64,000 bases of DNA from Jiella mangrovi (GTDB taxonomy: Bacteria > Pseudomonadota > Alphaproteobacteria > Rhizobiales > Rhizobiaceae). Below are positions 1 to 64,000 of the stretch, one piece after another. A model generated the notes under the pieces. The model did not search any database. It was given only the letters and a program-made list of their open reading frames with translations, and was not told the DNA's origin. Position 1 is the stretch's first letter, and every line of letters starts with the position of its first letter. The stretch spans positions 248,001-312,000 of the forward strand of contig NZ_JAGJCF010000002.1 in assembly GCF_017815135.1 (NCBI RefSeq). Reading direction: 5' to 3'. A program made the translations under genes and the position numbers.

Positions 1-113
1 GACTGGAAATAGGCAACGGAACTCGACAGCGCCGTCAACACCAGGCCCAGGGCGCCGCCGACGACGACGAGCATTGCGCCGATCGAATACAATCGCTTGG
101 CCTTGCGCGTCAT
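1..113 (-). CDS. ccmE: Cytochrome c maturation protein CcmE, N-terminal part
   Basis: This is the first 37 codons of CcmE (CycJ); the rest lies beyond the left edge of the window. CcmE is the periplasmic, membrane-anchored haem chaperone that takes haem from CcmABCD and hands it to the haem lyase (CcmF/H) during c-type cytochrome assembly. The visible part has the family's layout: a short basic start (MTRKAKRL) followed by one hydrophobic segment at about residues 9-32. The haem-binding histidine would lie in the missing part. The ATG overlaps the ccmI stop codon as ATGA, so translation is probably coupled. The assignment rests on the N-terminus plus context, since ccmI is directly upstream as in rhizobial cycHJKL. 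Confidence 0.85.
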   Translation of the reverse strand, partial: MTRKAKRLYSIGAMLVVVGGALGLVLTALSSSVAYFQ

Positions 114-1372
114 TGTGTCGTCGCCTCCTCTCCCGTGGAGAGACCGATTTCGCCCGCAAAAGCGGCGATTTCGCGGGCCGCCGCCGAATTTGCCGGCAAG
201 GCGTCGCGAGCCTGGGAAAGCGCCGTCTTCGCCTCCTCGGTCTTACCGAGCACCGTATAGGAGCGGATCAGCCGCTTCCAGCCCTCGACGTCGTCGGGAT
301 TCTGCTTCAGCCGTGCGGCAAGTTCCGAAACCATGCCCTCGATCATCGCCTGGCGGTCAGCCGGCGACATCTGTGAGGCGGCCGCGACGGTGGCCGCATC
401 CGGCCCCTTGAAGGCGCCGCCGCTGCCTTCGTTCGCGCTCTGCCCGGCACCCGGGCCGCCGGCATTCGATGCGACGTCGCCGGACGGCGCGTCCGCCCCG
501 GTCGGAGCATCCTTGCCGAGCCGCTGCCTAGCATCGGCGAGACCGGCCCGCGCGATCTTCAGCCACGGGGCGTTCTTCGGGCTTTGCGAGATCAGATCGC
601 TCCAGCGGGTTTCGGCATCGGCCGCACGTTCTTCCTGCGAGGCGTCGAGGGCGAGGAAGAACTTTGCCGGCAGGTAAGCGGGATTGATCCCGACCGCCCG
701 CTGGAAGGCCGCTTTCGCTTCGTCCGTCACTTCGCCGCCGGCGGTTTCGGTCAGCGCCTCACCGAGGCCGCCGAAACGGGTCGCCGAAGGGCCGTTGAGG
801 GCGATCGACTGACGATAGGCTGCAACGGCGTCGGCCGGCCGGTTCATCCTGAGATAGATCGGAGCCAGAACGTCCCAGCCATTGCCGTCCTTCGGGTCCT
901 GCTTCAGCCGCGCCTCGGCCTTTTCGACGAGGTTGGCGAGATCGAGATTTTCCTGTTGCGGCTGCGGCTGCTCACGAAACGCCAGCGGCTGGTCGGGGAG
1001 CTTCGGATCGCCGATCCGGCCGTAGAAAAGAAAGGCGGCGGCCGGCATCGCGACGACGACGACAGCGATGGCGGCAAGGACGGCCGGCCGGCGGGGGGTG
1101 TTGACGGCAGCGAATGCCTGTCCGGGCGCGGCAGCCCGCTCCGAGGCTCGCAACAGCCGCCGTCCGATCTCGGCGCGTGCCGAGGCTGCCTCGGCTTCGG
1201 CGATGGTGCCGCGCTCGAGATCACCATCGAGCTCGCGCAGTTGCGCGGCATAGACCTCGACGTCGTGCTCGGCTGCAGACCCTGCGCCAGATCCCCTTCG
1301 ACGCACCAGCGGCCACAGGATGGCCAGGGTGACGACGGCCGTCATCGCGGCTGCAACAATCCAGAATACCAT
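110..1372 (-). CDS. ccmI: c-type cytochrome biogenesis protein CcmI (CycH)
   Basis: CcmI is the apocytochrome c chaperone of the System I maturation pathway; it presents the unfolded apocytochrome to the CcmF/CcmH haem lyase in the inner membrane. The 420-residue product has a hydrophobic segment at residues 2-22, a cytoplasmic loop, a second hydrophobic segment at about 92-115, and a periplasmic tail with tetratricopeptide-like repeats (for example around 165-255 and 340-400), which is the CcmI/CycH arrangement. The start is the ATG at 1372. It overlaps ccmE by four bases (ATGA). The periplasmic region between the two TPR blocks is rich in Gly, Ala and Ser (about 285-330), probably a flexible linker. 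Identification is firm from length, topology and neighbour. Confidence 0.93.
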   Translation of the reverse strand: MVFWIVAAAMTAVVTLAILWPLVRRRGSGAGSAAEHDVEVYAAQLRELDGDLERGTIAEAEAASARAEIGRRLLRASERAAAPGQAFAAVNTPRRPAVLAAIAVVVVAMPAAAFLFYGRIGDPKLPDQPLAFREQPQPQQENLDLANLVEKAEARLKQDPKDGNGWDVLAPIYLRMNRPADAVAAYRQSIALNGPSATRFGGLGEALTETAGGEVTDEAKAAFQRAVGINPAYLPAKFFLALDASQEERAADAETRWSDLISQSPKNAPWLKIARAGLADARQRLGKDAPTGADAPSGDVASNAGGPGAGQSANEGSGGAFKGPDAATVAAASQMSPADRQAMIEGMVSELAARLKQNPDDVEGWKRLIRSYTVLGKTEEAKTALSQARDALPANSAAAREIAAFAGEIGLSTGEEATTQ

Positions 1373-1757
1373 GCGCTACACTTACGCCCGCCACAGCCGC
1401 CGAACAATGCTTCGCCGTGACGCTCCCTTCCAGCCTTCGCGACGCTGATCTCCCCCGGTCAGCACCAAACCCGCCGCCCTGAAACCGCGACCGGTTTTCA
1501 GGCCGAGGCAGTTCCATCAATCACGGTGGCAGATCGCGCGTCGCAGATCACGCCCTTTGCGTGCGAACGAACGAGCCGCGTTCCGCGAGCGCCGATCGAC
1601 GCCCTGCTGCCAAGCCCCTTGCCGCGAGGGCCCGAAGTCCTGCTGACAGCCTCTTTCCAATTAGCAGAGCCGGTGCTGGAAGCCCATTCAATTCGTCAGG
1701 AGGAGCGCGATCAGCCGGCAACGTCGATGCTGCGGGAAAATGACCAGCTCGTGCCGC
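1373..1757. other. Intergenic region upstream of ccmI, no gene seen
   Basis: About 385 bases between the ccmI start and the end of the lipoprotein gene. It should hold the ccmI-ccmE promoter if these genes are not read through from the lipoprotein gene. I see no RNA gene, convincing hairpin or coding frame here. Confidence 0.5.
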
Positions 1758-2159
1758 TCAGGCGACGGGCTTCCAGAGCCCGTCCTTGGTCTTGCATGCC
1801 ACGCCCGTCGCCTTGACGGGCTTGGCGCTCGTGGTGAGGAAGTGCGAATAGGCGCGGCAATCCTGCGAACCGACGCGATAGACCTGCGTCGGCACGACTT
1901 CGCCGCTATAGCCGTCCTCGCTCCAGCGCACCGGTTCGCCCGCCGGGCTGAATTGCAGGGCCTGGAATTCCGCTTCGACGGCCCTGGTCTTCACCTCATC
2001 CGGCATCGAAGCGGCAAAGGCCGTCTGGCCGACGAGCCCGCCACCGAGCGCTATCGCGCCGGACGAGAATGCGCTTTGGGTCGACGACTGTCCGATACCG
2101 AGACAGCCGCTCAGCGGCAGGATCGACAGAAGAACCGGAATCGCCGTTGCCAGTCGCAT
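1758..2159 (-). CDS. Small outer-surface lipoprotein, RT0821/Lpp0805 (17 kDa surface antigen) type
   Basis: A 133-residue predicted lipoprotein. Residues 1-19 form a signal peptide with a lipobox LSGC, lipidated at Cys19. A Gly/Ala-rich stretch follows (about 33-48), resembling the glycine-zipper part of surface antigen proteins. The C-terminal half contains W78-SEDG, an aromatic-plus-QDCR motif (Cys100 region) and a final Cys near residue 122. This resembles the C-terminal domain of RT0821/Lpp0805-type surface proteins of Rickettsia, Brucella and rhizobia (tryptophan, 'g-CR-y' and a second Cys). The role is unknown; proteins of this type sit in the envelope. It stands alone between the sensor kinase and ccmI, on the same strand as both. 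The family call comes from motif recall, not a profile search. Confidence 0.7.
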   Translation of the reverse strand: MRLATAIPVLLSILPLSGCLGIGQSSTQSAFSSGAIALGGGLVGQTAFAASMPDEVKTRAVEAEFQALQFSPAGEPVRWSEDGYSGEVVPTQVYRVGSQDCRAYSHFLTTSAKPVKATGVACKTKDGLWKPVA

Positions 2160-2463
2160 TGAAAGGTGCCCACCCGCGGGAGAAACGAGGCGCCGCTCCT
2201 CTGCGGCTCACTGAAAAGGGAGTTCCCTCTCCGGGAGCCGATGTCAAGGATTGCGGCGGCGATGCGGTGGGAACGAGCTTTGGCTGAAACCATGGCCGCG
2301 AACGCCCCGGAAGGCTCGATTTCGCGCAAGTTCGGCGGCAAAACTCCGGTCCAGCGCGCCTCGCCGCATCCCGTCGCTCGCCATACCATTTTCGCCAATG
2401 CGGCAAGTGGGTCACACCAGCCGACACCGTCCGGCGGTCGGCCAGGAGCGAAGCTGCGGGCCC
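2160..2463. other. Intergenic region between the lipoprotein gene and the sensor kinase end
   Basis: About 304 bases holding the expected promoter of the lipoprotein gene. No RNA gene, clear intrinsic terminator or real coding frame was seen; frames present on both strands look like chance frames of a GC-rich genome. Confidence 0.45.
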
Positions 2464-3849
2464 TCACCTGATCCGCGGCAACATGACATTCACAGCAAGA
2501 CCGCCGAGCTTTGAGGATCGAAGTTCCAGGCTCCCGCGGTACTCGCCGACGATATCGCGGACGATCGCAAGACCAAGGCCGCTGCCGGGCGTCGCCTCGT
2601 CGAGGCGCCGGCCGCGCTTGAGGGCTTCGCGTATTTCCGCGCTGGTCAGGCCGGGACCGTCGTCCTCGATCGAAACGGCGAAACGATCCGGGCCTTCGGG
2701 GCGGCAGGACAGCCTGATCCGGGCGTTCGCCCACTTGCCGGCATTGTCGAGAAGATTGCCGACCACCTCCTCGAGATCCTGCTTTTCGCCGGCAAAGACC
2801 AGATCGCCCGCCTCGTCGCCCTCAAACTCGACGTCGAGATGCGGATTGAGCTTCACGATGACCCGCACGATGCGCTCCAGCACGTCCTTGACGGGCGTAC
2901 GGAAGACGACGCTCTGGGCCTGGGCCGCCATCCGGGCGCGATCGAGATAATGCTGCACCTGGCTGTTCATCCGAGCCGCCTGCTCCTCGACCACCCGGCC
3001 CTTTTCGTCGCCGATCGTCGCGGCTTCGTTGGTGAGGATGGCGATCGGCGTCTTCAGCGAATGGGCGAGATTGCCGACCTGGGTGCGCGAGCGCTCGACG
3101 ATGCGTCGGTTGTTGTCGATGAGCGCGTTCATCTCGATCGCCAGCGGCTCGATCTCGACGGGAAAGCCGGTCTTCAGCCGCTCGGCCCGCCCCTCCCGGA
3201 CGTCGGCGAGCGACTGGCGAACGCGTCCGAGCGGCCGCAGCGCCACGAGAATCACGATGACGTTGACGAGAACCGTGCCGAGCCCGACCGTGCCGAGGTA
3301 GAAGAGCAGCGTCCGGTCAAAGGCGGCGATGTCGTCCCGGACGGCGGACAGGCTTCCCATCACACGAAATCGCGCGGTATGGTTGTCCGAATCGAGAACG
3401 ACTTCCGTCTCGATGACCTCCAGCGTTTCGCCGTCGAGGCCCGGCTCCTCGTAGGAGCGGCGATACATCTGGTCGAACGGCACGTCGGCGACCGATGCCT
3501 GCGGAACGGTCAGGAGGACCATGGAAGCCGATGTCAAGCGGCCCGAGGTGTTGCCGGTGGCGGGCAGCACCTCCCAGTACCAGCCGGAGAGCGGGCGCGC
3601 ATAGCGCAGGTCGCCGAGGTCGGGATTTCCCTGAAGGACGCCGTCGGACGAAACGCTGACGGCGTTGACGAGGTTGTAGAGCTGCGCTCCGAGAAGGTTT
3701 TCGAAGCCCTGACGGGCCGTGCGCTCGTAAAGCGTCGAGATCAGCGCACCGGCGACAAACAGCGCCAGCACAGCCCACAGGCTGGTCAGGAAGATGACCC
3801 GCGACGTCAGCGAGCCCGGCTGCAGAAATGCCGTCGCGGCCGTTTTCAC
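2464..3849 (-). CDS. Membrane sensor histidine kinase (PhoQ/FeuQ-like)
   Basis: Sensor kinase of a two-component pair with the regulator immediately upstream (74-base gap). The 461 residues show a transmembrane segment at about 17-39, a periplasmic domain of roughly 140 residues (with GWYWEVLP near 89-96), a second transmembrane segment at about 181-203, a HAMP-like linker, a dimerisation/phosphotransfer helix with LAHSLKTP (His263), an N box NLLDNA (365-370), G1 EDDGPG (395-400) and G2 GSGLGLA (422-428). The start is a GTG (3849); its ribosome site is weak, so the N-terminus is uncertain by a few residues. The periplasmic domain and the small secreted protein upstream recall FeuQ/FeuN of Sinorhizobium, but other PhoQ-type paralogues exist in rhizobia, so no symbol is given. 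Confidence 0.9.
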   Translation of the reverse strand: MKTAATAFLQPGSLTSRVIFLTSLWAVLALFVAGALISTLYERTARQGFENLLGAQLYNLVNAVSVSSDGVLQGNPDLGDLRYARPLSGWYWEVLPATGNTSGRLTSASMVLLTVPQASVADVPFDQMYRRSYEEPGLDGETLEVIETEVVLDSDNHTARFRVMGSLSAVRDDIAAFDRTLLFYLGTVGLGTVLVNVIVILVALRPLGRVRQSLADVREGRAERLKTGFPVEIEPLAIEMNALIDNNRRIVERSRTQVGNLAHSLKTPIAILTNEAATIGDEKGRVVEEQAARMNSQVQHYLDRARMAAQAQSVVFRTPVKDVLERIVRVIVKLNPHLDVEFEGDEAGDLVFAGEKQDLEEVVGNLLDNAGKWANARIRLSCRPEGPDRFAVSIEDDGPGLTSAEIREALKRGRRLDEATPGSGLGLAIVRDIVGEYRGSLELRSSKLGGLAVNVMLPRIR

Positions 3850-3923
3850 CCTGCCGATTGCGCGGCGGGCCCGCCGGCGACGCAGGCCCTGGCGGCGCGG
3901 GTTCGCGGTTGGGCGCGCAGGGC

Positions 3924-4595
3924 TCAGCCCTCGCCTCCCGTGTGCGACATGCGATAGCCCTGCCCCCGGATCGTCTCGATCAGATCGAGGCCGAGCTTCT
4001 TGCGCAAGCGCCCGACGAAGACCTCGATCGTGTTGGAGTCACGGTCGAAATCCTGATCGTACAGATGCTCGATCAGCTCGGTTCTGGATACGACCGCGTC
4101 CTGATGGTGCATCAGATAGTCGAGCAGCCGGTATTCGTGCGAGGTGAGCTTCAACGGCATGCCCGAGACAGTCACCCTCGACGTCCGCGTGTCGAGGCGG
4201 ACCGGGCCGCACAGGATTTCCGAAGACGCATGGCCGGCGGCACGGCGGATCAGGGCCCGCACCCTCGCCAAAACTTCCTCGACATGAAACGGCTTCGTCA
4301 CATAGTCGTCCGCGCCCGCGTCGATCCCGGCGACCTTGTCGCTCCAGCGGTCCCTGGCGGTGAGAATCAGCACCGGCATCGACCGGTTCTCGCGCCGCCA
4401 GCGCTCCAGGACGCTGATGCCGTCCATCTGCGGCAGACCGATGTCGAGAACGACGAGATCGTAAGGCTCGGTATCGCCGAGAAAATGCCCCTCCTCGCCG
4501 TCGAAGGCACGATCGACGACATAGCCGGCGCCGCTGAGTGCTTCGCTGAGCTGGCGGTTCAAGGTCTCGTCGTCCTCGACGATCAGAATACGCAT
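3924..4595 (-). CDS. OmpR/PhoP-family response regulator
   Basis: A 223-residue response regulator. The receiver domain has the acidic pocket VEDDE near the start, the phospho-accepting Asp51 in VVLDIGLP, and Lys101 in KPF. The C-terminal winged helix (about 128-220) carries LTSHEYRLLDYL and EVFVGRLRKKL, typical of OmpR-type DNA-binding domains. The start chosen is ATG 4595 (MRILIVEDD); an upstream in-frame extension lacks family similarity. It lies between the PepSY-like gene (71-base gap) and its kinase (74-base gap), so the three genes probably form one transcript. Target genes cannot be read from the window; FeuP of S. meliloti, a close type, controls cyclic glucan export and osmoadaptation genes. 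Confidence 0.93.
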   Translation of the reverse strand: MRILIVEDDETLNRQLSEALSGAGYVVDRAFDGEEGHFLGDTEPYDLVVLDIGLPQMDGISVLERWRRENRSMPVLILTARDRWSDKVAGIDAGADDYVTKPFHVEEVLARVRALIRRAAGHASSEILCGPVRLDTRTSRVTVSGMPLKLTSHEYRLLDYLMHHQDAVVSRTELIEHLYDQDFDRDSNTIEVFVGRLRKKLGLDLIETIRGQGYRMSHTGGEG

Positions 4596-4666
4596 CGCTC
4601 TCGTTTCATCGTTTCGTCGCGGTTCCCGCGGGGCTGGCCCGTCCCGGGACAGGCCCAAGCCGCAAA

Positions 4667-5011
4667 TTACGGCCGGATCGTGATGGTCTGCTTGCGTGGT
4701 CGCTGGTCGCCCTTGCCGGGGACGAGAACGGTGACGACGCAGACCGTCTTGCCGCCCTGGTTCTGGGTCGAGACCGAAAGCACCTGGCCCCCGGTCTGCC
4801 GCGCCGCGCGGCTCGCCGCCCCGGAACAATCCGAAGCCGCGAAAAGAAGCTCCGGCGCTTCGTCCGTCAGGACGTCCTGCGGGGCGCTCGCGGCGGGCGG
4901 CGCCGACGGGCTCATGCTCCAGTCGCCCCCGCCGCCCTGGTAGGCAAAAGCGGGACCGGCCGAAAGACCGGTCGACACTGCGAAAGCCAGGATCGTGCGA
5001 AGGATGGCCAT
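4667..5011 (-). CDS. Small secreted PepSY-like protein, first gene of the two-component operon
   Basis: A 114-residue protein with a cleavable signal peptide (residues 1-23, ending AFA). A short acidic/Pro-rich linker is followed by a C-terminal domain: an Ala/Arg-rich helix (about 62-72), GGQVLSVS (74-81), CVVTVLVPGKG (91-101), and a basic end. A helix followed by 'G-x-hydrophobic-S-V' and a strand ending in 'P-G/D-x-R' is the PepSY-like pattern. Two Cys (62 and 91) may form a disulfide in the periplasm. It is placed directly before the regulator gene. In S. meliloti a small periplasmic protein, FeuN, encoded next to feuPQ restrains the FeuQ kinase; by position this could be the counterpart. 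The PepSY call and the FeuN analogy are inference. Confidence 0.72.
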   Translation of the reverse strand: MAILRTILAFAVSTGLSAGPAFAYQGGGGDWSMSPSAPPAASAPQDVLTDEAPELLFAASDCSGAASRAARQTGGQVLSVSTQNQGGKTVCVVTVLVPGKGDQRPRKQTITIRP

Positions 5012-5470
5012 TCTAGTCCAATCGAGATTGCCGGGGTCTGAACCGTGGCTAACAGCTCTAGCAAGACCCGGCTGAATGACGAATGAATGCCGCGCACAGG
5101 GCGGCATCGGGAAAACAATAATGTGCCCTTGCCTTCGGGCATAGGGCGTGGCGTGCATTTCGCCCGCTATCATGAAGAGACGTCTGCCAAAGCCAAAAGA
5201 CGCATGGTCGCGGCCGCATGTCAGCGCGAATGAGGTATCTGGCGATGCCTGACTGATCGCGACGGAAAATCCGCCGTTTTCGCTTTAATGGTCCGGCGTC
5301 TTCGGAAGGACCACGATCGCATATTGACGGATGCGGCCGTCCCACCCTATAGGCAGGTCACAAGTCGCCGGCTGGCGGCGAGCACGGTTTCCTCCCAGTG
5401 TGAGATGGTCTGTCCATCTGGAAATCGTGAATGCGTCGATGCTCCTTCCCTGGAAGGCCCGACGCGGGAC
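5012..5470. other. Intergenic region, probable promoter of the PepSY-RR-HK operon
   Basis: About 460 bases between the divergent PepSY-like gene and tRNA-Val. It must hold the promoters for both. A small inverted repeat TGCCC-TTGCCTTC-GGGCA occurs near 5121-5140; it has no U-tract and its role is unknown. No coding sequence is supported. Confidence 0.5.
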
Positions 5471-5545
5471 GGGCGCGTAGCTCAGCGGGAGAGCACTTCG
5501 TTCACACCGAAGGGGTCACAGGTTCGATCCCTGTCGCGCCCACCA
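5471..5545 (+). tRNA. tRNA-Val (anticodon CAC)
   Basis: A complete cloverleaf can be drawn by eye. The acceptor stem GGCGCG pairs with CGCGCC at the 3' end, followed by A and an encoded CCA. The D arm is in GCTCAGCGGGAGAGC, the anticodon arm is CTTCG-TTCACAC-CGAAG with anticodon CAC at 5503-5505, and the T arm contains GGTTCGATCC. It decodes GUG valine codons. Confidence 0.97.
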
Positions 5546-5681
5546 TCGACCATTTTCTCGTCCACCGTTCGACGCATCGCCATCTGCCGGCGCGCCTCGC
5601 CCGATCTCGCGCCTGATCACGATGATGCTGCGGGAGTGGTTGGCGCTGATTTGGCGGCTTGGCACGGCGCATCCCCAAACG

Positions 5682-5720
5682 AAAAGAGGCTGCTCGACAG
5701 ATGTTCGAACAGCCCCTTTT
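5682..5720 (-). terminator. Intrinsic terminator, downstream of the 113-residue secreted protein gene
   Basis: Read on the minus strand, AAAAGGGGCTG and CAGCCTCTTTT form a long hairpin with one interior mismatch and A/T-rich ends on both sides. It can work in either direction and lies between tRNA-Val (plus) and the minus-strand gene ending at 5786. Confidence 0.8.
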
Positions 5721-5785
5721 GTCTGGTCCGGGTGTTTCCTCAGTCGACGGTTTCAGCCGAATGAGCGGCAGACCCGGCTGTCAGG

Positions 5786-6127
5786 TCAGTTGCTGGTCTG
5801 GCCCGGAACGATACCGCCGGCCGGCGCGGTCGTATCGGCGCCGTTGCCCTCGGCGCCGCTACGAGCGGTCGAGGAGCCGGCCGAATCGGAATTCGTCGAT
5901 TCCGAAGTGCCCATCGTACCGCCAGCGGCCGGAGCCATCGTCGTGCCGGTGGTGGCAGATCCATCGCACTGGGCGGCCGTCGGATTGGCGGAGCAATCAG
6001 TGACCGAACCGGAGGTCGTCGGCGCTTCCTCGGTCGAGCGCGAGCTGTCCGGGTTGCCGGAGCCGGTCTGAGCGAAAGCGGGAGCAGCGAAAAGGGCGGC
6101 AGCAGCAGCCGCGACGAGAAGTTTCAT
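5786..6127 (-). CDS. Secreted low-complexity Ser/Thr/Gly-rich protein, function unknown
   Basis: A 113-residue product with a clear signal peptide (residues 1-19, cut after AFA). The mature chain is nearly all Ser, Thr, Gly, Ala, Pro and acidic residues, with two Cys (45 and 54) in a short stretch that could form a disulfide loop. No catalytic motif is visible. Proteins of this composition are common, poorly conserved periplasmic proteins in rhizobia. The start at 6127 has a weak AGGTGA ribosome site. A good terminator follows at 5682-5720, which supports a real transcription unit. No function is proposed. Confidence 0.65.
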   Translation of the reverse strand: MKLLVAAAAAALFAAPAFAQTGSGNPDSSRSTEEAPTTSGSVTDCSANPTAAQCDGSATTGTTMAPAAGGTMGTSESTNSDSAGSSTARSGAEGNGADTTAPAGGIVPGQTSN

Positions 6128-6383
6128 GTCATCACCTGTGATGTTGTGGGATGGTATTGAAACTGTTCACTGGCGTCTTGAGTTGCAGCCTCAGAAGGCA
6201 GGTTTCATCAGTCGCCTACGATCTTCGAACCTTGTCCGGCCGGCTTTCCATACCAAGCAGTGCGCAAAACGCCGGACGCTCAGGCGGACGGCGATCGCTG
6301 GCAGACGATCTGCGGCCGCTTCACCCATGCCAATGGCCGGATTGCGACGTCCAAAAACCATCACCTTTACCCAAACGTCCGCG

Positions 6384-7904
6384 TCAAAGCGTCGCGCCTA
6401 TCTTCCAGGGAACGAATTCGTGATCGCCATAGCCGAATTCCTCCGACCTGCTCTTCTTGCCTGAGGCCACGTCGAGGATGGTCTCGTAGATCGACAGACC
6501 GAGGGCCTCGAGGTCGGTTTCGCCCGAAAGCACCCGCCCGCAATCGATGTCCATGTCTTCCGGCATCGAATTGAAGAGGGCCGTCGTGGAAGCGAGCTTG
6601 ATGCTCGGTGTCGGCTTGGCGCCGAAGCAGGATCCGCGCCCGGTGGTGAAGGCGATGACGTTGCCGCCGCTCGCCACCTGCCCTGTCGCGGAGACGGGAT
6701 CGTATCCCGGGCTGTCCATGTAGACGAAGCCCGTCCGATCGATCGTCTCGGCATAGGCGTAAGCCCCCGATACCGGCGCGCGACCGCCCTTGGCGACCGC
6801 TCCGAGCGACTTTTCGAGGATGGTCGTCAGCCCGCCGCGCTTGTTGCCCGGAGAGGGATTGTTGTCGAGCTCCGCGCCGTTCTTCGTGGCGTAATCCCGC
6901 CACCAGTCGATCATCCGGGCAATCTTTTCGCCGGTCGCGGCATCCGAGCGACCGATCAGAAGATGTTCGGCCCCGAAGATCTCCGGCGTTTCGGAGAGGA
7001 TCGACGTGCCCCCGACGGCGACGAGAATGTCCGATGCCACGCCAAGGGCAGGATTCGCCGATATTCCGGAAAACGCGTCCGAACCGCCGCACTGCATGGC
7101 GAGCGTCAGCTTCGACACCGGCACCTCGCTGCGCCGGTCCCGGTCGGCGGCGGCCGCGATCGGCTCGAGGATTTCCAGCGCCCGTCGCACGGCCGAAGCC
7201 GACCCGCCGACCTCCTGGATGTTGAAGGTCGCAAAGCGCTCCTTCGTCCAGTCGGTCCTTTGATAGAGCGTGAGCTGGTTGACTTCGCAGCCGAGCCCGA
7301 TGATCAGGATGCCGCCGAAATTCGGATGGTCGCGATAGCCCTTCAGCGTCCTGACGAGGGTCTCGAAGCCCTCCCCGGCCCCCGCCATCCCGCAGCCCTG
7401 GTCGTGAACGATGGCGGCAAAGCCGTCGATGCCGGGAAAGCGCGGCAGCAGCCGTTTCTCCGCCTCGGCCGCGATCGCGTGACACACCGTCGTCGAGCAG
7501 TTCACCGACGCCAGAATGCCGATGTAGTTGCGCGTCCCGGCCCGGCCGTCCGGGCGCAGGAACCCGTTGAAGGTCGTGCGGGAGGGGGGCGCACGCCGCG
7601 CGAGCGCGGCCGGAGCGGCGGCGTTGCGCAGGTCCGCCATCCCGCAATTGTGGCTGTGAACGTGCTCTCCGGCGGCAATCGCTGCAGTCGCCCGGCCGAT
7701 TACCTGGCCGTATTTGATGATCGGCTCGCCTTCAGCGACGTCGGTCAGTGAAAGCTTGTGGCCCACCGGAATGGGGTTCGTGAGGGTCAGACCCTCGATC
7801 GTCTCGCCAATCGCGAGCGGCCTGAGCGCCACTGCGACGCTGTCGGTCGGGTCGAGCTTGAGAACCGTCGGCGCCCTGCCCCTCGTGTCGTTCGTCTCAT
7901 TCAT
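6384..7904 (-). CDS. uxaA: UxaA-family altronate/galactarate dehydratase
   Basis: A 506-residue sugar-acid dehydratase. Family members remove water from D-altronate (UxaA) or D-galactarate (GarD) to give keto-deoxy sugar acids for uronate catabolism. The N-terminal SAF-like domain (about 12-95) includes HSHNCGMADL at its end. The large C-terminal domain has GTRNYIGI, HDQGCGMAGAGE, GLGCEVNQ and MQCGGSDAFSG, motifs of the UxaA/GarD catalytic core. Length fits UxaA. The start ATG 7904 follows GGAGGAGC. No other uronate genes lie nearby, so altronate and galactarate (or a related aldarate) cannot be told apart; the symbol is the family default. Confidence 0.82.
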   Translation of the reverse strand: MNETNDTRGRAPTVLKLDPTDSVAVALRPLAIGETIEGLTLTNPIPVGHKLSLTDVAEGEPIIKYGQVIGRATAAIAAGEHVHSHNCGMADLRNAAAPAALARRAPPSRTTFNGFLRPDGRAGTRNYIGILASVNCSTTVCHAIAAEAEKRLLPRFPGIDGFAAIVHDQGCGMAGAGEGFETLVRTLKGYRDHPNFGGILIIGLGCEVNQLTLYQRTDWTKERFATFNIQEVGGSASAVRRALEILEPIAAAADRDRRSEVPVSKLTLAMQCGGSDAFSGISANPALGVASDILVAVGGTSILSETPEIFGAEHLLIGRSDAATGEKIARMIDWWRDYATKNGAELDNNPSPGNKRGGLTTILEKSLGAVAKGGRAPVSGAYAYAETIDRTGFVYMDSPGYDPVSATGQVASGGNVIAFTTGRGSCFGAKPTPSIKLASTTALFNSMPEDMDIDCGRVLSGETDLEALGLSIYETILDVASGKKSRSEEFGYGDHEFVPWKIGATL

Positions 7905-8491
7905 GAGTTCGCTCCTCCCATCGGCGGCATGCCATCACGCCGGGCCGCGAGCGACGCGGCTGCGCAACGCCCACCTTATCGACCACGACAGGACTGCACG
8001 CCAGCCCTCCTTTGCGGGGCATGTCCTGGCAGCGCATCGCGAAACGCAGCAAGCACGGCCGGCATGGTTGGCCCGGCCGCCTCAGGTGGTCAAGATGACG
8101 GTGGAGACGGCGAGACAGAGGCGGCGAGACTTCCGCGACGAGGGCAGGCGTCGCCGCGCGATGAAACATGAAGGGGCACGGACGGCCCCGTCGACGGAAC
8201 GGGCAAAGTGGCTGCCGGAACCGTCGATCCAAAGATTTGGGCGGCGGCGATGATCGATCATCGATCCCGCCTGACATGCGGGGAACAGCCTTGGCCTCGT
8301 CGCTCGCGCTCTGCGGAGCGCCACGCGGCCAGGGCTGATCGACCCGTCTTTGACTTGGAATCCGCCGATCGGCGAAGTCCGAGGCTCGTGGCGGGCGCCG
8401 CGATCGAAGCCGTCATTTTCACGACCGCTTGCTCGATCGGCGCGAGCCCAGCCTGCAATGCTTCATCGCAGGCCGGACGCGAGGAACGCAC
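7905..8491. other. Intergenic region between HU and uxaA, no gene seen
   Basis: About 590 bases with no convincing coding frame or tRNA. It should contain the uxaA promoter near its left end and the 3' untranslated region of the HU gene at its right end. A GC-rich inverted repeat (GGCCG...CGGCC, about 8059-8081) and a weak hairpin after the HU gene (8451-8472, GCCTGC/GCAGGC) are present; neither has a U-tract. Confidence 0.45.
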
Positions 8492-8767
8492 TTACTTGTT
8501 GACGGCGTCCTTGAGGCCTTTGCCCGGAGCGAACTTCGGGACGTTGCGAGCCGGAATGTCGACTTCGGCACCGGTCGAAGGATTGCGGCCCTTCGAGGCG
8601 GCGCGGTGCGAGACGGAGAACGTCCCGAACCCGACGAGACGAACGTCGTCGCCCTTGGCCATAGCGGTCTCGATCGCCTCGAAAACGGCGTCGACGGCCG
8701 AACCGGCCTGCTGTTTGGAAAGCTCCGCATGCTCTGCAACGGCGGAGACGAGGTCATTCTTGTTCAT
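8492..8767 (-). CDS. hupB: DNA-binding protein HU
   Basis: A 91-residue histone-like HU protein that bends and compacts DNA as a dimer. The start MNKNDLVSAVAE, the saddle residues GFGTFSV (about 46-52) and the beta-arm containing GRNPSTG and PARNVPKF are the HU family signature. Translation most likely begins at ATG 8767, seven bases after AAGGAGA; a second ATG two codons upstream is too close to that site. It lies downstream of lon on the same strand with a strong terminator between, so it has its own promoter. lon followed by hupB is usual in alphaproteobacteria. Confidence 0.97.
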   Translation of the reverse strand: MNKNDLVSAVAEHAELSKQQAGSAVDAVFEAIETAMAKGDDVRLVGFGTFSVSHRAASKGRNPSTGAEVDIPARNVPKFAPGKGLKDAVNK

Positions 8768-8885
8768 TAGCATTCTCCTTATCAGGCGTCTGCGCCCACG
8801 TGATTCTATTCAGAGAACCAGCGTTCACTTTTGCGGAAAGGCTGGTTCTCAGCAACGCCCGGAAAGCCTGAATCGGGGCCTTGGC

Positions 8886-8915
8886 AAAAAAATGCCGCCC
8901 AGAAGGGCGGCATTT
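8886..8915 (-). terminator. Intrinsic terminator of lon
   Basis: On the minus strand AAATGCCGCCC-TTCT-GGGCGGCATTT is followed by a run of T. It is a perfect stem with a four-base loop directly after the lon stop codon. Confidence 0.95.
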
Positions 8916-8938
8916 CCCACATAACCCGTCAAGTGAGG

Positions 8939-11359
8939 TCAGTGCGCAACAGCCGTTGCACCTTCTCCGGCCGGATCCGGCGCAGCCAGGGGCTCGTCGG
9001 CCTCCGACCACTCGACCGGCTTCAAAGGTTCGACCAGGGCGTGCGCGAGCACTTCGCCCATGCGCGACACCGGCACGATCTCAAGCTCGTTCTTCACATT
9101 GTCGGGGATGTCCGCCAGATCCTTGGCGTTCTCCTCCGGGATCAGAACTTTCTTGATGCCGCCCCGAAGCGCGGCAAGCAGCTTTTCCTTCAGGCCGCCG
9201 ATCGGCAGCACACGGCCGCGCAAGGTGATCTCGCCGGTCATGGCGATGTCACGCCGAACCGGAATGCCGGTCATCACCGAAACGATCGCCGTGGCCATCG
9301 CCGTCCCCGCCGACGGACCATCCTTCGGCGTCGCGCCTTCCGGCACGTGGACATGGATGTCGCGCTTGTCGAACAACGGCGGCTTGATGCCATAGTCGAG
9401 CGCCCGCGAGCGGACATAGGACGCGGCAGCCGAGATCGACTCCTTCATGACGTCCTTCAGATTGCCGGTGACCGTCATCTTGCCCTTGCCGGGCATCATG
9501 ACGCCTTCGATCGTCAGCAGTTCGCCGCCGACTTCCGTCCAGGCAAGCCCGGTCACCACGCCGATCTGATCGTCGAGCTCCGCCTCGCCGAAGCGATAGC
9601 GGGGCACGCCGAGGAAATCGGAGATGTTGGCGGCCGTGACCTCGACCTTATCCGTCTCACCCTTGAGGATCGTGGTGACGGCCTTGCGGGCAAGGGTCAT
9701 CAGCTCACGTTCGTAGTTGCGCACCCCCGCCTCGCGGGTGTAACGGCGCGCGATCTCGTGCAGGGCGTCCTCGGCGACCGAAAATTCCCCGTCCTTCAGG
9801 GCATGGTCGCGAATGGCCTTCGGCAGAAGGTGCCGGCGCGCGATCTGGACCTTCTCGTCCTCGGTGTAGCCGGCGATCCGGATGATCTCCATCCGGTCCA
9901 TCAGCGGCGCCGGGATGTTGAGCGTATTGGCCGTCGTCACGAACATCGTCGAGGAGAGATCGTACTCGACCTCGAGATAGTGATCCATGAAGGTGGCGTT
10001 CTGCTCCGGATCGAGCACCTCGAGCAGCGCCGAGGACGGATCGCCGCGGAAGTCCTGGCCCATCTTGTCGATCTCGTCGAGCAGGAACAGCGGGTTCGCC
10101 TTCTTGGCCTTCTTCATCGACTGGATGACCTTGCCGGGCATCGAGCCGATATAGGTCCGCCTGTGGCCACGGATCTCGGCCTCGTCACGAACGCCGCCCA
10201 GCGCCATGCGCACATATTCGCGCCCGGTCGCCTTGGCGATCGACTTGGCGAGCGACGTCTTGCCGACGCCCGGAGGACCGACGAGGCACAGAATCGGACC
10301 CTTGAGCTTGTTCTGCCGGCTCTGGACGGCGAGATACTCGACGATCCGCTCCTTGACCTTGTCGAGCCCGAAATGATCGGCGTCGAGGACCTCTTCGGCC
10401 TTCTTCAGGTCGATCTTGACCTTCGACTTCACGCCCCATGGCAGGCCCAGCAGCCAGTCGAGATAGTTGCGCACGACCGTCGCCTCGGCAGACATCGGCG
10501 ACATCTGCTTGAGCTTCTTCATCTCGGCGCCCGCCTTTTCGCGAGCCTCCTTCGACAGCTTGGTCTTCTTGATGCGCTCCTCGAGCTCGGCCATCTCGTC
10601 GCGGCCGTCCTCGCCGTCGCCGAGCTCCTTCTGGATCGCCTTCATCTGCTCGTTGAGGTAATATTCGCGCTGGGTTTTCTCCATCTGGCGCTTGACGCGC
10701 GAGCGGATGCGCTTCTCCACCTGCAGGACGGAGATTTCCGATTCCATGAAGCCGAGCGCCCGCTCCAACCGTTCGCGAATGGAGAACAGCGAGAGCATTT
10801 CCTGCTTCTCGGGGATCTTGATCGCCAGATGCGAGGCGACCGTGTCAGCGAGCTTGGAATAGTCCTCGATCTGGCCGGCGGCGCCGACCACTTCGGGCGA
10901 AATCTTCTTGTTCAGCTTGACGTAGTTCTCGAACTCCGAGACCACCGAGCGGGCAAGCGCCTCGACCTCGACGGCGTCGTCCTCGCTATCGCCGACGATC
11001 TCGGCTTCCGCCTCGTGCCATTCGGTCCGATCGGTGAAGGAGGTGATCTGAGCACGCGACATGCCCTCGACGAGAACCTTGACGGTCCCGTCCGGCAGTT
11101 TGAGCAGCTGAAGCACGTTGGCGACGGTTCCCACGGGATAGATTCCGTCGGGCGAAGGATCGGCGTCGCCGGCGTTCTTCTGGGTCGCAAGCAGGATCTG
11201 CTTGTCGGCGCCCATCACTTCCTCAAGCGCCCTGATCGACTTCTCGCGGCCGACAAAGAGCGGCACGATCATATGAGGAAACACCACGATGTCGCGAAGC
11301 GGCAAAACCGGGAACAGTGCCGATTCACCGACCTCGGCGCGGTCTGGCGTGTTGGACAT
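8939..11359 (-). CDS. lon: ATP-dependent protease Lon (La)
   Basis: Full-length LonA, 806 residues, a cytoplasmic hexamer that unfolds and degrades damaged proteins and specific regulators. The N-terminal substrate domain (about 13-210) starts [15 protein letters not shown] coiled region precedes the AAA+ module with Walker [10 protein letters not shown] (361-369), Walker [10 protein letters not shown] (424-432) and an Arg-rich sensor region. The C-terminal protease domain carries the Ser683 (GPSAGT) and Lys726 (GGLKEK) dyad. The C-terminal tail (about 785-806) is Pro/Ala/Glu-rich and probably unstructured. It sits downstream of clpX and clpP, a conserved quality-control cluster, with its own terminators on both sides. 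In relatives this locus is heat-induced; no clear heat-shock promoter was identified here. Confidence 0.98.
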
Positions 11360-11530
11360 GAAACTTCCTTTCTACGGCGGATGGCCGTCTGCAGCCCTCA
11401 AGCACAAACCTTAACTCGAAGCGCTTGCGCGAGAGGCTATTTGCCAACACCAATCTGGCGCCGAGCCCCCTGTTTTTCAAGCGCTCTCACGCCCTTTCGC
11501 ATTGCAGCACCAGATCCGCGCAAGACACGA

Positions 11531-11560
11531 AAATGCCCGCCCGGTTGACCGAGCGGGCAT
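11531..11560 (-). terminator. Intrinsic terminator of clpX
   Basis: On the minus strand ATGCCCGC-TCGGTCAACCGG-GCGGGCAT is followed by TTT. The stem extends into TCGG/CCGG with a G-T wobble. It lies 36 bases past the clpX stop and separates clpX from lon. Confidence 0.85.
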
Positions 11561-11595
11561 GTGGCCGCGTCAGACTGGTGATGGCGGACGAAAGA

Positions 11596-12864
<1,269 letters not shown>

Positions 12865-13103
12865 TCGTCTTTCCTTCCGATCGGGTCGAATCGTACCCGT
12901 TTACGTCTTCCCCAGCGAATCAGCACCTCGGCCGGGGCCTCACATTCGGCCCCGCGATCGCGTGCGCCGACAGCCCCCAAACGCCACGTAGCAATCCACA
13001 TTTTACGGCATAACGCCAATTGCTTGTGCGGTCCTTAACCGGGAACTTCCCATTATCGACGTCCAACTGTGGCCCGCAAGTGACCACATGCGCTGAATCG
13101 ACG

Positions 13104-13736
13104 CTATTGGGAAAGTTCTTTCTCGAGCGCTTCGCGGGATGAATAGACCTTGTCGATGAGGCCGAAAGCCTGCGCTTCGCCCGCTGTCATGAAGTGGTCG
13201 CGGTCGAGCGTGCGTTCAATGGTCTCGTAGTCCTGACCGGTGTGTTCGACATAGACCTCGTTCAGACGGCGCTTCAGCTTGATGATGTCCTGGGCGTGAC
13301 GCTCGATATCCGAAGCCTGTCCGGAAAAGCCGCCCGAGGGCTGATGCACCATGATGCGGGCGTTCGGCGTCGCAAAGCGCATGTCCTTGTGGCCGGCGCA
13401 AAGCAGAAGCGAGCCCATCGAGGCGGCCTGGCCGATGCACAGCGTCGAGACCGCCGGCTTGATGAACTGCATCGTGTCGTAGATCGCCATGCCGGAGGTG
13501 ACCACACCGCCGGGCGAGTTGATGTAGAGGGCGATTTCCTTCTTCGGGTTCTCGGCCTCGAGGAAGAGCAGCTGCGCACAGACGAGCGTCGCCATCGAAT
13601 CCTCGATCGGCCCGGTGATGAAGATCACCCGCTCCTTGAGGAGGCGCGAGAAGATATCGTAGGCGCGCTCGCCCCGGTTGGTCTGCTCGACGACCATCGG
13701 AACGAGGTTCATCGCGGTTTCGATCGGGTGCTTCAT
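13104..13736 (-). CDS. clpP: ClpP, proteolytic subunit of the Clp protease
   Basis: A 210-residue serine peptidase that forms the double-heptamer barrel used by ClpX and ClpA. The catalytic triad is visible as Ser106 (GQAASMGS), His131 ([11 protein letters not shown]) and Asp180 (ERTLDRD). The start [21 protein letters not shown] is typical of rhizobial ClpP. It is the first gene of the clpP-clpX-lon block. No intrinsic terminator was seen after it, so some read-through into clpX is possible. Confidence 0.98.
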
Positions 13737-13948
13737 GTTTGTATCTCAAAGAGTCGCGAGAAAAAGGATTGGCCTTTCCGTTGCTAAGAATCAGCGACGG
13801 GAGCCGTTCGCACTAGATAGGGCGTTGCGACCGGGCTCCGCAACCCGTCTGCTGCCCGGCTGGACGCGGCGTCTTTATGAGGTAAACGGCAAGGCAACTC
13901 CCGCGCCGGGAGAAAAGGCGGCCTCAAAGCTCCCGGCGAGGGCGAAAT

Positions 13949-16372
13949 TCAGCCTCGTCCCCCACCCGCGCTGTCGATATCGACCTGATCCGGCGGGATC
14001 GGGCGGCCGTCGGCTTCGACCGTTCCATGTCTTGTCATGTCCCGGTCCTCGGTGTCCCGCGGACGCGGGGCCGGCGTTTCCTCGACGAGCTTTCCCTTGG
14101 GCGCGGGGTCGTTGCGCATGCGGATCGGCGGCGCCTTGCCGTTTCGATCCTCGCCGAACCAGATGGTCATGTGCGGGAACGGGATCTCGATGCCGCGCTC
14201 GTCGGCGATCCGCTTCACGATCTCGCGATAGGCCCGGCCGACGCCCCATTGCGTGCCCGGTTTCGTCATTACGCGGGCGCGGACCACGACGGCCGAATCA
14301 CCCAACTCGTTGACGCCCCACATGTCGAAGCCGGAAATCAGGTTCTCGCCGACATTCGTCGTCTTCAACTCCTCGAAGGCGGCGATCATCATGTCCTTCA
14401 CGTCGTCGACATTCTCGCGGTAAGCCACGCCGACATCGGCGACATAGTAGGCGAAGTCCTTGGAGAAGTTCGCGACCTGATCGACCGAGGAAAACGGGAT
14501 CAGATACCAGGTGCCATCGACCGTGCGCAGACCGACCGAGCGCACGGTCAGATGCTCGACGGTTCCCGAGATGCCGTTGAGCTCGACGATGTCCCCCTCG
14601 TTCATCGCATTCTGAATCTGGATGAAGGCGCCGGTGATGATGTCCTGCACCAGCTTCTGCGCACCGAAACCGATGGCGAGGCCGACGACACCGGCACCGG
14701 CAAGGAGCGGCGCGATGTCGATGCCGATCTGGGAGAGGAAGAGCATCGAGATCACCACCACGAGGGTGATGGTGAAGGCGTTCCGGAACAGCGACAGCAG
14801 CGTCCGCTCGCGCGCCGTCGGGACCTTGCCGTAGTTCGGGTTGAGCCGGTACTCGATCCAGGACGAGACGCCGAGATAGATCGCAACCGCGATGACGACG
14901 ATGAACAGCGCCCCGACGAGGCTGCCGGCAAATCTCTGGCCGATCGCGCTGGCAAACCAGCTGCCGAAGTTCGACACGCCCCAGGCGTCGAGGATGTAGG
15001 TTATCACGACGAATGCCACCAGGAGGCTGATCACGGTCAGGATCTTCGGCACGAAGCCGTTGAGCCGGCCCTCGAGCAGCGGCAGGCGGTATTTCAGCTC
15101 CGTCGGCAGTTTCACGCCGTGGGCGATCATGCGCGCCAGAACCGAGCTGATCAGCCCGCCAATGGCCATGGCCGCGACTGATTTCGCGGTCGCCATGGCC
15201 ACGAATTTCAGGCCCTCCTGCGGGCTCTGCAACCAAACGACGAACAAGGCGACCGCAGCCAAGATCGCGACGCCCCACCAGATCTGGCCGATGAAGGCAT
15301 GGACGACGGCGCGGAAACTCGTGTCGCCGTTCTTGCGAGCGCGCTTCAGCCTCTCACGCACGACGCCGCGGTTCTTCAGGATCAGGCCGATGGTCAGGCA
15401 GAGCGATCCGAAGGCTACGATGAACTGGGTCGCCTCGGCGGCCGCCGCCGTCGATGCCCATTGAATGATCGGCGCAATGAAGAGGAAGGTGTAGCCGAGG
15501 ATCGAGACGAGCCGCGAGATCCAGAAATACCAGTAGCTCGCCTGCCGGTTCGAGAAAGGCGTCAGTCGCAGCGCCGGATAGTTCGGGGCGACGAAGGCGG
15601 ACAGCCCGACCTTGATCAACTCGATGAAGAGAAAGGCGTTGAGAAACAGCGCCTGACTGAACACCGGGCGAGAGCCGCTGTAGAGCGTCGCGACGAGATA
15701 GCCGCAGGCCCAGCTGACGATGACGACGAGTGCCTCGATCAGGCCCGACAGAACGAGGTAGCCGAGCTTTCCGAGCGGGCCTGACTGCTCGGCACGTACA
15801 GCCAGCTTGCGAAAGAGGCCGCGAACGAGGGAGCGGGCCGCGAACAGGATCGCGAAGACGACGAGTGCGACGAGCGCGACAGGCAGGATCGCCTGCAGAA
15901 TATTGGGGATGTCGATCGATTTCGCACCGGACAACATATTGACCGACAGCTGGAGATATTGCGGGACCTCCGCCACGCTATCGGCCAAGGCACCGATGAC
16001 CATCCGGGTGTATTCCGCCACCCGCCCCGGAAGCGATCGCACGATCTCGGCCGGCTCGTCGGCATTTTCGGCGGCTGCCGCGCCCTGTTGATCGTTCGCC
16101 GGCGCCTTGTAGGCGGCCGCCTTGAGCGATTCGATCAGCTTTTTTCGCGTGTTGTCGTTCTCGAGAATCGAGATCAGATCGTTCAGCGACGGCTCATTCG
16201 CACTCGCCTTGCCCTCATCATTCGACGATGACGCGGATCCGCTCACGCTGGAGAGCCCGGGGACGCTCTGCGCAAGAACCGTCTGCGGCGAAGCGGCGAG
16301 AAGCAGAACGACGAAGGCCAGCCCAGCCATCAGGTGCCGGGCAGAAATCGTTGGCAGAAAGCGGAACGTCAT
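13949..16372 (-). CDS. Large MscS-family mechanosensitive ion channel
   Basis: An 807-residue inner-membrane protein with a signal-like N-terminus (about 1-35, ending VLAQS). A periplasmic Ser-rich/helical region (about 36-150) is followed by roughly ten hydrophobic segments between about 165 and 590, and a C-terminal MscS module. The pore-lining helix with regularly spaced Gly/Ala is in LLAGAGVVGLAIGFGAQKLV, followed by the beta domain (GDIVELNGISGTVEHLTVRSVGLRTVDG) and the mixed domain. The extended N-terminus resembles YbiO/MscM-type rather than the 286-residue MscS. Such channels open on hypo-osmotic shock to release solutes. The final 70 residues are polar and Asp/Pro-rich. Promoter and partner genes are not evident. 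Confidence 0.9.
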   Translation of the reverse strand: MTFRFLPTISARHLMAGLAFVVLLLAASPQTVLAQSVPGLSSVSGSASSSNDEGKASANEPSLNDLISILENDNTRKKLIESLKAAAYKAPANDQQGAAAAENADEPAEIVRSLPGRVAEYTRMVIGALADSVAEVPQYLQLSVNMLSGAKSIDIPNILQAILPVALVALVVFAILFAARSLVRGLFRKLAVRAEQSGPLGKLGYLVLSGLIEALVVIVSWACGYLVATLYSGSRPVFSQALFLNAFLFIELIKVGLSAFVAPNYPALRLTPFSNRQASYWYFWISRLVSILGYTFLFIAPIIQWASTAAAAEATQFIVAFGSLCLTIGLILKNRGVVRERLKRARKNGDTSFRAVVHAFIGQIWWGVAILAAVALFVVWLQSPQEGLKFVAMATAKSVAAMAIGGLISSVLARMIAHGVKLPTELKYRLPLLEGRLNGFVPKILTVISLLVAFVVITYILDAWGVSNFGSWFASAIGQRFAGSLVGALFIVVIAVAIYLGVSSWIEYRLNPNYGKVPTARERTLLSLFRNAFTITLVVVISMLFLSQIGIDIAPLLAGAGVVGLAIGFGAQKLVQDIITGAFIQIQNAMNEGDIVELNGISGTVEHLTVRSVGLRTVDGTWYLIPFSSVDQVANFSKDFAYYVADVGVAYRENVDDVKDMMIAAFEELKTTNVGENLISGFDMWGVNELGDSAVVVRARVMTKPGTQWGVGRAYREIVKRIADERGIEIPFPHMTIWFGEDRNGKAPPIRMRNDPAPKGKLVEETPAPRPRDTEDRDMTRHGTVEADGRPIPPDQVDIDSAGGGRG

Positions 16373-16500
16373 AGTGAAGAACGGTCTGTGTTTGAAAAAT
16401 CGGATCGTCGGGCGGGCGCTGCCACAGAGATGGCGCAGGCCATGCTACGGCGCGAGACTGGCGTGGCTATTGCCGACGCCTTTGACGAGAGTGCGGCAGC

Positions 16501-16533
16501 AAAAGAAAAAGGGCCGGCAACCGCCGACCCTTT
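16501..16533 (-). terminator. Intrinsic terminator of tig
   Basis: On the minus strand AAAGGGTCGGC-GGTT-GCCGGCCCTTT is followed by TTTCTTTT. The stem has one G-T-type mismatch; it lies 22 bases after the tig stop. Confidence 0.92.
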
Positions 16534-16555
16534 CCATCGTCGATGTCGTCGTGGC

Positions 16556-17926
16556 TCAGGCGCTGGCCGTTTCGCCCGACGCCGTCTCGGCTTCGTCCTC
16601 GGCCATCAGCTCTTCCTTCGTCACCGTCTTGTCGGTGACGTCGGCCTCGGTGAGCAGATGGTCGACCACCTTCTCCTCGTAGAGCGGCGCACGGATGCTC
16701 TGGATCGCCTCGGGGTTCTCCTGGAACATCTTGAGGATTTCCTGCTCCTGACCCGGATAGCGGCGCATCTGCTCGAACAGCGCACGCTGCAGCTCTTCCT
16801 CGCCGACCTGGACCCCGGCCTTCTCGCCGATTTCCGAAAGCACCAGCCCGAGACGGACGCGGCGCTCGGCAAGACGGCGATATTCCTCGCGCGCCTTCTC
16901 CTCCGTCGTGTCCTCGTCCTCGAAGGTCTTGCCGTTCTCGGTCAGCTCGCGCTGGACCTGGTTCCAGATGTTGTCGAACTCGGCCTCGACGAGCTTGCCC
17001 GGCAGCTCGAAGTCGTACTGCTTGTCGAGAGCGTCGAGGAGCTGACGCTTGACCTTCTGGCGGGTCGCCATGCCGTACTGGCTCTGGATCTGGTCGCGAA
17101 CGACCTCGTTCAGCTTTTCAAGCGATTCGAGGCCGAGCTTCTTGGCCATCTCGTCGTCGATCGCGGTCTCGGTCGGAGCCTGGACGGTCTTGACCTTGAC
17201 GTCGAAGGTCGCGGCTTTGCCGGCGAGGTGCTCGGCACCGTAGTTTTCCGGGAACGTCACCTCGACGGTCTTGTCGGAGCCCTTCTCGACCCCGATCAGC
17301 TGCTCCTCGAAGCCCGGAATGAAGCGGCCGGAGCCGATCACCAGCTCGGAATCCTCGGCCGAACCGCCCTCGAAGGCCTCGCCGTCGATCTTGCCGACGA
17401 AATCGACGATGACCTTGTCGCCCTTCTCCGCTGCGCCGTCCTTGTCCTCGTAGGTCCGGGCGTTCTCGGCGATCCGCTCGACCTGCTCGGCGACTTCCTC
17501 GTCGGAAACCTCGACGATCGGACGCTCGATCTTGATGCCGCTCGAATCCTTCACTTCGAAATCGGGCAGGGTCTCGTAGGAGAGCGTGAACTTGAAATCG
17601 GTCTCGCCGTTCAGAACCTTCTCGGCCTCGCCCTCGTCCTCGGTCATGCCGATCTCGGGGCGCATGGCCGCGCGTTCCTTGCGATCGGCAATGACGGAGC
17701 CCGGCGTCTCGTTCAGGATCTGATTGACGATCTCCGCCATCATCGACTTGCCGTACATCTTGCGCAGATGCGAGACGGGCACCTTGCCGGGACGGAAACC
17801 CTTCAGCTGCACCTTGTCCTTGGCCTCGAAGAGCCGGGTCTGAAGGCGCGCCTCAAGGTCCGAGGCGGGAACGACGATCTCGATCTCGCGCGTCAGGCCC
17901 TCGGCCTTGGTCTCCGTAACCTGCAT
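16556..17926 (-). CDS. tig: Trigger factor, ribosome-bound chaperone and peptidyl-prolyl isomerase
   Basis: A 456-residue trigger factor that docks at the ribosomal exit tunnel and shields nascent chains. The N-terminal ribosome-binding domain contains the signature loop GFRPGKVP (43-50). The FKBP-like isomerase domain spans about 155-245 and includes [18 protein letters not shown] and [13 protein letters not shown]. The C-terminal helical arms follow. The tail is Glu/Ala/Thr-rich and acidic, as in rhizobial homologues. The start is ATG 17926. It lies beside tRNA-Leu(UAG), an arrangement often seen in rhizobia, and near trmFO. Confidence 0.97.
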
Positions 17927-18015
17927 ACTGTTGTTACCTTCTTGATCCTGTTTGCTACGCGGGCAGGCCGTGTTTTGCGGGCCCGGCCTAGCGCAATCTC
18001 ATTAAATTCGGCAAA

Positions 18016-18100
18016 TGGTGCGGGTGGAGGGACTTGAACCCCCAAGCCTCTCGGCGCTTGGACCTAAACCAAGTGCGTCTGCCAATTCCGCCACACCCGC
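18016..18100 (-). tRNA. tRNA-Leu (anticodon UAG)
   Basis: An 85-base class II tRNA. The acceptor stem GCGGGTG pairs with CACCCGC, followed by A and an encoded CCA. The D arm lies around GTGGCGGAATTGGCAGAC, the anticodon arm is ACTTGG-TTTAGGT-CCAAG with anticodon TAG, a long variable arm (CGCCGAGAGGC) follows, and the T arm has GGTTCAAGTCC. It reads CUN leucine codons, mainly CUA and CUG. Confidence 0.97.
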
Positions 18101-18507
18101 ACGGCGCGCCGGCGACGGACGTTGCGAAGCGCGCGCCTCTATATCACCGCGAATTCCACCACGAAAGGGCAAAACCGGACGTTTTCGCGGCGGAACGCGT
18201 TCGCGGCGTGAGGCGGCATCGCGGCGAGACCCTCCCGGTTTCATCCTGCGTTATGGGCGCAATAAGGCACTTTCGTTGACTTATGCCGAACGAGAGGCAT
18301 GTGAGATCTCTGAGCTTTTCCCGCCAAACCCCTGCCATCGCTCACAGATCGTTAACTTGTGTTGCATTGCACAATCCGCATTGCTGCCATGCAGTTCGGG
18401 CTCTAGCGGCGACCGGCGACCGGTCATAGATTGGGATCAACACGACGGGGCGAGTGACGAAACACTTCCCGCCGAACCCGGATTGAAGACTGAAAGGAGG
18501 TTCTCAG
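18101..18507. promoter_or_regulatory. Upstream region of the DUF1127 gene and small-RNA array; TGCA-rich sites
   Basis: About 400 bases between tRNA-Leu and the DUF1127 gene. It must hold the promoter for the array. A candidate CTTGTG (18356-18361), 17-base spacer and CATTGC box is only a weak match to alphaproteobacterial heat-shock-type promoters. TTGCATTGCA (18362-18371) and GCATTGCTGCCATGCAG (18378-18394) are TGCA-rich near-palindromes like those found upstream of other genes in the window. No other gene was found here. Confidence 0.45.
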
Positions 18508-18651
18508 ATGAACCTTGTTCGTTCCTACCAGAGCTGGCGCCGCTACCGCGAGACCGTCAACGAGCTCAACCGTCTTTCGCATCGCGAGCTGGCCGATCTC
18601 GGCATCGCTCGCACCGACATCCCGGCCGTCGCGCGCCGCACGGCCGTCTGA
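18508..18651 (+). CDS. DUF1127 small protein (CcaF1-like), head of the CCTCC small-RNA array
   Basis: A 47-residue basic protein with an Arg-rich helix (WRRYRETVNELNRL, about 10-23) and a DUF1127 core HRELADLGIARTDI (25-38). The start ATG 18508 is seven bases after AAAGGAGG, a perfect Shine-Dalgarno. DUF1127 proteins are small arginine-rich proteins. In Rhodobacter sphaeroides the DUF1127 protein CcaF1 (RSP_6037) is an RNA-binding protein co-transcribed with the sRNAs CcsR1-4 and affects their maturation. Here the gene is followed, without a terminator, by four RNAs of the same kind, so an equivalent role is likely. This protein is shorter than CcaF1 and consists essentially of the DUF1127 domain. 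Function is by analogy; the gene itself is well supported. Confidence 0.9.
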   Translation: MNLVRSYQSWRRYRETVNELNRLSHRELADLGIARTDIPAVARRTAV

Positions 18652-18666
18652 GCCAACGAAATCGCA

Positions 18667-18778
18667 GTTTCGCCGAAGCCCACCTCCTCCCGGGTCTAGG
18701 TGAAAAACGGTCTGCCAACCTCCTCCCAAATGCGGCAGACCATCCTTTGTCGCCCGCCGGTCCTCCCCCGGCGGGCGA
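18667..18778 (+). ncRNA. CcsR/cuckoo-like small RNA, copy 1
   Basis: First of four tandem RNA units. Hairpin 1 has the motif ACCTCCTCCC in its loop, closed either by GCCC/GGGT or by CACCT/AGGTG (18681-18702). Hairpin 2 is an 8-bp stem GGTCTGCC/GGCAGACC (18709-18716 with 18734-18741) around a 17-base loop containing CCTCCTCCC. Hairpin 3 is a perfect 10-bp stem CGCCCGCCGG/CCGGCGGGCG (18751-18777) with loop TCCTCCC. The loops match the anti-Shine-Dalgarno end of 16S rRNA. CcsR RNAs of Rhodobacter and related rhizobial RNAs share loops with CCUCCUCCC. The exact 5' and 3' ends are guesses. Confidence 0.82.
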
Positions 18779-18800
18779 ACAAGGGGATCAAAGTTTCAAG

Positions 18801-18910
18801 GTTTCACCGAAGCCCACCTCCTCCCGGGCCCAGGTGGAAAACGATCTGCCAACCTCCTCCCAACCGGCAGATCATCCTTTGTCGCCCGCCGGTCCTCCCC
18901 CGGCGGGCGA
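18801..18910 (+). ncRNA. CcsR/cuckoo-like small RNA, copy 2
   Basis: Second unit, offset by 134 bases from copy 1. Hairpin 1 at 18814-18837 (CCACCT/AGGTGG, or GCCC/GGGC around ACCTCCTCCC). Hairpin 2 has stem GATCTGCC/GGCAGATC (18843-18850 with 18866-18873). One G-C pair of copy 1 is replaced by A-T on both sides, a compensatory change that supports the fold. The loop is two bases shorter but keeps CCTCCTCCC. Hairpin 3 (18883-18909) is identical to copy 1. Confidence 0.82.
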
Positions 18911-18932
18911 ACAAGGGGACTAAAGTTTCAAG

Positions 18933-19044
18933 GTTTCGCCGAAGCCCACCTCCTCCCGGGCCTAGGTGGAAAACGGTCTGCCAACCTCCTCCCAAATGCG
19001 GCAGACCATCCATTGTCGCCCGCCGGTCCTCCCCCGGCGGGCGC
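18933..19044 (+). ncRNA. CcsR/cuckoo-like small RNA, copy 3
   Basis: Third unit, offset by 132 bases and almost identical to copy 1 (about three differences over the hairpin part). Hairpin 1 is at 18946-18969, hairpin 2 is GGTCTGCC/GGCAGACC (18975-19007), and hairpin 3 is CGCCCGCCGG/CCGGCGGGCG (19017-19043). Unlike copies 1 and 2, hairpin 3 is followed by CTTTTGG, so it may act as a partial terminator. Confidence 0.82.
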
Positions 19045-19068
19045 TTTTGGTAAAGACGAGTTTTCAGC

Positions 19069-19183
19069 CTTTCGCTAAGGGCCCACCTCCTCCCGGGTCC
19101 GAGCGGATAAGACCTGCAGATCCTCCTCCCAAATGCAGGTCAGACAAACGAAACCCGCCGGTCCTCCCCCGGCGGGTTTCGTC
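19069..19183 (+). ncRNA. CcsR/cuckoo-like small RNA, copy 4, with final terminator
   Basis: Most diverged unit. Hairpin 1 is GGGCCC/GGGTCC (19079-19100, one G-T wobble) closing the ten-base loop ACCTCCTCCC. Hairpin 2 is an 8-bp stem GACCTGCA/TGCAGGTC (19111-19118 with 19134-19141) unrelated in sequence to copies 1-3 but with the same loop motif. Hairpin 3 is a perfect 12-bp stem GAAACCCGCCGG/CCGGCGGGTTTC (19150-19180) with loop TCCTCCC, followed by a T-rich stretch; it looks like the transcription terminator of the whole array. Confidence 0.82.
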
Positions 19184-19286
19184 GTTTCGGCACTGCCGCG
19201 AGAAAAACCCGGCGATGCGGCCCGGCGGCGGAGATCTTGCCGCGATGGTGGTTTCGCATCCGCCCGCGATGGCCTAGATATCTCTC

Positions 19287-20708
19287 ATGTCGACAGAACC
19301 CATTCACGTCATCGGCGGCGGGCTCGCCGGATCGGAAGCGGCCTGGCAGATTGCCGAGGCCGGCATTCCCGTCATCCTCCACGAAATGCGTCCGGTGCGC
19401 GGCACCGAGGCCCACAAGACGGACGGTCTCGCCGAACTCGTCTGTTCCAACTCCTTCCGCTCCGACGATGCCACGGCCAACGCCGTCGGCGTCATCCATG
19501 CGGAAATGCGGCTCGCCGGATCGCTGATCATGGCGATGGCCGACCAGCATCAGGTTCCGGCCGGTGGCGCGCTCGCGGTGGATCGCGAGGGGTTTTCACA
19601 GGCGGTCACCCAGGCTCTCGCCGAGCATCCGCTGGTCACGCTCGAGCGCGGCGAGGTCGAGGGCCTGCCGCCGGAGGACTGGGGCACCAGCATCGTCGCA
19701 ACCGGCCCGCTCACCGCACCGTCGCTCGCCGAAGCGATCCGCGCGGCGACGGGCGCGGACGCGCTGGCCTTCTTCGATGCCATCGCGCCCATCGTCCATT
19801 TCGACTCGGTCGATCTCGACAAGGCCTGGTTCCAGTCGCGCTACGACAAGGTCGGCCCCGGCGGCACCGGCAAGGACTACATCAACTGTCCCCTCGACAA
19901 GGAAACCTACGAGCGCTTCGTCGCGGCCCTGATCGAGGGCGATCGCGCCGAGTTCAAGTCCTGGGAGGGCACGCCCTATTTCGACGGTTGCCTGCCGATC
20001 GAGGTGATGGCCGAGCGCGGCGCCGAGACGCTCCGCCACGGCCCGATGAAGCCGATGGGCCTCACCAATGCGCATCAGCCCGACATCAAGCCCTATGCCG
20101 TCGTCCAGCTGCGCCAGGACAATGCGCTCGGCACGCTCTACAACATGGTCGGCTTCCAGACGAAGCTGAAATACGGCGCGCAGGCGGAGATCTTCCGGAT
20201 AATTCCGGGCCTCGAAAACGCCGAGTTCGCGCGTCTCGGCGGCCTCCACCGCAACACCTATCTCAACTCCCCGGTCCTGCTCGACGGATCGCTTCGTCTC
20301 AAGGCCCGTCCGAATGTGCGCTTCGCCGGCCAGATCACCGGCTGCGAGGGCTATGTCGAATCGGCCGCGGTCGGGCTGATGGCAGGTCGCTTCACGGCCG
20401 CCGAGCGTCGCGGCGAGACGATCCTGCCCCCTCCCCAGACCACCGCCATGGGCGCGCTCATCGCGCACATCACCGGCGGTCACCTCGCCCATCAGGAGGA
20501 TGGCGGCAAGCGGTCCTTCCAGCCGATGAACGTCAATTTCGGCCTGTTCGCGCCGCTGGAGCCCGGCGCGATCGTCAAGCCGGAGGGTCAGAAGCGGTTT
20601 CGCGGCAAGGAAAAGGCGATCGCCAAGAAGAATGCGCTTTCCCGGCGCGCGCTCTCAGATTTTGCCGCCTGGCTCGCAGGATCAAGCCTTCGCGAGGCGG
20701 CCGAGTAG
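19287..20708 (+). CDS. trmFO: Methylenetetrahydrofolate--tRNA-(uracil-5-)-methyltransferase TrmFO
   Basis: A 473-residue FAD- and folate-dependent enzyme that makes 5-methyluridine at position 54 of tRNA, using methylene-THF as carbon donor. The N-terminal dinucleotide-binding motif [12 protein letters not shown] (10-21) is followed by [14 protein letters not shown] and the Cys-containing [12 protein letters not shown] (Cys53). A second conserved Cys is in [10 protein letters not shown]. The C-terminal [15 protein letters not shown] is the folate/tRNA end of the family. Length equals typical Gid/TrmFO. The start ATG 19287 lies 104 bases after the small-RNA array terminator. It converges with the DUF4153 gene (49-base gap). 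Confidence 0.97.
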
Positions 20709-20757
20709 GCTCGGCCCGCCTTCGCGGCCATCAGCGCGGCGCGCCGATGCACCTTTC

Positions 20758-22599
20758 TCAGCGCCAGTCGGCGGCCTTGTAAAAAGCGTCGAACTGGAGA
20801 AGCGTGACGCGGCCGTCCTCTTCCTCGACGAGGCGCTGAACGGCCAGGCGCAGGGTGCGGCCACTGCTGGCCTTCAGATCCAGAACCGGCTTGGCTGAAT
20901 CGACGCGAGCAGCCGAGAACAGCCCGGCCGGCAGCTTGGCGATGGCATCCGTCAGGGCGAAACTGTCCGAGACGCCGTTCAAGCTTGCGACGAGACGATC
21001 CCCGTCGAGAGAAAAGCTCATGTCGTCCTCTGCGCCTGCCGACGACGAGGCCTCGCCGCCCGGCATTCTTTCACTCTGGCGAATCGTGGTGGCGGACCGG
21101 CCGAGGGCGGCGCGGTCGAAGCCGCCGATGTCGATCGTGCCGGACTTCAGCGCCACGAAACTCCGGCCACGGGCGCGCGATACGCTCGACAGGTCGGCGC
21201 CGAGCCCATCGGTCGCGACCTGCAGCGCCTGCCAGGAAGTCTGGCTGCGAAGCGCCGCCTGGAGCCGTTCGCGAAGGTCCGCGTCGAGATAAGGCCGCAG
21301 ATCGCCGAGCCGATCGGCATCGGAAAGGGCCGAAAGCCTCGAGCGAAGCTGCTGCAGCGAAGCCTTGTCGCTGCCACTGGTGCGAACGACGATCGCTTCG
21401 TCGCCGGGAACCCGAACACCGAACTCCTCGACGATCCGGGCGATCTGACTGGCGCCGACCACGCTCGAAGCGCCCCACGGCCCGAAGGCCGACAGTGCCA
21501 GAAGGACGACGGGGATCGCCGTCATGACCCGGATGTCGCGTGCAAGCCGCGGCACGAGCTGAATGGCGAGGACGAGAACCGTCGCCAGAATCCCGAGGAC
21601 GACGTAGTAGCGCTGAAGCGTGAAGCCCTCTGCCGCGATCCTGAGCCCGATGCCGTAGCTCGCCAGCGCCAGCGGCACGATCAGGATCGGCGCCCAGACC
21701 TTCGCGAACCACCGTGTCAGCCACGCGCCCCCCGCCAGGAACGGCTCGGCGCCAACCCGCAGGGACAGGACGAACAGGGCATAGAAGATGACGATCCGGC
21801 CGATCTCGTTCTTCGGCAGCACGCCCACGATCGCGATCTTCGCCGCGTAAAGGTGAAGAAGGACGGCTGTCGCGAGGGCGAGCGGCGCGGCGACCCAATC
21901 GACCAGGAGCCGCACCCCGCCAACCAGGCGCTCGTCCGCAAGCTCCGGCCCGTCCTCGAAACTGCGCGGCAGCCGGCCCATCGCAAAGAGCGGCCCGACC
22001 AAAGTGAAGGCCGTCGTATAGATATGCTCATAGGCCTCAGACCCGAGGCCGACCTCGAACAGAAACCGGATCAGTTCGAAAATCGCCGAAAGGCCGAGCA
22101 CGAAGAGCAGCACCGACAGAAAGGCGAGCATCACCCCGACCGACGTCCACAGCGTGAACGTCCAGAAGCGCGACGGGCCGCCGCGTGCCACGAAGGGCGC
22201 GAGCGGGATGGCAAGTGTCAACGCGGCGGTCAGTGCCGGCAGATGGTTGTCGGCCCGGCCGCCCCAATAGATCGCGGCACCGGCGACCACCGCGACGCCA
22301 AAAGCGAGCGCCTGCGAGGCGATGCGGGACCAGCCTCTCGCCTCGGCGGCGAGCGTCGCGGCAATCGAGGCCGCCGCGGCTCCGTAAAGCGCACCGAGCA
22401 GCCAGATGAAGGCGCGTTCGGACACGAAAGCGGCATCCGCCACAGCGACATTGCTGACCACCGAGAAGAGCAGAAAGGCGAGCGAGGCCACGGGAAACCG
22501 CAGAAGTGCCGTTTCCGCGCCCTTCGCCGCAGAGCCCGCAAAGCGGCCTGCCCATCGCCGCAGACGCGGCGGTCGGTCCGTTTCGGTTTTGCTCTGCAT
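20758..22599 (-). CDS. DUF4153-type multi-spanning membrane protein, function unknown
   Basis: A 613-residue protein with a basic N-terminus, about ten to eleven hydrophobic segments between residues 35 and 420, and a soluble C-terminal part (about 425-613) with little recognisable structure. The pattern and phrases such as SERAFIWLLGALYG, LRVGAEPFLAGGAWLTRWF and EGFTLQRYYVV match DUF4153 proteins, common in rhizobia next to trmFO and the squalene-synthase-like gene. No enzyme activity is known to me for the family. It has no obvious partner in the same operon; the neighbouring minus-strand gene ends 83 bases upstream, so both may share a transcript. Confidence 0.75.
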   Translation of the reverse strand: MQSKTETDRPPRLRRWAGRFAGSAAKGAETALLRFPVASLAFLLFSVVSNVAVADAAFVSERAFIWLLGALYGAAAASIAATLAAEARGWSRIASQALAFGVAVVAGAAIYWGGRADNHLPALTAALTLAIPLAPFVARGGPSRFWTFTLWTSVGVMLAFLSVLLFVLGLSAIFELIRFLFEVGLGSEAYEHIYTTAFTLVGPLFAMGRLPRSFEDGPELADERLVGGVRLLVDWVAAPLALATAVLLHLYAAKIAIVGVLPKNEIGRIVIFYALFVLSLRVGAEPFLAGGAWLTRWFAKVWAPILIVPLALASYGIGLRIAAEGFTLQRYYVVLGILATVLVLAIQLVPRLARDIRVMTAIPVVLLALSAFGPWGASSVVGASQIARIVEEFGVRVPGDEAIVVRTSGSDKASLQQLRSRLSALSDADRLGDLRPYLDADLRERLQAALRSQTSWQALQVATDGLGADLSSVSRARGRSFVALKSGTIDIGGFDRAALGRSATTIRQSERMPGGEASSSAGAEDDMSFSLDGDRLVASLNGVSDSFALTDAIAKLPAGLFSAARVDSAKPVLDLKASSGRTLRLAVQRLVEEEDGRVTLLQFDAFYKAADWR

Positions 22600-22682
22600 C
22601 CTGCGGTTCGTCGTTGGAGCAAAAGATCAGGCTGGCGAGCCGGTTACGGCGGCCATTGCCCCCTCGCCTTTGGGTCGGCAGC

Positions 22683-23537
22683 TCAGCCGCGCATCCAGCG
22701 CCAGTAACGAAACGCCTTCACTGGCGCGGCAATATCCGGCGGCTCGCGCAGCGCCCCTGTTCCTGAGCGCTCGATGCGGTTCAAATATGGCGAGGCGAGA
22801 AGCGCCGGCAGGAATGCCGCGCGCACCGGTTTTGCGGCCCTGGCGAGATGCCGGCGCGCGTCGGCCGCGTGCTGCCTGCCAAAAGCGGCCATCGCGGCGA
22901 TGGCGCGCCTCGAAGGCTCGGCCTCGCCAGCGATCAGCGCCTCGGGCGAGCATCCGGACGCGGCAAGGATATCGGCGGGCAGATAGACCTGACGGCGGGC
23001 CCGGTGGATCGGCAGGAGCCTGAGAACGCCCGCCACCGTCTGGGCGACGCCGGCATGACCGGCGGCATCGGCGATATGATCTGCATCGTCACGCGAGAGG
23101 ATCGTCGCGGCAAGGACGATCAGCGTCGAGGCGGTTTCTCCGGCATAGGCCTCGAAATCACCGCGCGAAGGCATCGGATCGTCATAAAGATCGAAAATCC
23201 GCGCCTCTAGCATCCGGTCGAAGGCGGCCACAGGCAGGCGGCGGCGGGCAATCACCTCGGTCAGGCGGCTCGCGACGGGGTGCCCCGCCTCGCCACCCCC
23301 GGGCGCGTCTTCCGTTCCGGCCTTGGCCGTGATCACATCCCGCCACCACTGCAGTCGGATCTCGCCCGGCAGAGGCTGGCTGATGTGATCGCGAATCCGC
23401 GCGATCTCGACATTGAAGGCGTATAGGGCGGCGAGATCGGCGCGGACGGATTGCGGCGCAAAGGCAAGCGAAAGCGCGCGGTCGCGGTCGTCGCTCTCGA
23501 CGAGTTCGCGGCAGGGATCGCTCTCGTTGGCGGCCAT
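22683..23537 (-). CDS. Squalene/phytoene synthase-like protein (NDUFAF6-type, probably non-catalytic)
   Basis: A 284-residue all-helical trans-isoprenyl-diphosphate-synthase-fold protein. The ALYAFNVEIARIRD and LRLQWWRD-like segments mark the family. The first Asp-rich motif expected in a catalytic squalene/phytoene synthase (DDxxD) is replaced by ARIRDHIS, and no clear second DxxxD is seen. This points to the NDUFAF6 group, which in mitochondria assists respiratory complex I assembly. The start chosen is ATG 23537, preceded by GAGGAA; a longer reading would add 25 unrelated residues. It follows the Mth938-like gene on the same strand (140-base gap). Function in bacteria is inferred, not shown. 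Confidence 0.78.
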   Translation of the reverse strand: MAANESDPCRELVESDDRDRALSLAFAPQSVRADLAALYAFNVEIARIRDHISQPLPGEIRLQWWRDVITAKAGTEDAPGGGEAGHPVASRLTEVIARRRLPVAAFDRMLEARIFDLYDDPMPSRGDFEAYAGETASTLIVLAATILSRDDADHIADAAGHAGVAQTVAGVLRLLPIHRARRQVYLPADILAASGCSPEALIAGEAEPSRRAIAAMAAFGRQHAADARRHLARAAKPVRAAFLPALLASPYLNRIERSGTGALREPPDIAAPVKAFRYWRWMRG

Positions 23538-23677
23538 TGGGGTTCCTCGCGAGCCTGTTGCTCCATGCTGGGACTGATGACGGCCCTGCCACATCGATGC
23601 GACGGGCGACACCGCGGCTTGCGTTCAAAGAGAGAAGACGGAGCCTCTCTCTTCTTGAAAGCTGCCGCCGACGCGCG

Positions 23678-24061
23678 TCAGTCCACAGCGACGAGCGCGG
23701 CTCCGACGGGACGCCCCTCGGACAGCATGATGTTGAAGGTTCGCACCGCCGCACCAGTCGACATCGGGTCGCAGGAGATGCCCGCCCGCTTCATCCGTTC
23801 GGCAAGGCCGGGTGGCAGGCGCTTGATGTCGGTCCCCGTTCCGAAGAGGAGAAACTTGATCTCCTCCTTGAAGACCAGCTCGAGCCGCTCACCCGAAAAC
23901 GGCTGATCGATCGTCGCCGACCAGCCGTAGATACCCGATGGCAGGCACAGAACCGAGCCGCGATGCGACATGTCGGCAAAGCGGAAACCGCCATTGCCAT
24001 AGGCCTCGATCGGCGCCCGGCCCGGGAAATGCGCCTCGCGGATCTCGATCCCCTTGGGCAT
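23678..24061 (-). CDS. Mth938-like domain protein (NDUFAF3 family)
   Basis: A 127-residue soluble protein. Motifs include YGNGGFRF, GSVLCLPSGIYGW, FKEEIKFLLFGTGTD, and the end MLSEGRPVGAALVAV, which define the Mth938/NDUFAF3 domain. The human member NDUFAF3 is a complex I assembly factor; bacterial function is unknown. The ATG is three bases after the secDF stop, so translation is probably coupled to secDF. The gene downstream is a homologue of another complex I assembly factor (NDUFAF6-type). Confidence 0.88.
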   Translation of the reverse strand: MPKGIEIREAHFPGRAPIEAYGNGGFRFADMSHRGSVLCLPSGIYGWSATIDQPFSGERLELVFKEEIKFLLFGTGTDIKRLPPGLAERMKRAGISCDPMSTGAAVRTFNIMLSEGRPVGAALVAVD

Positions 24062-24064
24062 TCG

Positions 24065-26662
24065 TCAGGCCTGGCCCGGGTTGACGTGGCCGCGCTCGGT
24101 CGGATCCTCCGCCTCGGCCTTCGCCTTGTCATCGGCAGCCTTCGCCGCCTCGGCGGCATCGGTCGGCCTCAGCTTGAAGAAGATCAGGACCGGCGCCGCG
24201 ACGAAAATCGACGAGAAGGTGCCGATGATGACACCGAACAGCATCGACGCCACGAAGGACCGGATCACCTCGCCGCCGAAGACGAACAGCGCCGTCAGGG
24301 CGAGCACCGTCGTCAGCGACGTCATCGTCGTTCTCGACAGCATCTCGTTGTCGGAGAGGTCGAGCAACTGGCCGAGCGGCATCTTCTTGTATTTGCGCAA
24401 GTTCTCGCGCACCCGGTCGTAGATGACGACCGTGTCGTTCAGGGAATAGCCGACGATGGTCAGGATCGCAGCGACGGTCGACAGGCTGACATCGAGCTGT
24501 GTGACGACGAGAAAGCCCAGCGTCAGGACCACGTCGTTGATGGTCGCAATGATCGCCCCGATGGCGAACTGCCACTCGAAACGCAGCCAGACATAGATCA
24601 GGATCGCCACGAGGGAGGCGAGGACGCCGATGATCGCCGCCCAGGCGAGTTCGCCCGAAACGGTCGGCCCGACGACCTCGGTCCGGCGGATGTCGTAATC
24701 GGCCGAAATTGCCTGGCTGGCGGTGTCGACCAGGGCCTGTTGCGAGGCATCGGAGACTTCGCCGGACGAGCCGATACGGATCAGCGCCTCGCGGTCGGTT
24801 CCGAACTCCTGCACCTGCGGATCGGCGATCCCGGCTTCACTGAGGCGCTGGCGGATATCGCCGACATCGGCGCTCCCCTGCTTCGCCTGAACCTCGATCA
24901 GCGTGCCTCCGGTGAAATCGATGCCGAAATTCGGACCGATCGCAAACAGCGACACGATCGAGGCCACGCAGAGCGCCATCGACAGGCCGAAGATCTTCAG
25001 CCGCACCTTCATGAACGGAATGCGCGTCACGTCGGGAACGAGCCGCAGATAGCCCCTTGGCAGTTCACGCGGCCGGCGCCGGCGAACCCATTCGGCGACG
25101 AGCCAGCGCGTCAGGGTGAAGGCGGTGAACACCGTGGTGAGAATGCCGATCGCCAGGGTCACGGCGAAACCCTTCACGGGCCCCGACCCCAGGAAGAACA
25201 GGACGACGGCGGCGATCAGCGTGGTGATGTTGGCGTCGAGGATCGTCGCCAGCGCCTTCTTGAAGCCGCTGTCGATCGCCTGGACGACCGGCCTGCCCTG
25301 TCGCCGCTCGTCCCGGATACGCTCGTAGATGAGAACGTTCGAATCGACCGCCATGCCGATCGTCAGAACGATGCCGGCGATGCCCGGCAGCGTGAGCGTC
25401 GCACCGATCACGGTGAGAATGGCGAAAAGGAGGATCACGTTCACCGCAAGAGCGATATTGGCGATGATGCCGAGAAATCCGTAGGCAGCCAACATGAAGA
25501 CGACGACGGCGATCGCGCCGATGACGCCTGCGATCTCGCCGGCGGCGATGGAATCGGCGCCGAGGCCCGGCCCGACGGTACGCTCCTCGATGATGTCGAG
25601 GGTCGCCGGCAGCGCGCCGGCCCGCAGAAGCACCGCGAGATCGTTGGCGCTCTGGACGGTGAACGAGCCCGAGATCTGCGCCTGGCCGCCAAGAATGGCC
25701 GTGCGGATCACCGGAGCGGACAGAACCTTGTTGTCGAGAACGATCGCGAAGGGCTTGCCGACATTTGCCTGGGTGACCCGGCCGAAGCGCTGGGCGCCCT
25801 GGGAATCGAAGCGGATGTTGACGACCGGCTCGTTGGTCTGCGGGTCGAAACCGGCCTGGGCGTCGGTCAGGTTCTCGCCCGAGACCATGATCTGCTTCTT
25901 GACAAGGATCGGCTGCGGCGGATTGTCGGTGGTGTAGAGAAGCTCCGACCCCGCCGGTGCCCGGGAGCCCCTGGCGACCTGCTCGGCGCTCTCGCTCTGG
26001 TCGACGAGCTGGAAGGTCAGCTTGGCGGTCTGGTTGAGGAGTTCCTTCAATCGCTGCGGATCGCCGAGACCCGGCACCTGCACCATGATCCGGTCGTCGC
26101 CCTGGCGCTGGATCACCGGCTCGGTGGTGCCGAGCTCGTCGACGCGGCGACGCACCACCTCGATGGACTGGGTGACGGCGGCCGACGTGCGGTAGGCGAC
26201 GCCCTGATCGGTGAGCGAGGCGGTGATGACGCCCGGCTCCGGCTCGGCCAGCGCCACCTCGGCCACCGAGCCGCCGGAAAGAAGACCACCCGAAATCGGC
26301 TGGGTCAGCGGCTGAAGCGCCTGCCGCGCGGCGTCGGCCTGCGCCGGATCGCGCAGCCTGACGGTCACCGTTCGCCCGTTTGCCGAAATCGCGGAATAGC
26401 CGATCCGCTCGTTGCGAAGGGATTGCCGCACCTCGTCCTGGATGGCCTGGAGCCGCTCCTGGACGAGCGACGCGCTGTCGACCTGCAGCAGAATGTAGGA
26501 GCCGCCCTGCAGGTCGAGCCCGAGCGTGACGGATTGCTTCGGCCAGAAGTCCGGCAGGCTGTCCGTGACGTTGCGTGGAAGCACGTTCGGCGCGGCATAG
26601 ACGAGCCCGACGAGGACCGTCAGCCAGATCAGAACTGTCTTCCAGCGCGAGAAATAGAGCAT
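24065..26662 (-). CDS. secDF: SecDF, fused protein translocase subunits SecD and SecF
   Basis: An 865-residue RND-superfamily protein that uses the proton gradient to pull proteins through the SecYEG channel on the periplasmic side. The SecD half begins with a transmembrane helix (about 6-25) and LGLDLQGGSYILLQVD, has a large periplasmic domain, and five more helices ending near 500. The SecF half begins around 530 (IPFMKVRLKIFG), with GPNFGIDFTGGTLIEV and five helices (YSLNDTVVIYDRVREN, then VLALTALFVFGGEVI). A single reading frame covers both, as in many rhizobia. The start chosen is MLYFSRWKT (26662), the usual SecD N-terminus; an in-frame upstream extension lacks similarity. It is flanked by yajC and the Mth938-like gene on the same strand. 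Confidence 0.97.
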   Translation of the reverse strand: MLYFSRWKTVLIWLTVLVGLVYAAPNVLPRNVTDSLPDFWPKQSVTLGLDLQGGSYILLQVDSASLVQERLQAIQDEVRQSLRNERIGYSAISANGRTVTVRLRDPAQADAARQALQPLTQPISGGLLSGGSVAEVALAEPEPGVITASLTDQGVAYRTSAAVTQSIEVVRRRVDELGTTEPVIQRQGDDRIMVQVPGLGDPQRLKELLNQTAKLTFQLVDQSESAEQVARGSRAPAGSELLYTTDNPPQPILVKKQIMVSGENLTDAQAGFDPQTNEPVVNIRFDSQGAQRFGRVTQANVGKPFAIVLDNKVLSAPVIRTAILGGQAQISGSFTVQSANDLAVLLRAGALPATLDIIEERTVGPGLGADSIAAGEIAGVIGAIAVVVFMLAAYGFLGIIANIALAVNVILLFAILTVIGATLTLPGIAGIVLTIGMAVDSNVLIYERIRDERRQGRPVVQAIDSGFKKALATILDANITTLIAAVVLFFLGSGPVKGFAVTLAIGILTTVFTAFTLTRWLVAEWVRRRRPRELPRGYLRLVPDVTRIPFMKVRLKIFGLSMALCVASIVSLFAIGPNFGIDFTGGTLIEVQAKQGSADVGDIRQRLSEAGIADPQVQEFGTDREALIRIGSSGEVSDASQQALVDTASQAISADYDIRRTEVVGPTVSGELAWAAIIGVLASLVAILIYVWLRFEWQFAIGAIIATINDVVLTLGFLVVTQLDVSLSTVAAILTIVGYSLNDTVVIYDRVRENLRKYKKMPLGQLLDLSDNEMLSRTTMTSLTTVLALTALFVFGGEVIRSFVASMLFGVIIGTFSSIFVAAPVLIFFKLRPTDAAEAAKAADDKAKAEAEDPTERGHVNPGQA

Positions 26663-26791
26663 GGTGGTCTCGCAAATATCGGACCGAGGGCCCGCCCTGG
26701 TCCGGTTTGAAGCGCGCTTCACCGTCTTGCTGCTTTTTTCGGCAGCTCAGGCGATATTACGGCAGGACCTGCCGTTGGTCCATGAAATTGG

Positions 26792-27133
26792 CTATTTGTT
26801 GTTGGCTGCCGCCGGCTCGCCCTTGACGCGAACATCGGCGACGGTGCCCTGCAGCACCCGAATGCGGACCTGCTCGGAGATCTGCACCTCCAGTTCGCCG
26901 TTTTCCAGAACCTTCGTCACCTTGCCGACGATCCCGCCCCCGGTGACCACCGTGTCGCCGCGCCGGATGTTCTTCAGCATTTCCTCCCGCTTCTTCATCG
27001 TCGTCCGCTGCGGGCGGATGATGAGGAAGTACATGATCGCAAAGACGGCGATGAAGGGAAGAATACTGATCAACAATTCGCTCCCACCGCCGGCAGCACC
27101 ACCGGACTGGGCGAAAGCCTCGGACACGAACAT
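26792..27133 (-). CDS. yajC: Preprotein translocase subunit YajC
   Basis: A 113-residue single-pass membrane protein of the SecDF-YajC complex. It has a hydrophobic helix (about 20-42, ISILPFIAVFAIMYFLIIRPQ) followed by the YajC domain with RRGDTVVTGGGIVGKV and a strand-rich end. The start is placed at ATG 27133 (MFVSEAFAQ); an adjacent ATG three bases upstream and one further upstream are possible, and the ribosome site GAGG favours either of the two close ones. The gap to secDF is 129 bases, consistent with one operon yajC-secDF. Confidence 0.95.
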   Translation of the reverse strand: MFVSEAFAQSGGAAGGGSELLISILPFIAVFAIMYFLIIRPQRTTMKKREEMLKNIRRGDTVVTGGGIVGKVTKVLENGELEVQISEQVRIRVLQGTVADVRVKGEPAAANNK

Positions 27134-27375
27134 CATGAACCTCACTAGCAAAAAGTTTCAGGCGAAAGACAGAAGAAGGACGCCGAAGCGACGTTCGAAG
27201 ACGCCCGAAATCCCGATGGATGCCTGCCCAAGCGTGGCCGCAATATACGAACGAGGCCGTCCAATGCAACAAGCGTCGGCATTTGCAGGCCGCCGATTCC
27301 TTGCCTATTGAGGCGGTGGCCACCCTCCGGCCCTTCGTCCGGCCGGTGGTAAGAGCCCGTTCAAGAGCCCGACCG

Positions 27376-28293
27376 ATGGACCGCAACATGCCGAACGACA
27401 GCGAACTCGCCCGGATCGCCGCGAGCCTCGAGACGATCGCCGCAAGCCTTGCAAGGCTTGCGCCGCCGCCGGTGGCAGAGCCCGATTTCGATGCGGCCGA
27501 CTGCTTCGTCTTCGACCCCGCGACCGGCCTTAAGCCCGTCAGCCGGGTCAACCGGGTGCCGATCGTCCTGTTGAAGGGGATCGACCGCTCCCGCGACATC
27601 CTGTTCGACAACACGCTGCGCTTCGCCAGGGGGCTGCCGGCCAACAACGCCCTCTTGTGGGGCGCGCGCGGCATGGGCAAGTCGTCGCTGGTCAAGGCCG
27701 TCCATGCCGCGGTGAACGCCGAACTTGCCGCCACCGCCCGACCGCCACTGAAGCTCGTCGAGATCCCGCGTGAGGACATCGCCCATCTGCCTGACCTGAT
27801 GTCGCTCCTCGTGAGAGCGCCCGCCCCGATCCTGTTGTTTTGCGACGATCTGTCCTTCGATCACGACGACACCGCCTACAAGTCGCTGAAGGCGGCGCTC
27901 GAAGGCGGCGTCGAAGGCCGGCCCGGCAGCGTGCTTTTCTACGCCACTTCCAACCGGCGCCATCTCCTGCCCCGCGACATGATCGAGAACGAGCGCTCGA
28001 CGGCGATCAATCCCGGCGAAGCGGTCGAGGAGAAGGTGTCGCTGTCGGACCGGTTCGGCCTCTGGCTAGGCTTCCACAATTGCAGCCAGGATCAATATCT
28101 CGAGATGATCGACGGCTATGTCGCGGCCTATGGGCTGAGCGATCTCGTTGAGCGTGAAGACGTTCGGCGCGAGGCGCTGGAATGGGCGACAACGCGTGGC
28201 AGCCGCTCCGGACGTGTCGCCCATCAGTTCATCATGGATCTTGCAGGGCGCCTCGGCCGCACGCTGGCGATCTCTGGAGAAGCTGCCGACTGA
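27376..28293 (+). CDS. DUF815-family AAA+ ATPase
   Basis: A 305-residue ATP-binding protein. The N-terminal leader (about 8-30) has repeated Ala/Leu-rich helices. The ATPase domain has Walker A GARGMGKSS, Walker B ILLFCDDLSFD, and a sensor-like segment FYATSNRRHLLPRDM; the last is highly typical of DUF815. Members are widespread and of unknown function. It is divergent from yajC (about 240-base gap), which matches the rhizobial order around yajC. The start is set at ATG 27376; ATG 27388 is an alternative. A farther upstream reading into the shared intergenic region is not supported. Confidence 0.88.
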   Translation: MDRNMPNDSELARIAASLETIAASLARLAPPPVAEPDFDAADCFVFDPATGLKPVSRVNRVPIVLLKGIDRSRDILFDNTLRFARGLPANNALLWGARGMGKSSLVKAVHAAVNAELAATARPPLKLVEIPREDIAHLPDLMSLLVRAPAPILLFCDDLSFDHDDTAYKSLKAALEGGVEGRPGSVLFYATSNRRHLLPRDMIENERSTAINPGEAVEEKVSLSDRFGLWLGFHNCSQDQYLEMIDGYVAAYGLSDLVEREDVRREALEWATTRGSRSGRVAHQFIMDLAGRLGRTLAISGEAAD

Positions 28294-28850
28294 CGCCTCG
28301 CCGCGAGTCCGGGCGGCCTTCCCGGGCGTGACACGGCTTCGAGCGCGCTGACGATCGAAGAACCGGCCGGGAACCGGGCTGCAACCCGGGCGGAAGACCC
28401 GGCGAACCCAAACACGCTGCCTTTAAGTAAGGAAAGCGCGGTGTGGAGGCGCGGCCGGCAGGCGCCCCACCCGCCGGCCACATTCGTCGAGCCGCCGGGA
28501 ACAAAACGCCCCGGCTTCACGATCACTGTCGTCCCGATTCCGCTTCACGCCGGAGAAGCGTCGGCATGGGTGTCGACGCATTATCTGCAAGGACCGCAGA
28601 TCCGGGCGCCCTGCTTGGCCTTCGCAGCTCGGCCCGAATAGAGATTCGTAGTCGGCGAAGTGGAGCGCCGAAATTTACGAAACAAGAACCGTCAAAACTC
28701 GCGGACACGGCCACGAGACACTGCGGATCTTGGCGAGAACCTTATGAAAGCCAATCTCTCATTCCGTAAGGACGCCATAGTTTTTCCGCTTTGTCGAGCC
28801 TTTTTTCGGCGAGACGTCCGTTCCGATGCATTCCAATACCGTAGCGGAAC
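28294..28850. other. Intergenic region after the DUF815 gene, no gene seen
   Basis: About 560 bases between the convergent DUF815 and DsbA-like genes. Composition is GC-rich in the left half and mixed in the right half. No tRNA, strong terminator or supported coding frame was found. Short frames present are not preceded by ribosome sites and show no family motifs. Confidence 0.5.
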
Positions 28851-29477
28851 TCAATCCGCGCCGAGAAACGCGTCGACCCGGCTCAGCACCTGTTCCGGCG
28901 GCAGGAAGCCGATCGCGATCGCCTCGTAGTTTCCGCCGGCCTTTGGGCCGGCGACGAGCGTCGGAAATCCGGTGACGCCGGAGGCCTGGCTGACGGCGAA
29001 ATCCGCCAGCGTTTCCTCACGCGTCGCCGGGTCCTCGAACACCGCCTCGAACCGGGCGGTGTCGAGTCCCTCTTCGGTGGCAAGCTCGGTCAAGACGCTC
29101 GTATCGGTAACGTCGCGGTTGCGCGCATAGAAGGCCCCGGCGATCCGCCGCATCAGGGCAAAGGCATGCCCGGCATCGAGCCGCCTCGCGGCGACGACCG
29201 CGCGCGCCGCGGGTTCGGTGTCGTAGACGAAGCCTTTCCGCTTAAAGAAGCCGTAGTCGAAGGGCTGCCCGCTCGCCGCCTCGACATGCTCCCAGTGCCG
29301 GCGGATATCCGCCTTGGCCGCATCGTCCATCGGCTTGTCGTTGAAGGGCCGGAGCCCGCCGAGAACGAGGCGAACCGGCAAGTCGGGATGGCGGGCGGCG
29401 ATTGCGTCGATAGCCGGCGCAAAGCCCCAGCACCACGAGCACATCGGATCGGCGAAATAGACGAGATGCGGAACCAT
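28851..29477 (-). CDS. DsbA-family (FrnE-like) thioredoxin-fold protein
   Basis: A 208-residue protein with a thioredoxin-fold active site CSWC (DPMCSWCWGF) near the N-terminus and no signal peptide, so it is probably cytoplasmic. The helical insertion and the later SGVTGFPTLV (cis-Pro loop) fit the DsbA/FrnE-type oxidoreductase subfamily. Such proteins act as disulfide isomerases or glutathione-linked enzymes; the substrate is unknown. The start ATG 29477 follows GGAGG at a good distance; an in-frame upstream extension is unlikely. It stands alone between convergent and divergent genes. Confidence 0.85.
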   Translation of the reverse strand: MVPHLVYFADPMCSWCWGFAPAIDAIAARHPDLPVRLVLGGLRPFNDKPMDDAAKADIRRHWEHVEAASGQPFDYGFFKRKGFVYDTEPAARAVVAARRLDAGHAFALMRRIAGAFYARNRDVTDTSVLTELATEEGLDTARFEAVFEDPATREETLADFAVSQASGVTGFPTLVAGPKAGGNYEAIAIGFLPPEQVLSRVDAFLGAD

Positions 29478-29701
29478 CGGCTGCCTCCACTCCAGTTGTC
29501 GCATCGCCAAAAGTTGCACGCAAGGCGACATAATACACCTGAGGTTGCATAAAGGCGGTCAATGCGTCACTATTGCCTCGAACGCATGTTTTCGTCTGGT
29601 TTCAGAGCGTTGGGCCGGTCGAACCGACAGCAGGACGAACAAATTTGGAAGTGGGGACGCTTTCGGCAACTCGCTTCCCCGCGAACCGGGAGGAGACTGC
29701 G

Positions 29702-30121
29702 ATGCCATTTGTTCGAGATCTTTCGTTCCGCCGACTGTCGCTGCCCATCATCACTGCCGCGATCGCGCTGACCTTGGCCCCTCTGGCGCTTCCCGCCGGA
29801 ACGCCGATCGTCGGTGCAAAGCCGGCGGAAGCCGGGCATTGGCGGCACTCTCATCGCGGCGGCGATGCCGCCGCCGCGGCGGTCATCGGCGGCATTCTCG
29901 GGCTTGGCCTCGGCCTCTCGATCGCCGAGCCGCGCTATTACGAGCCCTATTACTACGGCCCGAGGCCGCTCTATCGCATTCGCCCGAACGTTCGTTATCG
30001 CCATGCCCCGCGGCCCGGCTCGCGCGCCTGGTATCGCTATTGCGCGGCGAAATACCGCTCCTTCGACGCCCGCTCGGGCACCTACCAGCCCTATCACGGC
30101 AAGCGCCGGCGCTGCCGCTAG
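29702..30121 (+). CDS. BA14K-family secreted protein
   Basis: A 139-residue protein. A hydrophobic signal-like region (about 12-44) precedes a His-rich turn (GHWRHSHRG), a second Gly/Ala hydrophobic stretch (about 55-73), a Tyr/Pro-rich linker (RYYEPYYYGPRPLY), and a C-terminal BA14K motif: W-YRYCAAKYRSFD-SGTY-YHG-RRRC. BA14K of Brucella is a 14 kDa immunoreactive envelope protein linked to lipopolysaccharide/lectin activity, and the family is confined mainly to Hyphomicrobiales. The start ATG 29702 follows GGGAGGAGA. The hairpin/repeat element after it may end the transcript. Confidence 0.88.
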   Translation: MPFVRDLSFRRLSLPIITAAIALTLAPLALPAGTPIVGAKPAEAGHWRHSHRGGDAAAAAVIGGILGLGLGLSIAEPRYYEPYYYGPRPLYRIRPNVRYRHAPRPGSRAWYRYCAAKYRSFDARSGTYQPYHGKRRRCR

Positions 30122-30129
30122 AGCGCCGG

Positions 30130-30220
30130 GCAAAAAGTGGAATCCGGTTTTTCGATGAGTCGGCGCGCAATGCAGAATCTACAGCATCGGGCGATGCGAA
30201 GTTATCGCCCGATGCTGTAG
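30130..30220. repeat. Probable rhizobial intergenic mosaic/palindromic repeat with long hairpin
   Basis: The segment contains CAAAAAGTGGAATCCGG, a T-run, then CGCGCAATGCAGAATCT and a 17-bp perfect inverted repeat, CTACAGCATCGGGCGAT at 30179-30195 with its complement at 30204-30220, separated by 8 bases. The 'AAAAGTGGxxxCCGGTTTT ... GCGCAA ... AGA' pattern is a recurrent intergenic repeat in rhizobial genomes from memory. It sits between the convergent BA14K and aminopeptidase genes and may act as a bidirectional transcription end, though there is no U-tract. Confidence 0.65.
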
Positions 30221-30243
30221 GCCGCAGAGACAGGCCAGGGCGT

Positions 30244-32064
30244 TCAGACGGGCCGGGTCGCAGCTTCCAGCCAGGCGGCATCCGGTTCCGACAATTCGCC
30301 CATGAGCGCATCGCGCACTCTTGCGTGATAGGCGTTCAACCAGCCCCGCTCCTCTTCGGTCAGAAGGGTGGAATCGATCAACCGACGATCGATCGGTGCG
30401 AGCGTCAGGGTCTCGAAGCCGTGCATCGGCGCATCGCCGCCGGAGATCGCCTCGCGCTCGGTGACGACGACGAGATTTTCGATGCGGATGCCGAACGCCC
30501 CCTCCTTGTAGTAGCCGGGCTCGTTGGAAACGATCATGCCGGGCTCGAACACCGCCATTCCCCGCCTGGAGATCGACTGCGGCCCCTCGTGAACGGCAAG
30601 GAAGGCGCCGACGCCATGGCCGGTGCCATGGGCATAGTCGCAGCCCGCCTTCCAAAGCGCGATCCGCGCAAGAACGTCGATGTCGACGCCTCGCGTTCCC
30701 TTCGGAAAGCGCGCGGTCGAGATCGCGATCATTCCCTTCAGCACCTGCGTGAAGCGCGTCCTCATCAGCGCGTCGGGCTCGCCGATGGGCACGGTCCGCG
30801 TGATATCCGTCGTGCCGTCGAGATATTGCGCGCCCGAATCGATCAGAAACAGCTCGCCCGGCTGAAGCCGCCGGTTGGTCTGCCGATTGACGCGGTAATG
30901 GACGATCGCCCCGTTCGGACCCGCGCCCGAAATCGTATCGAAGGAGATGTCGGCCAGCGCAATGCCGGCTGCGTCTCCGGCTTCGGCCCGGAATGCCTCG
31001 AGGGTCTCGGCCGCGGTAATCTCGTCGATCGAGCCGGGCTGCTGGCGGTCGAGCCAGGCGAGAAACCGCGTCACGGCTAAGCCGTCGCGGTGATGGGCCG
31101 CACGGCTGCCAGCCAGTTCGCCCTCGTTCTTGATCGCTCGCGGAAGGCGCGCCGGATCGGCGAGCTCGACGACACGCCCGCCTGAAGCATCGACGATTTC
31201 GGCAAGGCGTGCGGCGGCAAGATCGCCGTCGAGCCCCGCCGCCCGATCCTTGACGAGCTTTGCCAGATCGCTCTCGAAGGCTTTCGGCTCGCATATCTCC
31301 GCAAGCGCGGTCAGATTGCCGGCGACACCGTCGTCGATCTTGTCCTTGTCGACGTAGATCAGCGCCTTGCCCTTGGCCGGAACGATCGCGAAAGCGAGCA
31401 TCAGGGGCGTGTGCTCGACATCGGCGCCGCGAATGTTGAAGGTCCAGGCAATCGACGACGGGTCGGTAAGAACGGTCAGGTCGGCCTTCGCGTCAACGAT
31501 CACCCTCTGCAGCCCCGCGAGTTTGTCGGCCGCGTTTTTTCCGGCAAGGTTCTCGCCGTGCAGAAACGCCCTGCCCTTCGGCGGCGCCGGTCGATCCGTC
31601 CAGATGCGGTCGATCGGGTTGTCGGCGATGGCGACCAGTTCGCCGCCGGTCTCGGCCATGGCCTGGCTCAGCCTCTCGACCGAAGCGATGGTGTGCAGCC
31701 ACGGATCATAGGCGATCTTGAGGCCGGCCGCCTCGCTCTTCAGATAGGTCGAAAGCGGCGTCTCGATCGAGGAGAGCGGCGTGATGACCGAAAGATCGAC
31801 CTGATCGCGCACCTGCAGCGTATAGCGACCGTCGACGAGGATTGCCGCTTTCTCCTTCAGAACGACCGCCACCCCGGCCGAGCCCGAAAAGCCGGTCAGC
31901 CATTCCAGCCGCGCGGCGGAGGGGGGGATGTATTCGCCCTGATGCTCGTCGGCACGCGGCACGATGAAGCCATCGACTCCGGCATCGACCAGAACCCGGC
32001 GCAGCTCGGCGATCCGGCTGGCGCTTTGCGAAAAATCACTGAGATTGTCGAAACTCTGGAACAT
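30244..32064 (-). CDS. pepP: Xaa-Pro aminopeptidase P (M24B metallopeptidase)
   Basis: A 606-residue enzyme that removes an N-terminal residue preceding proline, in the large three-domain form (aminopeptidase P2/XPNPEP type). Two creatinase-like N-terminal domains (about 15-300) include SGSAGVAVVL and DGRYTLQVRDQVD. The catalytic pita-bread domain has the metal-ligand motifs LFLIDSGAQYLDGTTDITRT (two Asp), GTGHGVG (His), SNEPGYY (Glu) and a later Glu in ENLVVVTE. The end EERGWLNAYHARVRD is typical of this form. The start is ATG 32064 (MFQSFDNLSD); upstream residues do not look native. It is a single gene, convergent with BA14K. Confidence 0.93.
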   Translation of the reverse strand: MFQSFDNLSDFSQSASRIAELRRVLVDAGVDGFIVPRADEHQGEYIPPSAARLEWLTGFSGSAGVAVVLKEKAAILVDGRYTLQVRDQVDLSVITPLSSIETPLSTYLKSEAAGLKIAYDPWLHTIASVERLSQAMAETGGELVAIADNPIDRIWTDRPAPPKGRAFLHGENLAGKNAADKLAGLQRVIVDAKADLTVLTDPSSIAWTFNIRGADVEHTPLMLAFAIVPAKGKALIYVDKDKIDDGVAGNLTALAEICEPKAFESDLAKLVKDRAAGLDGDLAAARLAEIVDASGGRVVELADPARLPRAIKNEGELAGSRAAHHRDGLAVTRFLAWLDRQQPGSIDEITAAETLEAFRAEAGDAAGIALADISFDTISGAGPNGAIVHYRVNRQTNRRLQPGELFLIDSGAQYLDGTTDITRTVPIGEPDALMRTRFTQVLKGMIAISTARFPKGTRGVDIDVLARIALWKAGCDYAHGTGHGVGAFLAVHEGPQSISRRGMAVFEPGMIVSNEPGYYKEGAFGIRIENLVVVTEREAISGGDAPMHGFETLTLAPIDRRLIDSTLLTEEERGWLNAYHARVRDALMGELSEPDAAWLEAATRPV

Positions 32065-32261
32065 GGCGATCCTTCCGCTGCGCTGCCTTTGGCGCTTTGG
32101 GGGCGGCACGCCCGGCCGGACGCTCCATGGCCGCTCCCTTGGTCTGAATACTCATCCGTTGTCTCAGGCATTTCGCCCATCGCCGCAAGAGCGCCGCCGC
32201 TCACGAGCAATGCACCGGCGACAAAACGGCCGGCACGATGACTGACGGCGCACCCGGCTCA

Positions 32262-32276
32262 TGCTGCATTGCAGCA
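32262..32276. promoter_or_regulatory. Perfect palindrome TGCTGCA-T-TGCAGCA, possible operator
   Basis: Two 7-base arms around one central base, about 105 bases upstream of the small TTG-start gene and about 200 bases from the pepP start. Perfect dyads of this length are likely protein-binding sites. The regulator is unknown; related TGCA-rich sites occur near 18362, 32333, 35710 and 52242. Confidence 0.4.
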
Positions 32277-32332
32277 GACGGGATGCACCCATGCGGCCGG
32301 GACGCTACCGCAGTTCGTCGCGATCGATCATA

Positions 32333-32343
32333 TTGCACTGCAA
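32333..32343. promoter_or_regulatory. Palindrome TTGCA-C-TGCAA, possible operator
   Basis: A perfect 5+1+5 dyad 38 bases upstream of the TTG start codon at 32381, a position overlapping or just downstream of a promoter. It resembles the neighbouring palindrome at 32262. Confidence 0.4.
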
Positions 32344-32380
32344 CGGGAGGCCGAACACAGCCATCTGAAGGAGATCGCAA

Positions 32381-32584
32381 TTGGCCAGCAATGAGACCAC
32401 CACCGCACGTCCGCGCCAGCAGTCTGTCGGCATCATGCGCACGATGCTCAACCGGATGATGGAAGCCCGCGAGCGCGAAGCTCGCCGCTACATCGCCAGC
32501 CAGTACGGCAAGCGCTTCGCGCCCGAAGTTGCTGCCGCGGAAACCACCTCGAACTTCGAAGGGCGCGCTCCGCACCGCTCTTGA
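32381..32584 (+). CDS. Small basic protein of unknown function, TTG start
   Basis: A predicted 67-residue protein. AAGGAG lies seven bases before a TTG codon (32381), and an ATG a few bases later is out of frame, so TTG is the most probable start. The middle (about 16-45) is an amphipathic Arg/Glu/Met-rich helix (RTMLNRMMEAREREARRYIA) followed by SQYGKRFAPEV; the tail is polar. I recognise no family; it has the size and charge of DUF1127-like small alphaproteobacterial proteins but not their motif. A terminator follows at 32701 and two palindromes precede it, which supports a real transcription unit. Confidence 0.6.
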   Translation: MASNETTTARPRQQSVGIMRTMLNRMMEAREREARRYIASQYGKRFAPEVAAAETTSNFEGRAPHRS

Positions 32585-32700
32585 GCCGAGCGCATCCCGT
32601 CTGCGGAGAGCTGGGGCTGAGATCAGCACCGCCTTGCAGGATCAGGTGGCCCGAAGTCTCACGTCGCGGCGAGGCGCCGCGACGAGACCCGATCGGATTT

Positions 32701-32743
32701 CGACAAAGGCCCGGCGCCCCTTGCGGCTGCCGGGCCTTTGTCG
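32701..32743. terminator. Bidirectional intrinsic terminator
   Basis: A perfect 15-bp inverted repeat CGACAAAGGCCCGGC / GCCGGGCCTTTGTCG with a 13-base loop, directly after the prmA stop (minus) and downstream of the small TTG-start gene (plus). The CTTTG part gives a short T-run in both directions. Confidence 0.8.
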
Positions 32744-32744
32744 T

Positions 32745-33647
32745 TCAGATCGCCAATCGGCGAAGATGCAGCGCCACCCACTCGCCCATCACCAGTGTCT
32801 CGCGATGAGCGAAGCCCTGGGCGCGGAACGCCGCGCGAACGGCCGGGGCCTGCTCGACCAGAATTCCGGACAGGACGACATCCGCGTTTCTGGCAGCGTG
32901 GCGTCTGAAATCCGGCGCCAGACGAATGAGCGGGCCGGCGAGGATATTCGCGACGATGAGATCGAAAGGCGCCCGGCGCCGGACGGCCGGAACGGCAAAG
33001 CCGTCGGCGCGCACCGTCTCGACGAGCCCGGCCACCTCGTTCGCCCGCACGTTCTGCGCAGCGACAGAGACAGCCACGGGATCGATGTCGGTGGCGATGA
33101 CGGCAAGGCGGGCAAGCTTGGCGAGCGCGATCGCCAGCACCGCGCTGCCGGTGCCGAGATCGAGGACGGCGCGGGGCCTGCGCTTGCGAACCACCCGGTC
33201 GATCAGCGTCAGACAGCCCGCCGTCGTGCCGTGATGGCCGGTGCCGAAAGCCATCCCCGCCTCGATCTCGATCGAAAGTTCATGCGCGCCGATCTTGTCG
33301 CGATCATGGGCGCCGTGAACGACGAACCGCCCCGCCCGCACGGGCTTGAGCTCGGCCAGAACGTCGGCCATCCAGTCCTTGTCCGGCAGCACCTCGCAGC
33401 CGATCTCGACGTCGGCGCCAAGCCCGGCGGCGGCCCGGAACTCCTCGGCCCGTTCGTCGCCCGAAACGGCCTCGCCGTCATCGCCGACCGCAACCTCGAG
33501 ATAAGCCGCCACCTCCCACAGCCCCGCCGCCTCGTCGATCTCGGTGATGGCGAGCGGTGCGCCCTCGTCCTCGAATGCCGGTTCGAGGCGGGCATAGGCG
33601 CTCTCTGCCACGGCTCGCGTCGACCTGAAAAAATACCGGATCTGCAC
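32745..33647 (-). CDS. prmA: Ribosomal protein L11 methyltransferase PrmA
   Basis: A 300-residue SAM-dependent enzyme that trimethylates ribosomal protein L11. The N-terminal L11-recognition domain (about 1-100) is followed by a class I methyltransferase domain with FGTGHHGTTAGC, LDLGTGSAVLAIALAK (SAM-binding), DIDPVAVSVAAQNV and DLIVANILAGPL, all PrmA signatures. No ATG fits the N-terminus; the best start is GTG 33647 (MQIRYFFRST), three bases after the stop of the upstream antiporter gene, with AAGGA upstream. It is therefore probably co-translated with the antiporter gene. Confidence 0.94.
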   Translation of the reverse strand: MQIRYFFRSTRAVAESAYARLEPAFEDEGAPLAITEIDEAAGLWEVAAYLEVAVGDDGEAVSGDERAEEFRAAAGLGADVEIGCEVLPDKDWMADVLAELKPVRAGRFVVHGAHDRDKIGAHELSIEIEAGMAFGTGHHGTTAGCLTLIDRVVRKRRPRAVLDLGTGSAVLAIALAKLARLAVIATDIDPVAVSVAAQNVRANEVAGLVETVRADGFAVPAVRRRAPFDLIVANILAGPLIRLAPDFRRHAARNADVVLSGILVEQAPAVRAAFRAQGFAHRETLVMGEWVALHLRRLAI

Positions 33648-33649
33648 CG

Positions 33650-35560
33650 TCAATTCGTTCCTTCGGCCTGTTTCGAGACCTCTTCGGAGGTCTTGCGGGC
33701 CTTTTCCCTTCGCGCATCGCGCTCGGTCAAGGTGCCGCGCACGATCTTTTCCTGATCGCGATCGGCCCGGGCCGGGCCGAAGGAGATGATCGTGTCGCCC
33801 GGCACCGGCTCGCCCGCCCCCTCGCTCGCGGCAAAGACGATCTCGTGCGACGGGCGGATCCACAGGACCGGCAGAGTCCCCTCCGGCCGGGAGCCCTGAA
33901 ACTGCTCGAGGCCGAATTCCGGCGTCAGGCGCGTTGCCTGGAAGGTCCAGCCGTCGATGATGTCGTCGCGCAATTTGTTATAGGTGCGCGGCGGCTTGAA
34001 GAGCGGCATCCCGCCGAGGGTGAAGTGCATGACATGGCGCGCGCCGCCGCTCTGTTGACCGCCGGCCGTCGCTCCGATCTGAAACACTTCCGACCGGCCG
34101 ATTTCGGCGCCGAAATCGGTACAGACGAGAGCGTTGTAGGCGTCGTTGTCGGTCGCCGCGATCATGTGATCGAAGCGCGAGAGATCGAGCGAGTGATGGG
34201 CTTCTTCGGAGAGGATCTCGCCGAACCAGACCTCGACCTCGGCAAGCCGCGCCTCCGAAACGTGCGACCAGTTGGAATCGGCGATCAGCACCGGCACCTC
34301 CTGGGCCTTGAGGCGCTGCGCCAGGGCGATGGAAAAGCGCGAGGCCCCGACGATGAGGATGCCCGGCCGGTTGGTGACGCGCAGATCGAGGAGCTTTGCC
34401 AGAGGCTTCAGGGTGAAGCCGTGCAGGAGAATGGTCGCGGCGACGACGGCGAAGGTGTAGGCGACCATGCGGTCGGCATCCTCCATGCCGATCCGCGCCA
34501 GCGACGCGCCGAACAGACCTGCGACCGCGACCGCGACGATGCCTCGCGGCGCGATCCAGCTGACCAGCAGCCTTTCGCGAAATCCCAGCCCCGCTCCGAT
34601 CGTCGATGCGAAGATCGCGGCCGGCCGGATGACGAGAAGAACCAGCGCCAGAAAGGCGACGACCCGCCATTCGAGGCTGAGAATCACCGAGCGCTGCAGC
34701 GAAGCCGTCAGGATGATGAACAGGCCGGAGACGAGGAGGACGGTGATCGTCTCCTTGAACTTCTGCAATTCGGCGAGGCTTGCCAATCGGGTATTCGCCA
34801 TGGTGATGCCCATCACCGTGACGGTCAGAAGCCCGGCTTCCTCGAGAAGCATGTTGGTCAGCGCGTTCATGCCGACGACGGCTGCAAGGAGGATCGGCGC
34901 TTTCAGATATTCCGGCGCATAGCCCCTGGCGAAGAAGGTCGTCAGCGCCCGTCCGACCAGAATTCCGCCGGCCACCGCCACGACGAGAGCCGCGACGGTC
35001 ATCAGGACCAGGTGCTCGGCATTGTCGTCGCCGCGTAGGACGAGATAGGCCTCGAAGGAGACGACCGCAAAAAGCGCTCCCACAGGGTCGTTCAGGATCG
35101 CTTCCCACCGCAGGAGCGAGGCGGGCCGGGCCCGCAGCCGAGCGTGGCGCAAGAGCGGCATGATCACCGTCGGGCCGGTGACGACGAGGAGCGCGCCGAG
35201 GATGATGGCGATCGGCCACGCCATGCCGCCGACATAATGAGCCGCCAGCGCCGTCATTCCCCATACGAGCGGCCCCGAAACAAGAACCACGCGGCGCACC
35301 GCCGTCGACGTCTCGCGAATTTCCCGGAAGTTCAGCGTCAGGCCGCCCTCGAACAGGATGATGGCAACTGCCGTCGAGACCAGCGGCGTGTAGAGTTCGC
35401 CGAAGTCCTCGCGCGGATTCATCATCCCGGTCAGCGGGCCGAAGACGAGCCCGACGCCCAAAAGCATCACGATGGCGGGAATCTGCAGGCGCCAGGCGAC
35501 CCATTGCGAGGCGATGCCGGCGCCTCCGATCACGGCGAGCTGCATGGCGAGATCGTGCAT
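33650..35560 (-). CDS. Cation/proton antiporter with C-terminal NAD-binding regulatory domain
   Basis: A 636-residue CPA-family sodium/proton antiporter. About twelve to thirteen hydrophobic segments span residues 1-390. LFEGGLTL near helix 3 and the ion-binding ILNDPVGALFAV (Asn-Asp pair) are CPA1/NhaP-type markers. A TrkA-N/Rossmann domain with ILIVGASRFSIALAQ begins near 400, and a polar tail follows. Such proteins exchange Na+ or K+ for H+ across the inner membrane and are gated by the nucleotide-binding domain. The start ATG 35560 (MHDLAMQ) is preferred over a 52-residue extension. It is directly followed by prmA, which is unusual in function but a common neighbour in rhizobia. Confidence 0.88.
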   Translation of the reverse strand: MHDLAMQLAVIGGAGIASQWVAWRLQIPAIVMLLGVGLVFGPLTGMMNPREDFGELYTPLVSTAVAIILFEGGLTLNFREIRETSTAVRRVVLVSGPLVWGMTALAAHYVGGMAWPIAIILGALLVVTGPTVIMPLLRHARLRARPASLLRWEAILNDPVGALFAVVSFEAYLVLRGDDNAEHLVLMTVAALVVAVAGGILVGRALTTFFARGYAPEYLKAPILLAAVVGMNALTNMLLEEAGLLTVTVMGITMANTRLASLAELQKFKETITVLLVSGLFIILTASLQRSVILSLEWRVVAFLALVLLVIRPAAIFASTIGAGLGFRERLLVSWIAPRGIVAVAVAGLFGASLARIGMEDADRMVAYTFAVVAATILLHGFTLKPLAKLLDLRVTNRPGILIVGASRFSIALAQRLKAQEVPVLIADSNWSHVSEARLAEVEVWFGEILSEEAHHSLDLSRFDHMIAATDNDAYNALVCTDFGAEIGRSEVFQIGATAGGQQSGGARHVMHFTLGGMPLFKPPRTYNKLRDDIIDGWTFQATRLTPEFGLEQFQGSRPEGTLPVLWIRPSHEIVFAASEGAGEPVPGDTIISFGPARADRDQEKIVRGTLTERDARREKARKTSEEVSKQAEGTN

Positions 35561-35804
35561 CGGCGAAATGTCCTGTCGGTTCGGTGCGGTGTAGGCTCTC
35601 GCCCGGCAGCGTCGATTGATCGGCGTTAGATATGGCGCGCGCCCGATCGGCCCAGTGCACCCGACAAGCGCCGCGGATCGGATGAGTGCACCGCGCCGTC
35701 GAACGGCGCGCTGCAATGCGGCAGAGGCTCAAGCGCTACGCCTCGTGTGACTGGCGGGAACGCGCAAAAGGCCGTGGATCGCGGCCTCTGCCCGCGACCG
35801 ATTT

Positions 35805-36392
35805 TCACACCCCGGCGAGCCGGTCGAGCTTTGCCGTCACGGTTTTCGGCGCCTCGCCATAGGCGATCGTTCCGGCGAGACGGCCATCTTCGTCGATCAG
35901 AAACGTCGTCGCGGTGTGGTCCATGAGATAGTCTTCGCCGTCGCCCTGCCTGGCGAAATAGGCTCCCCAGCCCTTTGCGGTCTCGGCAATCTTGCCCGCA
36001 TCGCCGGTCAGGGCGACGATGCCCGGCGAGACGGCATCGACATAGTCCTTGAGGACGCCCGGCGTATCGCGGGCCGGATCGACGGTGACGAAGACGATAT
36101 TGAAGTCGCCGCCCTGCTTTTCGATCTCCTGGCGTTGGGAGGCCAATTCGTAGAGCGTCGTCGGGCAGACGTCGGGACAGTGGGTGTAGCCGAAAAACAA
36201 GGCGTAGGGTTTGCCTGCGAGGCGCTTCGAGCTGAATGGCTCGCCGTTCTGATCGACCAGGGTGAAGGGCGTTCCGTAAGGCTTGTCAGCGACGCCCCCC
36301 CCGGACAGGTTCAGATAGGTGATGGCAAGCGCTCCGGCGACGAGGGCCACGACGGCCCAAAGCCCGGTCTGGATGATCGTGCGCGTGTTCAT
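35805..36392 (-). CDS. SCO1/SenC-family copper chaperone
   Basis: A 195-residue membrane-anchored thioredoxin-fold protein that delivers copper to the CuA site of cytochrome c oxidase. A transmembrane anchor (about 5-27) precedes the SCO domain. The metal-binding residues are the CPDVC motif (GYTHCPDVCPTTL, about 80-84) and the distant His in LMDHTATTFLID. FVTVDPARDTP is also typical. The start at ATG 36392 (MNTRTIIQTG) follows GGAG. A small transmembrane gene lies just upstream on the same strand, and may be co-transcribed. Confidence 0.93.
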   Translation of the reverse strand: MNTRTIIQTGLWAVVALVAGALAITYLNLSGGGVADKPYGTPFTLVDQNGEPFSSKRLAGKPYALFFGYTHCPDVCPTTLYELASQRQEIEKQGGDFNIVFVTVDPARDTPGVLKDYVDAVSPGIVALTGDAGKIAETAKGWGAYFARQGDGEDYLMDHTATTFLIDEDGRLAGTIAYGEAPKTVTAKLDRLAGV

Positions 36393-36485
36393 TGATCCAA
36401 CTCCGGAATTGACCGTCACCGGGACCCTGCGGCCGGCTCGCCAGCCCGCAGCCCCGCTCCTCCCTTTGGCCGTGAACTGTCGCCG

Positions 36486-36662
36486 TCAGAAACAGCTCGC
36501 CCAGGCACTTGCGGCCAGCTTTACGAGAAGCGCTTCGCCCTGATCAAGCCAGAGCACGAAACCGAGCGCCGCAATCGCGACGATCGCGGCGACGCCGGCA
36601 AGCGCCAGCGGAAAGTCCGGTCGTTTCGAAGGGGGCGCAAGGGGCGCGTTCTGATCTGTCAT
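36486..36662 (-). CDS. Small single-span membrane protein next to SCO1
   Basis: A 58-residue protein: a polar Pro-rich N-terminus (MTDQNAPLAPPSKRPDFP), one strongly hydrophobic helix (about 19-40), then an amphipathic end finishing in WASCF. It starts at ATG 36662 with a modest ribosome site (AGGTGAT nearby). It precedes the SCO1 gene by 93 bases on the same strand, so a role in oxidase assembly is conceivable but not shown. I do not recognise a named family. Confidence 0.6.
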   Translation of the reverse strand: MTDQNAPLAPPSKRPDFPLALAGVAAIVAIAALGFVLWLDQGEALLVKLAASAWASCF

Positions 36663-36825
36663 CACCTGTCACCGATATCCGATTGCGTGAAAGTGAGCGA
36701 TAGGATTTGAGATTGCGGGTTGGCTGCTTCCGTCTGCGATCAAGATAATTCGACAAACTTCCGCTACGATTCTTAAGACACATCTGCCGCAGGGATAAGA
36801 TACGCCCTGCCTGGATCCGAAGCCG

Positions 36826-38016
36826 ATGTCGCTCGCCCGCGAAAACCGCATCGATCTCGTTCGCGGCCTTTCGCTGCTCGTGATCTTCGTCGACCATTCC
36901 AATCTGTCTTTTTCGGGAGCGCTGCAGCACAGCCGTGGCTTTTGCGACGCCGCGGAACTCTTCGTCATGATGGCCGGCATGTCGGCCGCGCTGGCTTATC
37001 ACCCGGCGAGCGGCGCCGCCGGTTTCAGGGCCACCGCGTCGCGGACGTTGCGCCGAAGCTTCAAGCTCTACTGGATCCATCTCCTGATGCTCGCCGCCGT
37101 GGTGGCGGCCGTCTTCCTGCTCCCGTTCATCCGCGACCCGGCTCTCGTGAGGGAGTGGTCGCTCGACAAGCTTGCCGCGCAACCGGTCAGATATGCGGTG
37201 GAGGCGATCTTTCTGCGCTATCTGCCGGCCGAGCTCGACATCCTGCCGCTCTACATGCTGCTCATTGCCGCAGTGCCGCTGTTCTTCGCCGCGATCGACG
37301 TCGCGCCGCGCCTTGCTCTGGCGGCCTCCGTTGCGCTCTGGCTGCTGGCCGGGATCTTTCACCTCAACCTCGTCGACTTCTCCCAGCCGAAGGGCCTCTG
37401 GTACTTCAATCCCTTTTCCTGGCAGCTGGTGTTCGTCTGCGGCCTGCTGGCCGGTCTGAGGGTTCGGCAGGGCCAGGCGCCGTTTGCGTTCTCAAAGCCG
37501 CTCTTCATCCTTGCTTTCGTCTTCTGCCTCGTCGCGATACCGGCCGATCTCGTCATCCATCTCGGCGAATACGGGGAGACGACACCGCTGCGCTTCCTGA
37601 TCTCGAAGACCAGCGAGGGGCCCCTCCGGCTGATCAATGCCCTTGCGATCGTCTATGTCGTCTTCAATCTCGACGCGTTGCAGCGTCTTTCGCCGACGGG
37701 TTGGCTGAGGCCCGTCTTCGCCGCCGGGCGCAACAGCCTGCCGATCTTCGTCCTCGGCGAGATCCTTTCGGACATCGTCACGGTGTCCGTCTTCGGCCGC
37801 GAGGGGATACCGCTGGCGCTCGAACTTCTCGCCGTTTTCGTCGGCGTTGCCATCCTGCTCGGTTTCGCCCTTCATCGCGATCGCGCAAAACGCAGGCGAT
37901 CGGGCAAGCCCGCGTCGTCGCTCCTGGTGGCATCGCAGCCGGAACCGGACTACGGTCCCGAAACGACGACGGAACCACCATCCATCCCCGATGCCAGACC
38001 CAACACCGCGACCTGA
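36826..38016 (+). CDS. opgC: OpgC-family membrane acyltransferase (periplasmic glucan modification)
   Basis: A 396-residue protein with about ten hydrophobic segments. It begins RENRIDLVRGLSLLVIFVDH, the OpgC/acyltransferase-3-like signature, and has AELFVMMAGMSAALAYHP and FKLYWIHLLML. OpgC adds succinyl groups to osmoregulated periplasmic (cyclic) glucans, changing their charge. The polar tail (about 355-396) is Pro/Thr-rich and could be cytoplasmic. The next gene starts 26 bases before the opgC stop, so the two are translationally coupled. The symbol is the best-known member of the family; the acyl donor is not proven here. Confidence 0.87.
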   Translation: MSLARENRIDLVRGLSLLVIFVDHSNLSFSGALQHSRGFCDAAELFVMMAGMSAALAYHPASGAAGFRATASRTLRRSFKLYWIHLLMLAAVVAAVFLLPFIRDPALVREWSLDKLAAQPVRYAVEAIFLRYLPAELDILPLYMLLIAAVPLFFAAIDVAPRLALAASVALWLLAGIFHLNLVDFSQPKGLWYFNPFSWQLVFVCGLLAGLRVRQGQAPFAFSKPLFILAFVFCLVAIPADLVIHLGEYGETTPLRFLISKTSEGPLRLINALAIVYVVFNLDALQRLSPTGWLRPVFAAGRNSLPIFVLGEILSDIVTVSVFGREGIPLALELLAVFVGVAILLGFALHRDRAKRRRSGKPASSLLVASQPEPDYGPETTTEPPSIPDARPNTAT

Positions 38017-38674
38017 AAATTTCGAGGAACTGCGCTTCCGGCCGAGCGAGCCGAAGATCGCCACGACCGCCGAACTGAAGCGCACGAGGCTCGGCCGCTA
38101 CGCCGAGATCGGGGCGCGCGTCATTCTGCGGGAGGTCGAGGTCGGTGATTTTTCCTATTTCGAACGCGGCGGCGAGGCGACCTACACGGTGATCGGCAAG
38201 TTCTGTTCGATCGCCGCCAATGTGCGGATCAATGCGCTCGCGCACCCGACAGATCGCCTCACCACCCACAAGATCAGCTATCGACCCAACGAATATTTCC
38301 GCTGGCTGAGCGTCGATCAGAGCGTCGGCGAAAAACGCAGGGCCCAGAGCGTGCGGATCGGAAACGACGTGTGGATCGGCCACGGCGCGGTCGTCATGCC
38401 CGGCGTCTCTGTCGGCGACGGCGCGGTGATCGGGGGTGGAGCCGTCGTGACCCGCGACGTGCCCCCTTTCACCATCGTCGCCGGCGTGCCGGCCAAGCCG
38501 ATCCGCGCGCGCTTTTCCTCGCCGATCGCAGACCGGATCGCCGCGCTATGCTGGTGGGACTGGCCGCTGGAAACGCTGTTCGACGCCGTTCCGGACATGC
38601 AGGCCCTGCCGATCGAAGCCTTTCTCGACAAGTGGGACGCTCAGTCTCCCTTCCCCTCGGCGAGCGCGAAATAG
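37991..38674 (+). CDS. Hexapeptide-repeat acetyltransferase (DapH/GlmU-like; phosphonate-associated family type)
   Basis: A 227-residue left-handed beta-helix acyltransferase. After a variable N-terminus it has LGRYAEIGARVILREVEVGDFSY, a hexapeptide repeat region with IGKFCSIAANVRINALAHP (His as in the catalytic base), and IGNDVWIGHGAVVMPGVSVGDGAVIGGGAVV. The end FTIVAGVPAKPIRARF is shared by many xenobiotic-type acetyltransferases. The overall sequence matches the group found in phosphonate operons, but no phn genes are present here. Instead it overlaps opgC by 26 bases, suggesting a role in modifying the same envelope glucan or another surface sugar. Its end overlaps the convergent MFS gene by 34 bases. 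Confidence 0.85.
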   Translation: MPDPTPRPENFEELRFRPSEPKIATTAELKRTRLGRYAEIGARVILREVEVGDFSYFERGGEATYTVIGKFCSIAANVRINALAHPTDRLTTHKISYRPNEYFRWLSVDQSVGEKRRAQSVRIGNDVWIGHGAVVMPGVSVGDGAVIGGGAVVTRDVPPFTIVAGVPAKPIRARFSSPIADRIAALCWWDWPLETLFDAVPDMQALPIEAFLDKWDAQSPFPSASAK

Positions 38675-39843
38675 ACGAGCGCCGCGCCCGGCATGGCCAT
38701 GCCGAGAATGCAGACGCCGAACCAGCCGAAGGCCTCGAGGACCGGGCTTGCAAGGGCCGAGCCGATCGCCCCGCCGATGAAGAAGGTGGTCATGTAGACG
38801 GCGTTGAGGCGGTTGCGGATGTTCGGCGCCAGGCGATAGATCTCGCGCTGGCCGAAGACGAGGTTGGCCTGGACGCCGAGATCGACGACCACCGCGGCGA
38901 CCACCAGCGCGGTGAGCGACGTCGCGCCGAAGATCGCGACGAAGAAGGCGGCGATTACCATCGACAGAGCGGAGATCGTGCCGATGCGCGCATAGCCGCG
39001 ATCGGCGAGCCGGCCCGACACGGGAGCGGCGAAGACGCCGAGGACGCCGGCCAGCGCGAACAGCGCGACGCCGCTCGGCGAAAAGTCGAACGGTTCGCGC
39101 AAAAGAATGATCGGCGCGGCCGTCCAGAATAGCGAGAAGGCGGCGAACATCGCGGCGTGATAGAGGCCGCGACGCCGCAGCACCGGCTCGGTGACGAAGA
39201 GACGGCCGAGCGAGCGGATCAGACTCCAATAGCCGCGCTCGCCGGCAGGTTCGCGCTGCGGCAACATGAACAGGGAGACCAGGGCCAAGACGGCGATCAG
39301 GGCGGCCGAGAGCCCGAAGACGCCCCGCCAGCCGAGATAGTCGGCAAGAAAACTCGAGACCGGCCGGGCGAGCAGGATGCCCCCCAAAAGGCCGCTCATG
39401 ACATTGCCGACGACAGCGCCTCGCTCCTCTTCCGGCGCCAGATTGGCCGCGAGCGGCACCAGCATCTGGGCGGCGCAGGAGGTCGCGCCGACGAAGAGCA
39501 TGCCGGCGAACAGCGAAGTCAGCCCCGGCGCCAGCGCCAGCCCGGCAAGGCCGACGACATTCGTCGCCATGGTGACGAGGATCAGCGCCCGGTTCTCCAG
39601 AAGATCGCCGAGCGGGACCAGAAAGACGAGGCCGATGGCGTAACCGATCTGGGCCACCGTCACGATCGCGCTCTCGGCGGCGATCGGCAGGCCGAGATCG
39701 GCGCCCATCAGCGAGACCAGCGGCTGGGCGTAATAAAGATTGGCCGCGAGCGCCCCGCAGGACAGGGCGAAAAGGAAGGTCAGCGCCCCGCCAAGGCCGG
39801 CGCTGTCGCCCGCCGAGGCAGCTTTTGTCGCGCTCTGGCTCAT
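38641..39843 (-). CDS. MFS transporter (drug/metabolite efflux type)
   Basis: A 400-residue major facilitator with twelve hydrophobic segments. Motif A-like VPLGDLLENRALIL lies between helices 2 and 3, and a central loop follows helix 6 (PQREPAGERGYW). LYYAQPLVSLMGADLGL near the start is typical of the YgaY/AraJ-like group of small-molecule exporters. The substrate cannot be predicted. The start ATG 39843 (MSQSATKAAS) follows GGAAAG. It is convergent with and overlaps the acetyltransferase gene by 34 bases, and lacks a terminator in the overlap. Confidence 0.88.
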   Translation of the reverse strand: MSQSATKAASAGDSAGLGGALTFLFALSCGALAANLYYAQPLVSLMGADLGLPIAAESAIVTVAQIGYAIGLVFLVPLGDLLENRALILVTMATNVVGLAGLALAPGLTSLFAGMLFVGATSCAAQMLVPLAANLAPEEERGAVVGNVMSGLLGGILLARPVSSFLADYLGWRGVFGLSAALIAVLALVSLFMLPQREPAGERGYWSLIRSLGRLFVTEPVLRRRGLYHAAMFAAFSLFWTAAPIILLREPFDFSPSGVALFALAGVLGVFAAPVSGRLADRGYARIGTISALSMVIAAFFVAIFGATSLTALVVAAVVVDLGVQANLVFGQREIYRLAPNIRNRLNAVYMTTFFIGGAIGSALASPVLEAFGWFGVCILGMAMPGAALVYFALAEGKGD

Positions 39844-40130
39844 GGATGGACTTTCCGGTTCAAAGGATGCAGGCCGAGGCCGCCGATCGCGCGGCGAAGC
39901 CGGGCTCGAGAGGAAGGAGGGCAGATCGACGCTGCCGATCAAGGCGAAATCTATTCGCAGCTGCGAAAGATTAAAGAGGGTGCTTTGCCGCTCCCCTTTG
40001 AACGGACAGTCTTCTTTCGCCGACCCCAGCGGCTTGCAACGCCGGGGGCTGCCCCTATGGTTGCGGCGGGCAAAGGGTCGGCATGGATGCGCGTTGACGC
40101 ATAAGCCGGCGAGACGGAACGGGACGGAAC

Positions 40131-40970
40131 ATGCGCTTCACCGGAACCAAGACATATGTCGCCGGCAAGGATCTGATGGTCGCGGTCAATGCCGCAATCA
40201 CGCTCGAGAGACCGTTGCTGGTGAAGGGCGAGCCGGGCACCGGCAAGACCGAACTCGCCTTTCAGATCGCCGAAGCGCTCGGCCTCAGGCTGATCCAGTG
40301 GACGGTGAAGTCGACGACGCGCGCACAGCAGGGCCTTTACGAATATGACGCCGTCTCGCGGCTGCGCGACAGCCAGCTCGGCGACGAACGGGTCTACGAC
40401 ATCAAAAACTACATCAAGCCCGGCAAGCTCTGGGACGCCTTCGCCTCCGACGAACGCGTCGTCCTTCTGATCGACGAGATCGACAAGGCCGATATCGAGT
40501 TTCCCAATGACCTCCTGCAGGAGCTCGACAAGATGAGCTTCGACGTCACCGAGACCGGCGAGACGATCGCGGCAAGGCACCGGCCGATCGTCATCATCAC
40601 CTCCAACAACGAGAAGGAGCTGCCGGACGCCTTCCTGCGCCGCTGCTTCTTCCATTACATCCAGTTTCCCGACCCCGAGACGCTGCAACGGATCGTCGAT
40701 GTCCACTATCCGGGCATCAAGCAGGATCTCGTGCGCGCCGCCCTCACCCAGTTCTACGAGATCCGCGAGCAGCCCGGCATCAAGAAGAAGCCTTCGACCT
40801 CCGAGGCGCTTGACTGGATCCGCCTCCTCGTCGCCGAGGACGTCGAGGCCAAGGATTTGCGCGAGAGCCCGACCAAGATGCTGCCGAAGCTGCATGGCGC
40901 GCTTCTGAAGAACGAGCAGGACGTGCATCTGTTCGAGCGGCTGGCGTTTCTGGCGCGGCGACAGGGCTGA
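40131..40970 (+). CDS. MoxR-family AAA+ ATPase
   Basis: A 279-residue MoxR ATPase. Walker A is GEPGTGKTEL, Walker B VVLLIDEIDKAD, sensor 1 IIITSNNEKELPDAF, and the Arg region RRCFFHY. MoxR proteins are chaperones that mature metal centres or complexes, usually with a von Willebrand A-domain partner (CoxE-like) encoded right after. No such partner follows here; the next genes are on the other strand and unrelated. The start ATG 40131 is the family N-terminus (MRFTGTKTYVAG). The gene appears to be monocistronic. Confidence 0.93.
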   Translation: MRFTGTKTYVAGKDLMVAVNAAITLERPLLVKGEPGTGKTELAFQIAEALGLRLIQWTVKSTTRAQQGLYEYDAVSRLRDSQLGDERVYDIKNYIKPGKLWDAFASDERVVLLIDEIDKADIEFPNDLLQELDKMSFDVTETGETIAARHRPIVIITSNNEKELPDAFLRRCFFHYIQFPDPETLQRIVDVHYPGIKQDLVRAALTQFYEIREQPGIKKKPSTSEALDWIRLLVAEDVEAKDLRESPTKMLPKLHGALLKNEQDVHLFERLAFLARRQG

Positions 40971-41046
40971 TCGTCCCGTCGCTCCCGCCTTTGCCGCCGT
41001 TTTGCATCGCTCGCGCGACTACGACCGACCACCCGGCTCACACACC

Positions 41047-41601
41047 TCATGTTGCGGGAAGGTGGTCTTCCTTTTCGAGTGTCGGTCGTTCGACACCCTC
41101 TATCACCTTCATGTTCATGCGCTTCAGCGAAGCGCCGATACCCCTGATGTAGAGATAATTCGCCCCGCCCCCGACCACGCCGCCGAGAACCGGGACCGCC
41201 ATGGCGAACCCGCCGGTCGCCACACGCGCGCCGATCTGCCCGGCGATGTTCAAAAGGAGGCTGCGCGTCATCGTGGCGCCGATCTGCACGCCGAGCAACA
41301 GGCCGACAATCTTCATGAAGTCCTCGAAGGACGGAACGACGCTCTGGCGCTTGTGGTGGATCACCGCCATGGTGACGCGAAACTGCTGGACGAGCGTATT
41401 GATCACGCTGACGGGAAGCCCGAACACCATGGTGACGGCACCGCCCGTGCCGGCGACGGCGCCGGTAGCGCCGGCCCACAGCGCCGCCTGATTGATGACG
41501 GCATCGATGCCCTTCTCGTCGACGTCCTTCTTGATGCTCTCGACGTTGAGCTGCTCGTAGACGTTCTTCATCTGCTCGAGAATCAGCTGTTCGATGGCCA
41601 T
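41047..41601 (-). CDS. Hydrophobic protein of unknown function, EcsC/DUF697-like in character
   Basis: A 184-residue protein. An acidic amphipathic N-terminus (about 1-40) is followed by Gly/Ala-rich hydrophobic segments at about 48-75 (GATGAVAGTGGAVTMVFG), 105-122 and 140-160 (MAVPVLGGVVGGGANY), then a charged tail (about 165-184). The 'hydrophobic Gly-zipper then V-x-x-x-R-V-T-M-A-x-I' layout recalls EcsC or DUF697 proteins, but I am not certain. It lies 141 bases from the host-attachment-family gene on the same strand; co-expression is possible. The start ATG 41601 (MAIEQLILEQ) is preferred over a longer reading. Confidence 0.6.
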   Translation of the reverse strand: MAIEQLILEQMKNVYEQLNVESIKKDVDEKGIDAVINQAALWAGATGAVAGTGGAVTMVFGLPVSVINTLVQQFRVTMAVIHHKRQSVVPSFEDFMKIVGLLLGVQIGATMTRSLLLNIAGQIGARVATGGFAMAVPVLGGVVGGGANYLYIRGIGASLKRMNMKVIEGVERPTLEKEDHLPAT

Positions 41602-41742
41602 CCCGTGTCCTTTGCTTCGCAAGATCGGCGGCAACCCGGGCCAACGATCATTCCTGACGGGCCGAAAACGGACGGCCTGACACCGGTAATGCACGACGGG
41701 GAGCGGCGCGCACCGCTCCCCCAGTGGTCCTGCGCGACACCG

Positions 41743-42189
41743 TCAGGCCGCGACCAGCTTCTCGATCTCGCCGAGGGGGTGGTTGGTCAGATCCTTGGCG
41801 ATCTCGCCGACGATCTTCGCTTCGACCTCCTTGTGGAACTGTTGGCGCATCTCGCCGAGGATCTTCGGCGGCGCGACGATGACGATCTTCTCGAAGCGGC
41901 CGCGATGGGCCATCTTGTAGAGCATCTCGGCGATGTCGGCGGCAAAGCGCTCCTTGCCGAGTTCGTGCCAGTCGGTGTCCTCCACCGCCGAACGGTGGGC
42001 GGTGCCGCCATCGCTCATCCGCCCCGGCATGTTGGCGCCCTGCTCGCGGCTCGGCGGGTTGTCCTGTTCCTCGACTCGGCGAATCTCGAAATTCGGCAAT
42101 TCGCCGTCGCCGATATTCTCCATGAACAGCGCCTTCTCGCCGTCCGCGACGAGGATCCAGGTTTTGTAGTCGATCGGCTTGTCCAACAT
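41743..42189 (-). CDS. Host attachment family protein (baeRF-like)
   Basis: A 148-residue soluble protein. It begins YKTWILVADGEKALFME (a strand plus turn), has an acidic middle with HRSAVEDTDWHELGKERFAADIAEML, then VIVAPPKILGEMRQQFHKEV and a final helix. These are the features of the 'host attachment protein' family first named in Agrobacterium and now regarded as related to release-factor-like (baeRF) folds. The molecular function is not known. The start is ATG 42189. It is upstream of the EcsC-like gene on the same strand. Confidence 0.85.
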   Translation of the reverse strand: MLDKPIDYKTWILVADGEKALFMENIGDGELPNFEIRRVEEQDNPPSREQGANMPGRMSDGGTAHRSAVEDTDWHELGKERFAADIAEMLYKMAHRGRFEKIVIVAPPKILGEMRQQFHKEVEAKIVGEIAKDLTNHPLGEIEKLVAA

Positions 42190-42435
42190 GGCTTTGCCCT
42201 TTCGTTGCTGTGCGGCCGGTCTGTCGCCGGTCTCACAGCCTCAACGATCGAGCGGCGGCACTGTTTCCAACGGCTTGTCCCGCGGCCGAGGAATTGCCTC
42301 GAATTTTCGTCAACTATTAACCAACTCCCGCAATTCTGCGGGGCTGATGGCAATTCGGCACCACCCGTTAAGCCCTCACGGACAATATCGTGAATTCGAA
42401 CCGCCCGAATCGATGTCGGCCATCCGAGTTTGCCA

Positions 42436-43224
42436 ATGTCATTTCCGAAATCGGCCAAAGCCATCCGCGCAGCCGCGCTGCTTCTCGTCGCCATCAGCCT
42501 GTCGGGCTGCGCCTCGTCGCTGTTCGGACGGCGGGTGATGACCGCGCATGAATGCATGACGCGCGTGATGTATTTCGAATCCAACCGCTCGAGCCCGGAG
42601 GGAATGCTTGCCGTCGGCACGGTGGTGATGAACCGCGTGAAAAGCGACAAATATCCCAACAGCGTCTGCGCCGTCGTCGGCCAGAAGAACCAGTTCGCCC
42701 CCGGCGTCCTGTCGCGCGAGATGGGCAAGGGCAGCCGGCTTGCGGCCTCGATGGCGACCAAGGTGCTGAATGGCGGCCGGCACCGCTATGTCGGCAATGC
42801 CAAATTCTTCCACACCGCCGGCATGACCTTCCCCTACACCAACATGCATTATCTGGTGGAGGCGGGAGGCAACGTCTTTTACGAAAAGCGCAAGGACGCC
42901 CGCCGCAAGAGCGACCCGGCCTTCGTCAACCCGCCAGGGCTCGAAGCGGCCAATCGGGCGGCTCGTGTCATGCTCTTGGCCTACAAGACCGCGCCGACGC
43001 AAAACATCGACAGCTCGGCGCCAGCGCAGGCGATCCACGCCCAGGTACCGAGCCTCAAAGCGCCGAGATCACAGCCAGACCCGCGTGCATTACCGGTTCC
43101 CACGGAGCCGCCCTATGCGGAGGCCGCGAGCACGGTGAGCGCCGAACGGCCAAAAAGCGCCGGCCATGCCATGCTGCAGCCGATCAGCATCGACGACGTC
43201 ATCGCGGCCAATGGCGGGTTCTGA
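42436..43224 (+). CDS. SleB-type cell wall hydrolase, lipoprotein
   Basis: A 262-residue predicted lipoprotein with a lipobox LSGC (Cys25). The Hydrolase_2/SleB domain (about 39-170) contains MYFESNRSSPEGMLAVGTVVMNRV (catalytic-type Glu) and FHTAGMTFPYTNMHY. It is followed by a long Pro/Ala-rich tail with no clear domain. SleB enzymes are lytic transglycosylases of peptidoglycan; the lipid anchor would place it at the envelope. The start is ATG 42436 (MSFPKSAKAI); a nearby TTG two codons upstream is less likely. It converges with the LysR gene and a GC hairpin lies between. Confidence 0.87.
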   Translation: MSFPKSAKAIRAAALLLVAISLSGCASSLFGRRVMTAHECMTRVMYFESNRSSPEGMLAVGTVVMNRVKSDKYPNSVCAVVGQKNQFAPGVLSREMGKGSRLAASMATKVLNGGRHRYVGNAKFFHTAGMTFPYTNMHYLVEAGGNVFYEKRKDARRKSDPAFVNPPGLEAANRAARVMLLAYKTAPTQNIDSSAPAQAIHAQVPSLKAPRSQPDPRALPVPTEPPYAEAASTVSAERPKSAGHAMLQPISIDDVIAANGGF

Positions 43225-43271
43225 CGACGGCTGAATACCCGGCGCATGCCGGCCGATCCATGATAAGTCGA

Positions 43272-43293
43272 GCCGGAGCCTGCGGGCTCCGGC
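43272..43293. terminator. GC-rich hairpin between convergent genes
   Basis: A 9-bp perfect stem GCCGGAGCC-TGCG-GGCTCCGGC lies between the stop codons of the cell wall hydrolase (plus) and the LysR gene (minus). There is no U-tract, so termination could need help or be partial. Confidence 0.55.
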
Positions 43294-43305
43294 AGAAGCC
43301 GTGCC

Positions 43306-44208
43306 TCAGGCAAACAGCCGCGCGCCGTGGCTGGCACATTCGCGGAAATTCTCCGCGACATGCTCGGCCAGCGCTTCGGCCACCGGCCCCGATCCCTCGC
43401 GCGTCATCAGGTCGACCCGGTACGTACCGATCGCCGGCAGACGGCCCGGCCCGTCGAGCCGCACGAGACGGGGTGACAAAACACTCGCCGGCAGCGCGGC
43501 GATGGCAAGATCGGCCTCCACAGCGGCGATCTGCGCCTGGCACTGCTCGCTGGAATAGGCGACGCGATATTCGAGGCCCGCACGATCCAGCGAATCCAGC
43601 GCCAGCGACCGCCAGGAGCAGCCATGCCCGGCCAATGCCAGCGGCAGTGGATCGCGCGTCGCCGCACAGCCGTTCTTCAGCCCGACCCAGACGAGCATTT
43701 CCGTATGCACCTCGCGCACGGGAAGGCCAAATCCTTCCTCGCAGGTGAACAGCGCGACATCGAGTTCCCCCGCGACACAGCGCCGTCTCAGCTCCGAGCT
43801 CGTATCCAGTCGCACTTCCACCTCGACATGGGGATGCGTCGAAGCGAACCGCTTCAGGATTTCAGGCACGGCAAAGACGCCCGAATCGTTCGGCGCTCCG
43901 AAGCGGACCCGCCCCTCGATGACCGGCCGCCGGAAATACGACATGGCATCGTCGTTGAGTTTCAGCATCTTGCGGGCGAAGCCGAGAAGGTGCTCGCCAT
44001 CCACCGTCAGGTCGACGGCACGCGTCTCACGGCGAAACAGCGGCCGGCCGACGATCTCTTCCAGCCTCTTGACCTGCAGACTGACCGCCGAGGGCGAACG
44101 GAACACCCGCTCCGCCGCCCGCGTGAAATTTCCGGTCTCGCAGATCGCCACGAACGTACGGGCGAGATCGATGTCGAGATTGCTGATGACGGGAGCCATC
44201 TGGTTCAT
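43306..44208 (-). CDS. LysR-family transcriptional regulator (LrhA-like)
   Basis: A 300-residue LysR regulator. The N-terminal winged helix has DLARTFVAICETGNFTRAAERVFRSPSAVSLQVKRLEE (about 12-50), and the effector-binding domain begins near 95 (GRVRFGAPNDSG) and includes LDVALFTCEEGF. The wording of the DNA-binding part is closest to LrhA/PecT-type regulators. It is divergent from a small DUF1127-like gene, with a TGAG/CTCA dyad between the two. LysR regulators commonly control the divergent gene and themselves, so the small gene is the likely target. Nothing in the sequence tells what the co-inducer is. Confidence 0.92.
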   Translation of the reverse strand: MNQMAPVISNLDIDLARTFVAICETGNFTRAAERVFRSPSAVSLQVKRLEEIVGRPLFRRETRAVDLTVDGEHLLGFARKMLKLNDDAMSYFRRPVIEGRVRFGAPNDSGVFAVPEILKRFASTHPHVEVEVRLDTSSELRRRCVAGELDVALFTCEEGFGLPVREVHTEMLVWVGLKNGCAATRDPLPLALAGHGCSWRSLALDSLDRAGLEYRVAYSSEQCQAQIAAVEADLAIAALPASVLSPRLVRLDGPGRLPAIGTYRVDLMTREGSGPVAEALAEHVAENFRECASHGARLFA

Positions 44209-44226
44209 GGCGCTGACTTTCTCTGA

Positions 44227-44252
44227 ATCTATGAGATAGGCTCATCGTAGAT
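44227..44252. promoter_or_regulatory. Dyad in the LysR / DUF1127-like divergent region, likely operator
   Basis: ATGAG-ATAGG-CTCAT (44231-44245) is a perfect 5+5 dyad, extended by outer ATCTA and TAGAT arms with a 3-base offset. A further CTCAT copy lies near 44272-44276. The size and T-N11-A spacing fit a LysR-type site between two divergent promoters. Confidence 0.5.
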
Positions 44253-44324
44253 GTTAAACCTATTCGTTGGACTCATCAATCCCCGCAGACCACTCTCCCC
44301 TCAGTCCCAAGCAAGGAGAGTGTC

Positions 44325-44624
44325 ATGCTTCAGTCGGTCTATTCACCGCGCATCGAGGAAACCGCCGCCGCAAACGTTCGCGCCGGATCGGGCGGCTGGC
44401 TCCGGTCGTGGAGCCGCGAACGGCGTCTTCAGAAATTGCGGCGCGATGCGCTTGCGACACTTCTCAGGGTCGACAGCGACATCCTGAGAGACATCACCGG
44501 GCTCGAACGGCACCAGGTCGTCGCGGCGGCCAAGCTGCCGCTTGAGGTCGATGCGCTGGATCGCCTGCGCCGCATGCGCGATATCGAAATGGCCGATGCG
44601 GTCACGTCGCCCCATTCCGACTAG
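44325..44624 (+). CDS. Small DUF1127-like protein divergent from LysR
   Basis: A 99-residue protein. Its first 35 residues are Arg/Ser-rich, then comes a helical part with LRRDALATLLRVDSDILRDITGLERHQV, similar in pattern (L-x-D-x-x-L-R-D-I-x-G-L-x-R) to the DUF1127 core, and a second helical part (KLPLEVDALDRLRRMRDIE). The start ATG 44325 is six bases after AAGGAG. In alphaproteobacteria small DUF1127 proteins are recurrent targets of LysR regulators (for example VtlR of Brucella), which fits this divergent pair. The family call is by pattern and less certain than for the 18508 gene. Confidence 0.68.
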   Translation: MLQSVYSPRIEETAAANVRAGSGGWLRSWSRERRLQKLRRDALATLLRVDSDILRDITGLERHQVVAAAKLPLEVDALDRLRRMRDIEMADAVTSPHSD

Positions 44625-44685
44625 CCAGGGGCCGAAAACCGTTTCCCGCAAGAAATGCGAATGCCCATCCGGCATGAGACAAGGA

Positions 44686-44716
44686 GCGCGGTGCCGACGT
44701 CATGTCGGCGCCGCGC
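44686..44716. terminator. GC-rich hairpin after the DUF1127-like gene
   Basis: A 13-bp stem GCGCGGTGCCGAC / GTCGGCGCCGCGC with a five-base loop and one wobble pair, 60 bases past the stop. No U-tract; a possible factor-assisted terminator or RNA stabiliser. Confidence 0.5.
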
Positions 44717-44829
44717 AGCGGTTTGTCACGAACTGGCCGAGGCTGCAGCCTGACAACTCCCGCCCTTATCGACGGCCTTGGCCGTAACAGCGCAATGCCG
44801 CCTGCGGCGCAACGTGGGTACGCCTGATC

Positions 44830-45210
44830 ATTGCGCACCCCAAAGATCCCGCAGTAGTAGAAATCAAGTTTTTACGTGCGCCGCAAAATTCATGATCCAC
44901 TCAGTGCTTTGTCATGCGCCCAAATCGCGTTCTGAAATTACAACTTGTGCCGAGATAAAATCACCGGCCAATGATTAAAATTCACGATGACCCGTCAAAA
45001 AATCAATAACTTGATATTCTTGCCAGATTTCGGATTGGGAAATTTTTAATACCTGGCGCCTAAATAACCGAAATAATATCTCAGCTGAGATGAGTAATGG
45101 ATAATTACATGATTCATATCCATGATACCATTGTAAAATTCCAGTGAAACACAGTTCCGATTGGCCGTTCGGACTCGGATGACAGATCCCCGGGTCCAGC
45201 TTCAAAGGTG
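44830..45210. promoter_or_regulatory. AT-rich segment upstream of the chemoreceptor, with palindrome
   Basis: About 380 bases with clearly lower GC than everything around it. It holds a perfect 14-base palindrome ATCTCAGCTGAGAT (45078-45091) and repeated ATGATTCAT/ATCCATGAT-like words (around 45109-45128). It is the most likely location for the chemoreceptor promoter. The minus-strand open frame here (44975-45232) has no ribosome site or family match and is not accepted. Confidence 0.5.
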
Positions 45211-45219
45211 GAGGAAAGC

Positions 45220-46998
45220 ATGTTCGGTTCAAAAGGAAGATCAGGTTCAGATTGCACAGCGATCATGGACGCGCTCGACAAGGCGCTGGCCTTCATCGAG
45301 TTCAAGCCTGACGGGACCATCATCACCGCCAACAAGAATTTCTGCGCGGTGCTGGGCTACGATCTCCACGAAATTACAGGCAAGCACCATTCGATCTTCC
45401 TTGATCCGTCCGAGGCCCAGGCGCCCGCCTATCGCGAATTCTGGGATAAGCTCGCACGCGGCCAGTTCGATGCAAAACAGTACAAGCGCCGCCACAAGAG
45501 CGGCCGGGATGTGTGGATCGAGGCGTCCTACAATCCGGTCTTCGCCGGCAAAAAGGTCGTCAAGATCGTCAAGGTCGCGACCGACATAACCGCGAGCAAG
45601 CTGCAGAGCGCCGAAAACACCGGCAAGCTGGCAGCACTTTCCAAGGCACAGGCGGTCATCGAGTTCGAGACCGACGGCACGATCATTACGGCCAACGAGA
45701 ACTTCTGCAGCGCTCTCGGCTACGCGCTCGCTGAGATCAAGGGACGTCATCACTCGATGTTCGTCGAGCCTGCCGTGGTCGCCACTACCGAGTACCGGGA
45801 GATGTGGGCGAAGCTCGGCCGCGGCGAATTTATCTCCAGCGAATTCAGACGGATCGGCAAAGGCGGCAAGGAGGTCTTTATCCAGGCGACCTACAATCCG
45901 ATCCTCGACATGAACGGCAAGGTTATCAAGGTGGTGAAATTCGCCACCGACGTCACCGGCCGTGTCAATGCCGTGAACGCCATCGCGAGCGGCCTCGACA
46001 AGCTTGCGAAGGGCGATGTCTCCCAGGAGCTGGCGGAACCCTTCATCCCCTCCCTCGACAAGCTGCGACTGGATTTCAACGCGTCGATCGCCACGCTCCG
46101 CGAGACACTGACGGCGGTCGGCGAGACGGCCTCGCAGATCAGTTGCGCGACCGAGGAGATCCGTGTCGCCTCGGACGATCTCGCCCGCCGCACGGAGCAG
46201 CAGGCCGCCTCCGTCGAACAGACATCGGCAGCCCTTGGCGAACTCACCGATACCGTCCGTGCCTCCACGAGCCGCGCCGAGGAGGCCGGATCGCTCGTCG
46301 CCCGGACCAAGGCCGGCGCCGAAAGCTCCGGCGAAGTCGTGGCCCGGGCCGTCCATGCCATGGGCGAGATCGAGAATTCCTCGAGCCAGATTTCCCAGAT
46401 CATCGGCGTCATCGACGAGATCGCCTTCCAGACCAACCTTCTCGCGCTCAACGCCGGCGTCGAGGCGGCACGTGCCGGCGAAGCCGGCAAGGGCTTTGCC
46501 GTCGTCGCCCAGGAAGTGCGGGCGCTGGCCCAGCGCTCGGCGGAAGCGGCCAAGGAGATCAAGGGTCTGATCCAGAAATCGACCAGCCAGGTCAATGAAG
46601 GCGTGTCGCTCGTCGGTGAAACCGGCAAGGCTCTGCAGACGATCGTCGCGGAAGTCCAGACGATCGACCAGAATGTTCGCGCCATCGTCGAGGCTGCCCG
46701 CAACCAGTCGATCGGTCTCGCCGAGATCAACAAGGCGGTCGCCTCGATCGACGATGGCACCCAGCAGAACGCCACCATGGTCGAGGAATCGACGGCGGCC
46801 TGCCACAACCTCGCTTCCCAGACCCGTGATCTGGACGAGCTTCTGTCGAAATTCTCCACGGCAGCCGCAAGGGACCCGCAGGCGCGGCGCTCGCAAGCGG
46901 CAGTTTCGGCTGCTCGTAAACTTCAGAGCAACTTGCGACAGGCATACTCCACCAACGGCAACGCTGCCCTCAAGCAGGACAACTGGGAAAATTTCTGA
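45220..46998 (+). CDS. Soluble methyl-accepting chemotaxis protein with two PAS domains
   Basis: A 592-residue chemoreceptor without transmembrane segments, so cytoplasmic. PAS1 covers about 18-122 (IIEF-type core, [11 protein letters not shown]) and PAS2 about 138-245 ([13 protein letters not shown]), each with a PAC end (TDIT, TDVTG). A short HAMP-like stretch follows, then the coiled signalling domain whose tip is [21 protein letters not shown]. The last residues are NWENF, resembling the NWETF tether that recruits CheR/CheB. The start is ATG 45220 after GGAGG. PAS domains could bind haem or FAD, so oxygen or redox sensing is plausible but not shown. cheW overlaps its stop codon. Confidence 0.93.
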
Positions 46999-47486
46999 TG
47001 CTGGATCAACCGCTCGACACCCTCAGCTCGGATCTCGGAGACAACGTCATCGAGATCATCGCCTTCGAAATCGGTGGCCAGCAGTTCTGCGTGCGCACCA
47101 CAGCGGTTCGTGAGATCCGGGGCTGGACGAAGTCCACCCCCCTGCCGGGCTCGCCCCACGAAGTCATGGGCATGATGAACCTTCGCGGTTCGATCATTCC
47201 CATCGTCAACATGGCCTCGAAGCTCGGTATGGCGCCCTCCGAGCCTGATGCCCGCAGCGCGGTCATCGTCGCCGAGGTCCAGTCCGCCGTCATCGGCCTT
47301 CTGGTCGATCGGGTCGCGGACATCCTCACCGTCGAGAACAACGCGGTCCAGCCGACCCCGGAAATGCGCGGCAGCTTCACCGGTGGCTACGTCACCGGGG
47401 TTCTGGCGACGGGCCACGGCATGATCTGCTTCCTTGATCTCGACAAAATGTTCGCCGGCTTCACGCTGGACGAAGAAGCCGCCTGA
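46998..47486 (+). CDS. cheW: Chemotaxis coupling protein CheW
   Basis: A 162-residue CheW that links receptors to the CheA kinase. The domain has FEIGGQQFCVRTTAVREI, a central MGMMNLRGSIIPIVNM (the conserved NLRG motif), and GLLVDRVADIL. The start ATG overlaps the receptor stop as TGATG, implying coupled translation and a dedicated partnership. A strong terminator follows, so the receptor-cheW pair is a complete two-gene unit outside the main chemotaxis cluster. Confidence 0.96.
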   Translation: MLDQPLDTLSSDLGDNVIEIIAFEIGGQQFCVRTTAVREIRGWTKSTPLPGSPHEVMGMMNLRGSIIPIVNMASKLGMAPSEPDARSAVIVAEVQSAVIGLLVDRVADILTVENNAVQPTPEMRGSFTGGYVTGVLATGHGMICFLDLDKMFAGFTLDEEAA

Positions 47487-47522
47487 CGGCGGCAATATCC
47501 CAAGACCCCTCCTGTCAGCTCG

Positions 47523-47559
47523 ACGGCGCCGCACGGATCTCGTGTCGCGCCGTTTTTTT
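47523..47559 (+). terminator. Intrinsic terminator of the receptor-cheW unit
   Basis: The stem ACGGCGC/GCGCCGT extends after one mismatch into GCACG/CGTGT, loop GATCT, and is followed by seven T. It lies 36 bases after the cheW stop. Confidence 0.93.
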
Positions 47560-47689
47560 GAGATGAGATCTGGCGCTGCCAACCCGGCGCCGCGAGGACG
47601 TCGCGCCAATACGATATATCGCCAGTCGTCATCTTGCCGAATTTAGACCCGACACCAGCTTCGTGCCGTCTCATCTCGCACGGTGGTCC

Positions 47690-49471
47690 ATGGCCGAATT
47701 TCTGTCGAACCACTCTGCCCTCGTCGGGCTCGTCATCATCGCAGTCGTCTTCGTCGCCTTCGTCATCGAGCGCTATCCGCCCGAGGTGGTGGCCTGTGGC
47801 GGCGCGGTCGCATTTCTTCTGTGCGGCTATCTGCCCGCCGAGGAGATGACGGCGGTATTCTCCAACCCCGCGCCGATCACCATTGCCGCGATGTTCGTCC
47901 TGTCGGGAACGCTCATTCGCACCGGCGTCCTCGACGCGGCCGCCACTTGGCTCGTGACCCGCGCCGCCCGAAATCCCGTGGCAGCGCTCGTCGCGGCGGG
48001 CGCGGGTGTGGTTTTCGCCTCTGCCTTTCTCAACAACACGCCGCTCGTCGTCGTTCTGCTGCCGATCGCGGTCGAAATCGCCCGGAAGCTGAACGTTGCC
48101 GAGACCAAGCTCCTGATGCCCTTGTCGTTTCTGACGATCCTCGGCGGCACCTGCTCGATGATCGGCACGTCGACCAATCTTCTCGTCGACGGGGTGGCGC
48201 GCAATCAGGGCCTGCCCGCCTTCTCGATCTTCGAGATCACGCCGATTGGCGTCGTCACGGCCGTTGTCGGCCTTCTCTACCTCTCGCTCATTGGCTGGAG
48301 GCTGTTGCCGTCGCGAAGCGATTTGGGCGCCAAACTCTCCGAGAACGACCAGGACAGCTACTTCACCGAGGTCGTCGTGCTCGACGGCGCCAGCGCCATC
48401 GGCAAGCCGCTTGGCGAAGTCGGCGCGCTCTCCTCGCGCGGCATCCGTCCCGTGGCGCTACGCCGCGGCACGGAGACGCTCCGGCGCGACATAGCCGGCG
48501 TCGTCCTGCGCAAGGCCGACCGCATTGTCATGTTCGCGAGCCCTGAGGAAATCCTGACCTTGCGCGCCAGCGACGGCTTCCGCGTGGCCCGGTCGCTGCC
48601 CGCTCGCCAGGGCGAGGAGCGCGTCGTCGTCGAGGCGACGGTCGCGCCGCACCGGCGCGGCGTTGGACGCGGGGTGTGGGAGCTCTCCGGCCTGTCAGGC
48701 TCCGGCACCGCCGTCCTCGGCGTCAGACGTCACCGTCACGTTCCCGGGCCAAGCCTTGGTGAAACGCGGCTGCGCCCGGCCGATCGCCTGCTTTTGGAAG
48801 GATCTGCCGATTCGATCGCCGCGATATCGGAGGCGAACGATCTCGTCGGCGTCAATGTCAGCCGGGCAAGACGCTTCCGCCGGGAGAAAGCGCCGCTCGC
48901 CATCGCGGCGCTCGCCGCCGTCATTCTGGTCTCGGCCTTCGGCATCACCAAGATCCAGACCGCCGCCTTCGTCGCGATCGCGGCAATCCTGCTTTTGCGG
49001 GTGATCGATGCCGACGAGGCCTGGCGCTCGATCCGCGGCGACCTCCTGATCCTGATCTTCGCCATGCTGGCGATCGGCACGGGGATGGAGCAGGCCGGCA
49101 CGGCCCAGATGATCGTCGACGCCGTCACGCCATGGATCGAGAATGCGCCCCATCTCGTCGTGCTGCTCGTCGTCTACGCGCTTTCCTCGATCCTGACGGA
49201 GATCGTCACCAACAATGCCGTCGCCGTCATCGTGACGCCGATTGCCATCGCCCTCGGCGCCAAGCTCGGCATCGATCCGAGGAGCCTCGTCGTCGCGGTC
49301 ATGTTCGGCGCCTCGGCCTCCTTCGCCACGCCGATCGGCTACCAGACCAACACGCTGGTCTATGCGGCGGGCAACTACCGCTTCTTCGACTTCGTGAAGG
49401 TCGGCCTGCCGATGAACATCATCGTCGGCATCGCGACGACCATCGCGATCTACTTCTACTATCCAGCGTGA
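47690..49471 (+). CDS. SLC13/ArsB-type anion permease with TrkA-C domains
   Basis: A 593-residue transporter. The N-terminal half (about 10-215) has hydrophobic helices with FASAFLNNTPLVVVLLP and LGGTCSMIGTSTNLLVDG, a signature of the divalent-anion/Na+ symporter (CitMHS/SLC13-like) fold. A cytoplasmic insertion (about 220-395) holds two TrkA-C-like lobes. The C-terminal half repeats the transporter motif with ILTEIVTNNAVAVIVTPIAIALG. Substrates in the family include sulfate, dicarboxylates and phosphate; none can be picked from sequence. The start ATG 47690 has only a weak ribosome site. It converges with ppdK (24-base gap). Confidence 0.9.
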   Translation: MAEFLSNHSALVGLVIIAVVFVAFVIERYPPEVVACGGAVAFLLCGYLPAEEMTAVFSNPAPITIAAMFVLSGTLIRTGVLDAAATWLVTRAARNPVAALVAAGAGVVFASAFLNNTPLVVVLLPIAVEIARKLNVAETKLLMPLSFLTILGGTCSMIGTSTNLLVDGVARNQGLPAFSIFEITPIGVVTAVVGLLYLSLIGWRLLPSRSDLGAKLSENDQDSYFTEVVVLDGASAIGKPLGEVGALSSRGIRPVALRRGTETLRRDIAGVVLRKADRIVMFASPEEILTLRASDGFRVARSLPARQGEERVVVEATVAPHRRGVGRGVWELSGLSGSGTAVLGVRRHRHVPGPSLGETRLRPADRLLLEGSADSIAAISEANDLVGVNVSRARRFRREKAPLAIAALAAVILVSAFGITKIQTAAFVAIAAILLLRVIDADEAWRSIRGDLLILIFAMLAIGTGMEQAGTAQMIVDAVTPWIENAPHLVVLLVVYALSSILTEIVTNNAVAVIVTPIAIALGAKLGIDPRSLVVAVMFGASASFATPIGYQTNTLVYAAGNYRFFDFVKVGLPMNIIVGIATTIAIYFYYPA

Positions 49472-49495
49472 CGAGAGGCTCCACCGCCCGAACGT

Positions 49496-52156
49496 TCAGC
49501 GCCGGCCGCGCGTGCGGCCGGCCCGGCTGAGGCGGATCGCCGACTGGGCTGCTGCAAGCCGTGCGATCGGCACGCGGAAGGGCGAACAGGAGACGTAGTC
49601 GAGGCCGGTCTCCTCGAAGAAGGCGATCGAGGCGGGATCGCCTCCCTGCTCGCCGCAAACGCCGAGCGAGATGTCCGGGCGCGTGCGCCGGGCCTTTTCG
49701 GTGGCCAGCGCGATCAGCTCGCCGACACCCTCGACATCGACGGTCTGGAAGGGATCGCGCTCCAGAATTCCCTCGCGCACATAGGTCGACAGGAACGTCC
49801 CCGCATCGTCGCGCGAAATGCCGTAGACGGTCTGGGTGAGATCGTTGGTGCCGAAGGAGAAGAACTCCGCCACCTCGGCGATCGAATCGGCGCGCACGAC
49901 GGCGCGCGGCAGCTCGATCATCGTGCCGACCAGATAGTCGATGCGCCGGTCACGCTCTTCCATGACGCGGGCTGCGACCGCGTCGATGCGGGCCTTGAGG
50001 AAGTCGAGTTCGCGGCGAAGACTGACGAGCGGCACCATGATCTCGGGCACGACCGCCGCCCCCGCCCGCTCGCCGGCCTCGATCGCCGCCTCGAAGATCG
50101 CGCGGGCCTGCATCTCGGCGATCTCCGGATAGGAGATGGCAAGACGGCAGCCACGATGGCCGAGCATCGGGTTGAACTCCTCGAGCGCCTGGATGCGATG
50201 GCGCACCACCGCCTCGTCGACGTCCAGTGTCAGGGCGGTCTCGGCGATCTCGCTTTCGCTCTTGGGCAGGAATTCGTGCAAGGGCGGATCGAGGAGCCGG
50301 ATCGTGACCGGCAGGCCGGCCATGATCTCGAAGAGCTCGATGAAGTCCGATCGCTGGATCGGCAGCAGCTTGTCCAGCGCCCGGCGCCGGCCGAATTCGT
50401 CCGAGGCGAGGATCATCTCGCGCATCGTCTGGATCCGGTCGCCTTCGAAGAACATGTGCTCGGTGCGGCAAAGACCGATGCCTTCGGCCCCGAAGTTGCG
50501 CGCCGCGCGCGCCTCGTCCGGCGTGTCGGCATTGGTGCGCACGCGCATGCGACGGGCAGCGTCGGCAAACTCCATCAGCGTCGCGAAGTCGCCCGCAAGG
50601 CTCGGCCGGATCAGCCGCGCCTCGCCGAGGATCACCTCCCCGGACGAGCCGTCGATGGTGATCATGTCCCCCTCTTTGAGGACCTTTCCGCCAGCATGCA
50701 GCGTCCCGCGCTCGGCGTTGATGCGCAGGGAACCGGCGCCGGTGACACAGGGCCGGCCGATACCGCGCGCAACGACCGCCGCGTGGCTCGTGGTGCCGCC
50801 GCGAATGGTCAGGACACCATCGGCGACATGCATGCCGTGGATGTCCTCGGGATGGGTCTCGTTGCGAACCAGGATCACCGGCCGCTCTTCGGCGGCAAAG
50901 GCCTGGGTCCGCTCGGAGGTGAAGGCAATCACGCCGCTGGCGGCGCCGGGCGAGGCCCCCATGCCTTTCGCAAGCACCGTCAATTCCGCCGTGCGATCGA
51001 TGGTGGGATGCAGCAGGAGTTCGAGCGAGGCCGGATCGATCCTCAAGATCGCGTCCTGCGGCTCGATGATGCCGTCGCTGACGAGTTCCACCGCGACCCG
51101 CACGGCTTCGGGAGCGTTTCTCCGGGCCGGGCGGTACTGCATCAGGAACAGGGCACCGTCCCCGACCATGAACTCGACCTCGACGGCATCGCCGACATGC
51201 GCCTCGATGCGGCGGACGTGGCCGGCGAGATCGGCAAAGATGCTCGGAAAGGGAGCATCGCCATTCTCGGCGAGGCTGGAAAGATCGATCGTCTCGGGTG
51301 CCTCGTGAAAGGCCTCGATCCGCCCGCCAAGCGCGAACTCGCCGGTCATCAGCGCCTCGCCGGTGGCAAGATCACGGGAGATCGCCCGCCCACGCCCCGA
51401 TTTCTGGTTGCGCTCGTTGAAGATCATGCCGTGCACGGTCACCGCGAGGCCGGCATTTTCGGGGATCGCATGGATGAGGCGAGACGACGAGGCCATCGGG
51501 CTTCGCCAGCTGGCAAAGCTTGCCTGGATCACCTCGACGAGTTGCTGCAGCGGGGTCTGCGGGACGACGGCGCCAAGCTCGCGCTCGAGAAAATCGTGGT
51601 AACGGCCGATCAGCATGCGCCATTCGCTGACGTTGCGAGGCTCGGTGCTCCAGCCCGCCCTCTCCCGTTCGCGGTCGCTCAGATCCTCGAACTCGGAAAG
51701 ATCCGCGTCGAAGACCAGAGACGCATAGCTCTCGATGAAACGCCGATAGCTGCGATAGGCAAAGTCGCAGTCGTTGAGTTCCTCGGCGACGACGTCGACC
51801 GTCCTGTCGGTCAGCCCGACATCGAGGACGCTCTCGGCAAGACCCGGCATCGACGTGCCCGCGCTGGTGCGCACCGCAAGGAGCAACGGCCGCTTGTCGC
51901 CGCCGAAGCGGCGGTCGGTGACGCCTTCCAGCCATTCGACGGAAGACCGCAGGTCGGCCTTGAGAGTTTGCGGAAGATCGCCGCCCGCGCCCTTCATCTC
52001 GCGCCATGCATGCGTGGCGATCGTAAAGCCCGGCGGGACCGGCGCGTCCAGGGAGGCGAGAAGCGCCAGATTCGCACCCTTCACCCCCAGCGCCGCGATG
52101 GCGTCGGCGGTTTTTTCGGCATTGCCCTGCCTGAAGGTGAAGATCCGTTTTGGCAT
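49496..52156 (-). CDS. ppdK: Pyruvate, phosphate dikinase, with divergent ATP-binding domain
   Basis: An 886-residue dikinase-type enzyme that interconverts pyruvate and PEP. The central swivelling domain has the phospho-His motif GGTTSHAAVVARG. The C-terminal PEP/pyruvate barrel is canonical: EARAARNFGAEGIGLCRTEHMFF, FGTNDLTQT, and the catalytic Cys in GVCGEQGGDPAS. The N-terminal ATP-binding part is unusual: VRTSAGTSMPG stands where VRSGARASMPG is expected, and the segment after AVTVHGMIF is poorly conserved. Activity with ATP/AMP/Pi may therefore be altered. The start is set at MPKRIFTFRQG (52156); an alternative ATG lies 15 bases upstream. A TGCA-rich near-palindrome lies about 85 bases upstream. 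Confidence 0.87.
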   Translation of the reverse strand: MPKRIFTFRQGNAEKTADAIAALGVKGANLALLASLDAPVPPGFTIATHAWREMKGAGGDLPQTLKADLRSSVEWLEGVTDRRFGGDKRPLLLAVRTSAGTSMPGLAESVLDVGLTDRTVDVVAEELNDCDFAYRSYRRFIESYASLVFDADLSEFEDLSDRERERAGWSTEPRNVSEWRMLIGRYHDFLERELGAVVPQTPLQQLVEVIQASFASWRSPMASSSRLIHAIPENAGLAVTVHGMIFNERNQKSGRGRAISRDLATGEALMTGEFALGGRIEAFHEAPETIDLSSLAENGDAPFPSIFADLAGHVRRIEAHVGDAVEVEFMVGDGALFLMQYRPARRNAPEAVRVAVELVSDGIIEPQDAILRIDPASLELLLHPTIDRTAELTVLAKGMGASPGAASGVIAFTSERTQAFAAEERPVILVRNETHPEDIHGMHVADGVLTIRGGTTSHAAVVARGIGRPCVTGAGSLRINAERGTLHAGGKVLKEGDMITIDGSSGEVILGEARLIRPSLAGDFATLMEFADAARRMRVRTNADTPDEARAARNFGAEGIGLCRTEHMFFEGDRIQTMREMILASDEFGRRRALDKLLPIQRSDFIELFEIMAGLPVTIRLLDPPLHEFLPKSESEIAETALTLDVDEAVVRHRIQALEEFNPMLGHRGCRLAISYPEIAEMQARAIFEAAIEAGERAGAAVVPEIMVPLVSLRRELDFLKARIDAVAARVMEERDRRIDYLVGTMIELPRAVVRADSIAEVAEFFSFGTNDLTQTVYGISRDDAGTFLSTYVREGILERDPFQTVDVEGVGELIALATEKARRTRPDISLGVCGEQGGDPASIAFFEETGLDYVSCSPFRVPIARLAAAQSAIRLSRAGRTRGRR

Positions 52157-52241
52157 GTCCTGCCGTACCATGCATCCAGCATCGCCTCAGCCGATATGCG
52201 ACTGCACCGACCGGTCTAGAGCAAAATCGGCCGCACGCCAA

Positions 52242-52255
52242 TTGCTGCATTGCAA
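52242..52255. promoter_or_regulatory. TGCA-rich near-palindrome upstream of ppdK
   Basis: TTGCTGCATTGCAA lies about 85 bases before the ppdK start on the minus strand. It shares the CTGCATTGCA core with the site at 32262. It could be a regulator site; the protein is unknown. Confidence 0.35.
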
Positions 52256-52309
52256 AAACGCCGGGTCGCGCGCCGCCGCAGCAAATCTTCCAAAGCTGCG
52301 CGCGCAACG

Positions 52310-52338
52310 AAAAAAGGCCGGAACGAACCGCTCCGGCC
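52310..52338 (-). terminator. Intrinsic terminator of the dsbA-like gene
   Basis: On the minus strand GGCCGGA and TCCGGCC pair around a nine-base loop and are followed by six T. It lies about 40 bases after the stop at 52380 and separates it from ppdK. Confidence 0.92.
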
Positions 52339-52379
52339 TCGACGCAGGCGTTGCTGGCGGGCCTTCGCCCGGGGCAGCC

Positions 52380-53150
52380 TCACATATGCTTCTTGATCAC
52401 CGCCGCCATCTGCTCGGGCGAGAGCGCGCCGGCATATTTGTCGCCGTTGACGAAGAAGGTCGGTGTCGCATTGACGCCGAACTCGTTTTCGCCACGCTGC
52501 TGGATCTCGACGATCTTCTTCTGCAGCTCCTTGTCGCTCAGACAGGCCTTGAACTGCTCCTCCGTCATGCCGGCGAGCCGCGAGATCTTGAGGAGTTCGG
52601 CAGACGCCTGATTGGAGTAGGCCCATTGCGGCTGCTGATCGAACAGGACGTCGACCATTGCCGTGCGCTTGGCGTCGTCGCCGGCGCAGCGCGCCAGCAT
52701 GAAGGCCGCCAGAGCGCGCGGATCGAACGGAAATTCCCGAAGAATCAGCTTGGCCTTGCCGGTATCGATGAACTCTTTCTTGATGGTCGGGTAGGTCTCC
52801 GAATGAAAGTCCCGGCAGTGGGAGCATGTCATCGAGGCATATTCGACGATGGTGACGGGCGCGTTCTTGTCGCCGATCACGACATCGGGCAGCGCCTCGC
52901 CGGACATCAGCTTTTCGACATCGACCTTGCCGCTCGCCTCGGGGACCTTCACGTCGCTGTCGGCGGCCGCGGTCTCGGACGTCGCCTGGGCGAGGAGAAC
53001 CGGGCCATCCGCCGCGCCGACTTCGCCCGCAGCCGCGTCAGCGGACCAGGCGCCGAAGGCGATGAGGCCGGCGAGCGCCGCCGAGACGGTGAGGCCCCGC
53101 CGCAGCTTGCGGTTGGGGACGGCGTGGTTTGATGCAGATGGTACTCTCAT
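52380..53150 (-). CDS. DsbA-family periplasmic thiol:disulfide oxidoreductase
   Basis: A 256-residue secreted protein. A signal peptide (about 1-40) is followed by an Asp/Ala-rich linker (about 42-85) and a thioredoxin domain with active site CSHC (SMTCSHCRDFH), a helical insert, and the cis-Pro loop FGVNATPTFFVNG. This is the DsbA/Com1-type found next to DUF721 and mutY in rhizobia. It likely introduces or repairs disulfides in the periplasm. The start is ATG 53150. It is followed by its own terminator, so it is not co-transcribed with ppdK; the DUF721 gene is 136 bases upstream on the same strand. Confidence 0.92.
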   Translation of the reverse strand: MRVPSASNHAVPNRKLRRGLTVSAALAGLIAFGAWSADAAAGEVGAADGPVLLAQATSETAAADSDVKVPEASGKVDVEKLMSGEALPDVVIGDKNAPVTIVEYASMTCSHCRDFHSETYPTIKKEFIDTGKAKLILREFPFDPRALAAFMLARCAGDDAKRTAMVDVLFDQQPQWAYSNQASAELLKISRLAGMTEEQFKACLSDKELQKKIVEIQQRGENEFGVNATPTFFVNGDKYAGALSPEQMAAVIKKHM

Positions 53151-53286
53151 GGGCGAACTCTCTCCCGCTTGCCGCTGCCGGCGATCGTTCGCGGTTTAAG
53201 GAAGAACGGCGAACTTTTAAAGGCGGGGGAGGCTCGTTCTCGGGGCAACTGACAGGCTTGTGTTCACCGTTCTCATTAAATTTCGT

Positions 53287-53823
53287 TCATTTGGACGGCA
53301 ATCGGCTGAGGGTCGCATTGGCGAAGGCCGCGAGCGCCGCCTTGAGCTTCGGGTCCTCGATGCGTTCGACCATCGCCGAAATTTTCGCGGTCTCGTCTGC
53401 GCCGAGCGGACGCGTCGCCGGCCGCAGATCGCGCTTCGGCGTGGCGACGGGCTTCTGGACGAAGCGCACCTTGGAGACCGCGTAAAATCCGAAAAAGGCG
53501 TTGACGCTGGACAGGATCTCGCTGGTTTGATGCTGCAGGCGCAGCGCCGCCCTGGGCTCGGCCGCGACGACGAGAGTCGCCGGCTCGAAGGCATCACCGT
53601 TCGAGCGGTCTTTCGGCCATTGCAGCTTTTCCGGCCGTGTCATTTCCGCCAGGCGATCGCCGACAATGCCGGCCCACGCAGCGACGAGACCGGTCGTCAT
53701 CCCCGCCTTTCGCCTCAGGATCGGGTCGATCAGATCGCTCGAAAGCTCGGCGAGCGGGCGCGCGCCGTACCGAAAGCGCGGCGCCGGCTTGCGCCGGTCT
53801 GCGTCGGATTGGTCTGCCGCCAT
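53287..53823 (-). CDS. DUF721/DciA-family protein
   Basis: A 178-residue basic protein. The domain is recognised by LSSDLIDPILRRKAGMTTGLVAAWAGIVGDRLAEMTRPEKLQWPK-type wording and a strand-rich core (ATLVVAAEPRAALRLQHQTSEIL). DUF721 proteins include DciA, which loads the replicative helicase in bacteria lacking DnaC; a similar nucleic-acid role is likely. A proline-rich linker follows. ATG 53823 is chosen because GGGAGG precedes it; ATG 53853 is an alternative. It is divergent from mutY. Confidence 0.85.
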   Translation of the reverse strand: MAADQSDADRRKPAPRFRYGARPLAELSSDLIDPILRRKAGMTTGLVAAWAGIVGDRLAEMTRPEKLQWPKDRSNGDAFEPATLVVAAEPRAALRLQHQTSEILSSVNAFFGFYAVSKVRFVQKPVATPKRDLRPATRPLGADETAKISAMVERIEDPKLKAALAAFANATLSRLPSK

Positions 53824-54045
53824 TGCCCGGACACCTCCCGCTGATTTTCCCATGGCATAACGCGGACCAGCCTCTTGCCGCAAGCAGCCGGGCCGCCCTT
53901 CTCGCCCCGTCCGAGCGGCTTACGACCGCGTCCGATCTGTTGCCAAGCCGGCGGCTCCGTGCGACCACAGCCCCCTCGCCGGAGAAGCGTCGCGACCTCC
54001 GGCTCACCCCGATCAGTCTCCACTGCCGACAAGCGCCCTCACCCC

Positions 54046-55164
54046 ATGCCGACAATCAATCCGACGGCGTTTCAGGCTGCCCTCATCACCTGGTACGACC
54101 GGCATCACCGGGAGCTGCCCTGGCGCGTGTCGCCGCGCGCCCGCGCCGCCGGGCAGAAGCCGGATCCCTACCGGATCTGGCTGTCGGAGATCATGCTGCA
54201 GCAGACAACCGTCGCGGCGGTGAAAGCATATTTCGAAAAATTCACCGCCCGCTGGCCGAGCGTCGGGGATCTGGCCGCGGCGCCCGAGGGCGACGTCCTC
54301 GCGCAATGGGCCGGCCTTGGCTACTACGCCCGCGCCCGCAACCTTCATGCCTGCGCGAAGACGGTTTCAGAGACCCATGACGGGGCGTTTCCCGAAACGG
54401 CGGCGGCGCTGAAGACCCTGCCGGGGATCGGCGAGTACACCTCGGCCGCCATTGCCGCCATCGCGTTCGACGAGCCCGCCGCCGTCGTTGATGGAAATGT
54501 CGAGCGGGTGGTCACGCGCCTTGCCGCGATCGGCACGCCTTTGCCGAAGGCCAAACCGCAGATCCGCTCGCTCGTTGCCGGGCTGACACCGGACCGGCGG
54601 CCGGGCGACTTCGCCCAGGCGATGATGGATCTCGGCGCAACCATCTGCACGCCGACCCGGCCGGCATGCGTCCTGTGCCCGGTCCGCGCCTTTTGCACGG
54701 CGACAAAGACGGCAGAAGCCGAACGGTTTCCGGTGAAACCGAAAAAGGCCGCAGTGCCCGAAAGACGCGGCGCGGCCTTCGTCGCGCTGCGCCCCGACGG
54801 CGCCGTCTTCCTGCGCAAACGGCCGGGAACCGGCATGCTCGGCGGCATGAGCGAACCCCCGACAAGCGACTGGTCGGCGCGCGGCGACGGCGCGCTCGGG
54901 CCGGATGCGGCGCCGTTCGAGGCGAATTGGCAGCCCGTCGGCGAGATCGAGCACGGGTTCACCCATTTCCGGCTGACCCTCGAAGTCTGGCGTGCCGAGA
55001 ACGTTCGCGACGGATCGAGCGATGGCTGGTGGTCGCGCCCCGAGGACGTCGCCTCCGAGGCCCTGCCGACCGTCATGCGCAAGGTTTTGAAGGCGGCGAA
55101 GGTCGCTCACCCGCCGCCCCGAGAAGCGGGCGGCGTGGCAAAAGGAAGGAAAACCAGACCGTGA
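54046..55164 (+). CDS. mutY: A/G-specific adenine DNA glycosylase MutY
   Basis: A 372-residue glycosylase that removes adenine mispaired with 8-oxoguanine. Catalytic and recognition motifs are HRELPWR, EIMLQQTTVAAV (catalytic Glu), the helix-hairpin-helix LPGIGEYTSAAIAA, and VVDGNVERVVTR with the catalytic Asp. The 4Fe-4S cluster is C-x6-C-x2-C-x5-C (CTPTRPACVLCPVRAFC). The C-terminal Nudix-like domain reads 8-oxoG. The start is ATG 54046; no strong ribosome site is visible. The stop overlaps the GTG start of the next gene, a HAD phosphatase. Confidence 0.96.
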   Translation: MPTINPTAFQAALITWYDRHHRELPWRVSPRARAAGQKPDPYRIWLSEIMLQQTTVAAVKAYFEKFTARWPSVGDLAAAPEGDVLAQWAGLGYYARARNLHACAKTVSETHDGAFPETAAALKTLPGIGEYTSAAIAAIAFDEPAAVVDGNVERVVTRLAAIGTPLPKAKPQIRSLVAGLTPDRRPGDFAQAMMDLGATICTPTRPACVLCPVRAFCTATKTAEAERFPVKPKKAAVPERRGAAFVALRPDGAVFLRKRPGTGMLGGMSEPPTSDWSARGDGALGPDAAPFEANWQPVGEIEHGFTHFRLTLEVWRAENVRDGSSDGWWSRPEDVASEALPTVMRKVLKAAKVAHPPPREAGGVAKGRKTRP

Positions 55165-55787
55165 CAGCGGACAGACCCCGGCACGTCGTCTTCGATATCG
55201 GCAAGGTGCTCATCCACTATGATCCGCATCTCGCCTTCGCCGAGATGATCCCGGACGAGGCCGAGCGGCGCTTCTTCCTGAGCGAGGTATGTTCCCACGA
55301 ATGGAACCTCGAGCAGGACCGGGGCCGTCCCTGGCCGGAGGCGGAGGCCGAAGCCATTGCGCGGCATCCCGACCGCGAAGACCAGATCCGGGCGTTCCGC
55401 CGAAACTGGCACCTCATGGTCCCCCATGCCTATGACAAGAGCGTCGCGGTCATGCTCGGCCTGATCGAGGCCGGCGTCGACGTGACCATGCTGACCAACT
55501 TCGCCTCGGACACGTTTCGCGAGGCGCAGGAGCGCTTTCCGTTTCTCAAGGTGCCTCGCGGCGTGACGGTGTCGGGAGACGTCGGCGAGATCAAGCCGGA
55601 TCGGGCGATCTACGACATCCACGCCGAGAGCTTCGGCATCGATCCGGCCAGGGCGCTGTTCATCGACGACACGGCAAAGAACGTCGAAGGCGCCCGTGCC
55701 GCAGGCTGGCAGGGGGTGCATTTCGTCTCGCCGGAGAGGCTCGCAAGGGCGCTGGCCGATCTCGGCCTCGACGTTGCGATCGACTGA
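55161..55787 (+). CDS. HAD-superfamily hydrolase (YihX-like)
   Basis: A 208-residue HAD phosphatase. Motif I is VVFDIGKVLIHYD (nucleophile Asp), motif II VTMLTNFAS, motif III Lys in EIKPDRAIY, and motif IV LFIDDTAKNVEGAR, giving an IA-type HAD with a small helical cap like YihX. The substrate would be a phosphorylated metabolite, unknown here. The GTG start (55161) overlaps the mutY stop by four bases (GTGA), with AAGGAAGG upstream, so translation is coupled. Confidence 0.9.
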   Translation: MTADRPRHVVFDIGKVLIHYDPHLAFAEMIPDEAERRFFLSEVCSHEWNLEQDRGRPWPEAEAEAIARHPDREDQIRAFRRNWHLMVPHAYDKSVAVMLGLIEAGVDVTMLTNFASDTFREAQERFPFLKVPRGVTVSGDVGEIKPDRAIYDIHAESFGIDPARALFIDDTAKNVEGARAAGWQGVHFVSPERLARALADLGLDVAID

Positions 55788-55820
55788 CAGATGCCGAGAT
55801 CGGCCCGCCGTCGATCCTCC

Positions 55821-57341
55821 TCAGCGCTCGATGGCCACGATCGGTATCCGTGCCCTGAGCTGCATGCCGGTCGGCAGCCACTCGACCTCCATCTCTCCCT
55901 CGAGCTGCATCGTGATGCAGAGCTCGATCAGCTGCGAGCCGAAGCCTCGGGACGCGGGGCGGCCAGAGAGCCTCGGCCCGCCATCCTCGGACCAATGAAA
56001 CGTCAGGCTCTCGCCGTCCAGCGACCAGACCACGGCCAAGCGTCCGTCGGGGCGGGAAAGCGCGCCGTACTTGATGGCGTTGGTGGTCAGCTCGTGAAGA
56101 AGAAGCGCGACATGCGTCGTGGAATTGACGCCGAGACGTAGCGGCGGCCCGGCGACGGAAAGCTTCTTTTCGAGCTCTGGCTTGCCGTGCGGCTCGACCA
56201 GCATCTGCACGAGGTCGGCAAGGAAGATATCCTGATAGTTGGAGACCCCATCGCCCGACAAAGCCGGGCGAATGAGGTCATGGGCGCGGGCGAGCGAGAT
56301 CAGCCTTCCCTGCAGCGATTTCGCCATCTCCACGGGATCGCTCGCATCGCGCGCCGCCATCGCGATCATGCCGCGCACGATCGCAAAGAGGTTCTTCACC
56401 CGGTGGTGCAGCTCGCGCACCAGCAGTTTGCGCGATTCATGCGTCTTCTGGCGCGCGGTCACGTCGCGAAAGAACACCGTGGTCCCTTCGCCCGAAGGCG
56501 CTGCACGCGCTTCGATCCACCGGCCCGATTGCGAGCATTCCGCCACCACTTCGGCGGCCTCGCGGGCTTGCTGCGCCGTCTCGACCATCGCGACGAAAGC
56601 CTCGCCATCGCCTCGCGGAAATACGTCGAAGAGCGATGCGCCGACCGGGCTCTCCGACAGGTCGAGAATTTCCGAGACGCGTCGATTGGCAAAGACGACC
56701 GTCGAGCTGCGATCGATGCTGAGAACCCCGTCGGCGGTGCTTTGAAAGACGAGCGCGAGCCTTGCCCTGTCCGCCTCCGCCTCGCGCTGCAGCGCCAGCC
56801 GACGCCCCGCCTCGATCCGCAGCCGGATCTCGCTTTCGACGCCCGTCGCGATCGTGCGCAGCGTTTCGATATCCTCGCTCGACCAAACGCGCGGCTTGGA
56901 ATCGATTGCGCAAAAGGATCCGAGCACGTGACCGTCGTCCACGACGATGGGCACGCCGAGATAGGCGATCACGCCCAGATCCGGGATCGCCAGATTGTCA
57001 CGCACGAGCGGGTCTTTCCTCGCATCCTCAACGACCAGAATCTCCCGCGTCGCCACGACATGCTTGCAGAAGGAATGGCTGAGCGGCGTCTCACGCGTCT
57101 CGGAGTAAGGCGAGGGAAGCCCCTGCTGCGCCTTGAAGAACTGCCGTTCGACATCGACCAGCGAGAGCAGCGCGACGTGGGTCCCGAGCAGCTTCTTTGC
57201 CAGCTTCACACCGCGGTCGAACACTTCCTCGGCGTCGGTGTCGAGGAGGTCGCTCCGGGCCAGGAGGTCGAGCCTGTCGCTCGAACCGATCCGATCGTCC
57301 GACCTGTTGCCGGCGGCGCCAAACGGACTGGAATCTAGCAT
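55821..57341 (-). CDS. HWE-family histidine kinase with GAF and PAS domains
   Basis: A 506-residue soluble sensor kinase. A GAF domain (about 30-175, ending SFCAIDSKPR) is followed by a PAS domain (about 190-300). The kinase core is HWE type: RELHHRVKNLFAIV (phospho-His313), LLLHELTTNAIKYGAL as N box, WSED (the WxE motif) and GFGSQLI. HWE kinases are mainly alphaproteobacterial and often feed general-stress or light-response pathways. The gene is divergent from the KaiC-like gene (about 260-base gap) and close to a stand-alone receiver gene, so the three may act together. It has no transmembrane segment. Confidence 0.92.
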   Translation of the reverse strand: MLDSSPFGAAGNRSDDRIGSSDRLDLLARSDLLDTDAEEVFDRGVKLAKKLLGTHVALLSLVDVERQFFKAQQGLPSPYSETRETPLSHSFCKHVVATREILVVEDARKDPLVRDNLAIPDLGVIAYLGVPIVVDDGHVLGSFCAIDSKPRVWSSEDIETLRTIATGVESEIRLRIEAGRRLALQREAEADRARLALVFQSTADGVLSIDRSSTVVFANRRVSEILDLSESPVGASLFDVFPRGDGEAFVAMVETAQQAREAAEVVAECSQSGRWIEARAAPSGEGTTVFFRDVTARQKTHESRKLLVRELHHRVKNLFAIVRGMIAMAARDASDPVEMAKSLQGRLISLARAHDLIRPALSGDGVSNYQDIFLADLVQMLVEPHGKPELEKKLSVAGPPLRLGVNSTTHVALLLHELTTNAIKYGALSRPDGRLAVVWSLDGESLTFHWSEDGGPRLSGRPASRGFGSQLIELCITMQLEGEMEVEWLPTGMQLRARIPIVAIER

Positions 57342-57602
57342 AAGGGCGAACTTTCAGCTGGGTTTGAGACAGGCATCGATCCTCGCGACAGATGTGCGCT
57401 CCCCCTTAGTCGTCAAAGAACATAGCCGAACGGGAACACTTGCCCGCGCGTTCTATATGCAACTATGACACCACCTGGTCCTGCCATACCACGGCATCCT
57501 TCGTCGGACTTAGGGAGCGATCTCAGCCGGGCAACCGCCGACCAAACGCCATACACCGACGACCTCCACCGATCACAGTCGCAAAGTTCCGGGACCTCCC
57601 AG

Positions 57603-59078
57603 ATGCCTCACACGACAATGCAGCGCTTTGAAAGCGGGATCCCCAAACTCGACCAGATACTGGGTGGAGGCTTTGCCGAGGGTGCCTCCTATATCCTGCA
57701 AGGCTCTCCTGGAACGGGAAAGACAATTCTCGCCAACCAGATCTGCTTTGCCCAGGCGGCGAAGGGCCGCAGCTGTCTCTACATGACGCTCCTGTCGGAG
57801 AGCTTCGTGCAGATGTTCTCGTTTCTCGGCTCTCTCGACTTCTTCGACATGAAGAAGGTTCCCGACTACATCTATTACGCCAGCGCCTATGCGACGCTCC
57901 GCAACGATGGCGTCGATGCTCTGTTGCATCTCATCGTGAACGAGGTCCGCAAGCGACGGCCGAGCCTGTTGGTCTTCGACGGCCTGTTTGCGATCGGCGA
58001 ATATTTCGATACGGCCGGCCGGGAAAACCAGTTTCGCAGGTTCCTGAACGAACTCGGCGCTCTCGCCGCACAGAACCAGATCACCGTCCTCCTGGTCACC
58101 AATTCCGACCGCCGTCCTTCCTCGCCCGAATACACCATGGTCGATGGCTGGATCGAGCTCGTGGACGACCTTTCGTCGCACCAGCCGCGTCGCCATCTCA
58201 TCGTCCACAAACACCGCGGCAGCGCGATCCTGAGGGGCCGGCACGAATACCGCCTCGCCTCGCCCGGCATGCTCGTCTACCCGAGAATCGAGTCCACCCT
58301 GGCGGCCAGCGAGACGACGGAAGCGGCCTCGGGACGCCTGACGAGCGGCGTTTCCGGCCTCGACACGATGATGGGCGGCGGCGTGCCGGAATGCTCGACG
58401 ACCGCCATCATCGGACCGACCGGCAGCGGCAAGACGACCGTCGGCCTGCATTTCCTGGCCGACGCCACAGCTGACGACCCGGCGGTCTTCTTCAGCTTTT
58501 TCGAGCAGCCGGCCCGGCTGATCAAGAAGGCCGCAGGCATCGGTCTCGATCTTCGCGCTAAAATCGAGGCCGGGACGGTGAAGTTCGTCTGGATTGCCCC
58601 CGGCGACAATATGATCGACGAGATCGGCCAGAAGATTCTCGATGTGGTCGGAACGACGGGTGCGCGACGCGTCGTGATCGACGGCCTTGCCGAAACAGGC
58701 AGGCCGCTGGCCGACGAGACGCGGCTTCGCAGCTTTCTGCGCGCACTCAATGCCAAGGTGGTCGGCATGGGCTCGACCATCTTCTATACGATGGAAGTGC
58801 CGCAACTCTTTTTCCCCGAGACGCTGGCCTTCGGGCAATTTTCGGGTTTTGTCGACAACACCCTGCTTCTGCACTATGCCCTGTCTGGGCACGCCGTCGA
58901 GCGAAGAGCGACTCTCCTGAAAGTGCGAGACAGCGATTTCGACCACAGTGGCAGGATCTTTCAGATCACGGATGCCGGCCTGGTTCTGGACCAGGCCATC
59001 GACGCCCCCGCCGGCGGCGTCAAAACCAGCGTACCGCCGCCGCAGCAAGGCGCGGCGAATTCGGGAGGCGTCGAATAA
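57603..59078 (+). CDS. KaiC-like double-ATPase protein
   Basis: A 491-residue RecA-fold protein with two KaiC domains. Domain 1 has Walker A GSPGTGKT (34-41) and a Walker-B-type LLVFDG; domain 2 has GPTGSGKT (271-278) and RRVVIDG. Residues at the catalytic Glu pairs differ from cyanobacterial KaiC: S65-E66 in domain 1 and E301-Q302 in domain 2. In the domain 2 segment matching the KaiC phosphorylation loop, Ser414 is present but Gly415 replaces the neighbouring Thr. Such KaiC-like proteins in proteobacteria are thought to act as ATP-dependent signalling hubs rather than full clocks. The start ATG 57603 is the best fit; the ribosome site is weak. The receiver gene overlaps its stop. Confidence 0.9.
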   Translation: MPHTTMQRFESGIPKLDQILGGGFAEGASYILQGSPGTGKTILANQICFAQAAKGRSCLYMTLLSESFVQMFSFLGSLDFFDMKKVPDYIYYASAYATLRNDGVDALLHLIVNEVRKRRPSLLVFDGLFAIGEYFDTAGRENQFRRFLNELGALAAQNQITVLLVTNSDRRPSSPEYTMVDGWIELVDDLSSHQPRRHLIVHKHRGSAILRGRHEYRLASPGMLVYPRIESTLAASETTEAASGRLTSGVSGLDTMMGGGVPECSTTAIIGPTGSGKTTVGLHFLADATADDPAVFFSFFEQPARLIKKAAGIGLDLRAKIEAGTVKFVWIAPGDNMIDEIGQKILDVVGTTGARRVVIDGLAETGRPLADETRLRSFLRALNAKVVGMGSTIFYTMEVPQLFFPETLAFGQFSGFVDNTLLLHYALSGHAVERRATLLKVRDSDFDHSGRIFQITDAGLVLDQAIDAPAGGVKTSVPPPQQGAANSGGVE

Positions 59079-59467
59079 TGGCGCGAATCCTAGTCGTGGA
59101 AGACGAGGCGATGCTGCTGATGCTGGCCTCGATCGTCCTGGAAGATCATGGCTATGAGGTCCTCGGTGCCGCCAACGGGCGCAAGGGGCTGGAACTTGCG
59201 CGACGGGAAAAGGTCGACGTGATCGTGACCGACTTCATGATGCCCGAGATGGACGGCATCGCCATGCTATCGGCTTTGCGCGAGGAAGGACATGCCGCGC
59301 CGGCCATCGTCACCACGGCGATCCCGAAGAACCAGCTCCCGCACAAAAGCGAAGAGCTGTTCGAGCTCTACATGCCGAAACCCTACAACGAGGAAATCCT
59401 CGCCCGTTCGATCGGCGAGATGCTGGAGCGTGGCCTGCCCGTCGCCGAAAATGGCCGGCACGTGTGA
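59078..59467 (+). CDS. Single-domain response regulator
   Basis: A 129-residue receiver without output domain. Acidic pocket VEDE (7-10), phospho-acceptor Asp52 (VTDFMMPEMDG), Thr/Ala switch region and Lys101 (MPKPY). The ATG overlaps the KaiC-like stop codon (TAATG), and GGGAGG lies in front. A stand-alone receiver can act by protein contact or as a phosphate relay. Its partner is likely the HWE kinase across the intergenic region and perhaps the KaiC-like protein. Confidence 0.94.
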   Translation: MARILVVEDEAMLLMLASIVLEDHGYEVLGAANGRKGLELARREKVDVIVTDFMMPEMDGIAMLSALREEGHAAPAIVTTAIPKNQLPHKSEELFELYMPKPYNEEILARSIGEMLERGLPVAENGRHV

Positions 59468-59638
59468 TGTCGGCGGGGCCGGATCAGCCGGCTCCTCCAC
59501 AATGCCGCTCGGTATCGGCAAGGCGGCGATGGCCTCGTCAGGCTTCTCCGAGATCCTGCCGTCAATTCCCTCCCTGATGACCTTGGGCTCGAACCGGCTA
59601 TAAAGGCTTTCGGGAGAGGTCGGATCGGGGAGGATGCG

Positions 59639-61543
59639 ATGACCAGCCAGTACCACGCCGTCCAAGAGGCCTGGCGAAAGGATCCGTTCGGCTTCTGGCT
59701 GGACGCGGCAAGGGGCATCGACTGGACGAAGCCCCCTGAAACGGCCTTCGATGCCGATGGCGGCGTCTATGGCCGCTGGTTTCCGGACGGCGAACTCAAC
59801 ACCTGCCACAACGCCGTCGACCGCCACGTCATCGCCGGGAACGGGGCGCGCAGCGCGATCATCCACGATTCGCCGGTGACGGGCTCGAAGCGCACCATCA
59901 GCTATGAAGCGCTGCTCGCGGAGGTGAAGGCCCTCGCCCTGACCCTGACGGAACTCGGCGTCGCCATGGGCGACCGGGTGATCATATATATGCCGATGAT
60001 CCCGGAGGCGGTCTTCTCCATGCTCGCCTGCGCGAGGATCGGCGCGATCCATTCCGTCGTCTTCGGCGGCTTTGCCGCCAAGGAACTCGCTGCCCGTATC
60101 GACGACGCGGCGCCCAAACTCGTCCTGTCGGCGAGCTGCGGCATCGAGCCGACCCGCAAGGTCGAGTACAAGCCGCTCCTCGACAAGGCGATCGAGCTTG
60201 CCACCCACAAGCCCGGCGCGGTGATCGTCAAACAGCGTCCCGAGCTCGAGGCGGCTCTGATCGACGGCCGCGACCACGACTGGGAGGCGCTGCGGGCAAA
60301 GGCCATGGCGCAGATCGACGCCGGCACCGATGTTCCCTGCGTTCCCGTCAAGGCGACCGACCCGCTCTACGTCCTCTACACCTCCGGCACGACCGGCAAA
60401 CCCAAGGGCGTCGTGCGTGACAATGGCGGCCACGCCGTCTCGCTCCACTGGTCGCTCAAGAACATCTTCGACACCGACGCGGGCGAGACCTTCTTCTGCG
60501 CCTCCGATGTCGGCTGGGTGGTCGGCCATTGCTACATCGTCTATGCGCCGCTCCTGCGCGGGGCCACCTCGATCCTGTTCGAGGGCAAGCCGATCGGCAC
60601 GCCCGACGCCGGCACCTATTGGCGCGTCGTCGCCGAACACGGCGCCAAGGTGCTCTTCACCGCGCCGACGGCCATTCGCGGGATCCGCAAGGAAGACCCG
60701 GAAGGCGAAATGCCGAAGCGCTACGACCTGTCGAAGTTCACCGCCCTGTTCCTCGCCGGCGAGCGCGCAGATCCCGAAACGCTTCTTTGGGCCGAGAACG
60801 CCCTCGACCGCCCGGTGATCGACCATTGGTGGCAGACCGAATCCGGCTGGCCCATCGTCGCCAACCCCCTCGGCCTTGGCCTTATGCCGATCAAGCGTGG
60901 CAGCCCGACCGTGCCGATGCCCGGCTTCGACGTCCAGGTTCTCGATCCTCATGGCCAACCGGTTGGGGCAAACGACATGGGCGCCATCGCCATCAAGCTG
61001 CCGCTGCCGCCCGGCGCCCTGCCGACGCTGTGGAACGCAGACGAGCGGTTCCGAGAAAGCTATCTCTCGCAGTTTCCCGGCTACTACGCGACTTCGGACG
61101 CCGGATTTCTCGACGATGACGGCTATCTCTATGTCATGGGCCGCACCGACGACGTCATCAACACCGCCGGGCACCGGCTTTCGACCGGAGAGATGGAAGA
61201 AGCCGTGGGCACCCACCCCGCCGTCGCCGAATGCGCCGTCATCGGCATGGCCGACGATCTGAAGGGCGAGATCCCCTGCGGCTTCGTCGTCCTGAAGAAG
61301 GGCACGGACAAGGATCGCGCGACGATCGAAAAGGAACTGGTCGCGATCGTCCGCGAGCAGATCGGCCCGGTGGCAGCCTTCCGGCAGGTTCTGGTGGTCG
61401 ACCGGCTGCCGAAGACCCGCTCCGGCAAGATCCTCAGGCGCACGATCAAGGCGATCGTCGACGATCAGCCCTTCGATACGCCCGCGACGATCGAGGACCC
61501 GGCGGCGCTTGACGAGATCCGGACGATCGTCAGAGACCAATAA
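59639..61543 (+). CDS. prpE: Propionyl-CoA synthetase (acyl-CoA ligase)
   Basis: A 634-residue AMP-forming acyl-CoA synthetase. Motifs: YTSGTTGKPKGVVRD (P-loop), WWQTESGWPI, YATSDAGFLDDDGYLYVMGRTDDVIN, and PKTRSGKILRR with the acylatable Lys. The N-terminal VDRHVIAGNGARSAIIHDSPV and length match PrpE/propionate-CoA ligase more than acetyl-CoA synthetase. It activates short acids such as propionate to acyl-CoA for the methylmalonyl or methylcitrate routes. The start ATG 59639 follows GGGGAGG. It lies 171 bases after the receiver gene, with a possible TATAAA -10 box near 59600. Confidence 0.93.
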   Translation: MTSQYHAVQEAWRKDPFGFWLDAARGIDWTKPPETAFDADGGVYGRWFPDGELNTCHNAVDRHVIAGNGARSAIIHDSPVTGSKRTISYEALLAEVKALALTLTELGVAMGDRVIIYMPMIPEAVFSMLACARIGAIHSVVFGGFAAKELAARIDDAAPKLVLSASCGIEPTRKVEYKPLLDKAIELATHKPGAVIVKQRPELEAALIDGRDHDWEALRAKAMAQIDAGTDVPCVPVKATDPLYVLYTSGTTGKPKGVVRDNGGHAVSLHWSLKNIFDTDAGETFFCASDVGWVVGHCYIVYAPLLRGATSILFEGKPIGTPDAGTYWRVVAEHGAKVLFTAPTAIRGIRKEDPEGEMPKRYDLSKFTALFLAGERADPETLLWAENALDRPVIDHWWQTESGWPIVANPLGLGLMPIKRGSPTVPMPGFDVQVLDPHGQPVGANDMGAIAIKLPLPPGALPTLWNADERFRESYLSQFPGYYATSDAGFLDDDGYLYVMGRTDDVINTAGHRLSTGEMEEAVGTHPAVAECAVIGMADDLKGEIPCGFVVLKKGTDKDRATIEKELVAIVREQIGPVAAFRQVLVVDRLPKTRSGKILRRTIKAIVDDQPFDTPATIEDPAALDEIRTIVRDQ

Positions 61544-61636
61544 TGGAATTCGTACATTAAAGCACCGTACTAGGAAAAGCTGGCCGAAACAACTTAAACT
61601 GGTGTATATATAACCTGCCACCATTAGGAGTATGAA

Positions 61637-61990
61637 ATGGCGCAGGTTCATGACAAAATCCGCCGAGTCAACGCAATCCTAGCGGATCTCCGGACGAACC
61701 ATCCCAGTGCCTACGAAAAAGTTCTCGAGTCCCACTCGCCCGTTCTGCGCATCACGACAGGGAAAAAAATTCCAAGCCCAAACCAGCTTGCAGACTCAAT
61801 CGGCTGGGCTATGAACAATGACGCGCGGGCTGCCCCAAAGATCAGCGAGCTCCGTCAACTTCTCTGGGACATGAAGGCAACTGATGTTGACATGACTACC
61901 ATCATCGTCGAAGTCGCAAACGCTCCAGTCGACAAAGATGGAGCCTTCATTCTCTTCACCGAGAAAATCTTAAGGTATTTTAATCGTTGA
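61637..61990 (+). CDS. AT-rich orphan gene, function unknown
   Basis: A predicted 117-residue soluble protein with visibly lower GC and more A/T-ending codons than its neighbours. It has no signal peptide or transmembrane segment. The N-terminal half is helical and polar; the C-terminal half alternates hydrophobic stretches (TTIIVEVANAP, AFILFTEKILRYF). AGGAG lies six bases before the ATG, and the upstream sequence has TATATA-like -10 words. I recognise no family. Base composition suggests recent transfer. It sits between prpE and a histidine phosphatase gene (convergent). Confidence 0.72.
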   Translation: MAQVHDKIRRVNAILADLRTNHPSAYEKVLESHSPVLRITTGKKIPSPNQLADSIGWAMNNDARAAPKISELRQLLWDMKATDVDMTTIIVEVANAPVDKDGAFILFTEKILRYFNR

Positions 61991-62034
61991 TCTGATTCTT
62001 CTCGATCTCCGCGAGGCATTCGCAGACAGTGTTG

Positions 62035-62616
62035 CTACTCTGTCCGGATCCGCCCTTCGACGCTCACCTTGCCATCGTCGCCCAGCCTGATTACCACGAT
62101 CTCGCCCGACGACGGATAGACGCCAGTCAGCGCCGTGATATTCACCTGATGCGAGACCAGCACCGCCTTCTGACCCGCCATATCCAGAGCCGTGATCCGC
62201 TGCTTCAGCGCCGCCGTCTGGGCCTTACGGTCACCTCGCCCGGCAAAGAACGAGTTCAGCGCCGGCTCGTCCTCGACCGGCCGGTATCTTAGCTGGTCCG
62301 CCGTATCCCTTGCCCGGCACCATTGGCTGGTAAGGACGACATCGATCGGCACGGCGTTGTCCTTCAGCTCCTCACCGATCCGCGCCGCCTGCGCGCGTCC
62401 CCCTGCGGACAGGTTGCGCTGGGTCTTGCAGTCACCGAGCGTGAAGTTCGAAGGGTCTCCCGTGCCCGGTGCAATGGCGTGGCGCATCAAGATGTGCGTG
62501 CCCTCGGCCCGCGCAGCGCCCCAGGCGTCCTGAGCGGCTGCCGCGCCAGAAAGCATCGGCGCAAGGAGCATCGCAAGCCCCGCCGCCAGGATCGTTCGCC
62601 TCACAATTCGCATCAT
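62035..62616 (-). CDS. Secreted histidine phosphatase-superfamily protein
   Basis: A 193-residue protein with a signal peptide (about 1-28, AAAQ). The phosphatase fold is shown by ILMRHA (RH catalytic pair), LSAGGRAQAARIGEEL, VVLTSQWCRARDTAD (second Arg) and LVSHQVNITAL (second catalytic His). These are branch-2-like histidine phosphatases, possibly dephosphorylating sugar or lipid phosphates in the periplasm. Two adjacent start codons exist (62616 or 62613); GGGAG supports the first. Confidence 0.9.
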   Translation of the reverse strand: MMRIVRRTILAAGLAMLLAPMLSGAAAAQDAWGAARAEGTHILMRHAIAPGTGDPSNFTLGDCKTQRNLSAGGRAQAARIGEELKDNAVPIDVVLTSQWCRARDTADQLRYRPVEDEPALNSFFAGRGDRKAQTAALKQRITALDMAGQKAVLVSHQVNITALTGVYPSSGEIVVIRLGDDGKVSVEGRIRTE

Positions 62617-62839
62617 CGAAAATCTCCCGCTTGCGCCGTTTTAGCCTCGGTCTCGACGCTTCAAGTCGGGCGCTGCGCCGCCCCGCCCAGCCATGCGCCT
62701 CCAACGATCGCGTGAGGTCTTGCGTGATCACCGCGCGCCCGCGATCGCGACAGGCTTTGCCAAGGGCTGTTCCGCTCCTTCGCGTTTCACGCTAGAAGCC
62801 GCGCCAGACGAACGATCTTCGATGCCATCGGAGCCAGCC

Positions 62840-63733
62840 ATGAGCGAAACAAACGACAATGGCGAGTCCCGCGCCCGGGTTCTCGCCGAGGCCCTGCCCT
62901 TCATGCAGGCCTATGAGAACAGGACCGTCGTCGTGAAATATGGCGGCCATGCCATGGGCGATCCGACGCTCGGCCAGGCCTTTGCCCGCGACATCGCCCT
63001 GTTGAAGCAATCCGGCGTCAATCCGATCGTGGTTCATGGCGGCGGGCCGCAGATCGGCCGGATGCTCACCCAGATGGGCATCGAATCGCGCTTCGAGGGC
63101 GGGCTTCGCGTCACCGACGCCGAGACGGTGAAGATCGTCGAGATGGTGCTGGCCGGCTCGATCAACAAGGAAATCGTCGCGCTGATCAATGCCGAGGGCG
63201 AATGGGCGATCGGCCTTTGCGGCAAGGACGGCAACATGGTCTTCGCCGAAAAGGCCAAGAAGACCGTGATCGATCCCGACAGCCATATCGAGCGCGTTCT
63301 CGATCTCGGCTACGTCGGCGAGCCCGTCGAGGTCGATCGCACGCTGCTCGATCTTCTGGCGCGCTCGGAGATGATCCCGGTGATCGCGCCGGTGGCGCCC
63401 GGCCGGGACGGGGCGACCTACAACATCAATGCCGACACCTTCGCCGGCGCCATCGCCGGCGCGCTGGAGGCCTCGCGCCTGCTCTTCCTCACCGACGTTC
63501 CCGGCGTCCTCGACAAACAGGGCGAGCTGATCAAGGAACTGTCGGTCTCGGAAGCCAAAAGCCTCATGCGCAACGGCACGATCACCGGCGGCATGATTCC
63601 CAAGGTCGAGACCTGCATCGAGGCGATCGAGCGCGGCGTCGAGGGTGTCGTCATCCTCAACGGCAAGACCCAGCACGCCGTCCTGCTCGAACTTTTGACC
63701 GAGCACGGCGCAGGAACGCTGATCGTGAAGTGA
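62840..63733 (+). CDS. argB: Acetylglutamate kinase
   Basis: A 297-residue kinase that phosphorylates N-acetylglutamate, the second step of arginine synthesis. Motifs are [10 protein letters not shown] (nucleotide-binding Lys), [32 protein letters not shown] and TGGMIPKVE. The start is set at ATG 62840 ([10 protein letters not shown]), which has GGAG at a good distance; an upstream ATG at 62822 would add six residues. Feedback control by arginine is usual in alphaproteobacterial ArgB of this length. Confidence 0.97.
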
Positions 63734-63892
63734 GGGCGGCGGAGAAGTTCTGAACGGCAGACTCCCCCGCGATGCCCTGCTCGGAAGGGCCCGAGACCGC
63801 ATCGGCCTGCAGGGCTTAAAGCGCTGGGGTCGGCGTTACCACAGCCGGTCGGCCGGAAACGGACCGCCACACTCGACGCAGCGTCATGCTCG

Positions 63893-64000
63893 GGCCTGTC
63901 CCGAGGATCTCCTGCGAGGTCCGCAACAGAAGCGTCGAACGGCGCCCGGCCGCTTGCGGTCAGGCCTTCACCAAACGGCGGTAGATCCTCGGGACAAGCC
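63893..64000. repeat. Inverted repeat at the right edge, possible rhizobial intergenic repeat
   Basis: GGCCTGTCCCGAGGATCT (63893-63910) faces AGATCCTCGGGACAAGCC (63983-64000), 17 of 18 bases complementary, with about 70 bases between. The word 'G-C-T-T/C-GTCCCGAGGATCT' is common between rhizobial genes by memory. The region 63734-64000 has no gene visible; the element may continue beyond the edge. Confidence 0.55.

Follow-up and report, generated by a model that had tools for sequence, protein, structure and literature searches.

A DUF1127 gene and four tandem alpha-r14 small RNA units behind a predicted LsrB/VtlR box in Jiella mangrovi

The window, i.e., the whole 64-kb stretch of Jiella mangrovi DNA that was analysed, carries a small DUF1127 gene followed on its 3′ side by four tandem structured RNA units of about 120 nt each, repeated at a pitch of 132-137 nt. 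The features of the locus and its conserved neighbours are the following:

16556-17926, − strand: tig (trigger factor), conserved upstream neighbour
18019-18100, − strand: tRNA, conserved upstream neighbour
18368-18393, + strand: predicted LsrB/VtlR-type LysR box TGCACAATCCGCATTGCTGCCATGCA, an exact consensus match conserved in the genus
18425-18431, + strand: predicted −10 element CATAGAT (in summary form CATANNTT), from a ten-congener alignment, with a predicted start at about 18440
18493-18500, + strand: Shine-Dalgarno sequence AAAGGAGG of the DUF1127 gene, 7 nt 5′ of the ATG
18497-18516, + strand: tentative hairpin GAGGUUC/GAACCUU covering Shine-Dalgarno and start codon
18508-18651, + strand: DUF1127 small arginine-rich protein, 47 aa (Pfam match and congener codon comparison)
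18663-18783, + strand: ar14/CcsR-type small RNA unit 1, three hairpins with anti-Shine-Dalgarno loops, 58.4 bits to Rfam ar14
18797-18915, + strand: ar14/CcsR-type small RNA unit 2, 59.2 bits
18930-19049, + strand: ar14/CcsR-type small RNA unit 3, 61.9 bits
19066-19184, + strand: ar14/CcsR-type small RNA unit 4, the last, diverged from units 1-3 and orthologous in six congeners, 69.5 bits
19148-19182, + strand: perfect 14-bp terminal hairpin found by folding (arms 19148-19161 and 19169-19182), candidate intrinsic terminator with a weak U tract
19287-20708, + strand: trmFO (GidA family), conserved downstream neighbour

The open reading frame at 18508-18651 matches Pfam DUF1127 (PF06568) with 55 bits against a cut-off of 23.3 (E = 6.7e-15). 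Codon differences between the window copy and eight congeneric copies fall mostly at third positions (for G009, 11 synonymous changes and 1 nonsynonymous change); therefore, we consider it a real gene under purifying selection. One congener, G001, has a frameshifted DUF1127 (L011:2116-2257) next to an intact five-unit array and promoter box. This frameshift could be a real loss or an assembly error; since the array is kept intact beside it, gene and array can come apart. The hairpin over the Shine-Dalgarno and start codon forms in congeners with a perfect Shine-Dalgarno and is lost or reduced in the two congeners without one. Folding of the whole DUF1127 mRNA leader gave z-scores that were not significant against shuffles. 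It is possible that the local hairpin works as a translation switch.

The array belongs to a known rhizobial type of regulator, the alpha-r14 family. Units 2, 3 and 4 pass the curated cut-off of the Rfam ar14 model (alpha-r14, RF02344; 58.8 bits) and unit 1 falls 0.4 bit under it. Spacings are 134/132/137 or 132/134/135 nt, depending on the anchor. At minimum energy, each unit folds into three hairpins whose loops hold the motif (z = −6.3, −5.9, −4.1 and −6.4 for units 1-4), and none of 200 shuffles was as stable as the real units. All eight CCTCCTCCC copies of the 64-kb window fall within the array, with 0.91 expected; together with four copies of TCCTCCC, seen as the shorter loop UCCUCCC of the third hairpin in each unit, they make up twelve CCUCC loops. 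A preliminary description, made from the letters of the window, had proposed a 47-residue DUF1127 gene with a perfect Shine-Dalgarno heading a CcsR/cuckoo-type RNA array of four units of 132-136 bp, each exposing CCTCC in three hairpins, twelve in total. The Pfam match, the Shine-Dalgarno and its distance, the folds and the motif counts agree with it, and the unit length it gave is essentially right. The covariance-model search matched ar14, the hairpins are conserved in relatives, and the gene order is like that of R. sphaeroides.

Covariation was assessed over 36 units drawn from the genus, the family and the order. At hairpins 2 and 3, 17 of the 18 tested pairs were altered on both sides; double-change cells numbered 82 in the real alignment versus 21.5 when shuffled and 8-37 in slid frames, and the covariation score was 0.405 versus 0.199 when shuffled and at most 0.148 in slid frames. 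RNAalifold on the 36-unit alignment recovered hairpin 3 and missed hairpins 1 and 2. These two were missed because they are misaligned, so hairpin 2 was named by hand and all three hairpins were tested in a loop-anchored check. There, 19, 20 and 10 distinct inner stems surround the fixed loops of the three hairpins, and pairing falls to about 0.5 when 3′ arms are re-dealt; the 100% pairing of real arms holds by construction and the re-dealt contrast alone counts. Support for hairpin 1 comes from this check and from single folds. Stems vary with compensation and loops stay constant.

The order tig(−), DUF1127 with its units, trmFO(+) is kept in nine congeners, one of whose genomes divides it over two contigs, and is also found in much of the family. 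Named congeners among the matching loci are Jiella, Aurantimonas and a Fulvimarina metagenome-assembled genome. In named genomes, the 80 DUF1127 genes closest to this one almost always have one or more units nearby, and trmFO usually lies no more than about 2 kb away. Arrays in the genus hold 2-6 units, with up to 18 loops in G004, which makes four copies a mid-range and not a special number. The preliminary description had singled out copy number and the three-loop design; besides the ordinary copy number, three loops are what defines alpha-r14 (PMC7143759, PMC10746234).

Internal units share 91% identity if they come from one genome and 78% if they come from different genomes. In six species, on the other hand, the last units are 86% identical to one another and 60% identical to the internal units of their own genomes; G002, G004, G005 and G008 end in a unit of the array type. 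This identity pattern indicates that internal units were amplified in tandem and homogenised beside an old terminal unit. The possibility of a CRISPR-like or mobile repeat was considered and rejected, since covariation, Rfam matches and conserved position account for the repeats.

Other arrangements exist in relatives. Aureimonas genomes carry dispersed cassettes of a DUF1127 gene plus a single ar14-like unit away from trmFO (L119-L125, L127, L133, L138), mostly without a full VtlR/LsrB box, and at least five such cassettes occur in A. ureilytica NS365. In two loci of other lineages, the DUF1127 genes themselves are repeated before trmFO, four in each (L045:1634-3161, from G031, and L130, from Hoeflea marina). 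In the former, ar14-like RNAs are interspersed among the DUF1127 repeats, and the amplified unit appears to be DUF1127 plus RNA.

Upstream of the gene, the predicted box is composed of an exact TGCA-N6-GCAT (18368-18381) overlapping an exact GCAT-N3-TG-N3-T (18378-18390). The former is the form of the LsrB site in the NfeR1 promoter (PMC10746234) and the latter is a known LsrB/VtlR site form (PMC7486931, PMC8844928); the box also resembles the Brucella VtlR motif, CAATGCAGCCATGCA (PMC12595884). At up to 3 mismatches, it occurs once in the 64-kb window, with 0.07 expected, and a 31-mer containing it, again with up to 3 mismatches, occurs once in its own genome. The upstream alignment of ten congeners has one strong block, TTGC-TTGCACAAT-CGCA-GC-GCCATGCA, followed by CTA and then CATANNTT; in the −10 region of these ten, CATA/TTA and then TT are conserved. 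Of 80 related loci, 61 have GCAT-N3-TG-N3-T between −170 and −80 when up to 1 mismatch is allowed, and 2 of 80 have the reversed pattern that served as control. Transcription is predicted to begin near 18440, just past CATAGAT, a position obtained by applying the spacing of NfeR1, where the LsrB site sits at −72 to −57 relative to the start (PMC10746234). A sigma-70 scan returned no consensus promoter. A search for CTTGAA-N14-CCATNT (up to 3 mismatches, + strand, 18190-18505), covering one spacing and not the RpoHII consensus, returned no match there, and the same one-spacing search gave many chance matches elsewhere in the window. The genome encodes an LsrB ortholog, a LysR protein, directly after trxB (L165:1209-2102). 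Its closest solved relative is 9HH1 (E = 1.9e-133), which is LsrB of Agrobacterium; in Rhizobiales, lsrB and trxB consistently form an operon (PMC11975290). Taken together, the DNA switch points to the redox-sensing activator LsrB/VtlR as its putative effector rather than to a heat-shock factor.

At the other end of the array, the last unit closes with the perfect 14-bp hairpin, followed by a U-poor tail (CGTCGTTTCGG). A terminator scan did not flag this hairpin (19148-19182); its call instead fell on hairpin 3 of unit 3 (19017-19043, tail CTTTTGG). The terminator-like character given to the last hairpin in the preliminary description is therefore plausible.

We hypothesize that LsrB/VtlR switches on one transcript that yields a short DUF1127 protein together with NfeR1-type anti-Shine-Dalgarno RNAs in a multi-dose array, and give this reading a probability of roughly three in four. 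The LysR-type activator would bind the box at 18368-18393 and launch a single transcript near 18440, which would be translated into the 47-aa protein. Cleavage of its 3′ part in the inter-unit linkers, by RNase E if the analogy holds, would release four RNAs of about 110-120 nt. By analogy with NfeR1, each RNA would use its three CCUCC(UCCC) anti-Shine-Dalgarno loops to pair with ribosome-binding sites of mRNAs and block translation, and tandem copies would serve as dose amplification. NfeR1 itself is activated by LsrB, has three redundant anti-Shine-Dalgarno loops and silences ntrB and transporter mRNAs (PMC10746234, PMC8844928). The partner of the DUF1127 protein could be RNA, as for CcaF1, or PhoR, as in Agrobacterium: short DUF1127 proteins of similar size bind PhoR in A. 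tumefaciens and can be replaced by CcaF1 (PMC12501420). Direct activation by VtlR is known for the small-protein gene atu1667 and for DUF1127 genes of Brucella (PMC7486931, PMC12595884). Against this reading stand the weak terminal U tract, the lack of a sigma-70 consensus, the short GGAGG match of the ntrB leader, the frameshifted DUF1127 beside an intact array in G001 and the description of NfeR1 of S. meliloti as its own transcription unit. A broader proposal, in which the one switch co-expresses the short protein and an amplified, gene-converted alpha-r14 array, and the redox activator sets RNA dose via species-specific copy number, seems to us evenly balanced between right and wrong.

Regarding silencing targets, the ntrB leader of this genome contains just a short GGAGG core match. 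A search for perfect GGGAGGAGG-N3-9-ATG on both strands gave 12 matches with no evident functional theme, one of them being another hairpin RNA locus.

Further hairpin RNAs are found in this genome. A second one (L005:1501-1617; G000:C12:160673-160789, − strand) has CCUCC loops and a terminal hairpin with a T-rich tail, and several congeners carry a VtlR-like GCATGGCTGCCATG box upstream of it (L052, L054, L057, L059); it scores 43.2 bits to ar14, under the cut-off, and no other Rfam family fits. A third RNA, about 10 kb from it (L006:1501-1649; G000:C12:170655-170803, − strand), has several CCUCC-type loops and an AbcR-like look, is conserved in congeners (L051, L055, L056, L058) and reaches no Rfam family cut-off. 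A possible hairpin RNA (L008:1501-1609; G000:C3:28171-28279, − strand) combines CCTCCC/CCTCCTCCC motifs with a hairpin that looks like a terminator and has a T-run, and scores just 18.7 bits to ar14.

The same architecture could be read as a functional equivalent of CcaF1-CcsR1-4: RpoH would drive the operon under heat and photo-oxidative stress, its RNAs would adjust C1 metabolism, and its DUF1127 protein would mature these RNAs. In R. sphaeroides, CcaF1 (DUF1127) is co-transcribed with CcsR1-4; it is an RNA-binding protein that matures the CcsR RNAs together with RNase E (PMC10253847, PMC8625941). Both loci have a DUF1127 gene and then four tandem CCUCC-loop RNAs. This arrangement is frequent in alphaproteobacteria and is named the CIN1 locus (PMC10253847). 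However, that operon is driven by an RpoHI/RpoHII promoter (PMC10253847) and its protein has 71 aa, whereas the conserved upstream element here is an LsrB/VtlR box and the protein is of the 47-aa short type; moreover, the units fit the rhizobial ar14 model, which finds few matches across the class (5 of 114 genomes, own genome counted). We consider this equivalence unlikely. The 'equivalent stress-response module' of the preliminary description holds for architecture, but its photo-oxidative and heat control is unsupported, the conserved upstream element being an exact match to LsrB/VtlR boxes. The shared four-copy number is probably a coincidence, because congeners carry 2-6 units.

Two further readings are less probable still. 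The array could be a cis-acting structured 3′ UTR, its anti-Shine-Dalgarno loops, along with the local Shine-Dalgarno hairpin, restraining DUF1127 translation and the freed RNAs doing little in trans. Loop 2 pairs with the DUF1127 Shine-Dalgarno with an energy of −13.0 kcal/mol, which ranks fifth in a comparison with 44 window genes, and the hairpin over Shine-Dalgarno and AUG exists in congeners with a perfect Shine-Dalgarno; yet most good Shine-Dalgarno sequences would pair alike, the leader as a whole folds no better than shuffles, the two congeners without a perfect Shine-Dalgarno keep the array, and NfeR1 works in trans in S. meliloti (PMC10746234). We give marginally less credence still to a sponge, where the repeated CCUCC loops would capture a protein or RNAs bearing GGAGG and would silence no particular mRNAs. 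The very high number of loops (12 here and as many as 18 in G004) and the within-genome homogenisation of units fit such a dose-dependent decoy, but the relative studied in most detail, NfeR1, uses its redundant loops to pair with specific mRNAs and silence them (PMC10746234).

This locus joins two literatures on one locus type, that of CcaF1-CcsR in Rhodobacter and that of NfeR1/LsrB and VtlR-DUF1127 in rhizobia, Agrobacterium and Brucella. Its conserved box and synteny make it possible to test directly if DUF1127 protein and alpha-r14 RNA are parts of one LsrB/VtlR regulatory unit, and close relatives, with their 2-6 units, provide a natural series in which small RNA gene dosage can readily be tested. 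For atu1667, the authors do not decide between action as a protein and action as an RNA (PMC7486931); if the layout recurs at VtlR DUF1127 targets of Brucella or Agrobacterium, such questions may resolve as 'both'.

Compared with NfeR1/Smr14C2 of S. meliloti, the type member of alpha-r14 (RF02344), the units share the covariance match, three hairpins, CCUCCUCCC loops, variable stems and an LsrB-type box. NfeR1 is, however, described in S. meliloti as its own transcription unit and not as a DUF1127 co-transcript, whereas four tandem copies 3′ of DUF1127 share one box here. In the Ensifer loci compared, units lie upstream of DUF1127 genes with box-like sequences of their own, versus downstream in this locus. 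The VtlR/LsrB regulon of Brucella and Agrobacterium (DUF1127 genes, AbcR, VrsA, atu1667) resembles the locus in having a small DUF1127 gene behind a matching VtlR box and the regulator beside trxB, but the published accounts compared do not connect its DUF1127 targets with alpha-r14 RNAs downstream. The alpha-r14 family, its three-loop design, the linkage of DUF1127 with small RNAs and VtlR control of DUF1127 genes were already known separately. What is new is one conserved, predicted LsrB/VtlR box before a syntenic DUF1127-(ar14)n operon whose copy number varies among close relatives.
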